From the IMG/VR virus record IMGVR_UViG_3300025137_000072, positions 1 to 43,831 of that record: a DNA stretch of 43,831 nt; one strand, 5' to 3'. The DNA comes from a virus. Position 1 is the stretch's first letter. Each line of letters opens with the position of its first letter. A program made the position numbers and the translations under genes. This document shows, piece after piece, positions 1-43,831 of the stretch. The notes beneath the pieces were generated by a model that had not been told where the DNA came from, ran no database searches, and was given only the letters and a program-made list of their open reading frames with translations.

Positions 1-246
1 ATTCCAATCAAAGTCTGATGAATCGCGTATTTTCTTGCGATTAGCTTTGTATTGTGGATAGTATTCTCTACGCCAGTTATTGCCGGCATCGCATGCCAAT
101 ACGATATTAGTACCATACTTTTCTTTGTACCTTTTACGATACATACGTATAGAATTAAGAATCATATGGCGAATCATAGACTCGTCATTCATTTTTTGTA
201 CAATAACATTGCTGACGGCAATACCACTAAAATCTATAATAATCAT
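1..246 (-). CDS. rnh: RNase H / 5'-3' exonuclease, N-terminal part (T4 Rnh-like)
   Basis: The gene is cut by the window edge; 82 N-terminal codons are visible. T4 Rnh is a FEN-family 5'-nuclease that removes RNA primers from lagging-strand fragments. The sequence shows an N-terminal metal-site-like IDFSG, then a conserved MIRHMILNSIR helix, a CDAGNNW segment and WRREYYPQYKANRKK, which matches the FEN/T4 Rnh pattern of a tryptophan, basic residues and YKANR. The ATG at 246 has a GGAG Shine-Dalgarno eight bases upstream and a promoter at 275-303. The catalytic C-terminal part is outside the window, so activity cannot be judged. The family assignment is by remembered motif. Confidence 0.82.
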   Translation of the reverse strand, partial: MIIIDFSGIAVSNVIVQKMNDESMIRHMILNSIRMYRKRYKEKYGTNIVLACDAGNNWRREYYPQYKANRKKIRDSSDFDWN

Positions 247-274
247 TATAAAGCTCCATTTCAATTATAGGTAT

Positions 275-303
275 ATTATATCATAGATTTGAAAAGATGT
301 ACA
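275..303 (-). promoter_or_regulatory. sigma70-type promoter for rnh
   Basis: On the minus strand TGTACA and a perfect TATAAT are separated by 17 bases, about 30 bases upstream of the rnh start. The spacing and -10 box match the promoters at 3672, 42350 and 43481, but the -35 box is weaker. Confidence 0.55.
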
Positions 304-315
304 CAATAAAATGAG

Positions 316-723
316 CTACTCAGTCATTAATTGTACAAGATCTCGATTAACTAAATGAGCTTCTTCAATATCTTCTTTTGCTTGTCCATGGTATGGAACA
401 GCGTTATGAGATTCAATAAGAGCTTCACAAAGACTATCTTCACCTACATATAGATCTCCAAGTATTCTACCGAACTTTCCCTTAGCATCATACTTACGAG
501 TTACTAGTAATACTTCTTGTCCTTCAAGGAATTTCTTTACAAAGTTTTTAGCATTGTTACCATAAACTTTTTCTTCCTTATCAGATGTTCTTGATTCAGG
601 TGTATCTACACCATAGAGTCGTACTCGTTCTTTATGTAGCCAAACTCCAAATCCGAGATCTACATCGATGTCAACAGTATCTCCATCAACAACTCTTGTT
701 ACGTTGCATCTATATTCGAACAT
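316..723 (-). CDS. thermonuclease (SNase-like) family nuclease
   Basis: This 135-residue protein has the staphylococcal nuclease OB-fold signature: VVDGDTVDID near residues 11-20, RVRLYGVDTPES with R35, D40 and E43, and GRILGDLYV with R86. These correspond to the catalytic Arg-Glu-Arg set and calcium ligands of the family, so a Ca2+-dependent phosphodiesterase is expected. No signal peptide is visible, suggesting cytoplasmic action, for example on host DNA or RNA. Its start overlaps the end of the upstream GIY-YIG gene by 25 bases, implying translational coupling of two nucleases. The target is unknown. Confidence 0.85.
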   Translation of the reverse strand: MFEYRCNVTRVVDGDTVDIDVDLGFGVWLHKERVRLYGVDTPESRTSDKEEKVYGNNAKNFVKKFLEGQEVLLVTRKYDAKGKFGRILGDLYVGEDSLCEALIESHNAVPYHGQAKEDIEEAHLVNRDLVQLMTE

Positions 724-1127
724 GATTTTTTCCTTATGTGTTTTGAGTGAATCTTACATCCAATAAACTCGTTGTAGTATTCATCACTCAATAACACATC
801 ATGTTCGAATTGCAATTTGGCTTCGTAATAAGACATTTCGCCTTTAGTAGTACATAATCTTAGTATTTGTCTTTTGTAATTACTTGTCCCTTTTTGTTCA
901 ACGAGAATTTGAACTTCCTTATTTGATCCATAATATGATCTCCAGTCAGACTCAACTCTTGTCTTGACTCTTCTAGTTCTTTTTGAATTCTTCGGTAATG
1001 TCTTAGGCCTCCAGAAGTTCTTTTTACCGATATATTTCTTATCTGTATCCAGTTCTGTGATGAGGTAGACAAATCCTTGGAACTCTTCGGGAGTATATTC
1101 ATATTGTTCATTTTCATAATACCACAT
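699..1127 (-). CDS. GIY-YIG-like endonuclease
   Basis: The 142-residue protein carries the GIY-YIG elements in order: FVYLI near residue 20, KKYIGKK near residues 31-36, a basic stretch rich in Arg and Lys, a WRSYYGS segment, YYEAKL supplying the expected catalytic Glu, and EYYNEFI near the C-terminus. The family makes metal-dependent DNA breaks; phage members include Seg-type homing enzymes and stand-alone nucleases. There is no sign of intron or intergenic homing insertion here, since the gene sits tightly in an operon with a thermonuclease and a zinc-ribbon protein. The substrate is unknown. Confidence 0.7.
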   Translation of the reverse strand: MWYYENEQYEYTPEEFQGFVYLITELDTDKKYIGKKNFWRPKTLPKNSKRTRRVKTRVESDWRSYYGSNKEVQILVEQKGTSNYKRQILRLCTTKGEMSYYEAKLQFEHDVLLSDEYYNEFIGCKIHSKHIRKKSCSNIDAT

Positions 1128-1135
1128 ACATGTAT

Positions 1136-1282
1136 TTATTCATCTTCCCAATAGTCATCATCTTCCTTTACTAGTTGAATTACTGCTCTTCTACCACAAA
1201 TCGGACAATACATTGGTTCTTCATAGCTTGATACAAACGAGGTATTTTCACATTCTTCACATTCAATTTTATGTTCGATCAC
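1136..1282 (-). CDS. small zinc-ribbon protein
   Basis: A 48-residue protein starts at GTG 1282, with AAAGGA as Shine-Dalgarno six bases upstream. It has two CxxC knuckles (C8/C11 and C26/C29), the second as CPICG, and a very acidic C-terminus (EDDDYWEDE). This is the layout of a treble-clef or zinc-ribbon fold. It overlaps the end of the DUF1289 gene by 14 bases and is followed within ten bases by the GIY-YIG gene, so it is part of the nrdJ operon. The function is not known; a protein-protein or nucleic-acid contact role is an inference from the fold only. Confidence 0.72.
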   Translation of the reverse strand: MIEHKIECEECENTSFVSSYEEPMYCPICGRRAVIQLVKEDDDYWEDE

Positions 1283-1427
1283 GTTCAATCCTTTCTAGGA
1301 TTTCTATTTTTCTTTCATCGGTCGCGATAAACCACTCGGTTATTTCATCCTTGTGTCTATCACAACCGATGCAATAGTCATCAACAATCGTGCATACTTG
1401 AATGCATGGACTAGAAGTCAATTTCAC
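1269..1427 (-). CDS. DUF1289-family protein
   Basis: This small protein has the DUF1289 pattern SPCIQVC, CIGC, RHKDEITEW, with C8, C12, C19 and C22 as probable metal ligands and a C-terminal helix (DERKIEILERIE). The chosen start is GTG 1427, just behind GGCGGAG; TTG 1421 is a possible alternative. A longer reading from TTG 1466 would run deep inside nrdJ and adds residues unlike the family. Either way the gene overlaps the 3' end of nrdJ. The family function is not established. Position directly after nrdJ suggests co-expression with nucleotide metabolism. Confidence 0.72.
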   Translation of the reverse strand: MKLTSSPCIQVCTIVDDYCIGCDRHKDEITEWFIATDERKIEILERIERDRT

Positions 1428-3630
1428 AGGCTCCGCCTGCACAAGCAGCCGCACCCATTGTATCAACGTCAGTAAATACTTGTTCTGTTAAATCATGATT
1501 CCAATTTGGCATTTGCAGATACTGTTGGATTTTATTCCACTTGTGCATAAGGTAAGCATCTTTCAAACAATATTCTGTTTTCTTAATATCGCCATCTAGA
1601 TAGTTATTTGCAAAGTTTTCAAACCGACGTACCCAATCTTGCCGTGCTGAGTTTTCTGATGATTCAAGACTAATGTCCATTCCCATACCTTGAGCTGTAG
1701 AACAAGCATCCCACAAGTTAGGGAATACTTTCATAGCATCTACTACTAAGCCTGATGCAAAGATTGATGCAGCTCCATATAGCTTTACCATTTGCTTTTC
1801 ATCAATCACTGCAGTGTTTGGTGCTTGGTTGTAATCCTTATCGCCTGACATACTAAGGAATGAAATACCTGAGAAAGAATAACGATTCTCAAATACATAT
1901 TTTTCTACTTCATCCCAATCATCTACAATAATTGTATTTGATACATTATGGCGGATACCTTCATCAGCACATAGCTCTTCATTTGTACCAGCAATAACCC
2001 AATGCTTTTGAGCTTTCTTAACGAGCTCAAGATGTTTAACACCAATAAGATCATCCTTATACATTGAACCTTTATGTGGTACAATAGGATATGAAATTAC
2101 TACATCAGTACCATTAGCAGACCATACTGATTCTTCAACCATATATGGATTTGATTTGATAATCGATTGTGTAATTTCAGATTCTTTATTCATTTGGATG
2201 TTACGGATGTACATCGGGGAATGTTCGGCGTGGATACCACTTGCTGTTTGTAAGAGGACGCTTGCGTTACCGCTTGGCTTAACACATGTAGTCCGAGCAG
2301 CAGGATTAATGCCAATGATAGCAGCAACCTCTCTATTAATTTTCTTAACAATTTTAGCTCCTTTTTCAAGAACCTTAGCATCAAACAGTACTTCAGGATT
2401 GTTCATCCAACCAGTAACTGATACACCTAATAGAGCTTCACGGTCAAAGATCTTTTTAGATACTGGAGAAAGAAACTTAAAGTCTGTATATCCAGCTTGT
2501 AGTGTACCAAGGATAGCACCAGCTTTACATGCTAGATAAAAATCTTCTGGTGTTTTACACATGCCACCATTGATTTCTGTAAGGTTACAACCTTGCCAAC
2601 CAGACTCACCTTCGTACTGTGGATACATTCCAATCTCAACACAAGGATTAGTTGTATGTTCTTTTGAAGTTGTAAAGTAGAATCCCGGCTCACCAAATGA
2701 TTTGACTGATTCCATAATCTTAGCAAACATTTCTGGCGTTGCTTCATCACGGACAATTACTGCTGAGTTGTTAGATCTACCACGTTGAGCGTTGTCCATA
2801 AACCAGTTACCAGTTTTTGCATTCATCATCTCATCATCTTCTGGTGAGAACAAACAAATAGTAGCTGAACGACGAACGCCACCAGATAATACTGCGTCAG
2901 CTGCATGCATGCAGATATCATACACAGTAATTGGCTTTAGTTTAACTGTTTCTTTCGTATCGATAACTTGATTTTGTAATAAGAGTTCAATCTTATCTAA
3001 AGCTTTACGTAAACCTTCTGGTCCAGGAGCTTTAAATCCACCTGAGATTTTAGCACCCTTAGGTCTAATATTTGTTAGATCAAAAAATACTCTACGGCCT
3101 TCATACTCTGGGAACTTACCACCAGATACAAAGTAAGAAGACATCAACACGTCTAGAGCCGAAGCCCAACCTTCAATAGAATCTTCTACAATATAACCTT
3201 TAGCTTGCTTAGTCCTTGATTGAATTTCCGGAAATTTAGATACGTGGTGTTGTTGTACAGAGAATCCAGCACCAGCACCACATAATAAAATATAGAAGAA
3301 CTCACCAAAGAATTCTGCACGATCAGCATAAGATGATGTGCAATTATACATACGCATCTGATGCTTAAGTAGTTGTTCACCACCAAACTGTAAAGCTCGT
3401 TGTGCACCTAATACTCGTTGCTCTTTGTATGCGGTACGAGCCTCTTGTAAGTATGGACGCAATTTATCTGCGGCTTCATTATAATTTTCTTCATGCATAG
3501 TAATAACTCGATCTACCGATTCATCCCATGACTCATAACCGCCGTTACCGGTCTCTTTAAACCGAGAGTATCCTTCGTAAAATTTAGTTTGCGATAAAAA
3601 CTCTCTGGTGTCTACAAACGGTGTTTGCAT
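1411..3630 (-). CDS. nrdJ: adenosylcobalamin-dependent ribonucleotide reductase, class II, monomeric
   Basis: NrdJ reduces ribonucleotides to deoxyribonucleotides using vitamin B12 to generate the thiyl radical, supplying precursors for phage DNA. The 739-residue length matches the monomeric RTPR type. Visible residues are C97 in MYNCTSS, NPCVE with the predicted radical cysteine C330 and E332, C348 in GCNLTEIN, and a C-terminal redox pair C730 and C735 in CAGGACEIDF. No intein or large insertion is seen. A strong promoter lies at 3672-3700. T4 and cyanomyophages usually carry class I NrdA/NrdB, so a class II enzyme implies use of host or scavenged cobalamin and independence from oxygen. Confidence 0.95.
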   Translation of the reverse strand: MQTPFVDTREFLSQTKFYEGYSRFKETGNGGYESWDESVDRVITMHEENYNEAADKLRPYLQEARTAYKEQRVLGAQRALQFGGEQLLKHQMRMYNCTSSYADRAEFFGEFFYILLCGAGAGFSVQQHHVSKFPEIQSRTKQAKGYIVEDSIEGWASALDVLMSSYFVSGGKFPEYEGRRVFFDLTNIRPKGAKISGGFKAPGPEGLRKALDKIELLLQNQVIDTKETVKLKPITVYDICMHAADAVLSGGVRRSATICLFSPEDDEMMNAKTGNWFMDNAQRGRSNNSAVIVRDEATPEMFAKIMESVKSFGEPGFYFTTSKEHTTNPCVEIGMYPQYEGESGWQGCNLTEINGGMCKTPEDFYLACKAGAILGTLQAGYTDFKFLSPVSKKIFDREALLGVSVTGWMNNPEVLFDAKVLEKGAKIVKKINREVAAIIGINPAARTTCVKPSGNASVLLQTASGIHAEHSPMYIRNIQMNKESEITQSIIKSNPYMVEESVWSANGTDVVISYPIVPHKGSMYKDDLIGVKHLELVKKAQKHWVIAGTNEELCADEGIRHNVSNTIIVDDWDEVEKYVFENRYSFSGISFLSMSGDKDYNQAPNTAVIDEKQMVKLYGAASIFASGLVVDAMKVFPNLWDACSTAQGMGMDISLESSENSARQDWVRRFENFANNYLDGDIKKTEYCLKDAYLMHKWNKIQQYLQMPNWNHDLTEQVFTDVDTMGAAACAGGACEIDF

Positions 3631-3671
3631 ACCTCTGTCCTAACATATAGCTGATTTGATTTGTTGATACT

Positions 3672-3700
3672 ATTATATATCAAAACGCAGTTTTTGTAAA
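3672..3700 (-). promoter_or_regulatory. strong sigma70-type promoter for nrdJ operon
   Basis: On the minus strand TTTACA (3695-3700) is followed after 17 bases by TATAAT (3672-3677), about 40 bases before the nrdJ ATG. One palindromic operator-like arm fills the spacer, and a second lies upstream of the -35, so repression by a DNA-binding protein is plausible. Confidence 0.75.
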
Positions 3701-3730
3701 CCCCTAAAATGGCTTTAAAACTGCGTTTTG
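3681..3730. repeat. 14-bp perfect inverted repeat around the nrdJ promoter
   Basis: Arms at 3681-3694 and 3717-3730 are perfectly complementary, with a 22-base spacer. Each arm is itself a hyphenated palindrome of the form AAAAC-N3-GTTTT, so the unit reads as two operator sites whose centres are 35 bases apart. One arm lies between the -35 and -10 boxes of the nrdJ promoter. It could also fold as a hairpin ending the upstream transcript, but no clean T-run follows it in that direction. Confidence 0.7.
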
Positions 3731-3747
3731 GTAATTATTTTTTCTTT

Positions 3748-3975
3748 TTAATCGTCAAAGCGAAAATGGTGATTAATCGTATCTATTACATCCTGCCAAC
3801 GAGCAATCTTTTCCATTTCTGCGACTACTGCTTCAGTGACATCTGAGTGTTCACCAATACCAGCTGGATTAGCAAGGTATACTTCAACATTCATTTTATG
3901 AATCGCAATGTTACCAGCTGCATAATGCTCAACTGCGTGTAACATATCATCTCTTTGTGCTTCAATTCTATCCAT
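3748..3975 (-). CDS. conserved phage hypothetical protein, 75 aa
   Basis: This is a small soluble protein with a helical N-terminus (MDRIEAQRDDMLHAVEHYA), a central VYLANPAGIGEHSD segment and a C-terminal helix. The NPAGIGEHSD block is one I associate with small hypothetical proteins of marine T4-like phages, from memory only. It is the last gene before the nrdJ promoter and follows the membrane and spanin cluster by ten bases. No catalytic motif or membrane segment is seen and no function can be assigned. Confidence 0.75.
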   Translation of the reverse strand: MDRIEAQRDDMLHAVEHYAAGNIAIHKMNVEVYLANPAGIGEHSDVTEAVVAEMEKIARWQDVIDTINHHFRFDD

Positions 3976-3984
3976 TTTTAAGTT

Positions 3985-4146
3985 TTACTCCGATTTCCAT
4001 ATTGTCCATGCACCATAAGCTATAGCTGCGTATGCTGCGATTTTTGCAAAGGGTCCGGCAAATAAAATTACAACACCTACAGCAATAAGTGCTGCGCCGT
4101 CCCACGATGTTCTTTCTGCTACTCTGTTATTTATCCAACTTGTCAT
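3985..4146 (-). CDS. small membrane protein, 53 aa, holin candidate
   Basis: The ATG at 4146 follows GGGAG by six bases. After a polar N-terminus (MTSWINNRVAERTSWDG) the protein has a long hydrophobic stretch from about residue 18 to 50, rich in Ala, Val and Ile, with a Gly-Pro that could divide it into two short transmembrane helices; it ends in a charged KSE. It lies between two other small proteins and just downstream of spanin and DUF1353 genes. A holin or lysis-regulator role is inferred from size and neighbourhood and is not shown by sequence. Confidence 0.68.
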   Translation of the reverse strand: MTSWINNRVAERTSWDGAALIAVGVVILFAGPFAKIAAYAAIAYGAWTIWKSE

Positions 4147-4156
4147 GCTACTCTCC

Positions 4157-4399
4157 CTATGTTAATTTTTTTTTAATCCATAACACAATGGCATATACTG
4201 AAATTAAATAAACTGTTGCAATGCCAACATCTAACAAGTGTTCTCTCATGTGATAGATGAATTCAATACCAGCTTGTACATCACCCATACTTGCGGTGTC
4301 GTCAACTATAATCCCACTTAATGTTCCGTCTTCATTAAAATCTACAGCAATACGTTCAGCCGAAGAATCACCATCTATAATTGTTGGATCATTATTCAT
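4157..4399 (-). CDS. acidic protein with C-terminal membrane anchor, 80 aa
   Basis: The first 50 residues are acidic and Thr/Ser-rich (IDGDSSAERIAVDFNEDG), followed by a helix and one transmembrane segment (VGIATVYLISVYAIVLWI), ending in KKKLT. The expected orientation is an acidic N-terminal domain on one side and a short basic tail in the cytoplasm. It overlaps the upstream DUF1353 gene by eight bases. Together with its neighbours it looks like a membrane component of the lysis module, possibly holin or antiholin, but no family was recognised. Confidence 0.7.
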   Translation of the reverse strand: MNNDPTIIDGDSSAERIAVDFNEDGTLSGIIVDDTASMGDVQAGIEFIYHMREHLLDVGIATVYLISVYAIVLWIKKKLT

Positions 4400-5021
4400 T
4401 ATCTATTAGTTTCTTTTCATTGAACTCATTGAGTCCTTCGATTTTACAGTTGCGTTTACGGTGTCCATTCCATGCCATAAAGCCACCAATACGTAGTGCC
4501 CAATAAGCAAGGTTATTAAGAAAATGAAAACCATTTTGCTCGATGTTAATATCTCTAAATATTTCATCGGCTTTCTTCTGATCAATCACTCCCATTGTTT
4601 CTTTTTGACCAGATCGTAATAGAGTTTCATACTTATATGCATAGTCATGTACAAGACCACCCATTAATAAAACTCCTGTTGGTGATAACCATGTATGTAA
4701 GAATTTTGGAATTGATGCACCATCAAATTGGAATCCTTGTGGTATTATATATTCTTCACCACTAATCTCAAATGCCCAGTCATCAGCTACTTCCCAATGG
4801 CGTGTACCCATCAACCACATCCATATTGCACCCCAGAAGCCTTTACCGGCTGTTGCTATAGGGATTGGCATTAGCTTTGGCATTACATTATATTCGAATC
4901 CAATAAGCTCTTCGTCTTGGTCTACACCTAGTTTATTAATTAACCATCCAATAATAATAAGAATACCGACTACGGTAAACTGCCACCATGTTATAAGTTG
5001 ATCTATAATGAAAGACATCAT
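4392..5021 (-). CDS. DUF1353-family protein with N-terminal membrane anchor
   Basis: The 209-residue protein begins with a signal-anchor (WWQFTVVGILIIIGWLI, about residues 12-28). A DUF1353 domain follows: IPQGFQFDGASIPKFLHTWLSP, then LMGGLVHDYAYKYETLL and KKADEIFRDI. The His-Asp in VHDYAY and the invariant FDGAS are the family hallmarks. Its biochemical role is not established. It overlaps the Rz1-like lipoprotein gene by four bases (ATGA), placing it in the lysis module. No endolysin is recognisable nearby, so a cell-envelope role is a reasonable guess only. Confidence 0.8.
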   Translation of the reverse strand: MMSFIIDQLITWWQFTVVGILIIIGWLINKLGVDQDEELIGFEYNVMPKLMPIPIATAGKGFWGAIWMWLMGTRHWEVADDWAFEISGEEYIIPQGFQFDGASIPKFLHTWLSPTGVLLMGGLVHDYAYKYETLLRSGQKETMGVIDQKKADEIFRDINIEQNGFHFLNNLAYWALRIGGFMAWNGHRKRNCKIEGLNEFNEKKLIDNE

Positions 5022-5410
5022 TCTTCTTTCTCCTTATCTGTTACAGCTTCTTCGTAATATACAATAATGTTTTTTTGTTGATTAATATATCTTCGAAGCT
5101 CTGCAATATTAAGAGCTAAGTTTTCATAGTCTTTCATTGATAATGCAACAAAAGCAAGTTCACCGTTTTCTTCGGTAAACTCTTGTACGAATTCTTCATA
5201 GATCTCTTTGTTTACTACGTAAACTCGGACATCATTGAGTTGTACTGGCTTCGGTTGTGTTACTGTCGGTATTACTACTTTCTCGATTTTGGTTACCGTC
5301 TTGATCTCCGCTGGCAGCTTTAGACTGCTGCAGCCAGTTAGGAATAGGACGGCCACCATCGCCACCGGTATCGGTAGTAATTTCACGCCAGAGTTTAGCA
5401 GTTGCACCAT
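5018..5410 (-). CDS. outer-membrane lipoprotein, o-spanin (Rz1-like)
   Basis: The protein has a hydrophobic signal with lipobox LTGC, placing the lipidated cysteine at residue 27, then a Pro/Val-rich stretch (PTVTQPKPVQ) and a helical C-terminal half (MKDYENLALNIAELRRYI). Its reading frame overlaps the 3' part of the membrane-anchored coiled-coil gene by 179 bases in another frame, the classic overlapping Rz/Rz1 arrangement. O-spanins pair with inner-membrane partners to fuse membranes at the end of lysis. It is longer than typical Rz1, so a second structural role is possible. Assignment rests on architecture, not on sequence identity. Confidence 0.75.
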   Translation of the reverse strand: MVQLLNSGVKLLPIPVAMVAVLFLTGCSSLKLPAEIKTVTKIEKVVIPTVTQPKPVQLNDVRVYVVNKEIYEEFVQEFTEENGELAFVALSMKDYENLALNIAELRRYINQQKNIIVYYEEAVTDKEKEE

Positions 5411-5735
5411 TCATTCTACCTTCTAAGTCTTTTGCATCAGTCAGTGCATCTTTGACTAGATTCAGTTGTTGTAATTTATCACGGAGACTATCTCCGTATT
5501 GTTCAGCCTTTTGTAAATCTACTTGTAGAGATTTATTGAGTGCTCCTAATTTTTCTTGATTTTCGATTGCTGCATCTAAACTTGCAGATGCTGTTTGTAC
5601 CGCAACTTCGAGTTGTGCATTATTCTTAGTAAGGACTGCAATCTTATTTTGTGTGGTGTCATAATAGTATTTAGCACTATATGCTACACCACCTAAGATT
5701 GCTATGACAAATATTAAAGCATAAAGCTTAAGCAT
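5232..5735 (-). CDS. inner-membrane coiled-coil protein, i-spanin (Rz-like)
   Basis: An N-terminal transmembrane segment (LYALIFVIAILGGVAYSA, residues 4-21) is followed by a long helical region (about residues 30-110) with heptad-like Leu, Ile and Ala spacing, then a hydrophilic Gln/Asn/Ser/Thr-rich tail encoded where the Rz1-like frame overlaps. This matches type II membrane i-spanins. The start at 5735 overlaps the end of the upstream spike gene by eight bases. With the lipoprotein it would span the periplasm, implying a Gram-negative host. Confidence 0.75.
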   Translation of the reverse strand: MLKLYALIFVIAILGGVAYSAKYYYDTTQNKIAVLTKNNAQLEVAVQTASASLDAAIENQEKLGALNKSLQVDLQKAEQYGDSLRDKLQQLNLVKDALTDAKDLEGRMNGATAKLWREITTDTGGDGGRPIPNWLQQSKAASGDQDGNQNRESSNTDSNTTEASTTQ

Positions 5736-6984
5736 CTTCTAATGCTTCTACTCTAGCTTTGAGTTCTTTTATACTATTTAACATAACCCAGAATAACTCA
5801 TCTTTGTTAACAGACTTGATACCGTTATCTCTAGTTGTTACGGTATTAGGAAGTAAACTCTCTAATTCCTGAGCCATAACACCAACAATAGTCTTTTCTG
5901 TATCTAAACCTTCATGTACAAGTCCAGCACTATCAGCTAATGCAGGATGCGCCGTAGCAATATCAGAGTCAGAAAGATAGTTATAAGTCTTTACATTTAC
6001 TTGATCTAAAACAGTTAGACCGGTTGTGTAGTTTGTTACATTAGTTTTAATACGTTCATCAGATGTTGTTTGAAATGCCGAATGATTTTGTTCATTGTAT
6101 ACACCACTAGAACCACCTAAATAAAAAGTATAGTTGCCTTTACTTGTTAGTCCGTTACCAATAACATATTGTTTAAAAGCAGAAGTAGCAGTAGGGTTTA
6201 AAGTTTTTCCAATAAGAATATTGTCTCCATTATGTGCGCTAAGTGCAGTAGTGAGACCCATGGTATGGCCAATAATAACATTACCAGCCTGACGAACCAT
6301 ACCCGCATCAGTGCCTATCATAATGTTATCATTGGCCGTTGTTATGTTTTGGCCAACACTGTTTCCAATTGCAAGATTGCGGGCACCAGTATTAGTCGAT
6401 GGATTGCCGCCAGAAGCGCCAAACATAACGTTCTGACCAATTCCTATATTATTATCGCCGCCCATACGATAACCAGCTCTATAACCAAGATAAACATTAT
6501 ATTGATCGTTAGCACTTGTTATTTCTTTACCAGCTTCAAAACCAATTTTCATATTACCAATACCACCAGTTGATGTGGTATCTGATGTGTGATGTGCTGC
6601 GCCAGAGACAACAGTGTAATCGCCACCGCCTCCGCCACCGCCGGATCTTAACTGAACATAAGCAGAATCAATAAGACTCGATGTTCTTTCAGAATCAAGT
6701 GAATTGGCTTCTACATAAGCTGAATCAACAAATGGGCCTCCAATTCTAAAAGCAATGTAATTAGAATCAATTAGTTGAGTAGTTAAACTAGAATCTAAGT
6801 CACTACTATTCGCTGTAACTAGTGTTATTACTTTTGCTGAATCTACGTTACTGCTATTTGCTGCAATCAATGTTAAGATTTCAGAAGAATCAACTCCGGA
6901 AGAAGTATTTATTAAAGCAAGATTGCTAGTGTTAGTAGCATCTGTCTTACCGAGTATTTGTGCAACGTCTCTTGATCTACTCAT
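5728..6984 (-). CDS. tail spike/fibre protein with C-terminal S74 intramolecular chaperone
   Basis: The protein starts with MSRSRDVAQILGKT, the anchor peptide also found at the propeller genes. Asp-Ser-rich shaft repeats (LIDSAYVQ, VDSAYVEA) follow to about residue 110, then a Gly run. Residues about 140-300 hold repeated NIxIG-type turns (NNIGIG, NLAIG, NIMIG, NVIIG, NILIG), suggesting a YadA-like or beta-helical trimeric stalk. The C-terminus is a peptidase S74 domain: TTSDERIK with S308 and K313 as predicted autocleavage dyad, and an ELFWVMLNSIKELKARVEAL coiled coil. S74 domains fold the trimer and then cut themselves off. The receptor is unknown. Confidence 0.88.
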   Translation of the reverse strand: MSRSRDVAQILGKTDATNTSNLALINTSSGVDSSEILTLIAANSSNVDSAKVITLVTANSSDLDSSLTTQLIDSNYIAFRIGGPFVDSAYVEANSLDSERTSSLIDSAYVQLRSGGGGGGGDYTVVSGAAHHTSDTTSTGGIGNMKIGFEAGKEITSANDQYNVYLGYRAGYRMGGDNNIGIGQNVMFGASGGNPSTNTGARNLAIGNSVGQNITTANDNIMIGTDAGMVRQAGNVIIGHTMGLTTALSAHNGDNILIGKTLNPTATSAFKQYVIGNGLTSKGNYTFYLGGSSGVYNEQNHSAFQTTSDERIKTNVTNYTTGLTVLDQVNVKTYNYLSDSDIATAHPALADSAGLVHEGLDTEKTIVGVMAQELESLLPNTVTTRDNGIKSVNKDELFWVMLNSIKELKARVEALEDA

Positions 6985-6988
6985 TTTT

Positions 6989-9493
6989 CTATCCTTCGAA
7001 TTCTGTAGTTGGTGGAGTAAATGCAGAAGTGTATCTGGCTAAACCCCTAGTAATTCTCATGTCTTGGATATAACCGTTGAAATAACCGTTACCACCGTCA
7101 AATGACCAACCAGACCTAAACCCACCTAGCCCTATGTTTAAGGAGCCAGTTGATGTTTGTGTGTCCTCTAAGACACCATTAACGAACATTCTGAATGTGT
7201 TTCCAGATCGTGTCACAGCGTAATGATACCAAGTATCATGACTGAAGGTATTGGTTGTGTGCATAAATGGATTTCCACTTGATCTTCCACTAAAGCCGTT
7301 TACAAAAAAGCTAAATTTGTTAGCGTGACCAGTGTTGTCAAATCGGTGACCATTAGCACCCGAAGACCAACCAGTTACGGTACTCATAAACGCTGGGTAG
7401 GTATTGCCTGTTGCTACAGCGTGTACGAATGTTTCCATAGTGAAATCAACAGTACCAAAATTGAAGAAATCGTTAGCAGGAATCTGTAAGTAATCACTAT
7501 TTCCGTCATACACAATAGCAGAACTGCTAGTGAATTTTCTTTGAGTATTTGATGCGCTAGCTGTTCCGGCAACTGTGATTAATTCATTCGCACCTGATGC
7601 ATCCCAAATACTATTTTTATTTGTACATGTAAGCAATTGAGTATTTGTGATTGCAGTTAATGGCGCAGTTGGTGGAGTAAACGCACTAGTGTAAACCGCA
7701 GTTCCTTTTACAATTCTAAAGTCAGAAATATATCCATTAAAAGCATACGGATAATCCACACAACATCGTCCAACATTTAAAATGTTACTACTATCATTAA
7801 CTGTTTCTGAACCACCAATGGTAAGAACATGGCTAGCAACACCGTTTATCCACAAAGTTAATGCAGTTCCATTCCTTGTTACAGCTATATGATTCCACGT
7901 CTTTTGATAAACAGAAGTTGTACCATTCAAAGCTCTAGTTCCGGCACTAGTAATAACTTGAGCTTTCACATTAGGACTTTCTAAAAATATTCCAACTGAC
8001 ATTGTAGAAGTAGTACCACCAGCGTTAGCGTCAGCCAAAAGCCAATTATTGGGAAAAGCCGCATCAGCGTAGAACCACATTTCAATAGTAAAGTTACCAC
8101 TACCATATGTTTTATAAGCACCATCTGGTACAGTTAAATAATCTCCAGTACCGTCAAAGTATACAGCACCTCCATGATCTGCTTTTGTGTATCCACTTTC
8201 CAGAAGGTATGGACTAAATCTTCGTGTTCGAGTATTACCGGCAACAGTTAAAGCATGTGAATTAGTTGATCCATCAGCAATATAAGGGAGATGACATGCT
8301 AATAATGATGTATTTGTTATTGCTGTAAGAGATGAAGTTGGTGGTGTAAATCCTGAAGTATAAACTGCTGATTTTACAATTCTAAAGTCACGTATATATC
8401 CAGCAATAACGGCATTGATGTTGGAACCAGAAAATCTTCCGCCACCTATTACAGTAGCAGTAGATGAGTTCATATTCACGTTCCAAGTTGTAGTACCTTG
8501 TGATGCGCCATTTACAAATAATTCTAAGTCTGTACCATCTCTAACGACTGCTAAGTGAACCCATGCATTATTAATAGCTGTTGCTCCAGATATTAGTATT
8601 TGACTTGTTGCATATACTCTAAAAGTAGTGTCGGCGTGTCTAGACAATACAAGTCCATCTCCACTACCAGAAGATGAGTGAGTATCCCAGACACCTTTAT
8701 TGGTAGCGGTTGATGTTGCGTAGAACCAGCATTCTATTGTAAAATTTCCTGTTCCAATTGACATTGCGGCTGGAGTAGGTCCAGTTAAATAATCACCTGT
8801 ACCATCAAAGTATGTACTATAACCACCAAGATGATATGGTGTGAATGCGGTTGATGTTACATTACCTGCTTCAGTAATAGTATGATTATTTGTGGAAGCA
8901 TCAACTTGATTATCTGTACCAGCGGTATCTGCTTTTGCTAATAGAGTAGTATATTGAGAATTAGCAATTGTGAATGATAGTGTAAATGTTACTTGGTTGC
9001 TGCCAAAACTTATTCCATCTGATGCTTTAAATGTAAGAGTTGAGCTTAGATCAGAACCAAGAGCCGTGGCTGAATCTTGGGTTCTTGGTGTAATAGTAAA
9101 TACAGAAGAATCCTGAGATACTGTAGCCATCTTAAAGAAGTCACCGCCAGATTCTGCTGTCAATACAATATTAGCATCACTGTTATCTGAATCAGCCGCT
9201 GTTAAAGTAATAACAGTAGGTGTGGTACCGTCAGTTGCTAAACTGATTGTTCCATTAGGACTTACCGTTAATCTAGGTGTGGCATTGATTAATGCTACGT
9301 TATACCAGCCAGATCCATTTGAAATATAAAGTCTTGTTCCAACTAAAGCTTGATCTCCGGCTGATAAACCAGAAGTAGGTAATGAGTCAGAGGAACTAAA
9401 TACTTGCATACTAGCGGCATTGTCTAGAGCAGAGCTTGCAACATCTCCTGTACTCGTTATGAGATTTGCTAATTTTCTATTAATAGAAGACAT
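6989..9493 (-). CDS. fibre/adhesin with Ig-like domain and three LamG-type jellyroll domains
   Basis: The 834-residue protein shares its N-terminal module (SLPTSGLSAGDQA, then YISNGSGWYNVAL) and an Ig/cadherin-like domain (about residues 70-185, ending TLTFKASDG) with the propeller proteins. Three LamG/concanavalin-like domains follow, marked by YFDGTGDYL, a second YFDGTGDYL and YDGNSDYLQIP, each with a FTIE/FTME-W strand and an LxLFVNG or LTLWINGV or FRMFVNGV strand. Each ends in a D(F/M)RI(V/T)(K/R) then YTSxFTPPT linker. LamG folds commonly bind glycans, so host-surface polysaccharide binding is likely. A late promoter octamer lies 17 bases upstream. Confidence 0.85.
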   Translation of the reverse strand: MSSINRKLANLITSTGDVASSALDNAASMQVFSSSDSLPTSGLSAGDQALVGTRLYISNGSGWYNVALINATPRLTVSPNGTISLATDGTTPTVITLTAADSDNSDANIVLTAESGGDFFKMATVSQDSSVFTITPRTQDSATALGSDLSSTLTFKASDGISFGSNQVTFTLSFTIANSQYTTLLAKADTAGTDNQVDASTNNHTITEAGNVTSTAFTPYHLGGYSTYFDGTGDYLTGPTPAAMSIGTGNFTIECWFYATSTATNKGVWDTHSSSGSGDGLVLSRHADTTFRVYATSQILISGATAINNAWVHLAVVRDGTDLELFVNGASQGTTTWNVNMNSSTATVIGGGRFSGSNINAVIAGYIRDFRIVKSAVYTSGFTPPTSSLTAITNTSLLACHLPYIADGSTNSHALTVAGNTRTRRFSPYLLESGYTKADHGGAVYFDGTGDYLTVPDGAYKTYGSGNFTIEMWFYADAAFPNNWLLADANAGGTTSTMSVGIFLESPNVKAQVITSAGTRALNGTTSVYQKTWNHIAVTRNGTALTLWINGVASHVLTIGGSETVNDSSNILNVGRCCVDYPYAFNGYISDFRIVKGTAVYTSAFTPPTAPLTAITNTQLLTCTNKNSIWDASGANELITVAGTASASNTQRKFTSSSAIVYDGNSDYLQIPANDFFNFGTVDFTMETFVHAVATGNTYPAFMSTVTGWSSGANGHRFDNTGHANKFSFFVNGFSGRSSGNPFMHTTNTFSHDTWYHYAVTRSGNTFRMFVNGVLEDTQTSTGSLNIGLGGFRSGWSFDGGNGYFNGYIQDMRITRGLARYTSAFTPPTTEFEG

Positions 9494-9510
9494 GCCTTTT
9501 CCTTTTTACC

Positions 9511-9518
9511 TATTTATA
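9511..9518 (-). promoter_or_regulatory. T4-type late promoter (TATAAATA) for the LamG fibre gene
   Basis: An exact TATAAATA on the minus strand lies 17 bases before the ATG at 9493, leaving room for a short leader with an AAAAGG ribosome site. It matches the gp55-type late promoter consensus of T4-like phages. Confidence 0.6.
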
Positions 9519-9530
9519 ACTCTTTAATAA

Positions 9531-11363
9531 TTATACAGTCCAAACGTAAGCACCACCAGCGTTATCAGCAGTAAAGTCTAATTTGTGTGCTCCTCCAATA
9601 ATAAAAGTACCATTATTACTCGATTGCAAGTCTTCACCTGTTTCATTTGAACCACTACCAAGATCAATAGAGGAGAATAAAGATGTTCTGTAACTGTATG
9701 TGCTTGCTCCTGTACCTGTTTTTTCGAATACGTACACCTCACCTGGTCCTGCTACAAACGGTGAAACCCCATGGGACTTAGGCGCAGATATCAATAATAA
9801 ATCATCATTTCCCTTTGGTATATGTACTCTATAACCAAATGAAAGAACATAGCCACCACCTCCGCCAGACCACGTAGGACCGTGTTCGCCAGTTAGTTTT
9901 TGTACCTGTGACCAAGTAGAACCTGATCTTGTAAAGACATATGCTGCGCCATCACCATATGAACCACTATACCTAGCTCCAGCAACTGCTATAGTTGCAT
10001 CGCTATTAAGAGCAACACCATAACCCATTTGGTCGTTGGAAGCACGGTCAGATCCATATAGTGCAGCTTCTTGGCTCCAAGTACTTCCAGATCGTTTCCA
10101 TATATATGCGCCACCAGCATTAGCAACACTGCCATAGTCATCTTGGCTACCACCAACTATAATATAATTTGTGTCCTCACTTATCCCAACGTTTCTTCCA
10201 AACTGAGAAACTCCGCTACTAGAAACGCCTCCTGTAAATGTTTGTTGATGAGACCAACTTGTACCAGATCTTGTATAAACACTAACTTTATCTTTACTAC
10301 CGGAACCACTTACGATGTATGTCATATCCTGATTAGCGTCAAATCTTGACATATAACTCGCTGCTTCTGGAGCATCTAATGTTGCTTCTTTTGACCAACT
10401 TGTACCTGATCTTGTAAGAACATATATTTGACCAAAATCTTGCCCAGATGTAGATGAATGATTTGCTCTGTAAGCACTTACTGCTGCTCTAGAACCATCG
10501 CTATTTAACCTAGCACACATACCAAAATACAAATAACCAGATGTAGGTGGGTTAGTAGTAGCATAGCTTGTTCCTGCTAACTTGACCTGTTGTGACCAAA
10601 CATTACTTCCATTATTTGTAAACACAAAGGCAGAGCCGCTTCCGGAATATGTGTCATCGTCAAATGGATTTCCAACTAAAGCATATAAACCATCTCCACT
10701 AAGAGCAACACTAGTGCCAAATCCATCATATGCGGCAAGCCCACTACCAGTTAATTTCTTTTCTGTAACTGATCCAGACCAATCAGGACCAAATGATAAT
10801 GTAAATGTATTCTGTACAGTAGCTTGATTAACACCGTCACTTGCCTTGAATGTCAACGTTGCCGATCCATCTGATCCTAGTGATGTTGCAGAGTCTGCAG
10901 TTCTTGGAGTAATTGTTACAACCGAAGAATCTCGAGATACTTTAGCAAACTTAAATAGATCTCCACCTGATTCAAGTGATAAAACTAGATTAGCGTTATC
11001 ATTATCAGAATCGGTAGCTGTCATTGTAATAGTTGTATCTGATCCTGCAGTCAATGCAATTGTTCCGGATGCGCTTAGTGTCAATGATGGTGTAGCATTA
11101 ACTAATGCTACGTTATACCAGCCATTTCCATTTGATACATATATTCTTGAGTTTTCAGTTACATACGCTTGTTGGCCAGTAGTTAAATTTGTTACCGGTA
11201 GTGAATCAAGAGTACTAAAGACACTCATTGAAGATGCAGACTTCATTACAAGAACTGCAGCTGAATCAATAGTAGAAGTAGTGGAAGGACGTAACGCTTT
11301 TAAATTAGTATTAGTCTTACGTGTTTCTTCTAAGAATTTCGTTATATCTCGTACTCTACTCAT
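9531..11363 (-). CDS. fibre/adhesin with Ig-like domain and seven-bladed beta-propeller
   Basis: The 610-residue protein starts MSRVRDITKFLEET, an anchor like those of its paralogues, followed by YVSNGNGWYNVAL and an Ig/cadherin-like domain (about residues 92-193). The C-terminal 415 residues form seven repeats of about 50-65 residues. Most end in a YVFTRSGSTWSQ-type strand and begin with FG and SxDG/NSDG turns, the FG-GAP/integrin-alpha propeller pattern. The sixth repeat is divergent (FEKTGTGAS). Seven repeats are the expected number for a closed propeller. A receptor-binding role is inferred. Paralogues lie at 11374-13089 and 27338-29191. Confidence 0.85.
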   Translation of the reverse strand: MSRVRDITKFLEETRKTNTNLKALRPSTTSTIDSAAVLVMKSASSMSVFSTLDSLPVTNLTTGQQAYVTENSRIYVSNGNGWYNVALVNATPSLTLSASGTIALTAGSDTTITMTATDSDNDNANLVLSLESGGDLFKFAKVSRDSSVVTITPRTADSATSLGSDGSATLTFKASDGVNQATVQNTFTLSFGPDWSGSVTEKKLTGSGLAAYDGFGTSVALSGDGLYALVGNPFDDDTYSGSGSAFVFTNNGSNVWSQQVKLAGTSYATTNPPTSGYLYFGMCARLNSDGSRAAVSAYRANHSSTSGQDFGQIYVLTRSGTSWSKEATLDAPEAASYMSRFDANQDMTYIVSGSGSKDKVSVYTRSGTSWSHQQTFTGGVSSSGVSQFGRNVGISEDTNYIIVGGSQDDYGSVANAGGAYIWKRSGSTWSQEAALYGSDRASNDQMGYGVALNSDATIAVAGARYSGSYGDGAAYVFTRSGSTWSQVQKLTGEHGPTWSGGGGGYVLSFGYRVHIPKGNDDLLLISAPKSHGVSPFVAGPGEVYVFEKTGTGASTYSYRTSLFSSIDLGSGSNETGEDLQSSNNGTFIIGGAHKLDFTADNAGGAYVWTV

Positions 11364-11373
11364 TTATTTTTCC

Positions 11374-13089
11374 CTAAGCTTTAAATATATATGCTGAACC
11401 ACGATTTGCTGTGCTACCATCACCATCTTCTTGATGGGCACCAACAACTACGTAACTACCATCAGTACTAATCGACACAGCTCTTCCAAATCCATCATTT
11501 GAAGCTAAATCAGATGATGCTAATATTTGTCGTTGAGTCCAAGAAGTTCCGGATCTTTCATAAACATATGCATTGTTAATAGCGCTTGTGCCGCCTACGA
11601 CTATATAATTTGCATCTCTTGACATATCACCGGCCCAACCAAACCGGTCGCCACCTGCGCCATCTGATGCTGTTAACTTTGCTTGTTGTGACCAAGAGGT
11701 TCCTGATCTAGTAAAAACATAAGCCGATCCTACGTTACTATTGTCTCCTCTTGAACCTATATAAGCATAACTTCCATCAGAATTTAATGCACAAGATTGA
11801 CCCATCATATCATTTGAAGCTCTATCAGATGCTGTTAATTGCGCTTGTTGTGACCATGAAGTTCCTGATCTAATAAAAATAAATCCAGAACCAGCGTATT
11901 CATTTGAGCCCGTACCTTCAAATGGTGATCCTGTAAATATGTAATCGCCAGCATTAGAAATATCTATCGATCTTCCTAATTGAACCGTTGCAACAGAAGC
12001 TTGTAAAAATGCTTCTTGTGACCATGAAGTTCCTGATCTACTATAAACATAAACTGCGCCTTTATTAGTACCACCAGTTGGATTTGTCGCCGCTCCAACA
12101 CAAAGGCGAGTTCCATCAGGAGTAATACAACATGTGTTTCCATACTCATCACTATATCCACTACTAACTTTATACGGGCCAGCTATTTCTTGTTGTAGAG
12201 ACCATGTTGATCCGGATCTTATATAAATGTAAAATTTGTTTGATCCCCAAGCTCCAACTCCAGCATAAGTACCTGTGGCATCGATGCAAACTGAACCAGC
12301 ATAATAATCTTGATCCACTGGAGATGCTGGATTCAATATTTGTTGCTGTGACCAACTAGAACCTGATCGTACATAGATATAAGCAGTGCCTCTATTTGTG
12401 CCAGTATTTGCGGAACCAACAATTGCGTATGATCCATCCCCACTTATAGCTACTGACTCCATATCACCAAAGTTATCACTTGCTGCACCATTAGATGGTT
12501 CTAATTTTGCTTGTTGAGCAGGAGTAGTAGTCCAATCAGGACCAAATGATAGCGTAAATGTATTTACTACTGATCCAATACTTATTCCATCACTTGCTTT
12601 AAACGTTAATGTAGCTGATCCGTCGTAACCTAATGTGGTGGCAGAATCTTCTGTCCTTGGTGTGATGGTTACAACTGATGAATCCTGAGATACTGTTGCG
12701 AACTTAAATAGATCACCACCAGATTCTACTGACAGTGTTAAATTACCAGTGGCGTTGTCAGAATCTAAAGCAGTCATAGTAATAGTGGTAGCCGTACCAT
12801 CACTGGACAAAGCAATTGTACCTGATGCGCTTAGTGTTAATCTAGGAGTTGCGTTTATAAGAGCTACATTATACCAGCCGCTTCCATTTGAAATGTATAA
12901 TCTACTTTGTCCAGATGCACCGGCTGATTCTACGAATGCTTGGTCGCCTGAACTTAAACCACTACTTGGCAATGCACTTACAGAATTATATACTACAACC
13001 GAATTGGGAACATTATCTAAACGAAGTGTTTTTACGTCACCGACCCTATCTATTAAACTCGCTATTTTTCTTGCTTTTGATTCTGCCAT
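11374..13089 (-). CDS. fibre/adhesin with Ig-like domain and seven-bladed beta-propeller
   Basis: The 571-residue protein starts MAESKARKIASLIDRVGDV, closer to the LamG paralogue's N-terminus than to the other propellers. It then has YISNGSGWYNVAL and an Ig-like domain ending TLTFKASDG. Seven FG-GAP-like repeats follow, most ending in YxRSGTSWSQ and opening with LTASDxASNDxFG, so the propeller is regular and complete at the AYIFKA C-terminus. Similar genes are found in marine phages with unknown ligands. It is nine bases downstream of the tube-like gene 13099-13608 and ten upstream of the next propeller gene, suggesting one transcript. Confidence 0.86.
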   Translation of the reverse strand: MAESKARKIASLIDRVGDVKTLRLDNVPNSVVVYNSVSALPSSGLSSGDQAFVESAGASGQSRLYISNGSGWYNVALINATPRLTLSASGTIALSSDGTATTITMTALDSDNATGNLTLSVESGGDLFKFATVSQDSSVVTITPRTEDSATTLGYDGSATLTFKASDGISIGSVVNTFTLSFGPDWTTTPAQQAKLEPSNGAASDNFGDMESVAISGDGSYAIVGSANTGTNRGTAYIYVRSGSSWSQQQILNPASPVDQDYYAGSVCIDATGTYAGVGAWGSNKFYIYIRSGSTWSLQQEIAGPYKVSSGYSDEYGNTCCITPDGTRLCVGAATNPTGGTNKGAVYVYSRSGTSWSQEAFLQASVATVQLGRSIDISNAGDYIFTGSPFEGTGSNEYAGSGFIFIRSGTSWSQQAQLTASDRASNDMMGQSCALNSDGSYAYIGSRGDNSNVGSAYVFTRSGTSWSQQAKLTASDGAGGDRFGWAGDMSRDANYIVVGGTSAINNAYVYERSGTSWTQRQILASSDLASNDGFGRAVSISTDGSYVVVGAHQEDGDGSTANRGSAYIFKA

Positions 13090-13098
13090 AGTGGGTCC

Positions 13099-13608
13099 TT
13101 ACTTAGTTAATTCAAAATAGTTAAATCTAAATGATGCGGCAAAGGTAATGAATTCGTTTCCACTTGCGGTTGATTCAAATGCAATGTCACCTAATGAGGT
13201 AGGTACACAATCAACGTACCTTACTCGTTTTGTTTGATTATTATGACTCGATAAAATTGATAAAGTAATATCAGAATAAGTCCCAGGAAGCCCAGCAGAT
13301 GCTTGAAATGCTGTGCGCTTTGTCATTGGTGTTTCAAGTAATCTACGTATCCATTGATACATCTCATCATAGCCTTTAAGATCTTCATCCAATATAATAT
13401 TACACGATAACTCGTTAAAGGTAAGTGTATCACCCGGAAGTGGTACACCTGCAATTCGAGAATATGGAAGTTCAACTGGATTGAATATCATTCCGGGATG
13501 TGTAATATTTTGACAAAAGAATTCAAGGTTAGGAAAGTTACGTCTATCAATAACCAGCTTAAAGCTAGTCGGTTGTAGGTAATTAAAATTTTCAGTTAGT
13601 GTTGCCAT
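13099..13608 (-). CDS. gp19/gp54-like tail tube-fold structural protein
   Basis: The 169-residue protein contains FPNLEFFCQNITHPGM, LPGDTLTFNELSCNIILDED and YDEMYQWIRRLLETP, the strand and helix pattern I associate with the T4 gp19 tail tube family. It is distinct from the canonical gp19 at 19051-19578. A second tube-fold protein could be a tube initiator or a baseplate-tube adaptor (T4 gp54 has this fold), or a fibre-attachment protein given the fibre genes that follow. It has an AAGGG ribosome site and an overlapping late promoter octamer. Confidence 0.65.
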   Translation of the reverse strand: MATLTENFNYLQPTSFKLVIDRRNFPNLEFFCQNITHPGMIFNPVELPYSRIAGVPLPGDTLTFNELSCNIILDEDLKGYDEMYQWIRRLLETPMTKRTAFQASAGLPGTYSDITLSILSSHNNQTKRVRYVDCVPTSLGDIAFESTASGNEFITFAASFRFNYFELTK

Positions 13609-13613
13609 ACCCT

Positions 13614-13621
13614 TATTTATA
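13614..13621 (-). promoter_or_regulatory. TATAAATA late promoter motif just before the tube-like gene
   Basis: An exact TATAAATA on the minus strand lies only five bases upstream of the ATG at 13608. A T4-like start site would fall near the start codon, leaving almost no leader, so it may serve the downstream fibre genes or give a leaderless transcript. Confidence 0.45.
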
Positions 13622-13631
13622 TATTTTTTCC

Positions 13632-13660
13632 TTTACAAATACAATAAAATATGGTATAAT
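13632..13660 (+). promoter_or_regulatory. rightward early-type promoter, antisense to the capsid gene
   Basis: On the plus strand TTTACA (13632-13637) and TATAAT (13655-13660) are 17 bases apart with TGG before the -10. It matches the leftward early promoter at 42350-42378 at 23 of 29 positions, including TTTACAAAT and TATGGTATAAT, and has a T6 tract just upstream. No rightward gene follows. Confidence 0.6.
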
Positions 13661-13666
13661 AAACTA

Positions 13667-13735
13667 TGGTTTGGAGAGAGGAGGATACCAGATAAAAAAG
13701 GACCGGCTTTCGCCGGTCCAGTTCGTATTCTATTT
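13667..13735 (+). ncRNA. candidate small RNA from the rightward promoter
   Basis: A transcript starting about seven bases after the -10 box at 13660 would contain a purine-rich stretch (GGAGAGAGGAGG), the 8-bp GC-rich hairpin at 13700-13719, and a T-rich tail near 13730. No open frame of useful length with a ribosome site was found; the ATG at 13665 gives nine codons. The boundaries are inferred. If the hairpin does not stop it, the RNA would run antisense into gene 23. Confidence 0.25.
13694..13719 (-). terminator. rho-independent terminator after gene 23
   Basis: On the minus strand an 8-bp perfect stem (GGACCGGC/GCCGGTCC) with a GAAA loop is followed directly by six T residues. It lies 26 bases after the gp23 stop codon, so it would isolate the capsid transcript from the fibre genes. 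Confidence 0.9.
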
Positions 13736-13744
13736 TTTTATTCT

Positions 13745-15082
13745 TTATGCAAGAATATTGTCTACGCGGAAGATCCGGTAGTATTGGTTAGTCTTAGCAG
13801 TAGCTAGGCCAGATGCTGGAGAAGAACCTACGAATGGATTTGATACCATACCGTAACGTGTCTTAAATCCAATTTTTGGCTGGAAGCTTTGCTCACCTAC
13901 TGCACGAACCATAGTTAGTGGTACGTATGGGCAATAGAAGAGACCTGCATCATAAGGGTTAGTTCCCTTATAACCAACATTGACGTAGTCCTGAGTTGCA
14001 TATGGATCAATGTAGACCCGTGTGCGACCATTCATAACACCAGCAAAAGTATTGCCAGTATCGTCTACTTGCAGGTTCATTGACATTGCAGGTGTGTAGT
14101 CAAGCATGCCAGAAGCTGAAAGAGCAGAAGCAACATCTGATGAACAGATCATAAAGTTACCTTTACCCCGACGTGTTTCTTTAGCAATTGTGTTAGCTTC
14201 ACGCTCGATTTGTACGATCAGGCCTTTGAATTTCTCCACTGACCAACGACCGTCTGCATCTGTTGCGAGGTTGAAGATACCGTTAATTGCTGTGTTAGCA
14301 GTTAGTGCACCTGTCTTAGCTTGTGAGTTAACTGTGCGAATAACTTCACGGTTAATTTCAGCCATGATCTCAGTTGACAGAATGTTAGCCAGTTCTGTTT
14401 CAGCATCCAGGCCATGAATGGCTTTAAGATCCTGAGCAAGTTCCAAGCTATATTCTGCTTTCAGTGCCCGTGACTTGGCAGTCACAGTTGCTTTTTCGAT
14501 GGTGAAACCCATTTCAGCAAAGCTCTCACCAACACCGTCGCCCAAAGCTTCAGCTTCGGCTGTTGAGTATGGATCATTAGCTGCTAGAGGATCGGTACGC
14601 TCATCATCGATTGTTCCTACGCCGGAGGCTGAAGAATCAACCAAACCAGAGGATGAACCGTTTGCAGTCGTTGCAGAATCTCCGGAGAAGCCAACTGGTG
14701 CTTCGTTGAAGAGTGCCTCGCTGCCGGATGCTACTCCACCCTTTGTCTTTTCAAAGGTTGACTTCATTGCGAAGATCAAGCCTGTTGGTCCGGACATTGG
14801 CTGGACTCCACACATGTCATATGCCATAAGGTTTGGCATTGCACGGCGGACAAGAGCAATAAGAACTGGATTCCAGTTAGCAGCATTGCCTGTGTTGTTT
14901 GTTGGAGCTGCTTCTGTCATGAATTGGCCTTGGGCCGCTTCTTCTGCGAATGCACGCTCTTGGTTTTCTAGAATAGCAGCAGTAACTGCTTTCCGGTGAT
15001 GATCTTTAATAGTGCCGGCAGACTCTTCGTTCAGTACCGGTGCCCATTTTTCGATCAGTCGATCATATGATACGGTTTGCAT
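13745..15082 (-). CDS. 23: major capsid protein gp23
   Basis: The 445-residue protein matches the T4-like major capsid family: N-terminal DRLIEKWAPVLNE, then NWNPVLIALVRRAMPNL and GVQPMSGPTGLIFAM, a central EMGFTIEKATVTAKSRALKAEYS block, and a C-terminal YGMVSNPFVG. It forms the hexamers of the head. The likely gp21 maturation cut is after FMTE (E57), just before AAPTNN, corresponding to the T4 cut after E65. It has an upstream scaffold gene 18 bases away and a strong terminator behind it. Confidence 0.97.
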   Translation of the reverse strand: MQTVSYDRLIEKWAPVLNEESAGTIKDHHRKAVTAAILENQERAFAEEAAQGQFMTEAAPTNNTGNAANWNPVLIALVRRAMPNLMAYDMCGVQPMSGPTGLIFAMKSTFEKTKGGVASGSEALFNEAPVGFSGDSATTANGSSSGLVDSSASGVGTIDDERTDPLAANDPYSTAEAEALGDGVGESFAEMGFTIEKATVTAKSRALKAEYSLELAQDLKAIHGLDAETELANILSTEIMAEINREVIRTVNSQAKTGALTANTAINGIFNLATDADGRWSVEKFKGLIVQIEREANTIAKETRRGKGNFMICSSDVASALSASGMLDYTPAMSMNLQVDDTGNTFAGVMNGRTRVYIDPYATQDYVNVGYKGTNPYDAGLFYCPYVPLTMVRAVGEQSFQPKIGFKTRYGMVSNPFVGSSPASGLATAKTNQYYRIFRVDNILA

Positions 15083-15099
15083 TTTTCTTGGACTCCCAA

Positions 15100-16146
15100 T
15101 TATTTATTTGTTTTTTGGATTGCTGTTAGATACTGAGCCATAGAACCCGATGCTACTTGTACACCATCGTCATCCGACACATCTTCTTCCATAGAAGCTG
15201 TTTCAGTAACTTTTTTGGTAAAGTATGATTCTTTAACAGTCTCTACTTTCTCAGCGAAAGTTTCTTCTGAATCAAAATCGATATCACTTACCAGTGACTT
15301 TAGTTTTTCAACTTGAGTTTCTGCAAGATCTTCAGATGCTTCACGGATAACTTTTTCCCGCTTGAGCTCTTCGAGTTCTCCCATCATCTCAATGTTTTTA
15401 GCAGTTGTATCATTTAGTGACTCTTCGAGTTCTGATACCTGATCTGCCATTTCGTCAACTAAGTCAACCTTAGCTTCCGGAACTTCGATGTAAGACTCTT
15501 CAAACAAATCTTTCAGACTTGACATGAAGTTCTCAGCAATTTCTGTTCTTAGGCCTGACTGGACTGCAAGCTTATTATCTTCCATCCAGCTCTCAACTAC
15601 GTAGTTAAGATAATTGTCGACTTTTTCAACTAGGTCAGCTTTAGTAGATTCTACTTCTTCTGCTAACTCTGTGTTGTACTTCTCTTCAAGGCGATCGATC
15701 TCTTCAGATAGCTTAGACTTAATAGCTGCTTCAAAGATTGTCTCTGCTTTTGCCTTGAATTCATCTGACAGAGTTGCCTCTGATTCGACGAGTGCGTTTA
15801 GATCTTCTGAAAAATCAACTTCATAATCGAGTTCTGGAGATTCAGCAATTGCTTCACCTTCAAAATTATCTTCATCGAAGTTTGCTTTGTCATACATAGC
15901 ATGCAAATCTTTTTTACTCTTTTTTTGCATCATGCCAACCATAGCAGTAATTAGTCCTGCTTTAGTTTTGATCATTGGATCTTGTTTAGTTTGATCACCC
16001 TTACGCGTTGGCGCTTTACCTGTAGCTTCACCTGCTTTATCAACAGATGCTACAGACTGAGCCTCAGCATTTTTCGGATCGTGAGTCATTGCTTCCACGA
16101 CATCGTTGTCATCATGGAGGTCAATCTCTTGATTTTCTTCAGTCAT
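15100..16146 (-). CDS. 22: prohead scaffold protein gp22
   Basis: The 348-residue, highly acidic and helical protein sits between the gp21 protease and gp23 genes exactly as T4 gp22 does. Long coiled-coil stretches (about residues 110-290) such as EEIDRLEEKYNTELAEEVES fit a core scaffold rod. The Asp/Glu-rich N-terminus and several LxE sites fit degradation by gp21 during maturation. It would assemble inside the prohead and be cleaved to peptides before packaging. Sequence in this family is poorly conserved, so position and composition carry the call. Confidence 0.9.
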   Translation of the reverse strand: MTEENQEIDLHDDNDVVEAMTHDPKNAEAQSVASVDKAGEATGKAPTRKGDQTKQDPMIKTKAGLITAMVGMMQKKSKKDLHAMYDKANFDEDNFEGEAIAESPELDYEVDFSEDLNALVESEATLSDEFKAKAETIFEAAIKSKLSEEIDRLEEKYNTELAEEVESTKADLVEKVDNYLNYVVESWMEDNKLAVQSGLRTEIAENFMSSLKDLFEESYIEVPEAKVDLVDEMADQVSELEESLNDTTAKNIEMMGELEELKREKVIREASEDLAETQVEKLKSLVSDIDFDSEETFAEKVETVKESYFTKKVTETASMEEDVSDDDGVQVASGSMAQYLTAIQKTNK

Positions 16147-16164
16147 AATTGACTCCTTTATTTA

Positions 16165-16815
16165 CTATTTGAGCAACGAGAGGAAATTCTTAAACTCACG
16201 AACTTGGGTCTCATAGAGATCCGCACGAGGAGCTTTCTTAATTTCAGTCTCCATTATTTCAATTGCTTGTTGTTCAATAATACCGTTATTCCAAACCCAC
16301 TCAACACCTTCCATAACTCCATTAACAAATGCGCTAGGTGCAGATGGATCTTGTACGATGTCTACCGCATTAAGAATAAAATCGTCTTTGACGACCATTG
16401 CGTTACCATTGTTTTGCAAGCTTCCCATACCACGAGTTGAAACGCCTAATCTGACACCACCATCGAGCAAACCTTTTACAATTTGTCCCATAGGAGTTTC
16501 CAAAATAGTCGCTTTGCCCACAACATCATTACCCTTCCAATCAAGGGATTCGATCTTGTGAGAAACTTTATCTAAATTAACGGTCGGTCCTTCAGGGTGA
16601 TTTAACTCACCAACTGCTCTACCTTTCGAAACCTGCTCATCATTGTATTTACCGAGAGCTTTCTCCATGATAGGCTTTGGATATATTCGACCGTTTCGAT
16701 TCTTTTGTTCTGCTTGCATGAATACGCCTTCAATAGAATAGCTCCTCCCACCACCTTCTTTTTCTTCGGTGAGAATCTCTAAACTTTGATCTGTATATTC
16801 TGCAATCAGTTTCAT
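16165..16815 (-). CDS. 21: prohead maturation protease gp21
   Basis: This serine protease of the U9/S78 type cuts scaffold, capsid and internal proteins after (L/I)xE. Family blocks are clear: VFMQAEQKNRNGRIYPKPIM, VGELNHPEGPTVN with catalytic H73, GVSTRGMGSL with nucleophile S126, and the acidic IVQDPSAPSAFVNGVMEGVEW. The length of 216 is typical. It overlaps the upstream small gene by four bases and precedes gp22 by 18 bases. Its expected substrates in this window are gp23, gp22 and the group of proteins with capsid-targeting-like N-termini described at 32962-39778. Confidence 0.95.
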   Translation of the reverse strand: MKLIAEYTDQSLEILTEEKEGGGRSYSIEGVFMQAEQKNRNGRIYPKPIMEKALGKYNDEQVSKGRAVGELNHPEGPTVNLDKVSHKIESLDWKGNDVVGKATILETPMGQIVKGLLDGGVRLGVSTRGMGSLQNNGNAMVVKDDFILNAVDIVQDPSAPSAFVNGVMEGVEWVWNNGIIEQQAIEIMETEIKKAPRADLYETQVREFKNFLSLLK

Positions 16816-17027
16816 TTCTTTGCTGCCTTTATAAATTCCATTCCAGCTTTTTTTGCCATACCTAAAGTAGGATACGTATCTAGTTTTTCCATATCAATGT
16901 ATACGCAAAATTTGCCTTTTTCTTTATGGACCATTAACGTTTTACCATCAATTTTTTTATCAAAAACATGTTCGCCGGGCGGCATGCCCTTCCCCATCTT
17001 TTCTCTAAGTTGTGTAAATGTTATCAT
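16812..17027 (-). CDS. small basic prohead-region protein at the gp68 position
   Basis: The 71-residue protein lies between gp67 and gp21, where T4 has gp68, a prohead core component. It begins MITFTQLREKMGKG, which resembles the capsid-targeting peptides of T4 internal proteins with a possible cut after LRE. The rest (PPGEHVFDKKIDGKTLMVHKEKGKF, then GMAKKAGMEFIKAAKK) is basic and likely a small beta-rich domain plus a helix. I see no clear similarity to T4 gp68, so equivalence is by position. A late promoter octamer lies 16 bases upstream. Confidence 0.7.
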   Translation of the reverse strand: MITFTQLREKMGKGMPPGEHVFDKKIDGKTLMVHKEKGKFCVYIDMEKLDTYPTLGMAKKAGMEFIKAAKK

Positions 17028-17043
17028 TTCCTAATCCTACCTT

Positions 17044-17051
17044 TATTTATA
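17044..17051 (-). promoter_or_regulatory. T4-type late promoter (TATAAATA) before the gp68-position gene and gp21
   Basis: An exact minus-strand TATAAATA lies 16 bases upstream of the ATG at 17027, in the short gap after the gp67 gene. It would drive the gp68-position gene, 21, 22 and 23. Confidence 0.65.
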
Positions 17052-17077
17052 CTTTTATTACTTTCTACTCAAAAGAA

Positions 17078-17437
17078 TTATTCTTCTTCTTCTTCATCTT
17101 CGGTGGCTTCATCATCAGATTCTTCTTCATCGTCTTCCTCTTCATCGCCATCTTCTGAGTCAAGCTCAAGTTCGAGCTGATCGTCATCCTCATCCCCCAA
17201 CTCGTCATCTTCATCAACATCGTCATCTTCTTCTGCTCCGTTGAAAAGTTGATCAGCCAATTTAATTTTTTCTTGATCTAATAAATCATTTTGTCTAATT
17301 GTCATGACATCACCAAAGATCTTATTGGCACCGTTATAATCTTGCTCTAGAGCATTTGCAATCAAATCTTTGATATACTCATTAGGTTCTGAAACTGCAT
17401 TCTCAGCTTCTTGCGCTTCTACTTCACTCACTGTCAT
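17078..17437 (-). CDS. 67: prohead core protein gp67-like
   Basis: The 119-residue protein has a helical N-terminal half (NEYIKDLIANALEQDYNGANKIFGDVMTIRQNDLLDQEKIKLADQLF, about residues 19-66) and an extreme Asp/Glu C-terminus from about residue 69 to the end. This layout and the place directly after gp20 match gp67-type core proteins of marine T4-like phages. It overlaps the portal gene by 14 bases. The acidic tail could balance basic internal proteins in the core. The repetitive GAA/GAT codons create a meaningless Ser-rich reading on the other strand. Confidence 0.85.
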   Translation of the reverse strand: MTVSEVEAQEAENAVSEPNEYIKDLIANALEQDYNGANKIFGDVMTIRQNDLLDQEKIKLADQLFNGAEEDDDVDEDDELGDEDDDQLELELDSEDGDEEEDDEEESDDEATEDEEEEE

Positions 17438-18989
17438 CTCCTTGTACAGGTTTCAATTCAAATTTTTGTCCTTGAGCTTGTTGACCCTGTGGCTCTTCCT
17501 CAGGCTCTTGCTCTTGTTCACCATTGATTTCTTTATTCATTTTTTCTACGTCTTCATCAGAAAGCATAAGTACATTCTTTTGAATCCATTCTTTAGAGAA
17601 ATACTCTCCAGCATAGTTATTGATTTGATCGAGTGTTTGTACTCTTTCTCTCAATACTTCCATATCCCGTAATTCTGTAAAGTGGTTATCCCTTACATAG
17701 TTAACGGTAATATCATTTTTCCACTCTTCCCAATCTTCTTCAGTAATAATGCCTTTAAGAATAAGTTGAGTTCTCAGAATACCATAGAAAAGATGAGCAA
17801 ATCTCATACGCAATCTATCGATAAACTTTTGGAATTTTAATTCATCTCTATTTACCTCAGTAGATCTACCAAGATTAAATTGATTCTCTTGTTCTAGCCG
17901 ACTAAGCGGTACATTCAATGACCGGTAAACTTTCTTTTGAAAGAAAATTACATCATCAATTTGGCCAAGGTTTTCTCCACCCGGTAGTGTAGATATCTCT
18001 GTGCCTTTACCACCTTCACGGCGAGGCAACCAAAAGTCTTCTAACATTGACATATGTTTACGGTCATCTTTAATTTGACCGGTTGCTGCATCATACACAA
18101 GCTTATTACGATACTTAGTCATAATATCTTTCATGTATTGTTCAGCTTTACCACGTGGTAAGCTACCAACATCTACATAAAAGATTCTCCGCTCGGGTGC
18201 ACGTGCAAGGCGATAGATAACTAATGAGTCTTCCATCATTCGCAATTGATTAATAGGCTTTAAAGCTTTATGCAAAAACGAAATAATCTTTTTACGATCT
18301 TCACTGAGCAAACCAGATGTAACATAACTTACTGCATCATTTGTCATCTTTACACCGGATGTAGATGACCCTGGCTTTTCTTGGAAGATATAAAACTCTT
18401 CAGTATTCTCAATGATATCTGCACCAGTTACTGGATCTTTTTTCTTCTTAATCTTTTTGACCTTGCGCATTTTAGCAGCATCAATAGGTCGTATTTCTTG
18501 AATACCTTCTTTAGGATTTGCTTCATTCAAAACAAGATGATGGTAGATTCTTCCATCCACATACCACCTACGGAAAATATCATGGCCTAACTCTTTAAAG
18601 TTAAGCATTCCATATATGTTATCGAATTCTTCTGTAATTTTCTTTTTAATAGAATCAGGAGCTTTTACTTCCTCCATGTTCAATTCTAAAGTTTGTTCTA
18701 ACTGGCTACCGGTAATTGACTCATTGACAATATCTTCGATAGCAGCATCAACTTCAGGATGCATTGCATTACCGCGGTATTTCATAATCAATTGATAGTT
18801 GTCTTTTGAATCGTCATCACCTAGATTCAGGTACTGACCATAGTGTGAACCAGATGCAGTTGCATAACTACCACCTTCATCATCCCGCGGAGGAACGACG
18901 GATGGTAATTTCATTTCATCTTTCTTTTTGGACCGCTTGATTTCAAAACCAAATAGTTTGACGCCGTCTTGTCCTGATTGTTCTGCCAT
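17424..18989 (-). CDS. 20: portal vertex protein gp20
   Basis: The 521-residue protein is the dodecameric portal through which gp17 packages DNA. Recognisable T4-like blocks include YRGNAMHPEVDAAIEDIVNE, IYRLARAPERRIFYVDVGSLP, then FWLPRREGGKGTEISTLPGG, followed by VYRSLNVPLSRL. The C-terminus is Gln/Glu-rich and unlike the core, as is common. Its gene lies behind a terminator hairpin at 19001-19036 that separates it from gp19. A promoter for it is not obvious; read-through from gp18/gp19 is likely. Confidence 0.96.
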   Translation of the reverse strand: MAEQSGQDGVKLFGFEIKRSKKKDEMKLPSVVPPRDDEGGSYATASGSHYGQYLNLGDDDSKDNYQLIMKYRGNAMHPEVDAAIEDIVNESITGSQLEQTLELNMEEVKAPDSIKKKITEEFDNIYGMLNFKELGHDIFRRWYVDGRIYHHLVLNEANPKEGIQEIRPIDAAKMRKVKKIKKKKDPVTGADIIENTEEFYIFQEKPGSSTSGVKMTNDAVSYVTSGLLSEDRKKIISFLHKALKPINQLRMMEDSLVIYRLARAPERRIFYVDVGSLPRGKAEQYMKDIMTKYRNKLVYDAATGQIKDDRKHMSMLEDFWLPRREGGKGTEISTLPGGENLGQIDDVIFFQKKVYRSLNVPLSRLEQENQFNLGRSTEVNRDELKFQKFIDRLRMRFAHLFYGILRTQLILKGIITEEDWEEWKNDITVNYVRDNHFTELRDMEVLRERVQTLDQINNYAGEYFSKEWIQKNVLMLSDEDVEKMNKEINGEQEQEPEEEPQGQQAQGQKFELKPVQGDDSE

Positions 18990-19000
18990 TATAATTACCT

Positions 19001-19036
19001 TACATTAAAGAAGAAGAGCCGACCGTTGCCGGCTCT
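19001..19036 (-). terminator. hairpin terminator between gp19 and gp20
   Basis: A 7-bp stem (19015-19021 with 19030-19036) and 8-base loop is followed on the minus strand by TTCTTCTTT. It lies just after the gp19 stop and before gp20, so it would attenuate rather than block expression of the portal relative to the abundant tube protein. Confidence 0.65.
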
Positions 19037-19050
19037 CCTCTATTTATTAC

Positions 19051-19578
19051 TTATGAAGTGGTATTAGACTCATAGTACTGGTATGCCCAGATACAATTGA
19101 ATCTTTCAATATTATCGTTATCACCATAACTCAAAGTTATTTCTGACAAATCCTGTGGATAAGCACCACGGAATGTATATGTCTTCAATACTGATGAGTC
19201 ACGATCAAGCTGTTCAACTTTTAGATCAGCTTCGTAAGCAATCGGAGATGTAAGTCCGGTATTAGCACTATGTGCATTGATACCATTCATCCATCTTTCA
19301 ATTGCATCACGAACTGAAAAGTCGGTGTCATTAATGATAGTAGTATTCCATTCAGCGAATGTCCTATCACCAGCCATTTTGAGGATACGTCCTCTAAATG
19401 CAACTGGAATGATTCCGAAAGTTGAACCGGGCAATGATGCAGCTTCACAAAGGAATGATGTTAATTCAGCATCACCGTTTGCAAAACCCGGATAGTTAAT
19501 AGTTACTTTAAAGAGGTTGGGACGTGCCCCACCGCCTCTAAGTTTCGACTTAAAATCGTCTACTCCGAGAACAGCCAT
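19051..19578 (-). CDS. 19: tail tube protein gp19
   Basis: The 175-residue protein follows the sheath gene by 14 bases as in T4. Family features include FKSKLRGGGARPNLFKVTI, FLCEAASLPGSTFGIIPVAFRGR, then ILKMAGDRTFAEWNTTIINDTDF, a VRDAIERWMNGI helix, and a C-terminal strand set (LSYGDNDNIERFNCIWAYQYYE). Hexamers stack to make the inner tube through which DNA passes. The terminator downstream supports high expression with the sheath. Confidence 0.95.
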   Translation of the reverse strand: MAVLGVDDFKSKLRGGGARPNLFKVTINYPGFANGDAELTSFLCEAASLPGSTFGIIPVAFRGRILKMAGDRTFAEWNTTIINDTDFSVRDAIERWMNGINAHSANTGLTSPIAYEADLKVEQLDRDSSVLKTYTFRGAYPQDLSEITLSYGDNDNIERFNCIWAYQYYESNTTS

Positions 19579-19592
19579 TTTACATTACCTCC

Positions 19593-21356
19593 TTAAACCG
19601 TGCCAACTACTTCTTCAAAGTCAACACCTGTTCTAACTGCCACAAAATTCAGAGTGACGTAGTTGATAGAACGTGCTGGTTTGATGAAGATGTTTGCGAT
19701 GAACTCATTACGATCAACAATAGCTGCAGTATTGTTTGTCTCATCACAGACTACTCTAAAGTCTGTAATACCACGTCGACCTTTTACTTCTCGGAGGACT
19801 GGCTCTACGATGTTGACAAACTCTGCTCTTGTGAATTCATCATTGAATTCAAAGAGTACTTGTTGAGCGGCTCGGCCGATTGCTCTTTCGAGTACAAGGA
19901 AGAGTCTCCGTACATTGACTCGATCAAATGCTGAAGGTCTACCCAACATTGTCTTATCACCGTAAAGAATTGTCCCTTGCCCAGGAATGTTAGCAATTGG
20001 ATTTACATCTGCTTTATACAGTGTATCCCTTTGTGACTTATTAGGAGTATAGGCAAGGCCTGTAATTCCTAAGTAGCCGCCACGCCTTTGACCTGCTGGA
20101 GAGAACCAAGGTGCTCTATCTAAGTCTGTGGCTGCACAAATACCGGCAGTAGATGATGCTGCTGGAATATGGATGAACTGGTCATTGTACTTATCATAGA
20201 CTTTCAAGTAGTTGTTATCTGCGACAAGGTATGATGAGTTTGTAAATGTGTTTGCAGTTGCTACTACATTAGTTACTGCAGTTGCTGCTGAAGATACATT
20301 TACTACGTCATCTCTTGCTGGAGATGCAAGTACGATACAGTCTTTGCGAAGTGACTGAGCAGTTGATACCAAGTCATTAACGACTGTGGCCTGATCAGTA
20401 CTGTTTGTCATTCCCGGTGCAATCAAGAAGTCAACTTCTACTTGGTTTTCATCTTCGAAAAGATCAAATCCAGAAAGAAACTCTGATGTTGTCAGGGCTG
20501 GTGAATTAACACCCTTAGTGAATGCGTGATCGGAAGTTGTTGGAGAACTTAACCTAAAGTTATCTCCACTATCGATGTCTGTTCCTGCTCCTGCAGCAAT
20601 AAAGCTAGCATCGAACCCGGCCATCCAGACATATTCGGAACGCTCGTTAATAACATCTTTTGCGAAGTTATTGGTTCCATCTGGATTCTTAGCATCTTTA
20701 CCTACAGACACAAACGGGAATGTTTCTAGAACTGTACCTTTTGTTCCAGTAAACTTACCTTCTTGGTCAATCACTACTGCATGCATTTCATCAAATGTAG
20801 CTGCACGATTAGAAGCGTAGGTTGAAGTGAGTGGCGATTTATCAAATTCATTTTGATAAGCCCATCCGCTAAATGTTGTGGCAGAGGATGAATCTGCAGG
20901 ACAAATTGACACACGAATTGAGTTTCCAAGATCACCTGGGTATTTCGCAACAAATGTGTGTGAATTAGATGTTAGTGTTGACAGCTGAGAATTAAAATCT
21001 GTTTCGTTCTTTACAGTTGGTGTCGGTAAAGAACCATCTGAATCAGCGGCAGCTTGGCCGATAATAGAACGAGAATTCTTAGCTGCACTAGTAGCTTCCC
21101 TCACTACTTGCAGTGCACTTGAGTAGCGCAAGAAGTATTGTGCTGAGTGGAAGTCTATGGTATTTGCGGAGTCTGGTGTTGCAAAGTTATCGACTAGAGT
21201 TGCCTCATTGTCAACTAAAACTCTTTGTGCAACAGGACCCCAACGAAAGTTACCTACGATTGCTCCGGTAGTTGACTGAACGTTTGGAACGCCACCAGTC
21301 AGGTCTATTTCCTTTACAACAACCGCTGGACTTTCTGACGGTGTGCCGAGTGCCAT
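19593..21356 (-). CDS. 18: contractile tail sheath protein gp18
   Basis: The 587-residue protein has the typical T4 sheath N-terminus (PAVVVKEIDLTGGVPNVQSTTGAIVGNFRWGPV), a variable middle domain with many Asp/Ser residues, and the conserved C-terminal domain: APWFSPAGQRRG, then LGITGLAYTPNKSQRDTLY, GTILYGDKTMLGRPSAFDRVNVRRLFLVLERAIG. Sheath subunits contract to drive the tube into the cell. A late promoter octamer lies 64 bases upstream, leaving an unusually long leader for this window. Confidence 0.96.
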   Translation of the reverse strand: MALGTPSESPAVVVKEIDLTGGVPNVQSTTGAIVGNFRWGPVAQRVLVDNEATLVDNFATPDSANTIDFHSAQYFLRYSSALQVVREATSAAKNSRSIIGQAAADSDGSLPTPTVKNETDFNSQLSTLTSNSHTFVAKYPGDLGNSIRVSICPADSSSATTFSGWAYQNEFDKSPLTSTYASNRAATFDEMHAVVIDQEGKFTGTKGTVLETFPFVSVGKDAKNPDGTNNFAKDVINERSEYVWMAGFDASFIAAGAGTDIDSGDNFRLSSPTTSDHAFTKGVNSPALTTSEFLSGFDLFEDENQVEVDFLIAPGMTNSTDQATVVNDLVSTAQSLRKDCIVLASPARDDVVNVSSAATAVTNVVATANTFTNSSYLVADNNYLKVYDKYNDQFIHIPAASSTAGICAATDLDRAPWFSPAGQRRGGYLGITGLAYTPNKSQRDTLYKADVNPIANIPGQGTILYGDKTMLGRPSAFDRVNVRRLFLVLERAIGRAAQQVLFEFNDEFTRAEFVNIVEPVLREVKGRRGITDFRVVCDETNNTAAIVDRNEFIANIFIKPARSINYVTLNFVAVRTGVDFEEVVGTV

Positions 21357-21419
21357 AGCTTTGTTTTCCTTTTAACTAATTATATGATTTCATAATACGG
21401 TTATTGTTCAATATACCAT

Positions 21420-21427
21420 TATTTATA
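21420..21427 (-). promoter_or_regulatory. T4-type late promoter (TATAAATA) for gp18-gp19
   Basis: An exact minus-strand TATAAATA lies in the gap between the terminase stop and the gp18 ATG, 64 bases upstream. It would give the sheath and tube genes a transcript of their own. Confidence 0.65.
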
Positions 21428-21433
21428 ATATTA

Positions 21434-23074
21434 CTAATCTTTAATTCTATCGAAGATTCCGTCAGTTGTACTAAGATCTGGCTCATATCCTTGTACTTGC
21501 CAGTTATCTGGATCATTTCTTATATCTAAATCTACGTCATCTTGTCCATTTTGTATAAACCCAAATGGTACGATATCTTCTTCAATCTCTTTCATTCGTT
21601 GATCAAATAACATTTGCTTTAAGTTGATATCAGTCATATCACCAAAATATTGAGTAGAACAAAAATAACCAAACATAACAAGGTTCATCATTAAGTCATC
21701 ATGGTTACCGTTACTGGCTTCGTATGATTGGCCTCGTGCTTCGAACGTAGATATTTCTAGGATAGTTTGATCGTCAACAATTTCTAGCTTGTGTGTTTCA
21801 AGTATGTCTTTAATAGCCGAACAACCGAGTCTTTTAGTTTTTCTTGTGATTTCAATACCAATAGCATTGGCTTTGACCGATGACTCGACATGCACGTTTT
21901 CATATTCTAAATCATGATATAAACCATTACAAACTACTGTTCCTTGATCATTCGCTTCAATTACAACATAAGCTTCATTGTAGACTTTTGCATACTTATA
22001 TATAATAGTAGGGAAGAGAATAGGAGAGATAGTGTTGTTCCGATAAACAGCCACCTGTGCAAATGGGCGAACGCTAATATCGATTAAAGTAAAAGTAGAA
22101 TAATCCTGCCCTCTTCCCTTACTCACATCAACTGTCATTATATAGTCGTGTTTTTCTACAGGCTCTTCGTATATACGTAAGGCTCCACCTTCCATTTCTC
22201 GTTTATACGGTTTAGATCTTAATGATAATAAACAATCAGCACTTATAAGTGTATCACCTGTTCCAAAGAATGTATTGCCAAACTCTTGGTCAAATTGCAA
22301 TTGACTCGTATTAGAAATTGTTTGAGCTTTCCAGTCTTCATTACGACCCGGAACATCCCACCAATCCACACGAAAATTATGGAACTCATTTATACCTTGG
22401 ACAGATCCTTCCCATATTTTATGGAACTGATTGCCGATACCATTTGCGGTAGAAGTAACAATTACTTTTGTAGCCGTACCTGCAGATACAACTGGATATG
22501 TAGATGTGTAAAACTCAGATGCTCTTTCTACAAAAGCAAACTCGTCCAAGTATAATAGATTAACTGACATACCACGAATAGAGCTACCGCTAGTTGCAGC
22601 CGCAAGGATCCGCGAGTTATTACTGAATTCCAAGCTTCCTTTGTTAAGAGCTTTCGAACCCGGCTGTAAAAAGAACGGAATGTTTTCCAGCATGAGCGTA
22701 ATACGAGATAACATTTCCCGAGCAGTCGCCCCTTTATTCGCAAGAATCGCAATTGTTTTTTCCGGATGGAAGAGCGCGTACCAGAGGAGATATGCGCATG
22801 CTGAGATGGATTTTCCAGATTGGCGACAAGCAAGAATAATTGAGAAGCGATTGTCATTAAAGTGTCCAAACATTTCTTTTTGGTAAGGATATAGTTTAAA
22901 CGGAACTAGACCTTGGTCTAAAGAAATAACTTTTACGTATTCTTCTGCAAAGTAAATAGGATCATCCATACATTTTTTGTATATTTGTAAAAGTTCCGGA
23001 GTCCATACTTGAAGTACTCCATCTCTTTTAACATTTGGATTTCCTAGATATGCTTCATTCTGTAGGAGTGACAT
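21434..23074 (-). CDS. 17: terminase large subunit gp17
   Basis: The 546-residue protein is the packaging ATPase-nuclease. The ATPase half shows Walker A ACRQSGKS (K88), Walker B LLYLDEFAF (D177, E178) and coupling motif TSTANG (207-212). The RNase H-like nuclease half shows D316 in MTVDVSKGRG, E373 in VIEANDQG, and D459/D460 in NHDDLMMNLVMFG. It pumps DNA through gp20 and cuts the concatemer. It overlaps the gp16 gene by 20 bases. No intein or homing insertion is present. Confidence 0.97.
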   Translation of the reverse strand: MSLLQNEAYLGNPNVKRDGVLQVWTPELLQIYKKCMDDPIYFAEEYVKVISLDQGLVPFKLYPYQKEMFGHFNDNRFSIILACRQSGKSISACAYLLWYALFHPEKTIAILANKGATAREMLSRITLMLENIPFFLQPGSKALNKGSLEFSNNSRILAAATSGSSIRGMSVNLLYLDEFAFVERASEFYTSTYPVVSAGTATKVIVTSTANGIGNQFHKIWEGSVQGINEFHNFRVDWWDVPGRNEDWKAQTISNTSQLQFDQEFGNTFFGTGDTLISADCLLSLRSKPYKREMEGGALRIYEEPVEKHDYIMTVDVSKGRGQDYSTFTLIDISVRPFAQVAVYRNNTISPILFPTIIYKYAKVYNEAYVVIEANDQGTVVCNGLYHDLEYENVHVESSVKANAIGIEITRKTKRLGCSAIKDILETHKLEIVDDQTILEISTFEARGQSYEASNGNHDDLMMNLVMFGYFCSTQYFGDMTDINLKQMLFDQRMKEIEEDIVPFGFIQNGQDDVDLDIRNDPDNWQVQGYEPDLSTTDGIFDRIKD

Positions 23075-23396
23075 CTACCAGTTTTTCATCATCTTTAGTA
23101 ACCATCATTTTTTGAAGATCAGCTGTTGTCAAAAATAAGTTATTAGTAGTACCACCTGCTATTTGAGGTGCTTCATCCTTTTTATCTATATCTTTTTGTT
23201 TCTTGTTTAAATCCATAAGCTTGTCATTTACATCTGATATATTTTTTATCATACCAGATAAGACTTCATATGCTCTTGGATGCTCGGATTGCCGAGCAAC
23301 TTCAATCATGTCTTCTAAACTTTCACGGCCTTTTTCAATTAAGTCATAATATGTTTGTCTAGAATAATCATAATCACTTTTTACATTATCACTCAT
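23055..23396 (-). CDS. 16: terminase small subunit gp16
   Basis: The 113-residue protein precedes gp17 as in T4. It has the helical core of T4-like gp16: YYDLIEKGRESLEDMIEVARQSEHPRAYEVLSGMIKNISDVNDKLMDL, followed by a Lys-rich linker and NNLFLTTADLQKMM, a segment conserved among marine relatives as I recall. It would form rings that recognise DNA and stimulate the gp17 ATPase. It is shorter than T4 gp16, lacking C-terminal sequence. Four-base overlap with gp15 and 20-base overlap with gp17 imply coupling. Confidence 0.9.
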   Translation of the reverse strand: MSDNVKSDYDYSRQTYYDLIEKGRESLEDMIEVARQSEHPRAYEVLSGMIKNISDVNDKLMDLNKKQKDIDKKDEAPQIAGGTTNNLFLTTADLQKMMVTKDDEKLVDVTPTE

Positions 23397-24184
23397 GAAC
23401 TATCACCTGTCATTTCTATAGTATTGGTAAATCCAAAATCACTATCTGCCGTGCCAAATGTTGCAAGAGGATTCGGTTTAGTAGTTATAGTTTCTAGTTT
23501 TACATCAGAATCAAGTAAACCCGCATTAATATCGTATATATTATTAATTGCAGAACGGATAATAGCTTTATCGGCGATATCACCATAAAATTGTGTTTTC
23601 ATTTCAAAGTTTATCGTGTAGATGATCGTGCGTCTTTGTTCTAAAGCGCCTTCGTAGTCATCAGCGAATGTAACTCCCTGAATCACAATTGGTATATCTT
23701 CAACAAAGTTTGGATATTCCGTTGGAAAAGGTTTAATTGTTAATGTGTATTGTGGATTAAACGTTGGCAGTATTTGCTCAACGATCTGCAAAGCATCGTC
23801 TTGGTTCTTTGCAAATATGTTTAATTGAAAATCCAAGTTATACGGTACTGGTGAATAGAACTTTTGTCTATTTGCACTGGTTGTACCGAGAGTAGAGAAG
23901 TTACTTACCTTCGACAATTGCCTAGTTAAATCATAAGTTATATTGACAATCTCAAATGACATGCGAGGCAACTTAAGTGCTACTCGAGTATCATTAACTA
24001 AGTCTGGATTTTCTCTTATTCTTTCTAGATATTTCATCTTAGGTGCATAAGCAAGTGGAACCTTTAATTGATTCAACACCGCACCGGATGTGCTTTTCCT
24101 TAATACATAAATGTTATTAAACAGTCTACCGAATATAGAGACTGACTTTCGCATTTTTTCATGATAGAAGTGTCCACCAAACAT
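23393..24184 (-). CDS. 15: tail sheath stabiliser and completion protein gp15
   Basis: The 263-residue protein opens with FGGHFYHEKMRKSVSIFGRLFNNIYV, the hallmark of T4-like gp15, and continues with VPLAYAPKMKYLERI, YDLTRQLSK and YSPVPYNLDFQLNIFAKNQDDALQIVEQILP. It caps the finished tail and joins it to the head. It is normally next to gp14, but here a fibre-like gene (24202-25251) intervenes 17 bases upstream. The last 40 residues are Thr/Ser-rich and probably flexible. Confidence 0.95.
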   Translation of the reverse strand: MFGGHFYHEKMRKSVSIFGRLFNNIYVLRKSTSGAVLNQLKVPLAYAPKMKYLERIRENPDLVNDTRVALKLPRMSFEIVNITYDLTRQLSKVSNFSTLGTTSANRQKFYSPVPYNLDFQLNIFAKNQDDALQIVEQILPTFNPQYTLTIKPFPTEYPNFVEDIPIVIQGVTFADDYEGALEQRRTIIYTINFEMKTQFYGDIADKAIIRSAINNIYDINAGLLDSDVKLETITTKPNPLATFGTADSDFGFTNTIEMTGDSS

Positions 24185-24201
24185 CTAGTATTATCCTACT
24201 T

Positions 24202-25251
24202 TTATAACGCTGCTATTCTAGCTTTAAAAGCTGCAAAGTCGGCACTTGCCGCTACTTCGGTTTTCAATTGTGTTAAAGTAATCGTCTCTGTAAATGTTGC
24301 ATCAAGCTGAACCGACTTTGCACCAGTGTTTGTTGTAATAGTAATATTACTGCCGGCAACAAGATTAAGCGTAGCTGATGCGCTACCAGCAGCAATATTA
24401 CTTTGTCCTACAGAAGAAATAGTGCTGAAAGCAGTTGAACTACCAGCTGCTTCTCTTGCTTGAACATAACCAGAATCGATTATAGTGGCAAGATAAGTAT
24501 TATCAATTTTGCTTCGAACATAGGTAGCATTAATGAGGGTAGTTGCTTCAGCAGAATCTAAAAAGTTATATGTAATTTGCTTTGATTGTATGTAAGAAGA
24601 ATCAATAAGGCTAATTGCTTCAGCAGAATCTAAAAAGTCATATGTAATTTGGCGAGCTTGAATGTAAGAAGAATCAATAAGTGCAATTGCCTCGGATGAA
24701 TCTAAAAAGTCATATGTTGTTTGCCTAGCTTGGATATAAGAAGAATCTATTAAATTTAATACTTGAGCTGAATCCGGTAACGCATCGATTGCTGCAGCAT
24801 TAGCATCTTCTGCATTAGTGGCTCTTGTAATTTCTGCCGCAATGTTATTTGCATTTGCTGTTTCTGCTGCTCGTGCAGTTGATGCCTCATTAGTAATTGC
24901 GGTAGCATTAGCAGTTTCGGCTGCTCGAGCAGTTGATGCTTCGTTAGTAATTGCAGTAGCGTTGGCAGTTTCAGCTGCAATAGCTCTTACAATTTCTGCC
25001 CTAATACTACTGCCATTTGAATCTTCTGCAGCGGTAGCTCGAGCTATTTCAGTATTAAGATTATTAGTAAGCGTAGCATCTGCTGTAGCTCGTGTTGAAA
25101 TTTCACTATTAAGGTTGCTAGTAAGAACTGCTTCTGCAGCAGTTGCTCTACTTGTTTCAGCTGAATCTACAGCAACTAAATGCGAAAAGTTACCATCCAT
25201 ATTTGCTATGGTAAGTTTTGAACCTTTTACATTTCGAAATACTAGTGTCAT
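24202..25251 (-). CDS. repetitive tail fibre shaft protein
   Basis: The N-terminus (FRNVKGSKLTIANMDGNFSHL) matches the KGSxLTxxEMDxNF start common to phage fibre proteins. Residues about 30-155 are Ala/Thr/Glu-rich 18-residue repeats (AAETANATAITNEASTAR), likely a trimeric coiled coil. Three 24-residue repeats follow (LDSSEAIALIDSSYIQAR). The C-terminal 80 residues are a small Ser/Thr-rich beta region ending in a helix. The LIDSSYIQ unit is shared with the S74 spike at 5728. It interrupts the gp14-gp15 neighbourhood. A receptor-binding or connector role is inferred. Confidence 0.75.
   Translation of the reverse strand: MTLVFRNVKGSKLTIANMDGNFSHLVAVDSAETSRATAAEAVLTSNLNSEISTRATADATLTNNLNTEIARATAAEDSNGSSIRAEIVRAIAAETANATAITNEASTARAAETANATAITNEASTARAAETANANNIAAEITRATNAEDANAAAIDALPDSAQVLNLIDSSYIQARQTTYDFLDSSEAIALIDSSYIQARQITYDFLDSAEAISLIDSSYIQSKQITYNFLDSAEATTLINATYVRSKIDNTYLATIIDSGYVQAREAAGSSTAFSTISSVGQSNIAAGSASATLNLVAGSNITITTNTGAKSVQLDATFTETITLTQLKTEVAASADFAAFKARIAAL
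24545..24760. repeat. three 72-bp tandem repeats in the fibre shaft gene
   Basis: Units start at 24545, 24617 and 24689, with a degenerate continuation at 24761. Each encodes 24 residues containing LIDSSYIQ and a YxFLDS segment. The spacing is exact, so copy number could change by recombination without breaking the frame. Confidence 0.85.
24878..24985. repeat. two 54-bp tandem repeats in the fibre shaft gene
   Basis: Units at 24878-24931 and 24932-24985 encode the 18-residue Ala/Thr-rich coil repeat; a partial third unit lies just before 24878. Confidence 0.75.
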
Positions 25252-25272
25252 TTTATTACCCTACCTTGTTTG

Positions 25273-25280
25273 TATTTATA
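25273..25280 (-). promoter_or_regulatory. T4-type late promoter (TATAAATA) for the fibre shaft gene and gp15
   Basis: An exact minus-strand TATAAATA lies 21 bases before the ATG at 25251, in the gap after gp14. It would start transcription at the fibre shaft gene and continue into gp15, gp16 and gp17. Confidence 0.62.
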
Positions 25281-25284
25281 ATCA

Positions 25285-26526
25285 TTATTGTGCTGATGGA
25301 TCCCCGAATGGATTATCTTCGCTAAAGTCTAAGAAGTCATCTGAAAAGGTACTAAATGTATCATTCTGCTCAGAATTTGATATAAGATTGTTTTCAATTA
25401 CTGATAACGCTTTAAGACCATGCGTAGTTCCGTTTGTAGTATTATTAATAAGATTTTGGAAATCTTTTGCAGGGCTATTGATAAAGCTTCTAAATTCACC
25501 ATCACTTGCTCCAGCGTGTGCTAAGTAAACATATCTACATGAATCTCCAGCAGAATCAAGTTGGTATCGTTGTACTTCACCATTCATAAGTATACCAGAT
25601 GATAATGGTTGTGCTATTTCATCATTCTTTTTATATGAACTATCAAAATTATTTAATTTATTAATTGTTAAATCTGGTGCTGGGAAGTAACCAGCGCCTG
25701 AATCTATAATAGATAGACTTGTAATAGTGCCTGTTGATGAATCAAGGATTGCAGAAATAATCGCAGGATTATCCGGATTACCGGTTGCAAATGTTATGAT
25801 ACCACCATTTTGATCAGTGCGTGGACTTTGAATATCTTCAAGGTATCTTCCACCATCTACAAGAGTTAAAGTATTAAGAGCACCGATTTCAACATAATCA
25901 GAATCGTATATATCAGCATGAGAATACGCAGGATCGAATTGATGTTGAATAATTGGAGTTCTTGGTGCTAAGAGACAAACTCGATATTGGTATGCATAAT
26001 CTGTTTCCATTGCATCAATATCAGTATTTCCGGTATCCATATCTTCACCGGTATATTCAAAGAGAGTACACCGCATTTTAAATACTGGAACATTAGCCAG
26101 CTGATAAAAAGGTTGTTCATGTTCAACATGATTAATTTGGAAAAAAGATTTAGTTAATGGTAGATATATAAGATCGCCTTCAGTCGGCCGGTCACCTTGG
26201 ATAGATTCATCTGATCTTACTATCTGTGTTTTCCATCGGTGCCTAGAAACTACAAAGGTAGCTTCATCTCTAATTTCTACTCCAAATTTTGTAAACAGAT
26301 CTCCTTCACCATCAAAGCCTTCAATGTTATCAATATACATTTCAATCTTAGATGAATTATTAAAATTAGATGTGGGATCTTCACCGAATAATACATCTTC
26401 ATTTACAATTGTACGCGGAAGATAATACACATCAGTGCCATAGATCTTCAAAGCTTCAATCACTAAATCTTCATAAAGTAATTGTTCAGATCTGACCTTT
26501 TCAGTGAAATAGAAATTTCTGGCCAT
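25285..26526 (-). CDS. 14: neck protein gp14
   Basis: The 413-residue protein has the gp14 N-terminus (YFTEKVRSEQLLYEDLVIEALKIYGTDVYYLPRTIVNEDVLFGEDP), then EMYIDNIEGFDGEGDLFTKFGVEIRDEATFVVSRHRW and a GDLIYLPL segment near residue 140, all typical of T4-like head-completion proteins. It is longer than T4 gp14 (256 aa); the extra sequence after about residue 215 includes a beta-rich insert (TITSLSIIDSGAGYFPAPDL), as in marine relatives. It follows gp13 by three bases; together they form the neck below the portal. Confidence 0.95.
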   Translation of the reverse strand: MARNFYFTEKVRSEQLLYEDLVIEALKIYGTDVYYLPRTIVNEDVLFGEDPTSNFNNSSKIEMYIDNIEGFDGEGDLFTKFGVEIRDEATFVVSRHRWKTQIVRSDESIQGDRPTEGDLIYLPLTKSFFQINHVEHEQPFYQLANVPVFKMRCTLFEYTGEDMDTGNTDIDAMETDYAYQYRVCLLAPRTPIIQHQFDPAYSHADIYDSDYVEIGALNTLTLVDGGRYLEDIQSPRTDQNGGIITFATGNPDNPAIISAILDSSTGTITSLSIIDSGAGYFPAPDLTINKLNNFDSSYKKNDEIAQPLSSGILMNGEVQRYQLDSAGDSCRYVYLAHAGASDGEFRSFINSPAKDFQNLINNTTNGTTHGLKALSVIENNLISNSEQNDTFSTFSDDFLDFSEDNPFGDPSAQ

Positions 26527-26529
26527 AGT

Positions 26530-27285
26530 TTATCCTACAAAAAAGTCAGGTGGTAGATCGTGCTCTTCTCGAATTCGTTCCCTTAGTGATTGTATTTCTG
26601 TAAGTGAATCATCGTAAATCTGTCTTCCATTAAATGTTACTCCACCCGGCAGTTGCACACCTTCAAATTTAAGTAAGTTAGAACCCCATTGTTGTTTAAT
26701 GAGTGAAGTTGTATATTCTTTAAGCCACATATCGTTATAGACAGAAGTATTAGTATCCGGATCTACTTGTTTGTATATTTCTGCAACAAGATACTCGCCT
26801 TCAACAAGATCTTGTGTTTCAAATTCGCCATGAATATATAGTCTATCTTGGTGCCGTGAAAATGTAGTTTGTGGATGACCATTAAGAGTTTGATCGAGCA
26901 TACTTAAATATTGATTTAGTTGTCTATAGTATGCTAAGTCTCCAGCAAAGTTTTGAAGATCAGCAATATCATTGAGCATCATTTGATATTTAATATCAAA
27001 GAAATTCATGTTATCGCCGAATGTTCTACTAAGCGGGAATACTTTTGAAATGTAAAGAACATCTGATGGAATAGAAATATACTTATTAGTTACGTCTGTA
27101 GAAGTAACAAGATGTTGTAAGTATGTTCTAAATGTTGCGTCTGTATGGTATTCTTGATAATACTGAATAGCTTCGTCTACACGGTCTTCAATCTGTTCGT
27201 CATCAACGTTAATCTCAATGACAGGGTCACCAAGTCGGCGCTTGCAGTAATCTATTAATGTATCTCTGGAATTAGGTGCAGCCAT
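26530..27285 (-). CDS. 13: neck protein gp13
   Basis: The 251-residue protein matches T4-like gp13: TLIDYCKRRLGDPVIEINVDDEQIEDRVDEAIQYYQEYH at the N-terminus, IPSDVLYISKVFPL, LYIHGEFETQDLVEGEYLVAEIYK, then WLKEYTTSLIKQQWGSNLLKFEGVQLPGGVTFNG. It completes the head and prepares it for tail joining with gp14. A late promoter octamer lies 31 bases upstream. The first gene of the conserved structural run, it is preceded here by a fibre propeller gene. Confidence 0.96.
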   Translation of the reverse strand: MAAPNSRDTLIDYCKRRLGDPVIEINVDDEQIEDRVDEAIQYYQEYHTDATFRTYLQHLVTSTDVTNKYISIPSDVLYISKVFPLSRTFGDNMNFFDIKYQMMLNDIADLQNFAGDLAYYRQLNQYLSMLDQTLNGHPQTTFSRHQDRLYIHGEFETQDLVEGEYLVAEIYKQVDPDTNTSVYNDMWLKEYTTSLIKQQWGSNLLKFEGVQLPGGVTFNGRQIYDDSLTEIQSLRERIREEHDLPPDFFVG

Positions 27286-27316
27286 AAAATAGTCTCCGAC
27301 ATAAAAATCTTTTGAC

Positions 27317-27324
27317 TATTTATA
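27317..27324 (-). promoter_or_regulatory. T4-type late promoter (TATAAATA) for gp13-gp14
   Basis: An exact minus-strand TATAAATA lies 31 bases before the gp13 ATG, between it and the stop of the propeller gene. Confidence 0.65.
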
Positions 27325-27337
27325 TGTTTTTTATTCT

Positions 27338-29191
27338 TTAAGCTGGCTTAAATACTTTTACATAGCCTCTTTCTACAGATCCTAATTGAGCATTACCTCC
27401 AATAGCACTAAATACTCTACTTGCATCAGCAGTAATTGCTATGGATTCTGACATATTATATGTAAGACTTAGATCTGCTCCCTTTATACTAGCTTGTTTA
27501 GTCCATGCTGTACCGTCTGATCCACTTGATGTGTCTTTCCAAACATCAAGTCCACCGCGCTTATTAACATTACTACCAGATTCTACTACATATGCAGTTG
27601 AGTTTCCTGCGGCTATAAACAGACCATCGCGAGTCATTTCCATACCGTTATTACCCATTTGACCTTGCGATTGCGCGCCGTATTGATACAAATCTTGATT
27701 TCTTATAATTGCTCTTTGAGTCCAGCTAGTAGCATTTGCATTTGCTCTAGTGTAAATCATAATAGCACCTTTGTAATTGCCAGGACCATCAGTATCATTG
27801 CCGTCTGTATAAGCAGGTGTACCAATTGCTATTCTTGTAGCATCACTGTTTAAACTAAAATTTTTACCTGTTTCATATTGTGTATTTCCAGTTGTTATGC
27901 TATGACTATAACTCCAAGAATTACCTGATCTTAAATAAGCGTGAATGCGACCGGCTTGAGTCGATCCATTAAAATAATTATATTCACCAACAAATACCCA
28001 GTTTCCATCCTCAGATACTCTTACACCTTGCCCAAAATATCCTCTTTCATTATTGGTTGATCGACCATATTCTACTCCGCGATATGTCCACGTAGAACCA
28101 GACCGAGTGTAAAAATAAACTTGTCCTTTGTTGTTTGTAGAATTTGAATGATGTCCTATAGCCATTACACTAGCATCTGCGCTAAAATCAAATGCGCCGT
28201 CACCAAAGTAATAATTCATACCAGCCGGTGATCCAAAATTACTATGTGCAGACCAATTTGTACCTGATCTTTCCCAAAGATAAACTCTACCGACAAGATT
28301 TGATCCATACCGTGATGCACCTACAACTAACCAATTACCATCATCGCTTATGGCAGCGCCTTGAGCACCGTGATAAATGTGAGGCAAGTTATTGTAACTT
28401 GTTCCAGCTTGCTGGATTTTTTGTTCTAAAGTCCAGTTAGCCCAATTATCTGTAGAAGTGTAAATATACACAGAACCAATATTATTGCTAGTACCAGTCT
28501 GATCATCTTCTCTCGCACACACCATAAGTCGACTTCCATCTGGTGTTATGTCCATAGTGTATGAGCCGAATTGAGCATATTGACTAGCACTAGCTTCATC
28601 AAAATTCTTGACTAAACTAAAACCGTTACTCCAATCAGCTATAAATGTTAATGTAAACGTATTTTGTACAGTAGCTTGGTTAACACCGTCACTTGCTTTA
28701 AATGTTAGCGTAGCTGCTCCATCAAATCCATATCCGGTAGCAGAGTCTGATGACCTAGGTGTTATTGTATATTGCTTTGCAGAATCTTGAACAATTGTGG
28801 CTAACTTAAAGAAGTCACCACCAGATTCAACTGAATACACTAAGTTCGCATCTGCGTTATCTGAATCAGTGCCTGTTAGCCTTATTACAGTTGTGGTGCT
28901 ACCATCTGTTGCAAGTGCAATAGTGCCAGATGCGCTAAGAGATAATGTAGGAGTAGCATTAACTATCGCTACGTTATACCAACCAGATCCGTTTGATACA
29001 TAAAGCCGGTTATTTGCAGATACATATGCTTGATCACCGGCAGTTAAACTACTAGTAGGTAAACTATCCAATGAGGAATATACTGTTATAGCTGCAGCTG
29101 CACCACCTTCTGCCTTTAAGCCTTTATTATCAGGATTGGCCGCTTCAGTCTTACCAAGAATTCTTGCTATATCTCTAGGTCTACTACTCAT
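27338..29191 (-). CDS. fibre/adhesin with Ig-like domain and seven-bladed beta-propeller
   Basis: The 617-residue protein begins SRPRDIARILGKTEAANP, nearly the same anchor as the S74 spike. It then has YVSNGSGWYNVAIVNATP and an Ig/cadherin-like domain ending TLTFKASDGVNQATVQNTFTL. Seven propeller repeats follow, with strands such as YLWERSGTNWS, FYTRSGSTWT and AYLRSGNSWS; repeats five and six are variants (ARANANATSWTQ, WKDTSSGSDGTAWTK). It lies 13 kb from its paralogues at 9531 and 11374, between gp13 and the conserved gene 29232, so it arose by duplication or transfer and not by simple tandem copying. The ligand is unknown. Confidence 0.85.
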   Translation of the reverse strand: MSSRPRDIARILGKTEAANPDNKGLKAEGGAAAAITVYSSLDSLPTSSLTAGDQAYVSANNRLYVSNGSGWYNVAIVNATPTLSLSASGTIALATDGSTTTVIRLTGTDSDNADANLVYSVESGGDFFKLATIVQDSAKQYTITPRSSDSATGYGFDGAATLTFKASDGVNQATVQNTFTLTFIADWSNGFSLVKNFDEASASQYAQFGSYTMDITPDGSRLMVCAREDDQTGTSNNIGSVYIYTSTDNWANWTLEQKIQQAGTSYNNLPHIYHGAQGAAISDDGNWLVVGASRYGSNLVGRVYLWERSGTNWSAHSNFGSPAGMNYYFGDGAFDFSADASVMAIGHHSNSTNNKGQVYFYTRSGSTWTYRGVEYGRSTNNERGYFGQGVRVSEDGNWVFVGEYNYFNGSTQAGRIHAYLRSGNSWSYSHSITTGNTQYETGKNFSLNSDATRIAIGTPAYTDGNDTDGPGNYKGAIMIYTRANANATSWTQRAIIRNQDLYQYGAQSQGQMGNNGMEMTRDGLFIAAGNSTAYVVESGSNVNKRGGLDVWKDTSSGSDGTAWTKQASIKGADLSLTYNMSESIAITADASRVFSAIGGNAQLGSVERGYVKVFKPA

Positions 29192-29231
29192 TTTTTTATC
29201 CCTTTTGGTTTACATTTACCTGTGCAAGCAC

Positions 29232-29819
29232 TTATTTATAAATCTCGTTTGTGGTTATATAAATGCTTTGATTAGTATTTATATGGATTGCCTCATAAAT
29301 CGGTATACCGAATACGTCACCAATAGAATGACATTCTTCTCTTATTCGTACTTGATCTTTAGCCCATACCATTTCACCACAATTACGTGTTAATAATTTA
29401 TTTTCTCGAATTTTATATACACCGGGCGCGATTGAACCGTCATCAAGAAGGAACCATTCATTACCTTCATTGATAATGTCAAGCACGTCTGCCCCACATT
29501 TTTCTATGATTTTTTCGAGATCGCGATCTCTAAGATTATATTTTTCTTTTATAAGATAAAGAGCAGAAGCAAAAGAACCAAGCTTACTGCCACCACCCGG
29601 AATCTTTGATACCAAACGTTTGACATTGGCACAGAGTCGAATGAACGGTGTGTAAGCTGACTTTTGTTCGTCTGATTGAATTTTTGTTTTTCGGTTTCGC
29701 TTGCCTTCTTCATCAATGAGGCCAAGTTTATAAGCATCCCATTCCTTCCAATCCAATACGAGCATTCGAATGAATCTAAATGTGTATGCTAAGTCGGCAG
29801 CTCGTTTTACTATTCCCAT
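29232..29819 (-). CDS. conserved marine T4-like phage protein, 195 aa
   Basis: The N-terminus (MGIVKRAADLAYTFRFIRMLVLDWKEWDAYKLGLID) and the PGGGSKLGSFASALYLIKEKYNL block belong to a protein I recall as widely conserved near gp13 in marine T4-like phages, without assigned function. A C-terminal beta region (PGVYKIRENKLLTRNCGEMVWAKDQVRI) follows. No membrane segment or catalytic motif is evident. It shares a TAATG stop-start junction with the gene upstream, so the two are coupled. A virion or assembly role is suggested only by context. Confidence 0.82.
   Translation of the reverse strand: MGIVKRAADLAYTFRFIRMLVLDWKEWDAYKLGLIDEEGKRNRKTKIQSDEQKSAYTPFIRLCANVKRLVSKIPGGGSKLGSFASALYLIKEKYNLRDRDLEKIIEKCGADVLDIINEGNEWFLLDDGSIAPGVYKIRENKLLTRNCGEMVWAKDQVRIREECHSIGDVFGIPIYEAIHINTNQSIYITTNEIYK
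29233..29240 (-). promoter_or_regulatory. T4-type late promoter (TATAAATA) for the propeller gene
   Basis: An exact minus-strand TATAAATA overlaps the stop codon of gene 29232-29819 and lies 41 bases upstream of the ATG at 29191. A second copy sits at 29276-29283 inside that gene and may be chance. Confidence 0.55.
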
Positions 29820-30181
29820 TAGATAGTTCCTAAAAATTTTACAACGTATGGATCGGACTCAATATGTTCTTTATCCTCTTCAGTAATGTAGTTCAGATAT
29901 AACAATATAGGTTTTGTCACCGGCCAGTGTCTATCATCTAATCGCAAATTCAATATATTATTTGCGGCTTCAATACCAAAGACATTGAAGATAATAATTA
30001 TATGATTCAATAATAATCTATGCGGAAAGTTTCCGGTTTCACTATATCGATTGATTAATCTTTTGATATATTTGAACCGTTTCAAATCTTCAAAAAATTC
30101 TTCAACATCAGAAAACTGAGGCTTATAATAATTTTGAGCCGCATAGAAAAACAAAGTATCTTCAGTTAATTGGTTAATCAT
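29819..30181 (-). CDS. DUF7207-like conserved phage protein, 120 aa
   Basis: This all-helical 120-residue protein has YAAQNYYKPQFSDVEEFFEDLKRFKYIKRLINRYSETG, then LLLNHIIIIFNVFGIEAANNIL and WPVTKPILLYLNYI. The FKYIKRL and LNHII blocks are typical of a small protein conserved in marine T4-like phages; the DUF7207 label is from memory. It is coupled by TAATG to the 195-aa protein that follows, a pair that I expect to be conserved together. The function is unknown; a structural or assembly chaperone role is possible. Confidence 0.8.
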   Translation of the reverse strand: MINQLTEDTLFFYAAQNYYKPQFSDVEEFFEDLKRFKYIKRLINRYSETGNFPHRLLLNHIIIIFNVFGIEAANNILNLRLDDRHWPVTKPILLYLNYITEEDKEHIESDPYVVKFLGTI

Positions 30182-30214
30182 AATGATCCTATAAGAGTAG
30201 TTACCTCCTATATA

Positions 30215-30520
30215 TTATGAAAACAACTTGCTCATCATACTCTTCTTAGGCTTATCATGTGTATGATCCACATCTCCACCTTCGTGAGAATGACTAGTAC
30301 CATCTTCATGAGTATGTTCTAAAGGATCTCCAATGTGTTCTTCAATTACTTCTTCTTCAGTTACTGGAGACTCACGTAACACTTGAGGTTTTGGATTCAT
30401 TTCACTATTCCATTCTGCAATTTGATCTTCACTAATCTTTTGTGATTTAAGTAATTCGCCTTTAGCGCTTTCCCAACCACGTGTAGTTGGGTGCGCACCT
30501 TTAGGTCCTTTAATAATCAT
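30215..30520 (-). CDS. His/Glu-rich conserved phage protein, 101 aa
   Basis: The N-terminal third (IIKGPKGAHPTTRGWESAKGELLKSQKISEDQIAEWNS) is a short conserved domain with a HPTTRGW core that I have seen in other marine phage proteins. The rest is acidic and has a His-rich run (EHTHEDGTSHSHEGGDVDHTHD) that could bind metal ions, ending in a basic tail KPKKSMMSKLFS. It overlaps the end of the upstream gene by four bases. No function is known. Confidence 0.75.
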   Translation of the reverse strand: MIIKGPKGAHPTTRGWESAKGELLKSQKISEDQIAEWNSEMNPKPQVLRESPVTEEEVIEEHIGDPLEHTHEDGTSHSHEGGDVDHTHDKPKKSMMSKLFS

Positions 30521-31956
30521 TTTGACATCCTTTGAATTTTCTTAAAACGTACTTTCTTACCTAAGTCAACACCGCGCTCGCCAGGGAGTCCCATCCGGTC
30601 AGTAGGCCTAGTTGTCTTACCCTTTTGAGGCAATTTTGAACGACCAACTGACAAGCTGTCTTGTGATTTCGCACGATCAGCACCTCGTTTAGCACTATTA
30701 TCATCATGATAAGCGCCTGATGCATGAGCTCCTTTAACACCATCATCTTTGGTTTTTGGAGATTTTATCTGGCTAATGGTTCCTTTATTAAAGTTACTTC
30801 GGTCTTTCTCTCCAGAACGAAAAGCTTTCTTTAATACTGCTTTACGATCAGTTCCGGAACCTTTTATTGATGCTTCATTTGTTACATCTTCTACTTTATA
30901 TCCAAGTTTTTTAGCAACTTGATACCGGTGCTGGTCCTCATCACCGCCTGATTTCATATGACCATCACTTCGTCTATGATGATAGTCAATGTGAGAAGCA
31001 GATGACTTGAAACGAGGATCTTTTGATTTACCACCATTAACAGCACTTGCACCTTTATGGCCTAACATAGACTCGTCCAACTCATCAATTTCAATTGGTT
31101 GCATTGCTGCATAAGCTACTGCCATATTTGATACTTGAGAACCAAATGATTCTGCCTTCATTGCAGCAGGATCTTTCATTGGTGTACCACCGGGTTTAAT
31201 TTTAGTATCACCTTTCATATTATCATTACCACGGGCTTTGCCTTTTGGCACATTTGAAGTCATCTTAGCAGCATCTTTATTAATCATTGCCGGCTCGTCT
31301 AGATGAGCATCAGGTCCTTTTGCAATTTCGTCATCAGCACCTTTCATCATGTCTTCGGCGCCCTTACCTTTAATCTTATCCTTCATCATTTCAGGATCAG
31401 TTGAAGATTTGTAATGATCATCTCGAGACTTTTCTGAAAGTACTGACCTTAGTGCAGTTCGAATTTTTGACTCTTTTGCTTCAACCGGAGTTGATTTAGA
31501 ATCTTTTTCCATTTTTGGATTCATTTCTACATCACCTTCTTTACCACCGCCCTTTGCTTCTTTCTTTTTCTTTGAAGGAACTGGCTTGGCACCCATTGCT
31601 TTATCTTGTTTTTTGATTTCCATATCTTTATAGTAACCTTCATCCACATCTTCTTTTTTCTTTTTATTGTCTGGATGTCCTTTACCACCATCTTTTGCAG
31701 TTGCCCATACAGCTTTACGTTGTGCAGCTGAAACAAATTTTTCGTTTTGGTCAGCAATTGCATTGGCTGTATCTTTCTTCATAGTTACTGGATGTTTCTT
31801 ACCAGCAAAACTAAATGAAGACTTACCTGCTTTATGAGCAGCCGCTGCAGCACCATGAAAAGCTGTACGCTCTGTAGCTGGTACTTCTTCTGGTATTACA
31901 AATTTGTTTTCTTGGACCTTTTGAGTGGCCCCACTCCTAAAAGGATTATAATCCAT
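30517..31956 (-). CDS. large lysine-rich putative internal or structural protein, 479 aa
   Basis: The protein is low-complexity and Lys/Asp/Gly/Ala-rich, with little predicted globular structure. Residues 75-106 contain AQRKAVWATAKDGGKGHPDN followed by a KKKKEDVDE tail, which recurs at residues 168-200 of the protein from 34265-35740. Later parts have MKGADDEIAKG- and DRSNFNKGTIS-like segments, and the C-terminus is basic (VRFKKIQRMSK). It lacks the capsid-targeting-like start of its neighbours, beginning MDYNPFRSG. An encapsidated DNA-binding protein is an inference from composition and the shared motif. Confidence 0.75.
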   Translation of the reverse strand: MDYNPFRSGATQKVQENKFVIPEEVPATERTAFHGAAAAAHKAGKSSFSFAGKKHPVTMKKDTANAIADQNEKFVSAAQRKAVWATAKDGGKGHPDNKKKKEDVDEGYYKDMEIKKQDKAMGAKPVPSKKKKEAKGGGKEGDVEMNPKMEKDSKSTPVEAKESKIRTALRSVLSEKSRDDHYKSSTDPEMMKDKIKGKGAEDMMKGADDEIAKGPDAHLDEPAMINKDAAKMTSNVPKGKARGNDNMKGDTKIKPGGTPMKDPAAMKAESFGSQVSNMAVAYAAMQPIEIDELDESMLGHKGASAVNGGKSKDPRFKSSASHIDYHHRRSDGHMKSGGDEDQHRYQVAKKLGYKVEDVTNEASIKGSGTDRKAVLKKAFRSGEKDRSNFNKGTISQIKSPKTKDDGVKGAHASGAYHDDNSAKRGADRAKSQDSLSVGRSKLPQKGKTTRPTDRMGLPGERGVDLGKKVRFKKIQRMSK

Positions 31957-31965
31957 TGTCTTCTC

Positions 31966-32259
31966 CTAAGTTAAAAATTGAGCCACATACGCTCCAACCG
32001 CAGCGATCAGAGCCGCGTATACTAGTTTATTTATAAGGCACACCGTGCGGTGATTATCATCAACCTTCTTTTCAATATCATCTAATTTAGTAGATAATCT
32101 ATTAATACGTTCATACATATTGTCATGATCATCTTTCAATGCAGTTACTTTCTCGTCTGTTCGAGCCATTAAAACCATCGCTTCTGCGAGCTTGTCGAGT
32201 TTCAGCTCGATCCTATCTAACCTTGAGTGGGACTCCATATGATCTTCTTTCATGCGCAT
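31966..32259 (-). CDS. coiled-coil protein with C-terminal membrane segment, 97 aa
   Basis: Residues 10-75 form a heptad-patterned coiled coil (LDRIELKLDKLAEAMVLMARTDEKVTALKDDHDNMYERINRLSTKLDDIEKKVDD). One transmembrane segment follows (LVYAALIAAVGAYVAQFL). This layout resembles XhlA-type hemolysin/holin-associated phage proteins, but similarity is architectural only. The start could be M1 or M3 (MRMKED). It precedes the Lys-rich gene by nine bases, and the upstream gap holds two palindromic sites (32283-32339). Confidence 0.72.
   Translation of the reverse strand: MRMKEDHMESHSRLDRIELKLDKLAEAMVLMARTDEKVTALKDDHDNMYERINRLSTKLDDIEKKVDDNHRTVCLINKLVYAALIAAVGAYVAQFLT
32038..32045 (-). promoter_or_regulatory. 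possible late promoter (TATAAATA) for gene 30517-31956
   Basis: An exact minus-strand TATAAATA lies inside the 3' part of the coiled-coil gene, 81 bases before the ATG at 31956. It could start a transcript at the Lys-rich gene, but placement within a coding region weakens the case. Confidence 0.35.
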
Positions 32260-32282
32260 CTGCCAAATATATATTTATCAGC

Positions 32283-32339
32283 TGTCAAAAAAATGACACC
32301 TACTATTATTTGACACCCCTTTCTGTCAGGTTTTTGACA
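32283..32339. repeat. two TGTCA-N6-TGACA palindromes with an extra half-site
   Basis: Palindromes at 32283-32298 and 32324-32339 have the same 5-6-5 layout with centres 41 bases apart. A lone TGACACC at 32311-32317 lies between them, and TGACACC also ends both flanking copies. They fill the 81-base gap between two genes. They could be operator sites or weak RNA hairpins. Confidence 0.6.
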
Positions 32340-32340
32340 C

Positions 32341-32556
32341 CTATTGCTTTGCTACAATTTCTAGTATTTTACCACTGTCGTCAAGTATAACTTCCATTTT
32401 TTGACAAGCATAACGAGTAGACCTATTTGCTCTAGTCAATTGCCGAGATGCCATACGTTTAGCTTTTAAACATTCTGACATGCCATCTCGCAATGTATAC
32501 TCCTTAAGCTCTGTGCCATTCATAAACAGTAATAAAACAAACTCTACTGTGGTCAT
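32341..32556 (-). CDS. conserved phage hypothetical protein, 71 aa
   Basis: The small protein has a hydrophobic N-terminal strand (VEFVLLLFMNG) followed by a helical, basic middle (MSECLKAKRMASRQLTRANRSTRYACQKME) and a C-terminal strand. Two cysteines are present, at C29 and C51. The start could be a short membrane or signal segment but is only about seven hydrophobic residues, so a strand is more likely. It overlaps the upstream membrane-anchored gene by four bases. I do not recognise a function. Confidence 0.7.
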   Translation of the reverse strand: MTTVEFVLLLFMNGTELKEYTLRDGMSECLKAKRMASRQLTRANRSTRYACQKMEVILDDSGKILEIVAKQ

Positions 32557-32957
32557 TTACTATGTCCGTTAGCTCTTAGTTGTTCTATCTTGTCTTCAAG
32601 GTTATTAATTCTTTTTTCATAAAATTCAAGTGTTAGTTTTTGTTGTTGATCATAAGGCGCTCTGCCTTCTTCTATCTCATCTGTTAATTTTTCAAGCTCA
32701 CTTGCTAAATGCTCAATCATTAAAAACTGTTCGTTGTCTGCCGGCAAACTTCCCATTTCACCACGTGGCCATTTAATTCTAAACTCAGTATTTTGTTCTA
32801 AATCAGTTTTCATCATAGTCTGACTTGTTTCAATTTGATTTAATCTTTCAACAACTCCAAAATATGCCCAAGTAGCTAATGATGTAAACGCAATCATACT
32901 AATAATATTACGAAGTGGAAGCGCTACTTCAGTTCCTTCATTCAGTTTAGTCGCCAT
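32553..32957 (-). CDS. membrane-anchored coiled-coil protein, 134 aa
   Basis: An N-terminal segment (IISMIAFTSLATWAYFGVV, residues 18-36) is predicted to cross the membrane. A Glu/Lys coiled-coil domain follows (EHLASELEKLTDEIEEG, then LEFYEKRINNLEDKIEQLR), with an intervening FRIKWPRGEMGSLPADNEQF block that I recall in marine T4-like phage proteins. The arrangement resembles an i-spanin but no lipoprotein partner overlaps it. It is followed by a 71-aa gene through a four-base overlap. Confidence 0.75.
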   Translation of the reverse strand: MATKLNEGTEVALPLRNIISMIAFTSLATWAYFGVVERLNQIETSQTMMKTDLEQNTEFRIKWPRGEMGSLPADNEQFLMIEHLASELEKLTDEIEEGRAPYDQQQKLTLEFYEKRINNLEDKIEQLRANGHSK

Positions 32958-32961
32958 CTAT

Positions 32962-33249
32962 CTAACATTTCCATCGACGTAAAGACATTGCCTTACGTGT
33001 AGGTCTACCCTTCTCATCTTTCATTGGTCCCGGCATGCCACCCATGCGAGCACAAAATGATTTCCTTCTACCTGCAGCTTTACTGCCACGCTTAACTTTA
33101 CCAGTTACCGCAGTTTTTAGATTGCCTCCGGTTTTTCTATTAGCAGCAGCTACACCTTTAGCAGTCATACCTGCGCCTGACTTAGTAGATCTATAGTGGC
33201 CTTTTCCGTCTGCGCCACGAGCTTCGATAAATGCTTTGAATCTCTCCAT
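32962..33249 (-). CDS. DUF6321-like basic protein with capsid-targeting-like N-terminus
   Basis: The 95-residue, strongly basic protein starts MERFKAFIEARG, close to the T4 internal-protein leader MKTYQEFIAEA, with a possible gp21 cut after FIE. The C-terminal half (GRRKSFCARMGGMPGPMKD, KAMSLRRWKC) matches the KSFCAR and RRWxC pattern of a family I recall as DUF6321 in T4-like phages, with Cys residues that could bind metal or disulphide-link. It shares a TAATG junction with the upstream gene. A packaged DNA-binding role is inferred. Confidence 0.75.
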   Translation of the reverse strand: MERFKAFIEARGADGKGHYRSTKSGAGMTAKGVAAANRKTGGNLKTAVTGKVKRGSKAAGRRKSFCARMGGMPGPMKDEKGRPTRKAMSLRRWKC

Positions 33250-34268
33250 TACCTGAACAATCCTAATTTGCTAACTGCTTTACCTAGCATCTTACCGACA
33301 ACTCGATTTTTTACTCGTCTAGCTACTTTACCTTTTTTAACAGCATTAACATCACCAAGAACCTTTGCAGTTTTATATGCTGCTTTACGAATCTTGCCAA
33401 TTGTAAGTTTTTCTTTTACATCTTCATTCTTTGGTACACAGTTAGGAACCATTCGGTTACCTTTCTTTTTCATACCAACTTGCTTATGACTATCCCAACA
33501 TGCTTCGTTTGGTGTAACTTTCTTCATTATCTTAACTGACTTATCAGATCCGTAATCAACTTCACCAGATGTATCTTCTCCACGCATCTTTGTTATTGTT
33601 CTTGATTTTGCAAGAGCCATACCTTTACGGCGCTTTTGAATTGTACTTACATCTTTGGATGTATCGGTACCTCTCATATGAGATGCAACTGCAGAGTTCT
33701 GAGCTTTAGAGTAACTTCGTTTTGCTTTTGAATGATAATCACTCATGGTTTTGTAATCTAATTCATTCACAGTAGATTCACCACACTTTGTACCAGCTGC
33801 TAAAGATGTACCCTGCTTATTTGCTTTTCTTTTATCAGCTCTAGCTTTTGTATCTTTTGCTGACTGAGCAGATTTACCTACAGCAATCTTAAGATTAGGT
33901 AAGTCTTTACTTTGTTGAGTCATTTCCTTAGGAAGATCTTTTAGAGGTTTTGATGGAGGAAGTGTTTTAACCAACGCCTTTGCTTTATCTTTTATTGCTT
34001 GGCTATCAGGATCTCCTGACATTCTCTTACCTACAGGAAGTCTGCGCTGTTCTTCAACTTCTTTACCCTGAGATTTATCACGGTACATTTTCTTCACATC
34101 AAATTTAGTCTGCCGTTTTACAGACTTAATCATTGATGGTTGCTTAACCAATTTACGAAGATGGTTCTTTACTTGACCCGGTGAATTGCCAGACATGTAC
34201 ATAGCTGGCAAGCCTTCAACCTCTACTTTAAATGTTAGATCTTCGTAAAAAGATTTAAACGATTTCAT
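33249..34268 (-). CDS. lysine-rich putative internal protein with repeated ELD/YxxKA motif, 339 aa
   Basis: The protein starts MKSFKSFYEDLTFKVEVEG, similar to a capsid-targeting peptide but with FYE instead of (L/I)xE. A short globular stretch (GLPAMYMSGNSPGQVKNHLRKL) is followed by long Lys/Asp/Ser-rich sequence. Residues 168-185 hold VNELDYKTMSDYHSKAKR, a motif that recurs in the 34265-35740 protein. Residues 257-279 hold CWDSHKQVGMKKKGNRMVPN with a paired cysteine after it, a block I recall in other T4-like phage proteins. The C-terminus is basic (RRVKNRVVGKMLGKAV). Confidence 0.75.
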   Translation of the reverse strand: MKSFKSFYEDLTFKVEVEGLPAMYMSGNSPGQVKNHLRKLVKQPSMIKSVKRQTKFDVKKMYRDKSQGKEVEEQRRLPVGKRMSGDPDSQAIKDKAKALVKTLPPSKPLKDLPKEMTQQSKDLPNLKIAVGKSAQSAKDTKARADKRKANKQGTSLAAGTKCGESTVNELDYKTMSDYHSKAKRSYSKAQNSAVASHMRGTDTSKDVSTIQKRRKGMALAKSRTITKMRGEDTSGEVDYGSDKSVKIMKKVTPNEACWDSHKQVGMKKKGNRMVPNCVPKNEDVKEKLTIGKIRKAAYKTAKVLGDVNAVKKGKVARRVKNRVVGKMLGKAVSKLGLFR

Positions 34269-35740
34269 TTCTTGTCTCCCATATCGCCACCAGCTTTCTT
34301 GGCGGCTTGCCTTGCAAGATGCTTTGCTCGGTTCTTAATGATATTACCGAACTGATCTTTAGATGGAGTTGTAGATATTTTTTTAGCATCATCAAATGGA
34401 GGATCTGTTTCTTTAGCTTCTAACGCTCTATTAATACCTGCACGACGATTTTTAATCTTCCTATTGTTTTTGCTATCAGCACTTGTATAGGTTGGATTTT
34501 TATCTCTCAATCCTTGTGCAAAAGAACGATTATCTACATCATTAACTGCTTTTTTGATGTAGCTCTTTTTAGTACCTTGAGAGATTTCTTTGACTTCTTT
34601 TCCTTTTTTAATTACTTTGACAGCAGCCTTTGGTTGAATACCAAATGGTCCTTTGTCAGTTGGTATCATTGCTTCCATGGACTTAACTTTTTTACGAGTA
34701 CCCATAGCTTTTGTATCTGGTCTGTTCATCATGCCGTGCATGTCTTTACCCGGATCATCTTTACCATGATAGCCTTGTGCCTTAGCCGGTGGAAGCTTTT
34801 TAATCTTACCTCCTTTAGCAAGGAATGCTTTTACCGCATCAGAAGAATCTTCTTTAGGATTACCCATTTTATCAACACCCTTTGGAGAGTGTTTACCAAA
34901 CTTATCGATGTTACGTGCTCTTAACTTTTTATTGGCTCGATCAACACCGTCAGTTCTTTGACTAGTCTTTTTATCGCTACTGAACCTTTGCTTATTAGCT
35001 TTTTTTCTATAAGAAACTAAAGTAGAAGTATCCAATTCATTGACTTCATCTTGCTCTCTGACAACTGGAACCATCCGGATTTTTGTTTTACCGTCAGCTG
35101 CAACATACTTTTCAGGTTTCCTGTCAGCAGACTTGACTTCATCCACATCTTCTTTTTTTCTTTTTCTTTTATTATCTGGATGACCTTTACCGCCATCTTT
35201 TCGATTGGCCCATACAGCTCGTTGTTGAGCCATAGATACATAACCTTCGCTTGTTGATTCTTCTTTCATACCAACAGCACGTTTCAGTTTCCCTGCAGGG
35301 CTATTTTTCTTAGCAGCATCATGAGCAGCATGTGCACTTACTAATTCTTTATGTATTCCCATTGCATGTTTAACATCTTTCTGGTCATAATGTTTTGCAA
35401 AACGACTATCTGACGCTGTAGCTGCTTTAACTGCGTTAGATGATGAGATGGTAGGATGGGGCTTGCTGGAAAAAGACGTCCGTGGACCGCCCGCGGTTTC
35501 GCTAGCATCGAGATGATGCTTACCTTTATGTATGTGTGCCTTTACAGCAACATGATTATCACTGCCATGTTTTTTCTTGGCTTTGTCTGCAAGATTAAAA
35601 TGTTTATCTGCCATAGCCCTGTGCTTCTGCTGTACGGCTTTTAGTTTTGCACCTGTTGCAGCTATCTTTTTCTTATGAGTAAGCATTTCCATTTCAAATA
35701 GATATGCTGCTTCTTCTCGGATTTCATCGAACGTTTTCAT
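34265..35740 (-). CDS. large lysine-rich putative internal protein with capsid-targeting-like N-terminus, 491 aa
   Basis: The N-terminus MKTFDEIREEAAYLFE resembles the T4 leader, with a predicted cut after IRE. A basic helical region (residues 20-80, AVQQKHRAMADKHFNLADKAK) follows. Residues 168-200 contain AQQRAVWANRKDGGKGHPDN and a KRKRKKEDVDE tail, shared with 30517-31956. Further on come VNELDTSTLVSYRKKANK and VKEISQGTKKSYIKKA, two copies of the E(L/I)xxxT-YxxKA motif. The protein is mostly unstructured and very basic, so DNA binding inside the head is plausible. It overlaps the next gene by four bases. Confidence 0.78.
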   Translation of the reverse strand: MKTFDEIREEAAYLFEMEMLTHKKKIAATGAKLKAVQQKHRAMADKHFNLADKAKKKHGSDNHVAVKAHIHKGKHHLDASETAGGPRTSFSSKPHPTISSSNAVKAATASDSRFAKHYDQKDVKHAMGIHKELVSAHAAHDAAKKNSPAGKLKRAVGMKEESTSEGYVSMAQQRAVWANRKDGGKGHPDNKRKRKKEDVDEVKSADRKPEKYVAADGKTKIRMVPVVREQDEVNELDTSTLVSYRKKANKQRFSSDKKTSQRTDGVDRANKKLRARNIDKFGKHSPKGVDKMGNPKEDSSDAVKAFLAKGGKIKKLPPAKAQGYHGKDDPGKDMHGMMNRPDTKAMGTRKKVKSMEAMIPTDKGPFGIQPKAAVKVIKKGKEVKEISQGTKKSYIKKAVNDVDNRSFAQGLRDKNPTYTSADSKNNRKIKNRRAGINRALEAKETDPPFDDAKKISTTPSKDQFGNIIKNRAKHLARQAAKKAGGDMGDKK

Positions 35741-35741
35741 T

Positions 35742-35993
35742 TTATCCTCTTACCTTTGCGGCTAAATCTTTGTCGGCCTTTCCCCAAGTGCCTGAGGATT
35801 TAGTTGTGAATGAATTAACTCGAGCCATAGCCCATTGTTGTGGAGTTGTCCCTGGTCGATGACTACTTTTCCAAGCAGCCATGCCACGATTATAGACTTT
35901 ACGTAATATAGCAAGTGGCATACCTGACTTTTCAGCTTTGCCGGCAAGACCTTTTTTCTCTTCTTCTGAAAGATATTGACTAAACCTAATCAT
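35742..35993 (-). CDS. DUF5824-like small protein with capsid-targeting-like N-terminus
   Basis: The 83-residue protein starts MIRFSQYLSEEEKKG, with a predicted gp21 cut after LSE. The body is one small helical domain: KAEKSGMPLAILRKVYNRGMAAWKSSHRPGTTPQQWAMARVNSF, a block I recall as DUF5824 in phage proteins, where the YNRGxAAWxxxHRPG core is invariant. The function of that family is unknown. Its ATG overlaps the stop of the upstream nucleotidyltransferase gene by four bases. Confidence 0.78.
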   Translation of the reverse strand: MIRFSQYLSEEEKKGLAGKAEKSGMPLAILRKVYNRGMAAWKSSHRPGTTPQQWAMARVNSFTTKSSGTWGKADKDLAAKVRG

Positions 35994-37189
35994 GTTGTTT
36001 CCCTGTTCTTTGCTCGAGTATCACTGGTACGTGCACGATCCATCATTCGATCGTGTTTAATTTTATCGATTTCTTTTTCGCGGTCAATTCTTTTCTTTGC
36101 CATAGCTTGCATTTCATCTTCACCAAACATTTGTTTGAATCTTTTAGTATGTACACTTGTTTTTGTTTTAGCTGTCTTATCACCCGGTGCTGGTTTATAT
36201 GCAGATGAATCGCTGTCAGACTTTTTAGCATTCTTATCAAAGTGTGCTTTTCTTTTATCTGCAATAGATGCATCTTCAAGATCAAGAGTTTTAGGATAAC
36301 CTTTTTGCCCAGGTTTTTTCTTTGGCTTGCCCGCTGCACGCCGTGCACGAATATTTGCCCATAGTCCTTCTTCCATAGGTTCAATTGCCTCCAACCATTT
36401 TCTGTATTGACCATTAGCTGTTTCTACAATAACATAGTTTGCACCACATACTTTTACTTCAGCTATCTCTTCGGTATCTTTTATAATTACTTGATCACCA
36501 ACTTTGTACAATTCACCGCTTACATATGATTCTCTTGTTTCATTCACTGGTTCTAATTGTATATGATTCTTGAATTCTTTTTGTTCTTTAAGCCCCATGC
36601 CTTTACGGACACTATTGAAGATTTTCTTGGCATCAAAATTATTTACAACTCTAGGCAATCCTTGGCTGAACGATGTAAAGTCATTTGCCCTTGCGGCATC
36701 ACGTTGTTTTGTAGCAGATGCACCTTCGGCTCCCTTTGCATCCGGATCTCTTTGACCAGCTGAAACAACATCTATCCTTCTAAAATTATAGAGACCATGT
36801 TTAGCTTTCTTACCATTATATTTCTTAATAAGAATATCAAATTCTTGAACGCGGTCAGAACCTACAACCATAACTACATTAACAAAACCTTCGTCATATA
36901 GCGATTGTAAAGCATCGAATACTGTTTTAATTTTTTTGTTTAACATGATTCGACGTGCATAACGAGGAAACATTTTTCGTGCAATTTTTATCTTATCGTT
37001 ATACTGTAATGGATTATCTTTACTATCTTGTGATTGAGACAGATAAACTCGATATTGATTCTGGCCCGCCATTGTTGCTAACTTCTCTAGAAGTTTTCCA
37101 TGACCAATAGTAGGTGGATTCATTCTACCAAATGTAAAATAAACCCGCTTTTCTTCTTCAGCTAGAAAAGTTTTAAACGAATAACTCAT
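35990..37189 (-). CDS. HxGH-family nucleotidyltransferase with basic C-terminal extension
   Basis: The N-terminus MSYSFKTFLAEEEKR resembles a capsid-targeting peptide with a cut after LAE. Directly after it comes a Rossmann nucleotidyltransferase: RVYFTFGRMNPPTIGHGKLL with the T/HxGH motif, a central VNVVMVVGSDRVQEFD strand-turn, and YNFRRIDVVSAGQRDPDAKG. The family transfers nucleotidyl groups, as in cytidylyl- or adenylyltransferases. Residues about 220-265 form a small KOW/SH3-like barrel (YKVGDQVIIKD to YRKWLEAI), and the last 120 are Lys/Asp-rich and disordered. The substrate is unknown. A packaged enzyme is an inference from its N-terminus. Confidence 0.83.
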   Translation of the reverse strand: MSYSFKTFLAEEEKRVYFTFGRMNPPTIGHGKLLEKLATMAGQNQYRVYLSQSQDSKDNPLQYNDKIKIARKMFPRYARRIMLNKKIKTVFDALQSLYDEGFVNVVMVVGSDRVQEFDILIKKYNGKKAKHGLYNFRRIDVVSAGQRDPDAKGAEGASATKQRDAARANDFTSFSQGLPRVVNNFDAKKIFNSVRKGMGLKEQKEFKNHIQLEPVNETRESYVSGELYKVGDQVIIKDTEEIAEVKVCGANYVIVETANGQYRKWLEAIEPMEEGLWANIRARRAAGKPKKKPGQKGYPKTLDLEDASIADKRKAHFDKNAKKSDSDSSAYKPAPGDKTAKTKTSVHTKRFKQMFGEDEMQAMAKKRIDREKEIDKIKHDRMMDRARTSDTRAKNRETT

Positions 37190-37749
37190 TAACCCTTTTT
37201 TCTCTCAACTTCTTTTTTACGAACATCTTTAAACATACGTTTAGCAAACATATCTATTCTTTTCTTTACAGCAGGAGCAGCCATACGTTTTTCAATTTCA
37301 GCTCTACGTGCAAAAGATAACTCGCTTTTACCTTTACCCTTAGTAAGTTTCTTAAGAATAAATGTACGAGCTTGTTTACGTGCTCTACCTTTTAATTTTT
37401 TAGTGTCAGCCATTTTACGCTTGGCGCGGTCACGGCCAATTTTAATCTTGGCTTTCATTCGTTTAAGCTGTCGGGATTTAGCCATTCGCTGTTGAAGAGT
37501 TAAAGCTTCAACAGTAGATTTACCATCGTCGTTTTGTGGAGCAAAGTGAGGACCACCTGAGTTGTCATTAGGGCAATCACAATCTGGTGTTGCATTGTTT
37601 TGCTCACAACCACAATCTTTACATATCATTTTTGTAGCTTCGTACATATGTCTCTTACGTTTCATAGCACGATAGTTTGTAAGCTCGTCTTCACCCGGTC
37701 TATATTCGACCACATATAAATCTTTAAACCGTAGCAGTTTTTCTGCCAT
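37189..37749 (-). CDS. basic zinc-binding-like protein, 186 aa
   Basis: The start is placed at ATG 37749 because AAGGAA lies eight bases before it and the upstream gene stops two bases earlier; an ATG at 37776 has its ribosome site too close. The protein has a short N-terminal domain (LLRFKDLYVVEYRPGEDELTNYRAMKRKRHMYEA), a cysteine cluster CKDCGCEQ and CDCPN that could bind zinc, then a long Arg/Lys helix (QRMAKSRQLKRMKAKIKIGRDRAKRKMADTKKL). No family was recognised. Nucleic-acid binding in the head is a guess from charge. Confidence 0.72.
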   Translation of the reverse strand: MAEKLLRFKDLYVVEYRPGEDELTNYRAMKRKRHMYEATKMICKDCGCEQNNATPDCDCPNDNSGGPHFAPQNDDGKSTVEALTLQQRMAKSRQLKRMKAKIKIGRDRAKRKMADTKKLKGRARKQARTFILKKLTKGKGKSELSFARRAEIEKRMAAPAVKKRIDMFAKRMFKDVRKKEVERKKG

Positions 37750-37751
37750 CG

Positions 37752-38978
37752 TTAGTTCCTTCCCGGTGTATCCCATCCTTTTAATATGTTGGGTGAAAAG
37801 TTTGCGTATGAGAACTCCATACGGTCCACAATTTTCACTGCATCACTACCAAGTTTGTCAATCGCTACATATCCTTCTTGGCCTGTAGTTCTAAACCCTC
37901 GTTTAGTTTTTAAGAAAGCCCGTACAGACTGTAGTTGATTAAGTATATTTATAAGTTTTAGTTTCGCCAGAATTATAGATCTCTGTAATTCAAAGATATT
38001 TTTAAGTGCTGTTTTGTTTCTACTTGAAAAGAACCTTAGTATCTCACCAAGTTTTAATCGTTGTGAATCTTTACCTTGATCAGTAGATCTTTTATCAATT
38101 TCTTTTTTATATTTCTGTTGAATAAACTTTATAAGAGCATCTACTCTTTTGGCTGGATCAGGTGGCATTGCCTGCAACCGTACATATGAATTAGTGTGTT
38201 GCTCAATCAGTTGTGTAAGGATTTTATTCTTTTCTAGTTGCCTAAGCGTGTTGCCTGCAATTTTATTGAATATAAATCCAGCATTCCTTAAGTGTTCATT
38301 CACTTCTTCTGTATCTTGCTGTGTCATAGTATATCGAGTTAAATCTCGAAGCATAGCATCTTGTGACCATACATTCTTTGATTTTTTAAATTTAGATATG
38401 TCTACACCAAAGCTTTGTTTCATTCCTTCGAATGAGTTTCCTGTGTAGCTCGTATGCCACACGATTCCAATCTTTGCTGCCTTAATTTCCCCGGCCATGT
38501 CCGTGCCAGCCGGTACTGCATATAAGATTGTATTGGGGTGGAACGTAACATACGATTTATTTTTGATTTTTTGTGTTTTAAGATCCGCTTTACTATACAG
38601 AAAATCACCTTGGACTACTCCTTTGATTCCTAGCTCGGGTAGATACTGTAAAGCGAGCTTAAGCTTTGTACTGAGATCGCCGCTAGTATCAGCATCAATA
38701 TCAGCATTACTCTTGTATACTTTGGGAGATTTGTTAAAGATCCCCTTTTTCGCCACGAAGAATCTACCATCACTAGGGTCGATCCCAGCAAACACAGCAG
38801 GAGCACCATCCCATTTGACACTAACATTTCCATCATGTACGCCTCCTAGCATATCTCTGAGAGAACGCAATGCCATGATCGCGTCTCTAGTTCCTTTGAC
38901 TCCACCGTAGACTACCTTGTCTTCTATATGAGTCATATGAGTATTCTTTTGTTCAGTTATATATTCAACAAACTTCAT
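37752..38978 (-). CDS. DUF6267-like protein resembling a ligase-type nucleotidyltransferase
   Basis: The protein starts MKFVEYITEQ, with a capsid-targeting-like form and possible cut after ITE. Residues 53-64 read SVKWDGAPAVFA: K55-W-D-G is the KxDG motif I of DNA/RNA ligases and capping enzymes, where the lysine takes AMP or GMP. Further on are GRFFVAKKG, KGVVQGDFLYS (motif III-like), and VTFHPNTILYAVP (motif IIIa-like). A C-terminal helical region (about residues 215-370) follows, where ligases often have an OB fold. The DUF6267 label is from memory. Ligase activity is not proven; motifs IV and V are not clear. Confidence 0.72.
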   Translation of the reverse strand: MKFVEYITEQKNTHMTHIEDKVVYGGVKGTRDAIMALRSLRDMLGGVHDGNVSVKWDGAPAVFAGIDPSDGRFFVAKKGIFNKSPKVYKSNADIDADTSGDLSTKLKLALQYLPELGIKGVVQGDFLYSKADLKTQKIKNKSYVTFHPNTILYAVPAGTDMAGEIKAAKIGIVWHTSYTGNSFEGMKQSFGVDISKFKKSKNVWSQDAMLRDLTRYTMTQQDTEEVNEHLRNAGFIFNKIAGNTLRQLEKNKILTQLIEQHTNSYVRLQAMPPDPAKRVDALIKFIQQKYKKEIDKRSTDQGKDSQRLKLGEILRFFSSRNKTALKNIFELQRSIILAKLKLINILNQLQSVRAFLKTKRGFRTTGQEGYVAIDKLGSDAVKIVDRMEFSYANFSPNILKGWDTPGRN

Positions 38979-39778
38979 TACATATCGCTCACTCTAATAA
39001 GAGGTTTAATAGTTCCACTAGTAAACATATCAATTTCTATAGCCCGTTCCGGAACAGTTCCTATTCCTAAAACATTCCCCATTTGAGCTTTATTTGATTT
39101 ACTACGAGTAAAAATTATATTTGTGTCTCCAAAATAATCTGCAGCTTCTTTTCGAAATTTCTTTTGTATATTTTTCCATTGTGTTGGAAACATTCTAGCA
39201 ATCTTGTCTTGTTGTGTCTTATTAATTTCACCCGGTTTGTTTGATGCTCTAGGATCAGCTTTTCTTTTTAAAGCTATACTTTCATTTATTATTCCAGATA
39301 AGTTAGCAGTACCACCTAGCTTAAAATCTTTTATAAATCCATCAGTAGATACATGCACAGATTTCATCTCATAACCTTTTCGATTAACAAATAAATCCAT
39401 TCCTGCAGAACCGGCACCACCTAGTTGAGCACCATCAATTAAAAAGAAAAGAAGTACTTCAGCCGGCCCCGTTCCACCCGGACGAAAATTATGTAATGCT
39501 TCAAAGCTTCTTCGGCTTTCTTGTTTTAAAGCAGTGATAGCTTTGTTAAGTCCATCTTTAGTAGGAGCCTTAACAAAAAACTTTTGATCAAAATTAGGAA
39601 AAAAGTTTTTTGTATATAAGTATCTAATTTCTTTTTGATATGTATTTGACTGAAAGTCTTTTTCAATTAAATTAAACGATGATACTCTTTCAGCTCTCCG
39701 AAGAAAATCCATATCCATTTCTAATTCTGCACCCATTGACATTTCCCTTATCATATCAAATGTTCGAAATCGTAACAT
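38978..39778 (-). CDS. conserved hypothetical protein with capsid-targeting-like N-terminus, 266 aa
   Basis: The start is set at ATG 39778, six bases after GGAG; the GTG at 39790 lies within that ribosome site. The protein starts MLRFRTFDMIREMSMGAE, with a possible cut after IRE. Further blocks are YLYTKNFFPNFDQKFFVKAP, FRPGGTGPAEVLLFFLIDGAQLGG, then LFVNRKGYEMKSVHVSTDGF. The GPAEVLLFFL and (Y/F)EMKSV pieces recall PD-(D/E)XK nuclease cores (E..., ExK), but I cannot confirm a family. It is the first gene after a terminator and a late promoter octamer. Confidence 0.72.
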   Translation of the reverse strand: MLRFRTFDMIREMSMGAELEMDMDFLRRAERVSSFNLIEKDFQSNTYQKEIRYLYTKNFFPNFDQKFFVKAPTKDGLNKAITALKQESRRSFEALHNFRPGGTGPAEVLLFFLIDGAQLGGAGSAGMDLFVNRKGYEMKSVHVSTDGFIKDFKLGGTANLSGIINESIALKRKADPRASNKPGEINKTQQDKIARMFPTQWKNIQKKFRKEAADYFGDTNIIFTRSKSNKAQMGNVLGIGTVPERAIEIDMFTSGTIKPLIRVSDM

Positions 39779-39807
39779 ATACTTCTCCACTTTGACTTAT
39801 TATACCC

Positions 39808-39815
39808 TATTTATA
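39808..39815 (-). promoter_or_regulatory. T4-type late promoter (TATAAATA) opening the internal-protein operon
   Basis: An exact minus-strand TATAAATA lies 29 bases before the ATG at 39778 and just after the terminator at 39831. It is placed to start transcription of the run of overlapping genes to about 30 kb. Confidence 0.68.
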
Positions 39816-39830
39816 CAAGAAAGTAAACAA

Positions 39831-39856
39831 AAAAAGACGGCGTTAACCGTCTTTTT
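39831..39856. terminator. bidirectional rho-independent terminator
   Basis: A 10-bp perfect inverted repeat (39831-39840 with 39847-39856, loop CGTTAA) has A5 on one side and T5 on the other, with further As upstream, giving a GACGG/CCGTC core followed by a T-run in both directions. On the minus strand it ends the early block from 43.4 kb. Confidence 0.88.
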
Positions 39857-39872
39857 CTACTGAGATGTAGGA

Positions 39873-40031
39873 TTATGATGTAACCTTAGTATTGTTTCTC
39901 TTTCGATCATTGTATTGTTTAATGCCTTGCTGTCGAGCTTTCTCACGATTCTCAGGATATATGTGTTCATACCCTTTCATGTTCCAGCTTTTAGCCCATG
40001 CCGCAGTTTGTTCTATACTATGTGCTTTCAT
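39873..40031 (-). CDS. small hypothetical protein, 52 aa
   Basis: The ATG at 40031 overlaps the stop of the upstream gene as ATGA, a strong sign of real translation. The 52-residue protein is helical and basic (TAAWAKSWNMKGYEHIYPENREKARQQGIKQYNDRKR), with tryptophans and tyrosines that suggest a small folded domain. No family was recognised. It is the last gene before the terminator at 39831-39856, so it closes the early block. Confidence 0.72.
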   Translation of the reverse strand: MKAHSIEQTAAWAKSWNMKGYEHIYPENREKARQQGIKQYNDRKRNNTKVTS

Positions 40032-40219
40032 ACAGTGCTCCCTCCGCTAAGAGGAGTAGAAATAGAATGATCAGTATAATCTCCATCTGATCGATATTCT
40101 CTACAAATAATTTCACGAATCATCTTACCGCTTTTCATTTTATACGTAACTAATTCACGTCTAATTACACCTTGACTCGATAAGTTGTCAAGCGCTGATT
40201 TCAGAGGACCGTCGTTCAT
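40028..40219 (-). CDS. small hypothetical protein, 63 aa
   Basis: The 63-residue protein has a helix (PLKSALDNLSSQGVI), then basic strands (RRELVTYKMKSGKMIREIICREYRSD). This could be a winged-helix-like or small beta-hairpin nucleic-acid-binding fold, but no HTH signature is clear. The start lies within the end of the upstream gene (32-base overlap) and the stop overlaps the next ATG. The function is unknown. Confidence 0.6.
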   Translation of the reverse strand: MNDGPLKSALDNLSSQGVIRRELVTYKMKSGKMIREIICREYRSDGDYTDHSISTPLSGGSTV

Positions 40220-40421
40220 TTTGCATTTCCTTGTATCGTTTCACCAATTTTGCACAGTCTTTAGGATTATCTATCAATTGACTTTTGACTGCAGATAACC
40301 TTGCTAGTCTCATACGTTCCGCTTTATGTAGCTTAATATTACCACTTAAAATATCTATTTGTTTATCTATAGCATCCATACCTTGCGCCATAGCCTTTAC
40401 ATCTCTATCTACACTTCTCAT
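40188..40421 (-). CDS. small helical hypothetical protein, 77 aa
   Basis: The protein is charged and helical throughout (VKAMAQGMDAIDKQIDILSGNIKLHKAERMRLARLSAVKSQLI), consistent with a coiled-coil dimer. It overlaps the two-span membrane protein gene upstream by four bases (ATGA) and the gene downstream by 32 bases. No function was recognised; tight packing supports a real gene. Confidence 0.65.
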   Translation of the reverse strand: MRSVDRDVKAMAQGMDAIDKQIDILSGNIKLHKAERMRLARLSAVKSQLIDNPKDCAKLVKRYKEMQNERRSSEISA

Positions 40422-40849
40422 TCGTGTTCTCCACCTGCGCCTCTACCAAGTCCACCAAAGTATTGTGGAGATCGTTTGGCTGTTTCAAAAGTTCCTACAG
40501 TAATTGCAATAGCTGCAAGTAGAATAACGTGTCCGATAACACTTACACCAAATGCAGTCCAACTACCAACTATAAATGCAAATACGATACACCACATCCA
40601 AGCTAACACTTGCATAACTAGATGTCGTACTTGAAGATCTGGAATATTACTGAGTGGATTTCGACTATCATCCATCACAGCATTCCAACCATTAACTATA
40701 AATGTTCTCACTGGATAAACTCCCTTTTCGTATGTTACTTTCAGCGGATAGTGAGCATCCACTATGTCTTTAAACTCTATAGCATCATACTGGTCAATAA
40801 AATATCGAACCACAGTATGATCTCTAAAGTATCCTTTAACGCGATACAT
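40418..40849 (-). CDS. two-span membrane protein, 143 aa
   Basis: A soluble N-terminal domain (residues 1-80, MYRVKGYFRDHTVVRYFIDQYDAIEFKDIVDAHYP) with aromatic strands precedes two transmembrane helices (VLAWMWCIVFAFIVGSW and FGVSVIGHVILLAAIAITVGT) and a short Gly-rich tail ending GGEHE. Both ends would be on the cytoplasmic side. It shares a TAATG junction with the 26-residue peptide gene upstream. An early protein acting at the host inner membrane is likely; the activity is unknown. Confidence 0.75.
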   Translation of the reverse strand: MYRVKGYFRDHTVVRYFIDQYDAIEFKDIVDAHYPLKVTYEKGVYPVRTFIVNGWNAVMDDSRNPLSNIPDLQVRHLVMQVLAWMWCIVFAFIVGSWTAFGVSVIGHVILLAAIAITVGTFETAKRSPQYFGGLGRGAGGEHE

Positions 40850-40929
40850 TACCCACAGCCACTTACACAGATCATAAGATCTTGATTACGGGACAATATG
40901 ATTAAACCAATTACTGCAAACAATAGCAT
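40849..40929 (-). CDS. micro-membrane peptide, 26 aa
   Basis: The ATG at 40929 follows AAAGGATAGGTT. The 26-residue peptide has a hydrophobic segment (LLFAVIGLIILS, residues 2-13) and a Cys-containing tail (MICVSGCG). Its TAA shares a base with the ATG of the next gene (TAATG), so it could couple translation. It may be a membrane microprotein or only a leader peptide; the clean ribosome site favours translation. Confidence 0.55.
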   Translation of the reverse strand: MLLFAVIGLIILSRNQDLMICVSGCG

Positions 40930-40932
40930 AAC

Positions 40933-41073
40933 CTATCCTTTCTTTAACCAGTTACCAACTAACTCAACCGGACACTTGTCTCGGTACTTGCACATCTGAT
41001 ACATATCGACTGCAAGTTCTGCAGAAGTACAACCACTCATAGAGACCGCTATGAGCAGCAATACAATCCGCAT
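40933..41073 (-). CDS. small putative lipoprotein, 46 aa
   Basis: The ATG at 41073 shares a base with the TAA of the DUF932 gene (TAATG). The N-terminus MRIVLLLIAVSMSGC is a short lipoprotein signal with lipobox MSGC and lipidated C15. The mature part is about 31 residues (TSAELAVDMYQMCKYRDKC...) with two more cysteines that could form a disulphide. An envelope-located early protein such as a superinfection or entry-exclusion lipoprotein is possible, but function is not shown. Confidence 0.65.
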   Translation of the reverse strand: MRIVLLLIAVSMSGCTSAELAVDMYQMCKYRDKCPVELVGNWLKKG

Positions 41074-42029
41074 TATGCTACCTCAGCATATTCAATTGCT
41101 GAGGAAAGCGCTTTTGTTTTGCGAACTTGGTTTCCGCCGAACCATGATGAATACAACCGGTTATCTGAATTACGACCCTGTACGTGATCTGTAATAAAGG
41201 TAACTGAGTTGAATGCCTGCCACCATGAACCTTCACCGTACTGTGCACCCGGCTGAGTCTCTAATGCATCGTATGCAAGTTTTGCATTACGTGATAGAGT
41301 ATCAACAGAGAGTCCTTTACCTTGTACACGCTTGTCTGCAGTACGAGGGAATACTGTGTTAAGGTATTCAATGTAAGAGTCGTTGGTGAATCGCTTACCA
41401 GCAAGGAACTGAGCTACATCGCTATATGTATTCATTTTCTTTGCTGCAATACCTAGTGCACTCTTAACGCTTGATGCATCAAACTCTACACGATGGCCAA
41501 CTCTTACAGAGTTATCAGTCTTTGACTCAAGTGAGTAAGAAAGAGTGTTGTTGCATACCACACGGATAGGAGTAAAGCGAATGTCAATTGACTTGCCATA
41601 CTGGTGTGGATTAGAGAAAAGAAGGTATGAATCGATACGATCGCCACCAAGGATCTCAAATGAATCCTTGACTTTGGCCAATGCCCATACCATCTGTCCA
41701 CCTTTGAGTGAACCAGCTGTATGCATCTCCATATCGCCTGACATTACAAACTCAGAGAAGAAGTCAAAAGCTTTTTCATTCTGAACTGGATTCCAGTTTT
41801 CACCGACATTAGTCAGGATCTTACCGTCTGTTTCGCGAACCAAAGACTTTTGACCTGTTGGCATACGCTTACCATCAAACTCGATAAATGATTCGACTTC
41901 ACGGACTGACCAATTCAGTTCAGCTTTGTCCATCATTTGAACTGGTGTTAAGTCATTGCTGACGGGTACACCTAAACCATGCCACGGAACTTGACCGGCA
42001 TACGCCATTGTTTCTACCTGATGTGCCAT
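41073..42029 (-). CDS. DUF932-family phage/plasmid-like protein
   Basis: The 318-residue protein opens with MAHQVETMAYAGQVPWHGLGVPV, the start typical of the DUF932 (TIGR03299) family, and has LVRETDGKILTNVGENWNPVQNEKAFDFF, GGDRIDSYLLFSNPHQYGKSIDIRFTPIRVVCNNTLS and a C-terminal QAFNSVTFITDHVQGR. The family is common in phages and plasmids near replication genes, with no established activity. It follows a small KOW-like gene by 12 bases. Marine T4-like genomes often pair these two, as I recall. It is in the early block here. Confidence 0.9.
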   Translation of the reverse strand: MAHQVETMAYAGQVPWHGLGVPVSNDLTPVQMMDKAELNWSVREVESFIEFDGKRMPTGQKSLVRETDGKILTNVGENWNPVQNEKAFDFFSEFVMSGDMEMHTAGSLKGGQMVWALAKVKDSFEILGGDRIDSYLLFSNPHQYGKSIDIRFTPIRVVCNNTLSYSLESKTDNSVRVGHRVEFDASSVKSALGIAAKKMNTYSDVAQFLAGKRFTNDSYIEYLNTVFPRTADKRVQGKGLSVDTLSRNAKLAYDALETQPGAQYGEGSWWQAFNSVTFITDHVQGRNSDNRLYSSWFGGNQVRKTKALSSAIEYAEVA

Positions 42030-42041
42030 TATATAATCTCC

Positions 42042-42317
42042 TTAAGCAGCTTGTAGCATTGATGCAGCAACGTTCCATACGCCATCTGCTTCAGTTTTTA
42101 CACGAATATTCTTTCTCAGTACTTTTACAACTTTGCCTGACATATCGCCACGCTTACCGTTCCACTTAACAGACTGGCCAACTTTGAAAGACCTAGCAGC
42201 GTTTTGAGCATTGCGCTGTTGTGCAAAGTTAAACATGTGAGCAATAGCTTTCATCTGATCAGTTGAAGCATTGTTGAATAGAATTTCGATTTGATACATA
42301 TCATCTCTAGTTAACAT
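42042..42317 (-). CDS. small protein with KOW/SH3-like domain, 91 aa
   Basis: The N-terminal half is helical (MYQIEILFNNASTDQMKAIAHMFNFAQQRNAQNA). The C-terminal half is a small barrel with SFKVGQSVKWNGKRGDMSGKVVKVLRKNIRVKT, the pattern of KOW/SH3-like nucleic-acid or protein-binding domains. It lies between a repeated promoter cassette and the DUF932 gene and has a strong GAGGAG ribosome site. A partner or regulator of the DUF932 protein is plausible. Confidence 0.78.
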   Translation of the reverse strand: MLTRDDMYQIEILFNNASTDQMKAIAHMFNFAQQRNAQNAARSFKVGQSVKWNGKRGDMSGKVVKVLRKNIRVKTEADGVWNVAASMLQAA

Positions 42318-42337
42318 AAAATTTTCTCCTCATTTCA

Positions 42338-42394
42338 TTTTATAGATATATTATACCATAGTTTTACTCATTTGTAAACAAAAAAGTGAGCAAA
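42338..42394. repeat. 57-bp promoter repeat, copy A
   Basis: This copy and 43469-43525 are the same length and differ at four positions, all inside the promoter spacer. Both include an upstream box ending in a T6 tract and a short TTTGT-N2-ACAAA palindrome over the -35. Confidence 0.85.
42350..42378 (-). promoter_or_regulatory. early-type promoter A for the KOW-like and DUF932 genes
   Basis: Minus-strand TTTACA (42373-42378) and TATAAT (42350-42355) are 17 bases apart with TGG before the -10. The surrounding 57 bases (42338-42394) match promoter B at 43 kb at 53 of 57 positions. The four differences fall in the spacer, so the -10, -35 and upstream T-tract are conserved. Confidence 0.8.
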
Positions 42395-42400
42395 ATTAAA

Positions 42401-42646
42401 TTAAATTGCATTTATTTTTCGATAACTTCTGACTGCACCTTTGACCATACTAGGATACTTACCTAAGAATGTACCGGCTTCAAGGTCGCCTTTAGTTACC
42501 AGATCTTTGTGCATGTGCTCGACGTTATCGTAGTTTTCCAGTAACCACTTGCCTAACTCATCAAACTCACTGTCAGATATTAGTGGCTTATCTTCTACAT
42601 AATAAGCATATGAACACATAAGATATTTAGCTATTGGGTTCTGCAC
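42401..42646 (-). CDS. small protein resembling domain Ia of NAD-dependent DNA ligase
   Basis: The 81-residue protein contains YYVEDKPLISDSEFDELGKWL, similar to the YYxxDxPxISDxEYDxL motif that binds NMN in LigA domain Ia. No adenylation domain is attached. The rest is helical with a FLGKYPSMVKGAVRSYRKI tail. It could bind a nicotinamide nucleotide or be an unrelated helical hairpin. It overlaps the SWIM-like gene by 20 bases and is the last gene before promoter A. Confidence 0.65.
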   Translation of the reverse strand: MQNPIAKYLMCSYAYYVEDKPLISDSEFDELGKWLLENYDNVEHMHKDLVTKGDLEAGTFLGKYPSMVKGAVRSYRKINAI

Positions 42647-42824
42647 AGAGTAGCTCCTCTACTGATTTAATATGTTTGCACTTTCTGAAAGCAATGCAGG
42701 TACAATCGAAACCTGAATCGTACATGCCAACAAGGTAGTTGTTACCCTTACTTCCAGTGACAGGCCATTGGACACCCACGAATGGGTGTCCTTTGGTATT
42801 AATGAGTTCTGACTGGTGTGCCAT
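42627..42824 (-). CDS. SWIM-like zinc-finger protein, 65 aa
   Basis: The protein contains DCTCIAFRKCKHIKSVEEL, matching the SWIM signature CxCxnCxH with short spacing, after a beta region (WPVTGSKGNNYLVGMYDSG). SWIM domains bind DNA or proteins. It shares an A at the stop-start junction with the upstream gene (ATG at 42824) and overlaps the next gene by 20 bases. It is a candidate early regulator or host-factor binder; the target is unknown. Confidence 0.75.
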   Translation of the reverse strand: MAHQSELINTKGHPFVGVQWPVTGSKGNNYLVGMYDSGFDCTCIAFRKCKHIKSVEELLCAEPNS

Positions 42825-43027
42825 TAGTGCCTCTCATGATCCTGATCGGTGAATTGAGAAACACGATCAGGATCTGCTTTGTGTGAAAAGACAACAGTAT
42901 CGTTATCCATATCAACATCGCCAAACATACGATGATCATGAACCAGATGGACGAAATCAGGCTTACCAAAAACCCGAACTGCTGCCATATAATCATTATC
43001 ATTTCGAAAACCAACAAAGTGTAGCAT
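42824..43027 (-). CDS. small acidic hypothetical protein, 67 aa
   Basis: The ATG at 43027 has a GAGGAG ribosome site nine bases upstream. The 67-residue protein begins MLHFVGFRNDNDYMAAVRVFGKPDFVHLVHDHRMFGDVD, likely a small alpha/beta domain, and ends in a charged Asp/Arg/His tail. A longer frame at 42799-43017 is a shadow. The structured repeat at 43058-43185 is directly upstream, so its expression may depend on RNA structure. No function is known. Confidence 0.72.
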   Translation of the reverse strand: MLHFVGFRNDNDYMAAVRVFGKPDFVHLVHDHRMFGDVDMDNDTVVFSHKADPDRVSQFTDQDHERH

Positions 43028-43057
43028 TACAAAACTCCTCTTAATAAACCCCTAATT

Positions 43058-43185
43058 CAAAACTATTTACTAGATACGCCCGAGCTAGTATCTCCAATCT
43101 CTGAGATTGAAACTAACATCCCTTTCGAGATAGTGTTTTTAGCTGATCAACGCCTCTACACGGACGTATCTAGTAAGTAGTTTTG
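43058..43185. repeat. inverted repeat with branched fold, candidate structured RNA or element
   Basis: Arms 43058-43082 and 43161-43185 pair over 25 positions with one mismatch and one wobble. Inside, AGCTA (43083-43087) can pair with TAGCT (43140-43144), TATCTC (43089-43094) with GAGATA (43127-43132), and CAATCT (43095-43100) with AGATTG (43104-43109). AGATAC of the left arm (43072-43077) can instead pair with internal GTATCT (43088-43093), so two folds compete. A CGAAAG tetraloop appears on the minus strand. No ORF fills it. A multi-branched transcript, an attenuator or a mobile element with terminal repeats are options. Confidence 0.7.
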
Positions 43186-43192
43186 ATTTATT

Positions 43193-43264
43193 CTATATAA
43201 ACATCAAGATTGGAAGTGATGCCATTGCGAACATAAAGATAATTCCGAGTAAAATCTGCATCAT
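43193..43264 (-). CDS. micro-membrane peptide, 23 aa
   Basis: The ATG at 43264 (two ATGs in a row) follows CTAGGAGATT. The 23-residue peptide MMQILLGIIFMFAMASLPI continues with four more hydrophobic residues and is hydrophobic throughout, enough to span a membrane once. The stop at 43193 falls just after the 43185 arm. A clean ribosome site supports translation. The function is unknown. Confidence 0.6.
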   Translation of the reverse strand: MMQILLGIIFMFAMASLPILMFI

Positions 43265-43270
43265 AATCTC

Positions 43271-43447
43271 CTAGAAACGAATTGCGGCTAATGCACAAGC
43301 AGTCTCGCTTGCTTCGATACCGAGCTCTTTAGCCAGCATATACTGTAGAGAGTCTGAAGAAGTACCTTCAGGCTGTGACATACAAAAGTCAATGATTTCT
43401 CTCCAAATATCATTGTGATCCGGATTCTGAAACTCAAACTTAATCAT
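43271..43447 (-). CDS. small hypothetical protein, 58 aa, first gene of the early operon
   Basis: The ATG at 43447 lies behind GAGGAGTTTTATA, 34 bases after promoter B. The protein (IKFEFQNPDHNDIWREIIDFCM, then DSLQYMLAKELGIEASETACALAAIRF) looks like a small helical fold with an N-terminal beta strand. Its TAG overlaps the ribosome site of the 23-residue peptide. It is probably an early protein; no family was recognised. Confidence 0.68.
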   Translation of the reverse strand: MIKFEFQNPDHNDIWREIIDFCMSQPEGTSSDSLQYMLAKELGIEASETACALAAIRF

Positions 43448-43468
43448 TATAAAACTCCTCTTTATTTA

Positions 43469-43525
43469 TTTTATAGATATATTATACACTATTTTTAATC
43501 ATTTGTAAACAAAAAAGTGAGCAAA
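43469..43525. repeat. 57-bp promoter repeat, copy B
   Basis: This is the partner of copy A at 42338-42394, with 53 of 57 identical. It abuts the rightward gene at 43528, so the conserved upstream box lies in that gene's 5' flank. Confidence 0.85.
43481..43509 (-). promoter_or_regulatory. early-type promoter B for the small-protein operon
   Basis: Minus-strand TTTACA (43504-43509) and TATAAT (43481-43486) are 17 bases apart. It starts the leftward early block and is divergent from the gene at 43528. Confidence 0.8.
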
Positions 43526-43527
43526 GA

Positions 43528-43831
43528 ATGAATAATAATGATAAAGCAATGATGAGACTATTAAGCATGTCAGATTGGCAACAACTGAAGTGTAACTTTA
43601 GTTCAAAGAAAATGCTAGAAGAATTGAAACAGTTTGACGGTGATTGGAAAAGATACAATCCTTCAAAACTTAAAAATAATAGATGGGGTCTTAGTGTAAC
43701 TAGTTTAGATGGTGGTCTTAGTGGTATACCAGATTTGACTAGTCTTAAAGAGCATCGCGATAATACAGGAGAAAAAGTATCTGATAGAGATATTATTGTA
43801 CCTACTGATGTGTGGAAAAAATCTGGTGAAG
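43528..43831 (+). CDS. rightward conserved hypothetical protein, N-terminal part
   Basis: This is the only confident rightward gene; it runs off the window edge with 101 codons visible. It starts MNNNDKAMMRLLSMSDWQQL with a helix, then has NNRWGLSVTSLDGGLSGIPD, a block I recall from conserved hypothetical proteins of marine T4-like phages, some of which resemble 2-oxoglutarate/aspartyl hydroxylase folds. The catalytic His-X-Asp part would be beyond the edge, so that link is weak. It diverges from promoter B; a promoter for it is not evident. The ribosome site is weak (GTGAG). Confidence 0.75.
   Translation, partial: MNNNDKAMMRLLSMSDWQQLKCNFSSKKMLEELKQFDGDWKRYNPSKLKNNRWGLSVTSLDGGLSGIPDLTSLKEHRDNTGEKVSDRDIIVPTDVWKKSGE

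Follow-up and report, generated by a model that had tools for sequence, protein, structure and literature searches.

An inverted repeat between small early genes of a T4-like phage

The window analyzed here is the whole of a 43.8-kb IMG/VR virus record, IMGVR_UViG_3300025137_000072 (43,831 nt), which encodes a portal, major head protein, tail sheath and terminase of the T4-like type. Among major head proteins, that of Phage C48C1 is the closest to its own (68% identity), followed by those of Methylophilales phage Melnitz and Pelagibacter phage HTVC008M (59%). On the minus strand, a predicted sigma-70-like promoter (TTTACA-17-TATAAT, 43481–43509, 11 of 12 consensus matches) is followed in order by p58, a small open reading frame kept in relatives (43271–43447), a 22-aa hydrophobic open reading frame (43193–43261), a structured element (43053–43190), a Shine-Dalgarno sequence, AGGAG (43035–43039), and the 67-aa open reading frame p67 (42824–43027). 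Promoter-like sites numbered two in this region against 2.9 expected in shuffles. No terminator was found in the region scanned, 42800–43560. The element thus lies, as the initial annotation had placed it, between two small leftward reading frames, the 22-aa one and p67, and within an early transcript that would start at the predicted promoter.

Two smaller features of this region were also noted. The 22-aa reading frame, MQILLGIIFMFAMASLPILMFI, falls below ordinary cut-offs for open reading frames; it has a ribosome-binding site and is conserved at 57–100% identity across many relatives. A 61-nt cassette is duplicated in the window (42334–42394 and 43465–43525, 92% identity), and the early promoter TTTACA-17-TATAAT lies on the minus strand of its second copy, so the early region may rely on promoter units present in duplicate.

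The large inverted repeat described in the initial annotation proved to be real. Its 30-nt arms (43053–43082 and 43161–43190) are 90% complementary and are separated by a 78-nt spacer, with an ungapped stem score of 21; the second-best stem of the window reached 14, as did the top-scoring one among 40 dinucleotide shuffles. No other stem in the window is of comparable strength. The minus strand of the element, which is the strand of the adjoining early genes, folds at -55.3 kcal/mol (z = -7.9, equaled by none of 200 shuffles) compared to -46.2 kcal/mol (z = -6.8) for the plus strand.

In the minus-strand fold, the three internal helices that had been annotated were again predicted, enclosed by a long helix. 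This closing helix, P1, pairs 43186–43162 with 43081–43057, an assignment that draws on the fold and on compensatory changes. Next comes the P2 arm GUGUAGAGGCGUUGAUCAGCUAAAAACAC (43133–43161), conserved more strongly than any other part in the family described below and assigned from alignment, covariation and fold, with an apical loop, GUUGAUCA, at 43144–43151. From its self-complementarity, the inner tetranucleotide of this loop, GAUC (43145–43148), is our proposed site of a homodimeric kissing contact. P3 (43118–43131) is a hairpin with a C(GAAA)G tetraloop, and P4 (43084–43117) is a hairpin that in the window does not carry the conserved tip module AGAGCGGCANNGUCAAUAAGNCCGUGCGG; both were assigned from fold and alignment.

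A covarying RNA family in uncultured phages

We searched IMG/VR, whose contigs are uncultured and partly redundant, using the neighboring proteins and fragments of the element as queries. The exact P2 core occurred in 31 contigs by pattern search and P2 pattern matches in 79, and the P4-tip module occurred in 47 contigs and then in 107 once the pattern was relaxed. Relatives of the element are therefore present in at least 107 IMG/VR contigs, mostly from T4-like phages. A covariance model (R1) matched 93 of the 93 sources searched, all of them preselected by a pattern match. The window copy, itself part of the training set, scored 122.8 bits on the transcript strand (43057–43185; E ~4e-30, a rough value given the short calibration) and 35.9 bits on the other, and it has the P1-P2-P4 junction, conserved P2 core and self-complementary loop of the family.

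The element is mostly a single-copy feature. The model matched 34 of 35 records scanned (up to 275 kb), each at one place, and the further listed matches hit that place on the complementary strand; in the remaining record it found no match. A tandem second copy, shorter than the first, was seen in L094 only. Adjoining shorter or degenerate second copies were noted at L094:416–533 (complement) and upstream of the main element in L155; the two L094 copies differ in their loop (GGCC and CCGG), and such a tandem duplication possibly serves heterodimers. The element is missing altogether from some relatives that carry p58 or p67; the model had no match in such relatives, nor in the isolates Melnitz-3, C48C1 and phiM12. 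The initial annotation had held that homologues without the arms would count against it; some p67 homologues do lack the whole element, but all full-length copies keep their arms.

Consistent with the earlier failure to recognize a known RNA family, the whole window had no match at gathering score in Rfam 15, whose families include riboswitches, ribozymes and introns, and below that score the element and its full-length relatives had matches at chance level only. Weak matches to CRISPR-repeat families were considered and rejected as chance; the sequence concerned, GUUUCAAUC, belongs to P4. Searching phage isolates by blastn with the element and one full-length relative returned short chance matches only, and two patterns found no relatives among GTDB genome contigs. 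This structured RNA family was previously uncatalogued; our literature coverage excluded most subscription journals, and an earlier description is possible. Its carriers are uncultured, mostly aquatic T4-like phages.

The covariance check in relatives proposed with the initial annotation was strongly positive. In an alignment of 29 distinct copies (A1; 52 pairs tested), 97.4% of paired cells could pair, compared to 37–47% when partners were slid, and double compensatory changes occurred in 13 pairs and 79 cells, compared to 8.6 and 29.6 in shuffles. The copies, 110–230 nt long, share a four-way junction in which P1, of ~22 bp, is the closing helix, the P2 arm hardly varies, P3 may be absent and P4 is modular. 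P1 carries most of the covariation, with compensatory changes in 9 of its 22 aligned pairs, while its two ends, ACU/AGU on the outside and CGUC/GGCG on the inside, do not vary. Two pairs are U-G in all 29 sequences, and ~15% of paired cells, counted over the pair table of A1, are G-U. These G-U pairs become mismatches on the opposite strand, which favors an RNA on the transcript strand. Taken together, the comparative evidence indicates that the conserved element is an RNA that folds into a four-way junction.

The peripheral helices differ between copies. P3 is the GAAA hairpin in the window, a C(UUCG)G hairpin in L034, an insert of ~50 nt in others, or absent. The P4 tip AGAGCGGCANNGUCAAUAAGNCCGUGCGG is usual in the family and has been lost from the small clade of the window, and P4 is even shorter in L044 and L057. 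The window copy is thus a reduced member of the family, and from its sequence it may be partly degenerate.

Covariation also bears on whether the arms could be the terminal inverted repeats of a MITE-like mobile DNA element, related to the suggestion in the initial annotation of a terminal-repeat element. The presence or absence of the element beside p67 among close relatives, and its varied insertion contexts, are what such an element would give. Terminal repeats, however, should keep their sequence and recur several times per genome, and here the arms vary with pairing kept, most records hold one copy, the transcript strand pairs best, and the G-U pairs and tetraloops favor an RNA of one strand. 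Neither a target duplication nor a transposase was seen, and we regard a mobile element as a most improbable explanation.

The initial annotation had also pointed to an alternative partner of the left arm within the element and had read the competing folds as a sign of a switch or attenuator. The alternative pairing does exist in the window copy, as 6 bp between AGAUAC and GUAUCU. It is, however, 18.6 kcal/mol worse, with a pair probability of ~1e-12, and it is not conserved: its two outer pairs are broken in 19 and 14 of the 29 aligned relatives, and its covariation is not in excess. With neither a conserved, mutually exclusive fold nor a terminator in 42800–43560, a switch or attenuator appears very unlikely.

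A long, perfect intercistronic helix whose sequence varies with pairing kept is also what one would expect of an RNase III processing site or mRNA stabilizer between early genes, as in the early region of T7. If the element were merely this, its inner loops would be irrelevant, and there would be no need for a near-invariant P2, a conserved P4 tip or a self-complementary loop that covaries; moreover, the element is found mostly once per record rather than several times. We consider it improbable that processing or stabilization is the whole of its function.

Gene contexts of the element

Copies of the element were found before p67 or p67-like genes, before tRNA clusters, between other small genes, and alone. 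Many precede tRNA genes, with tRNAs downstream in L037, L052, L070 and L086, although most copies lie outside tRNA clusters. Near-consensus promoters occur 15–61 bases upstream of the P1 region in L037, L038, L064, L086, L092 and L094. At L144, a locus of a 204-kb contig, the element sits between a promoter (TTGACA-17-TATATT, 5628–5656) and an intrinsic terminator (5914–5938), after which a new promoter serves the next gene. Long neighboring genes showed a modest orientation bias, with 38 in the same direction as the element and 13 in the opposite direction.

At 23 of 52 distinct loci, the Shine-Dalgarno sequence of the next gene (AGGAG or GGAG) falls within the 3′ arm of P1, with the start codon just downstream, and the gene that follows is often a p67-like small gene (MRTVHYVG..., its kinship to p67 judged by visual similarity only). 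A cis role is therefore possible at these loci, and the element could be a regulator of translation in which P1 buries this Shine-Dalgarno sequence until a signal opens the helix. Against this, the Shine-Dalgarno sequence in the window lies outside the element, past the end of P1 at 43057; no conserved alternative fold that would release a buried site was found; and there are the copies that precede tRNAs and the L144 copy with its own promoter-terminator unit. A regulator acting purely in cis does not fit this range of contexts, and we consider such a regulator unlikely. All of them are compatible with a trans-acting RNA that at some loci would also cover the ribosome-binding site of the following gene.

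A self-complementary P2 loop and a candidate homodimer

We gathered P2 loops regardless of their content, giving 18 distinct loops of 8 nt. Four palindromes occur at positions 4–7 (GAUC, GGCC, CCGG and GUAC), as do two wobble variants, GGCU and UCGG. These positions form a strict palindrome in 16 of the 18 loops and are self-complementary in all 18 when G-U is counted, compared to 0–2 of 18 in neighboring registers. None of 200,000 column permutations reached the observed count. Because the 18 loops are related by descent and hence are not 18 independent tests, a fairer count takes the six distinct tetranucleotides alone, for which p is ~0.0003–0.001. Neighboring bases of one loop are unable to pair with each other within a molecule, so compensatory change among them implies pairing between two copies. 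Pairing of the P2 loop with the P4 tip of the same molecule was considered and rejected, the tip being constant while the loop varies.

From this pattern of change we strongly infer that P2 loops kiss symmetrically between two copies of the RNA, giving a homodimer. A 4-bp contact would be weak alone, and extension to 6 bp is possible in some loops only. By comparison of the copies, the P2 loop is the one candidate for a conserved contact between copies, so a dimer would be expected rather than a cage. Overall, we estimate a probability of about two in three that the element represents a new family of noncoding phage RNAs, structured and forming homodimers through the P2 loop, and that in the window it is part of an early-operon transcript. 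Transcription of the early operon would yield the RNA of the window, and cleavage of P1, which is probably an RNase III substrate, would free it from the flanking small genes. Two copies would then pair through a symmetric kiss of 4–6 bp between P2 loops. As a guess, the dimer would be trans-acting, serving during takeover as an RNA scaffold or ligand for some factor of host or phage.

Small RNA loops build functional RNA multimers in the HIV-1 dimerization initiation site and in the phi29 pRNA, the latter using two different loops and serving DNA packaging. The 8-nt P2 loop with its self-complementary center resembles the loop of the HIV-1 site, although sequence and context are unrelated to either RNA and no Rfam match to either was found. 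T4-like phages also encode the small stable RNAs RNA C and RNA D in or beside tRNA clusters, a setting shared by some copies of the present family, most of which lie outside such clusters.

The closest parallels to the loop itself are in larger RNAs. The OLE dimer was seen by cryo-EM and was supported by the switching of GGCC to GAUC or AGCU, and kissing of OLE L9.3 and GOLLD L21a was inferred by the same palindrome-switch argument (PMC12286853). Like OLE, ROOL and GOLLD, the present family has palindromic bases that covary within a loop predicted to kiss symmetrically, and as in OLE (GGCC, GAUC, AGCU) its inner tetranucleotide alternates among palindromes. OLE, however, is much larger and binds protein, whereas the phage RNA is of 110–230 nt and has another fold, with no match to OLE in Rfam. 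ROOL and GOLLD are, like this family, phage noncoding RNAs often found beside tRNA genes, and they form homo-oligomers through kissing loops (PMC12286853); these nanocage RNAs differ in being much larger (GOLLD RNAs are often longer than 800 nt) and in having many intermolecular contacts, and neither was matched here in Rfam.

Few natural RNAs form homo-oligomers, and those known from phages, GOLLD and ROOL, are large. The present family is small, may be easy to synthesize, and offers many natural palindrome variants for rescue experiments, so the role of phage RNA multimers would become directly testable with it. It also adds a class of RNA to phage genomes, which have so far been catalogued chiefly by their proteins and tRNAs. 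A broader reading, which we offer as a tentative possibility, is that small, modular, obligate RNA dimers form a widespread class and a core early effector of the T4-like phages of aquatic bacteria, binding and redirecting a host machine as a symmetric RNA-RNA pair, and that lineages exchange their loop, P3 and tip modules to match different hosts; if true, that machine might be the ribosome, RNA polymerase, a nuclease or a defense system.

Several contigs bearing the element may encode further RNAs. ARAGORN identified permuted tmRNA genes at L064:9467–9844 and L068:7460–7922 (complement), with tags of alphaproteobacterial type (ANDNVAPSGYALAA and ANDNFAPSEIALAA); phage tmRNAs have been described from Melnitz and its relatives (PMC9004378). 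In L063, L104, L154, L155 and L156, a common G/C-rich stretch, GGGGAGGGGCACUGCAGAAAGUCCCUCCC, lies just 5′ of the element and could be a structured RNA. L065 and L162 share a conserved stretch, CCAGGTAAGG...GATAGGCAGCCGGGGCGGGGGGCGTG, upstream of the element, which contains no obvious gene and is possibly a noncoding RNA.
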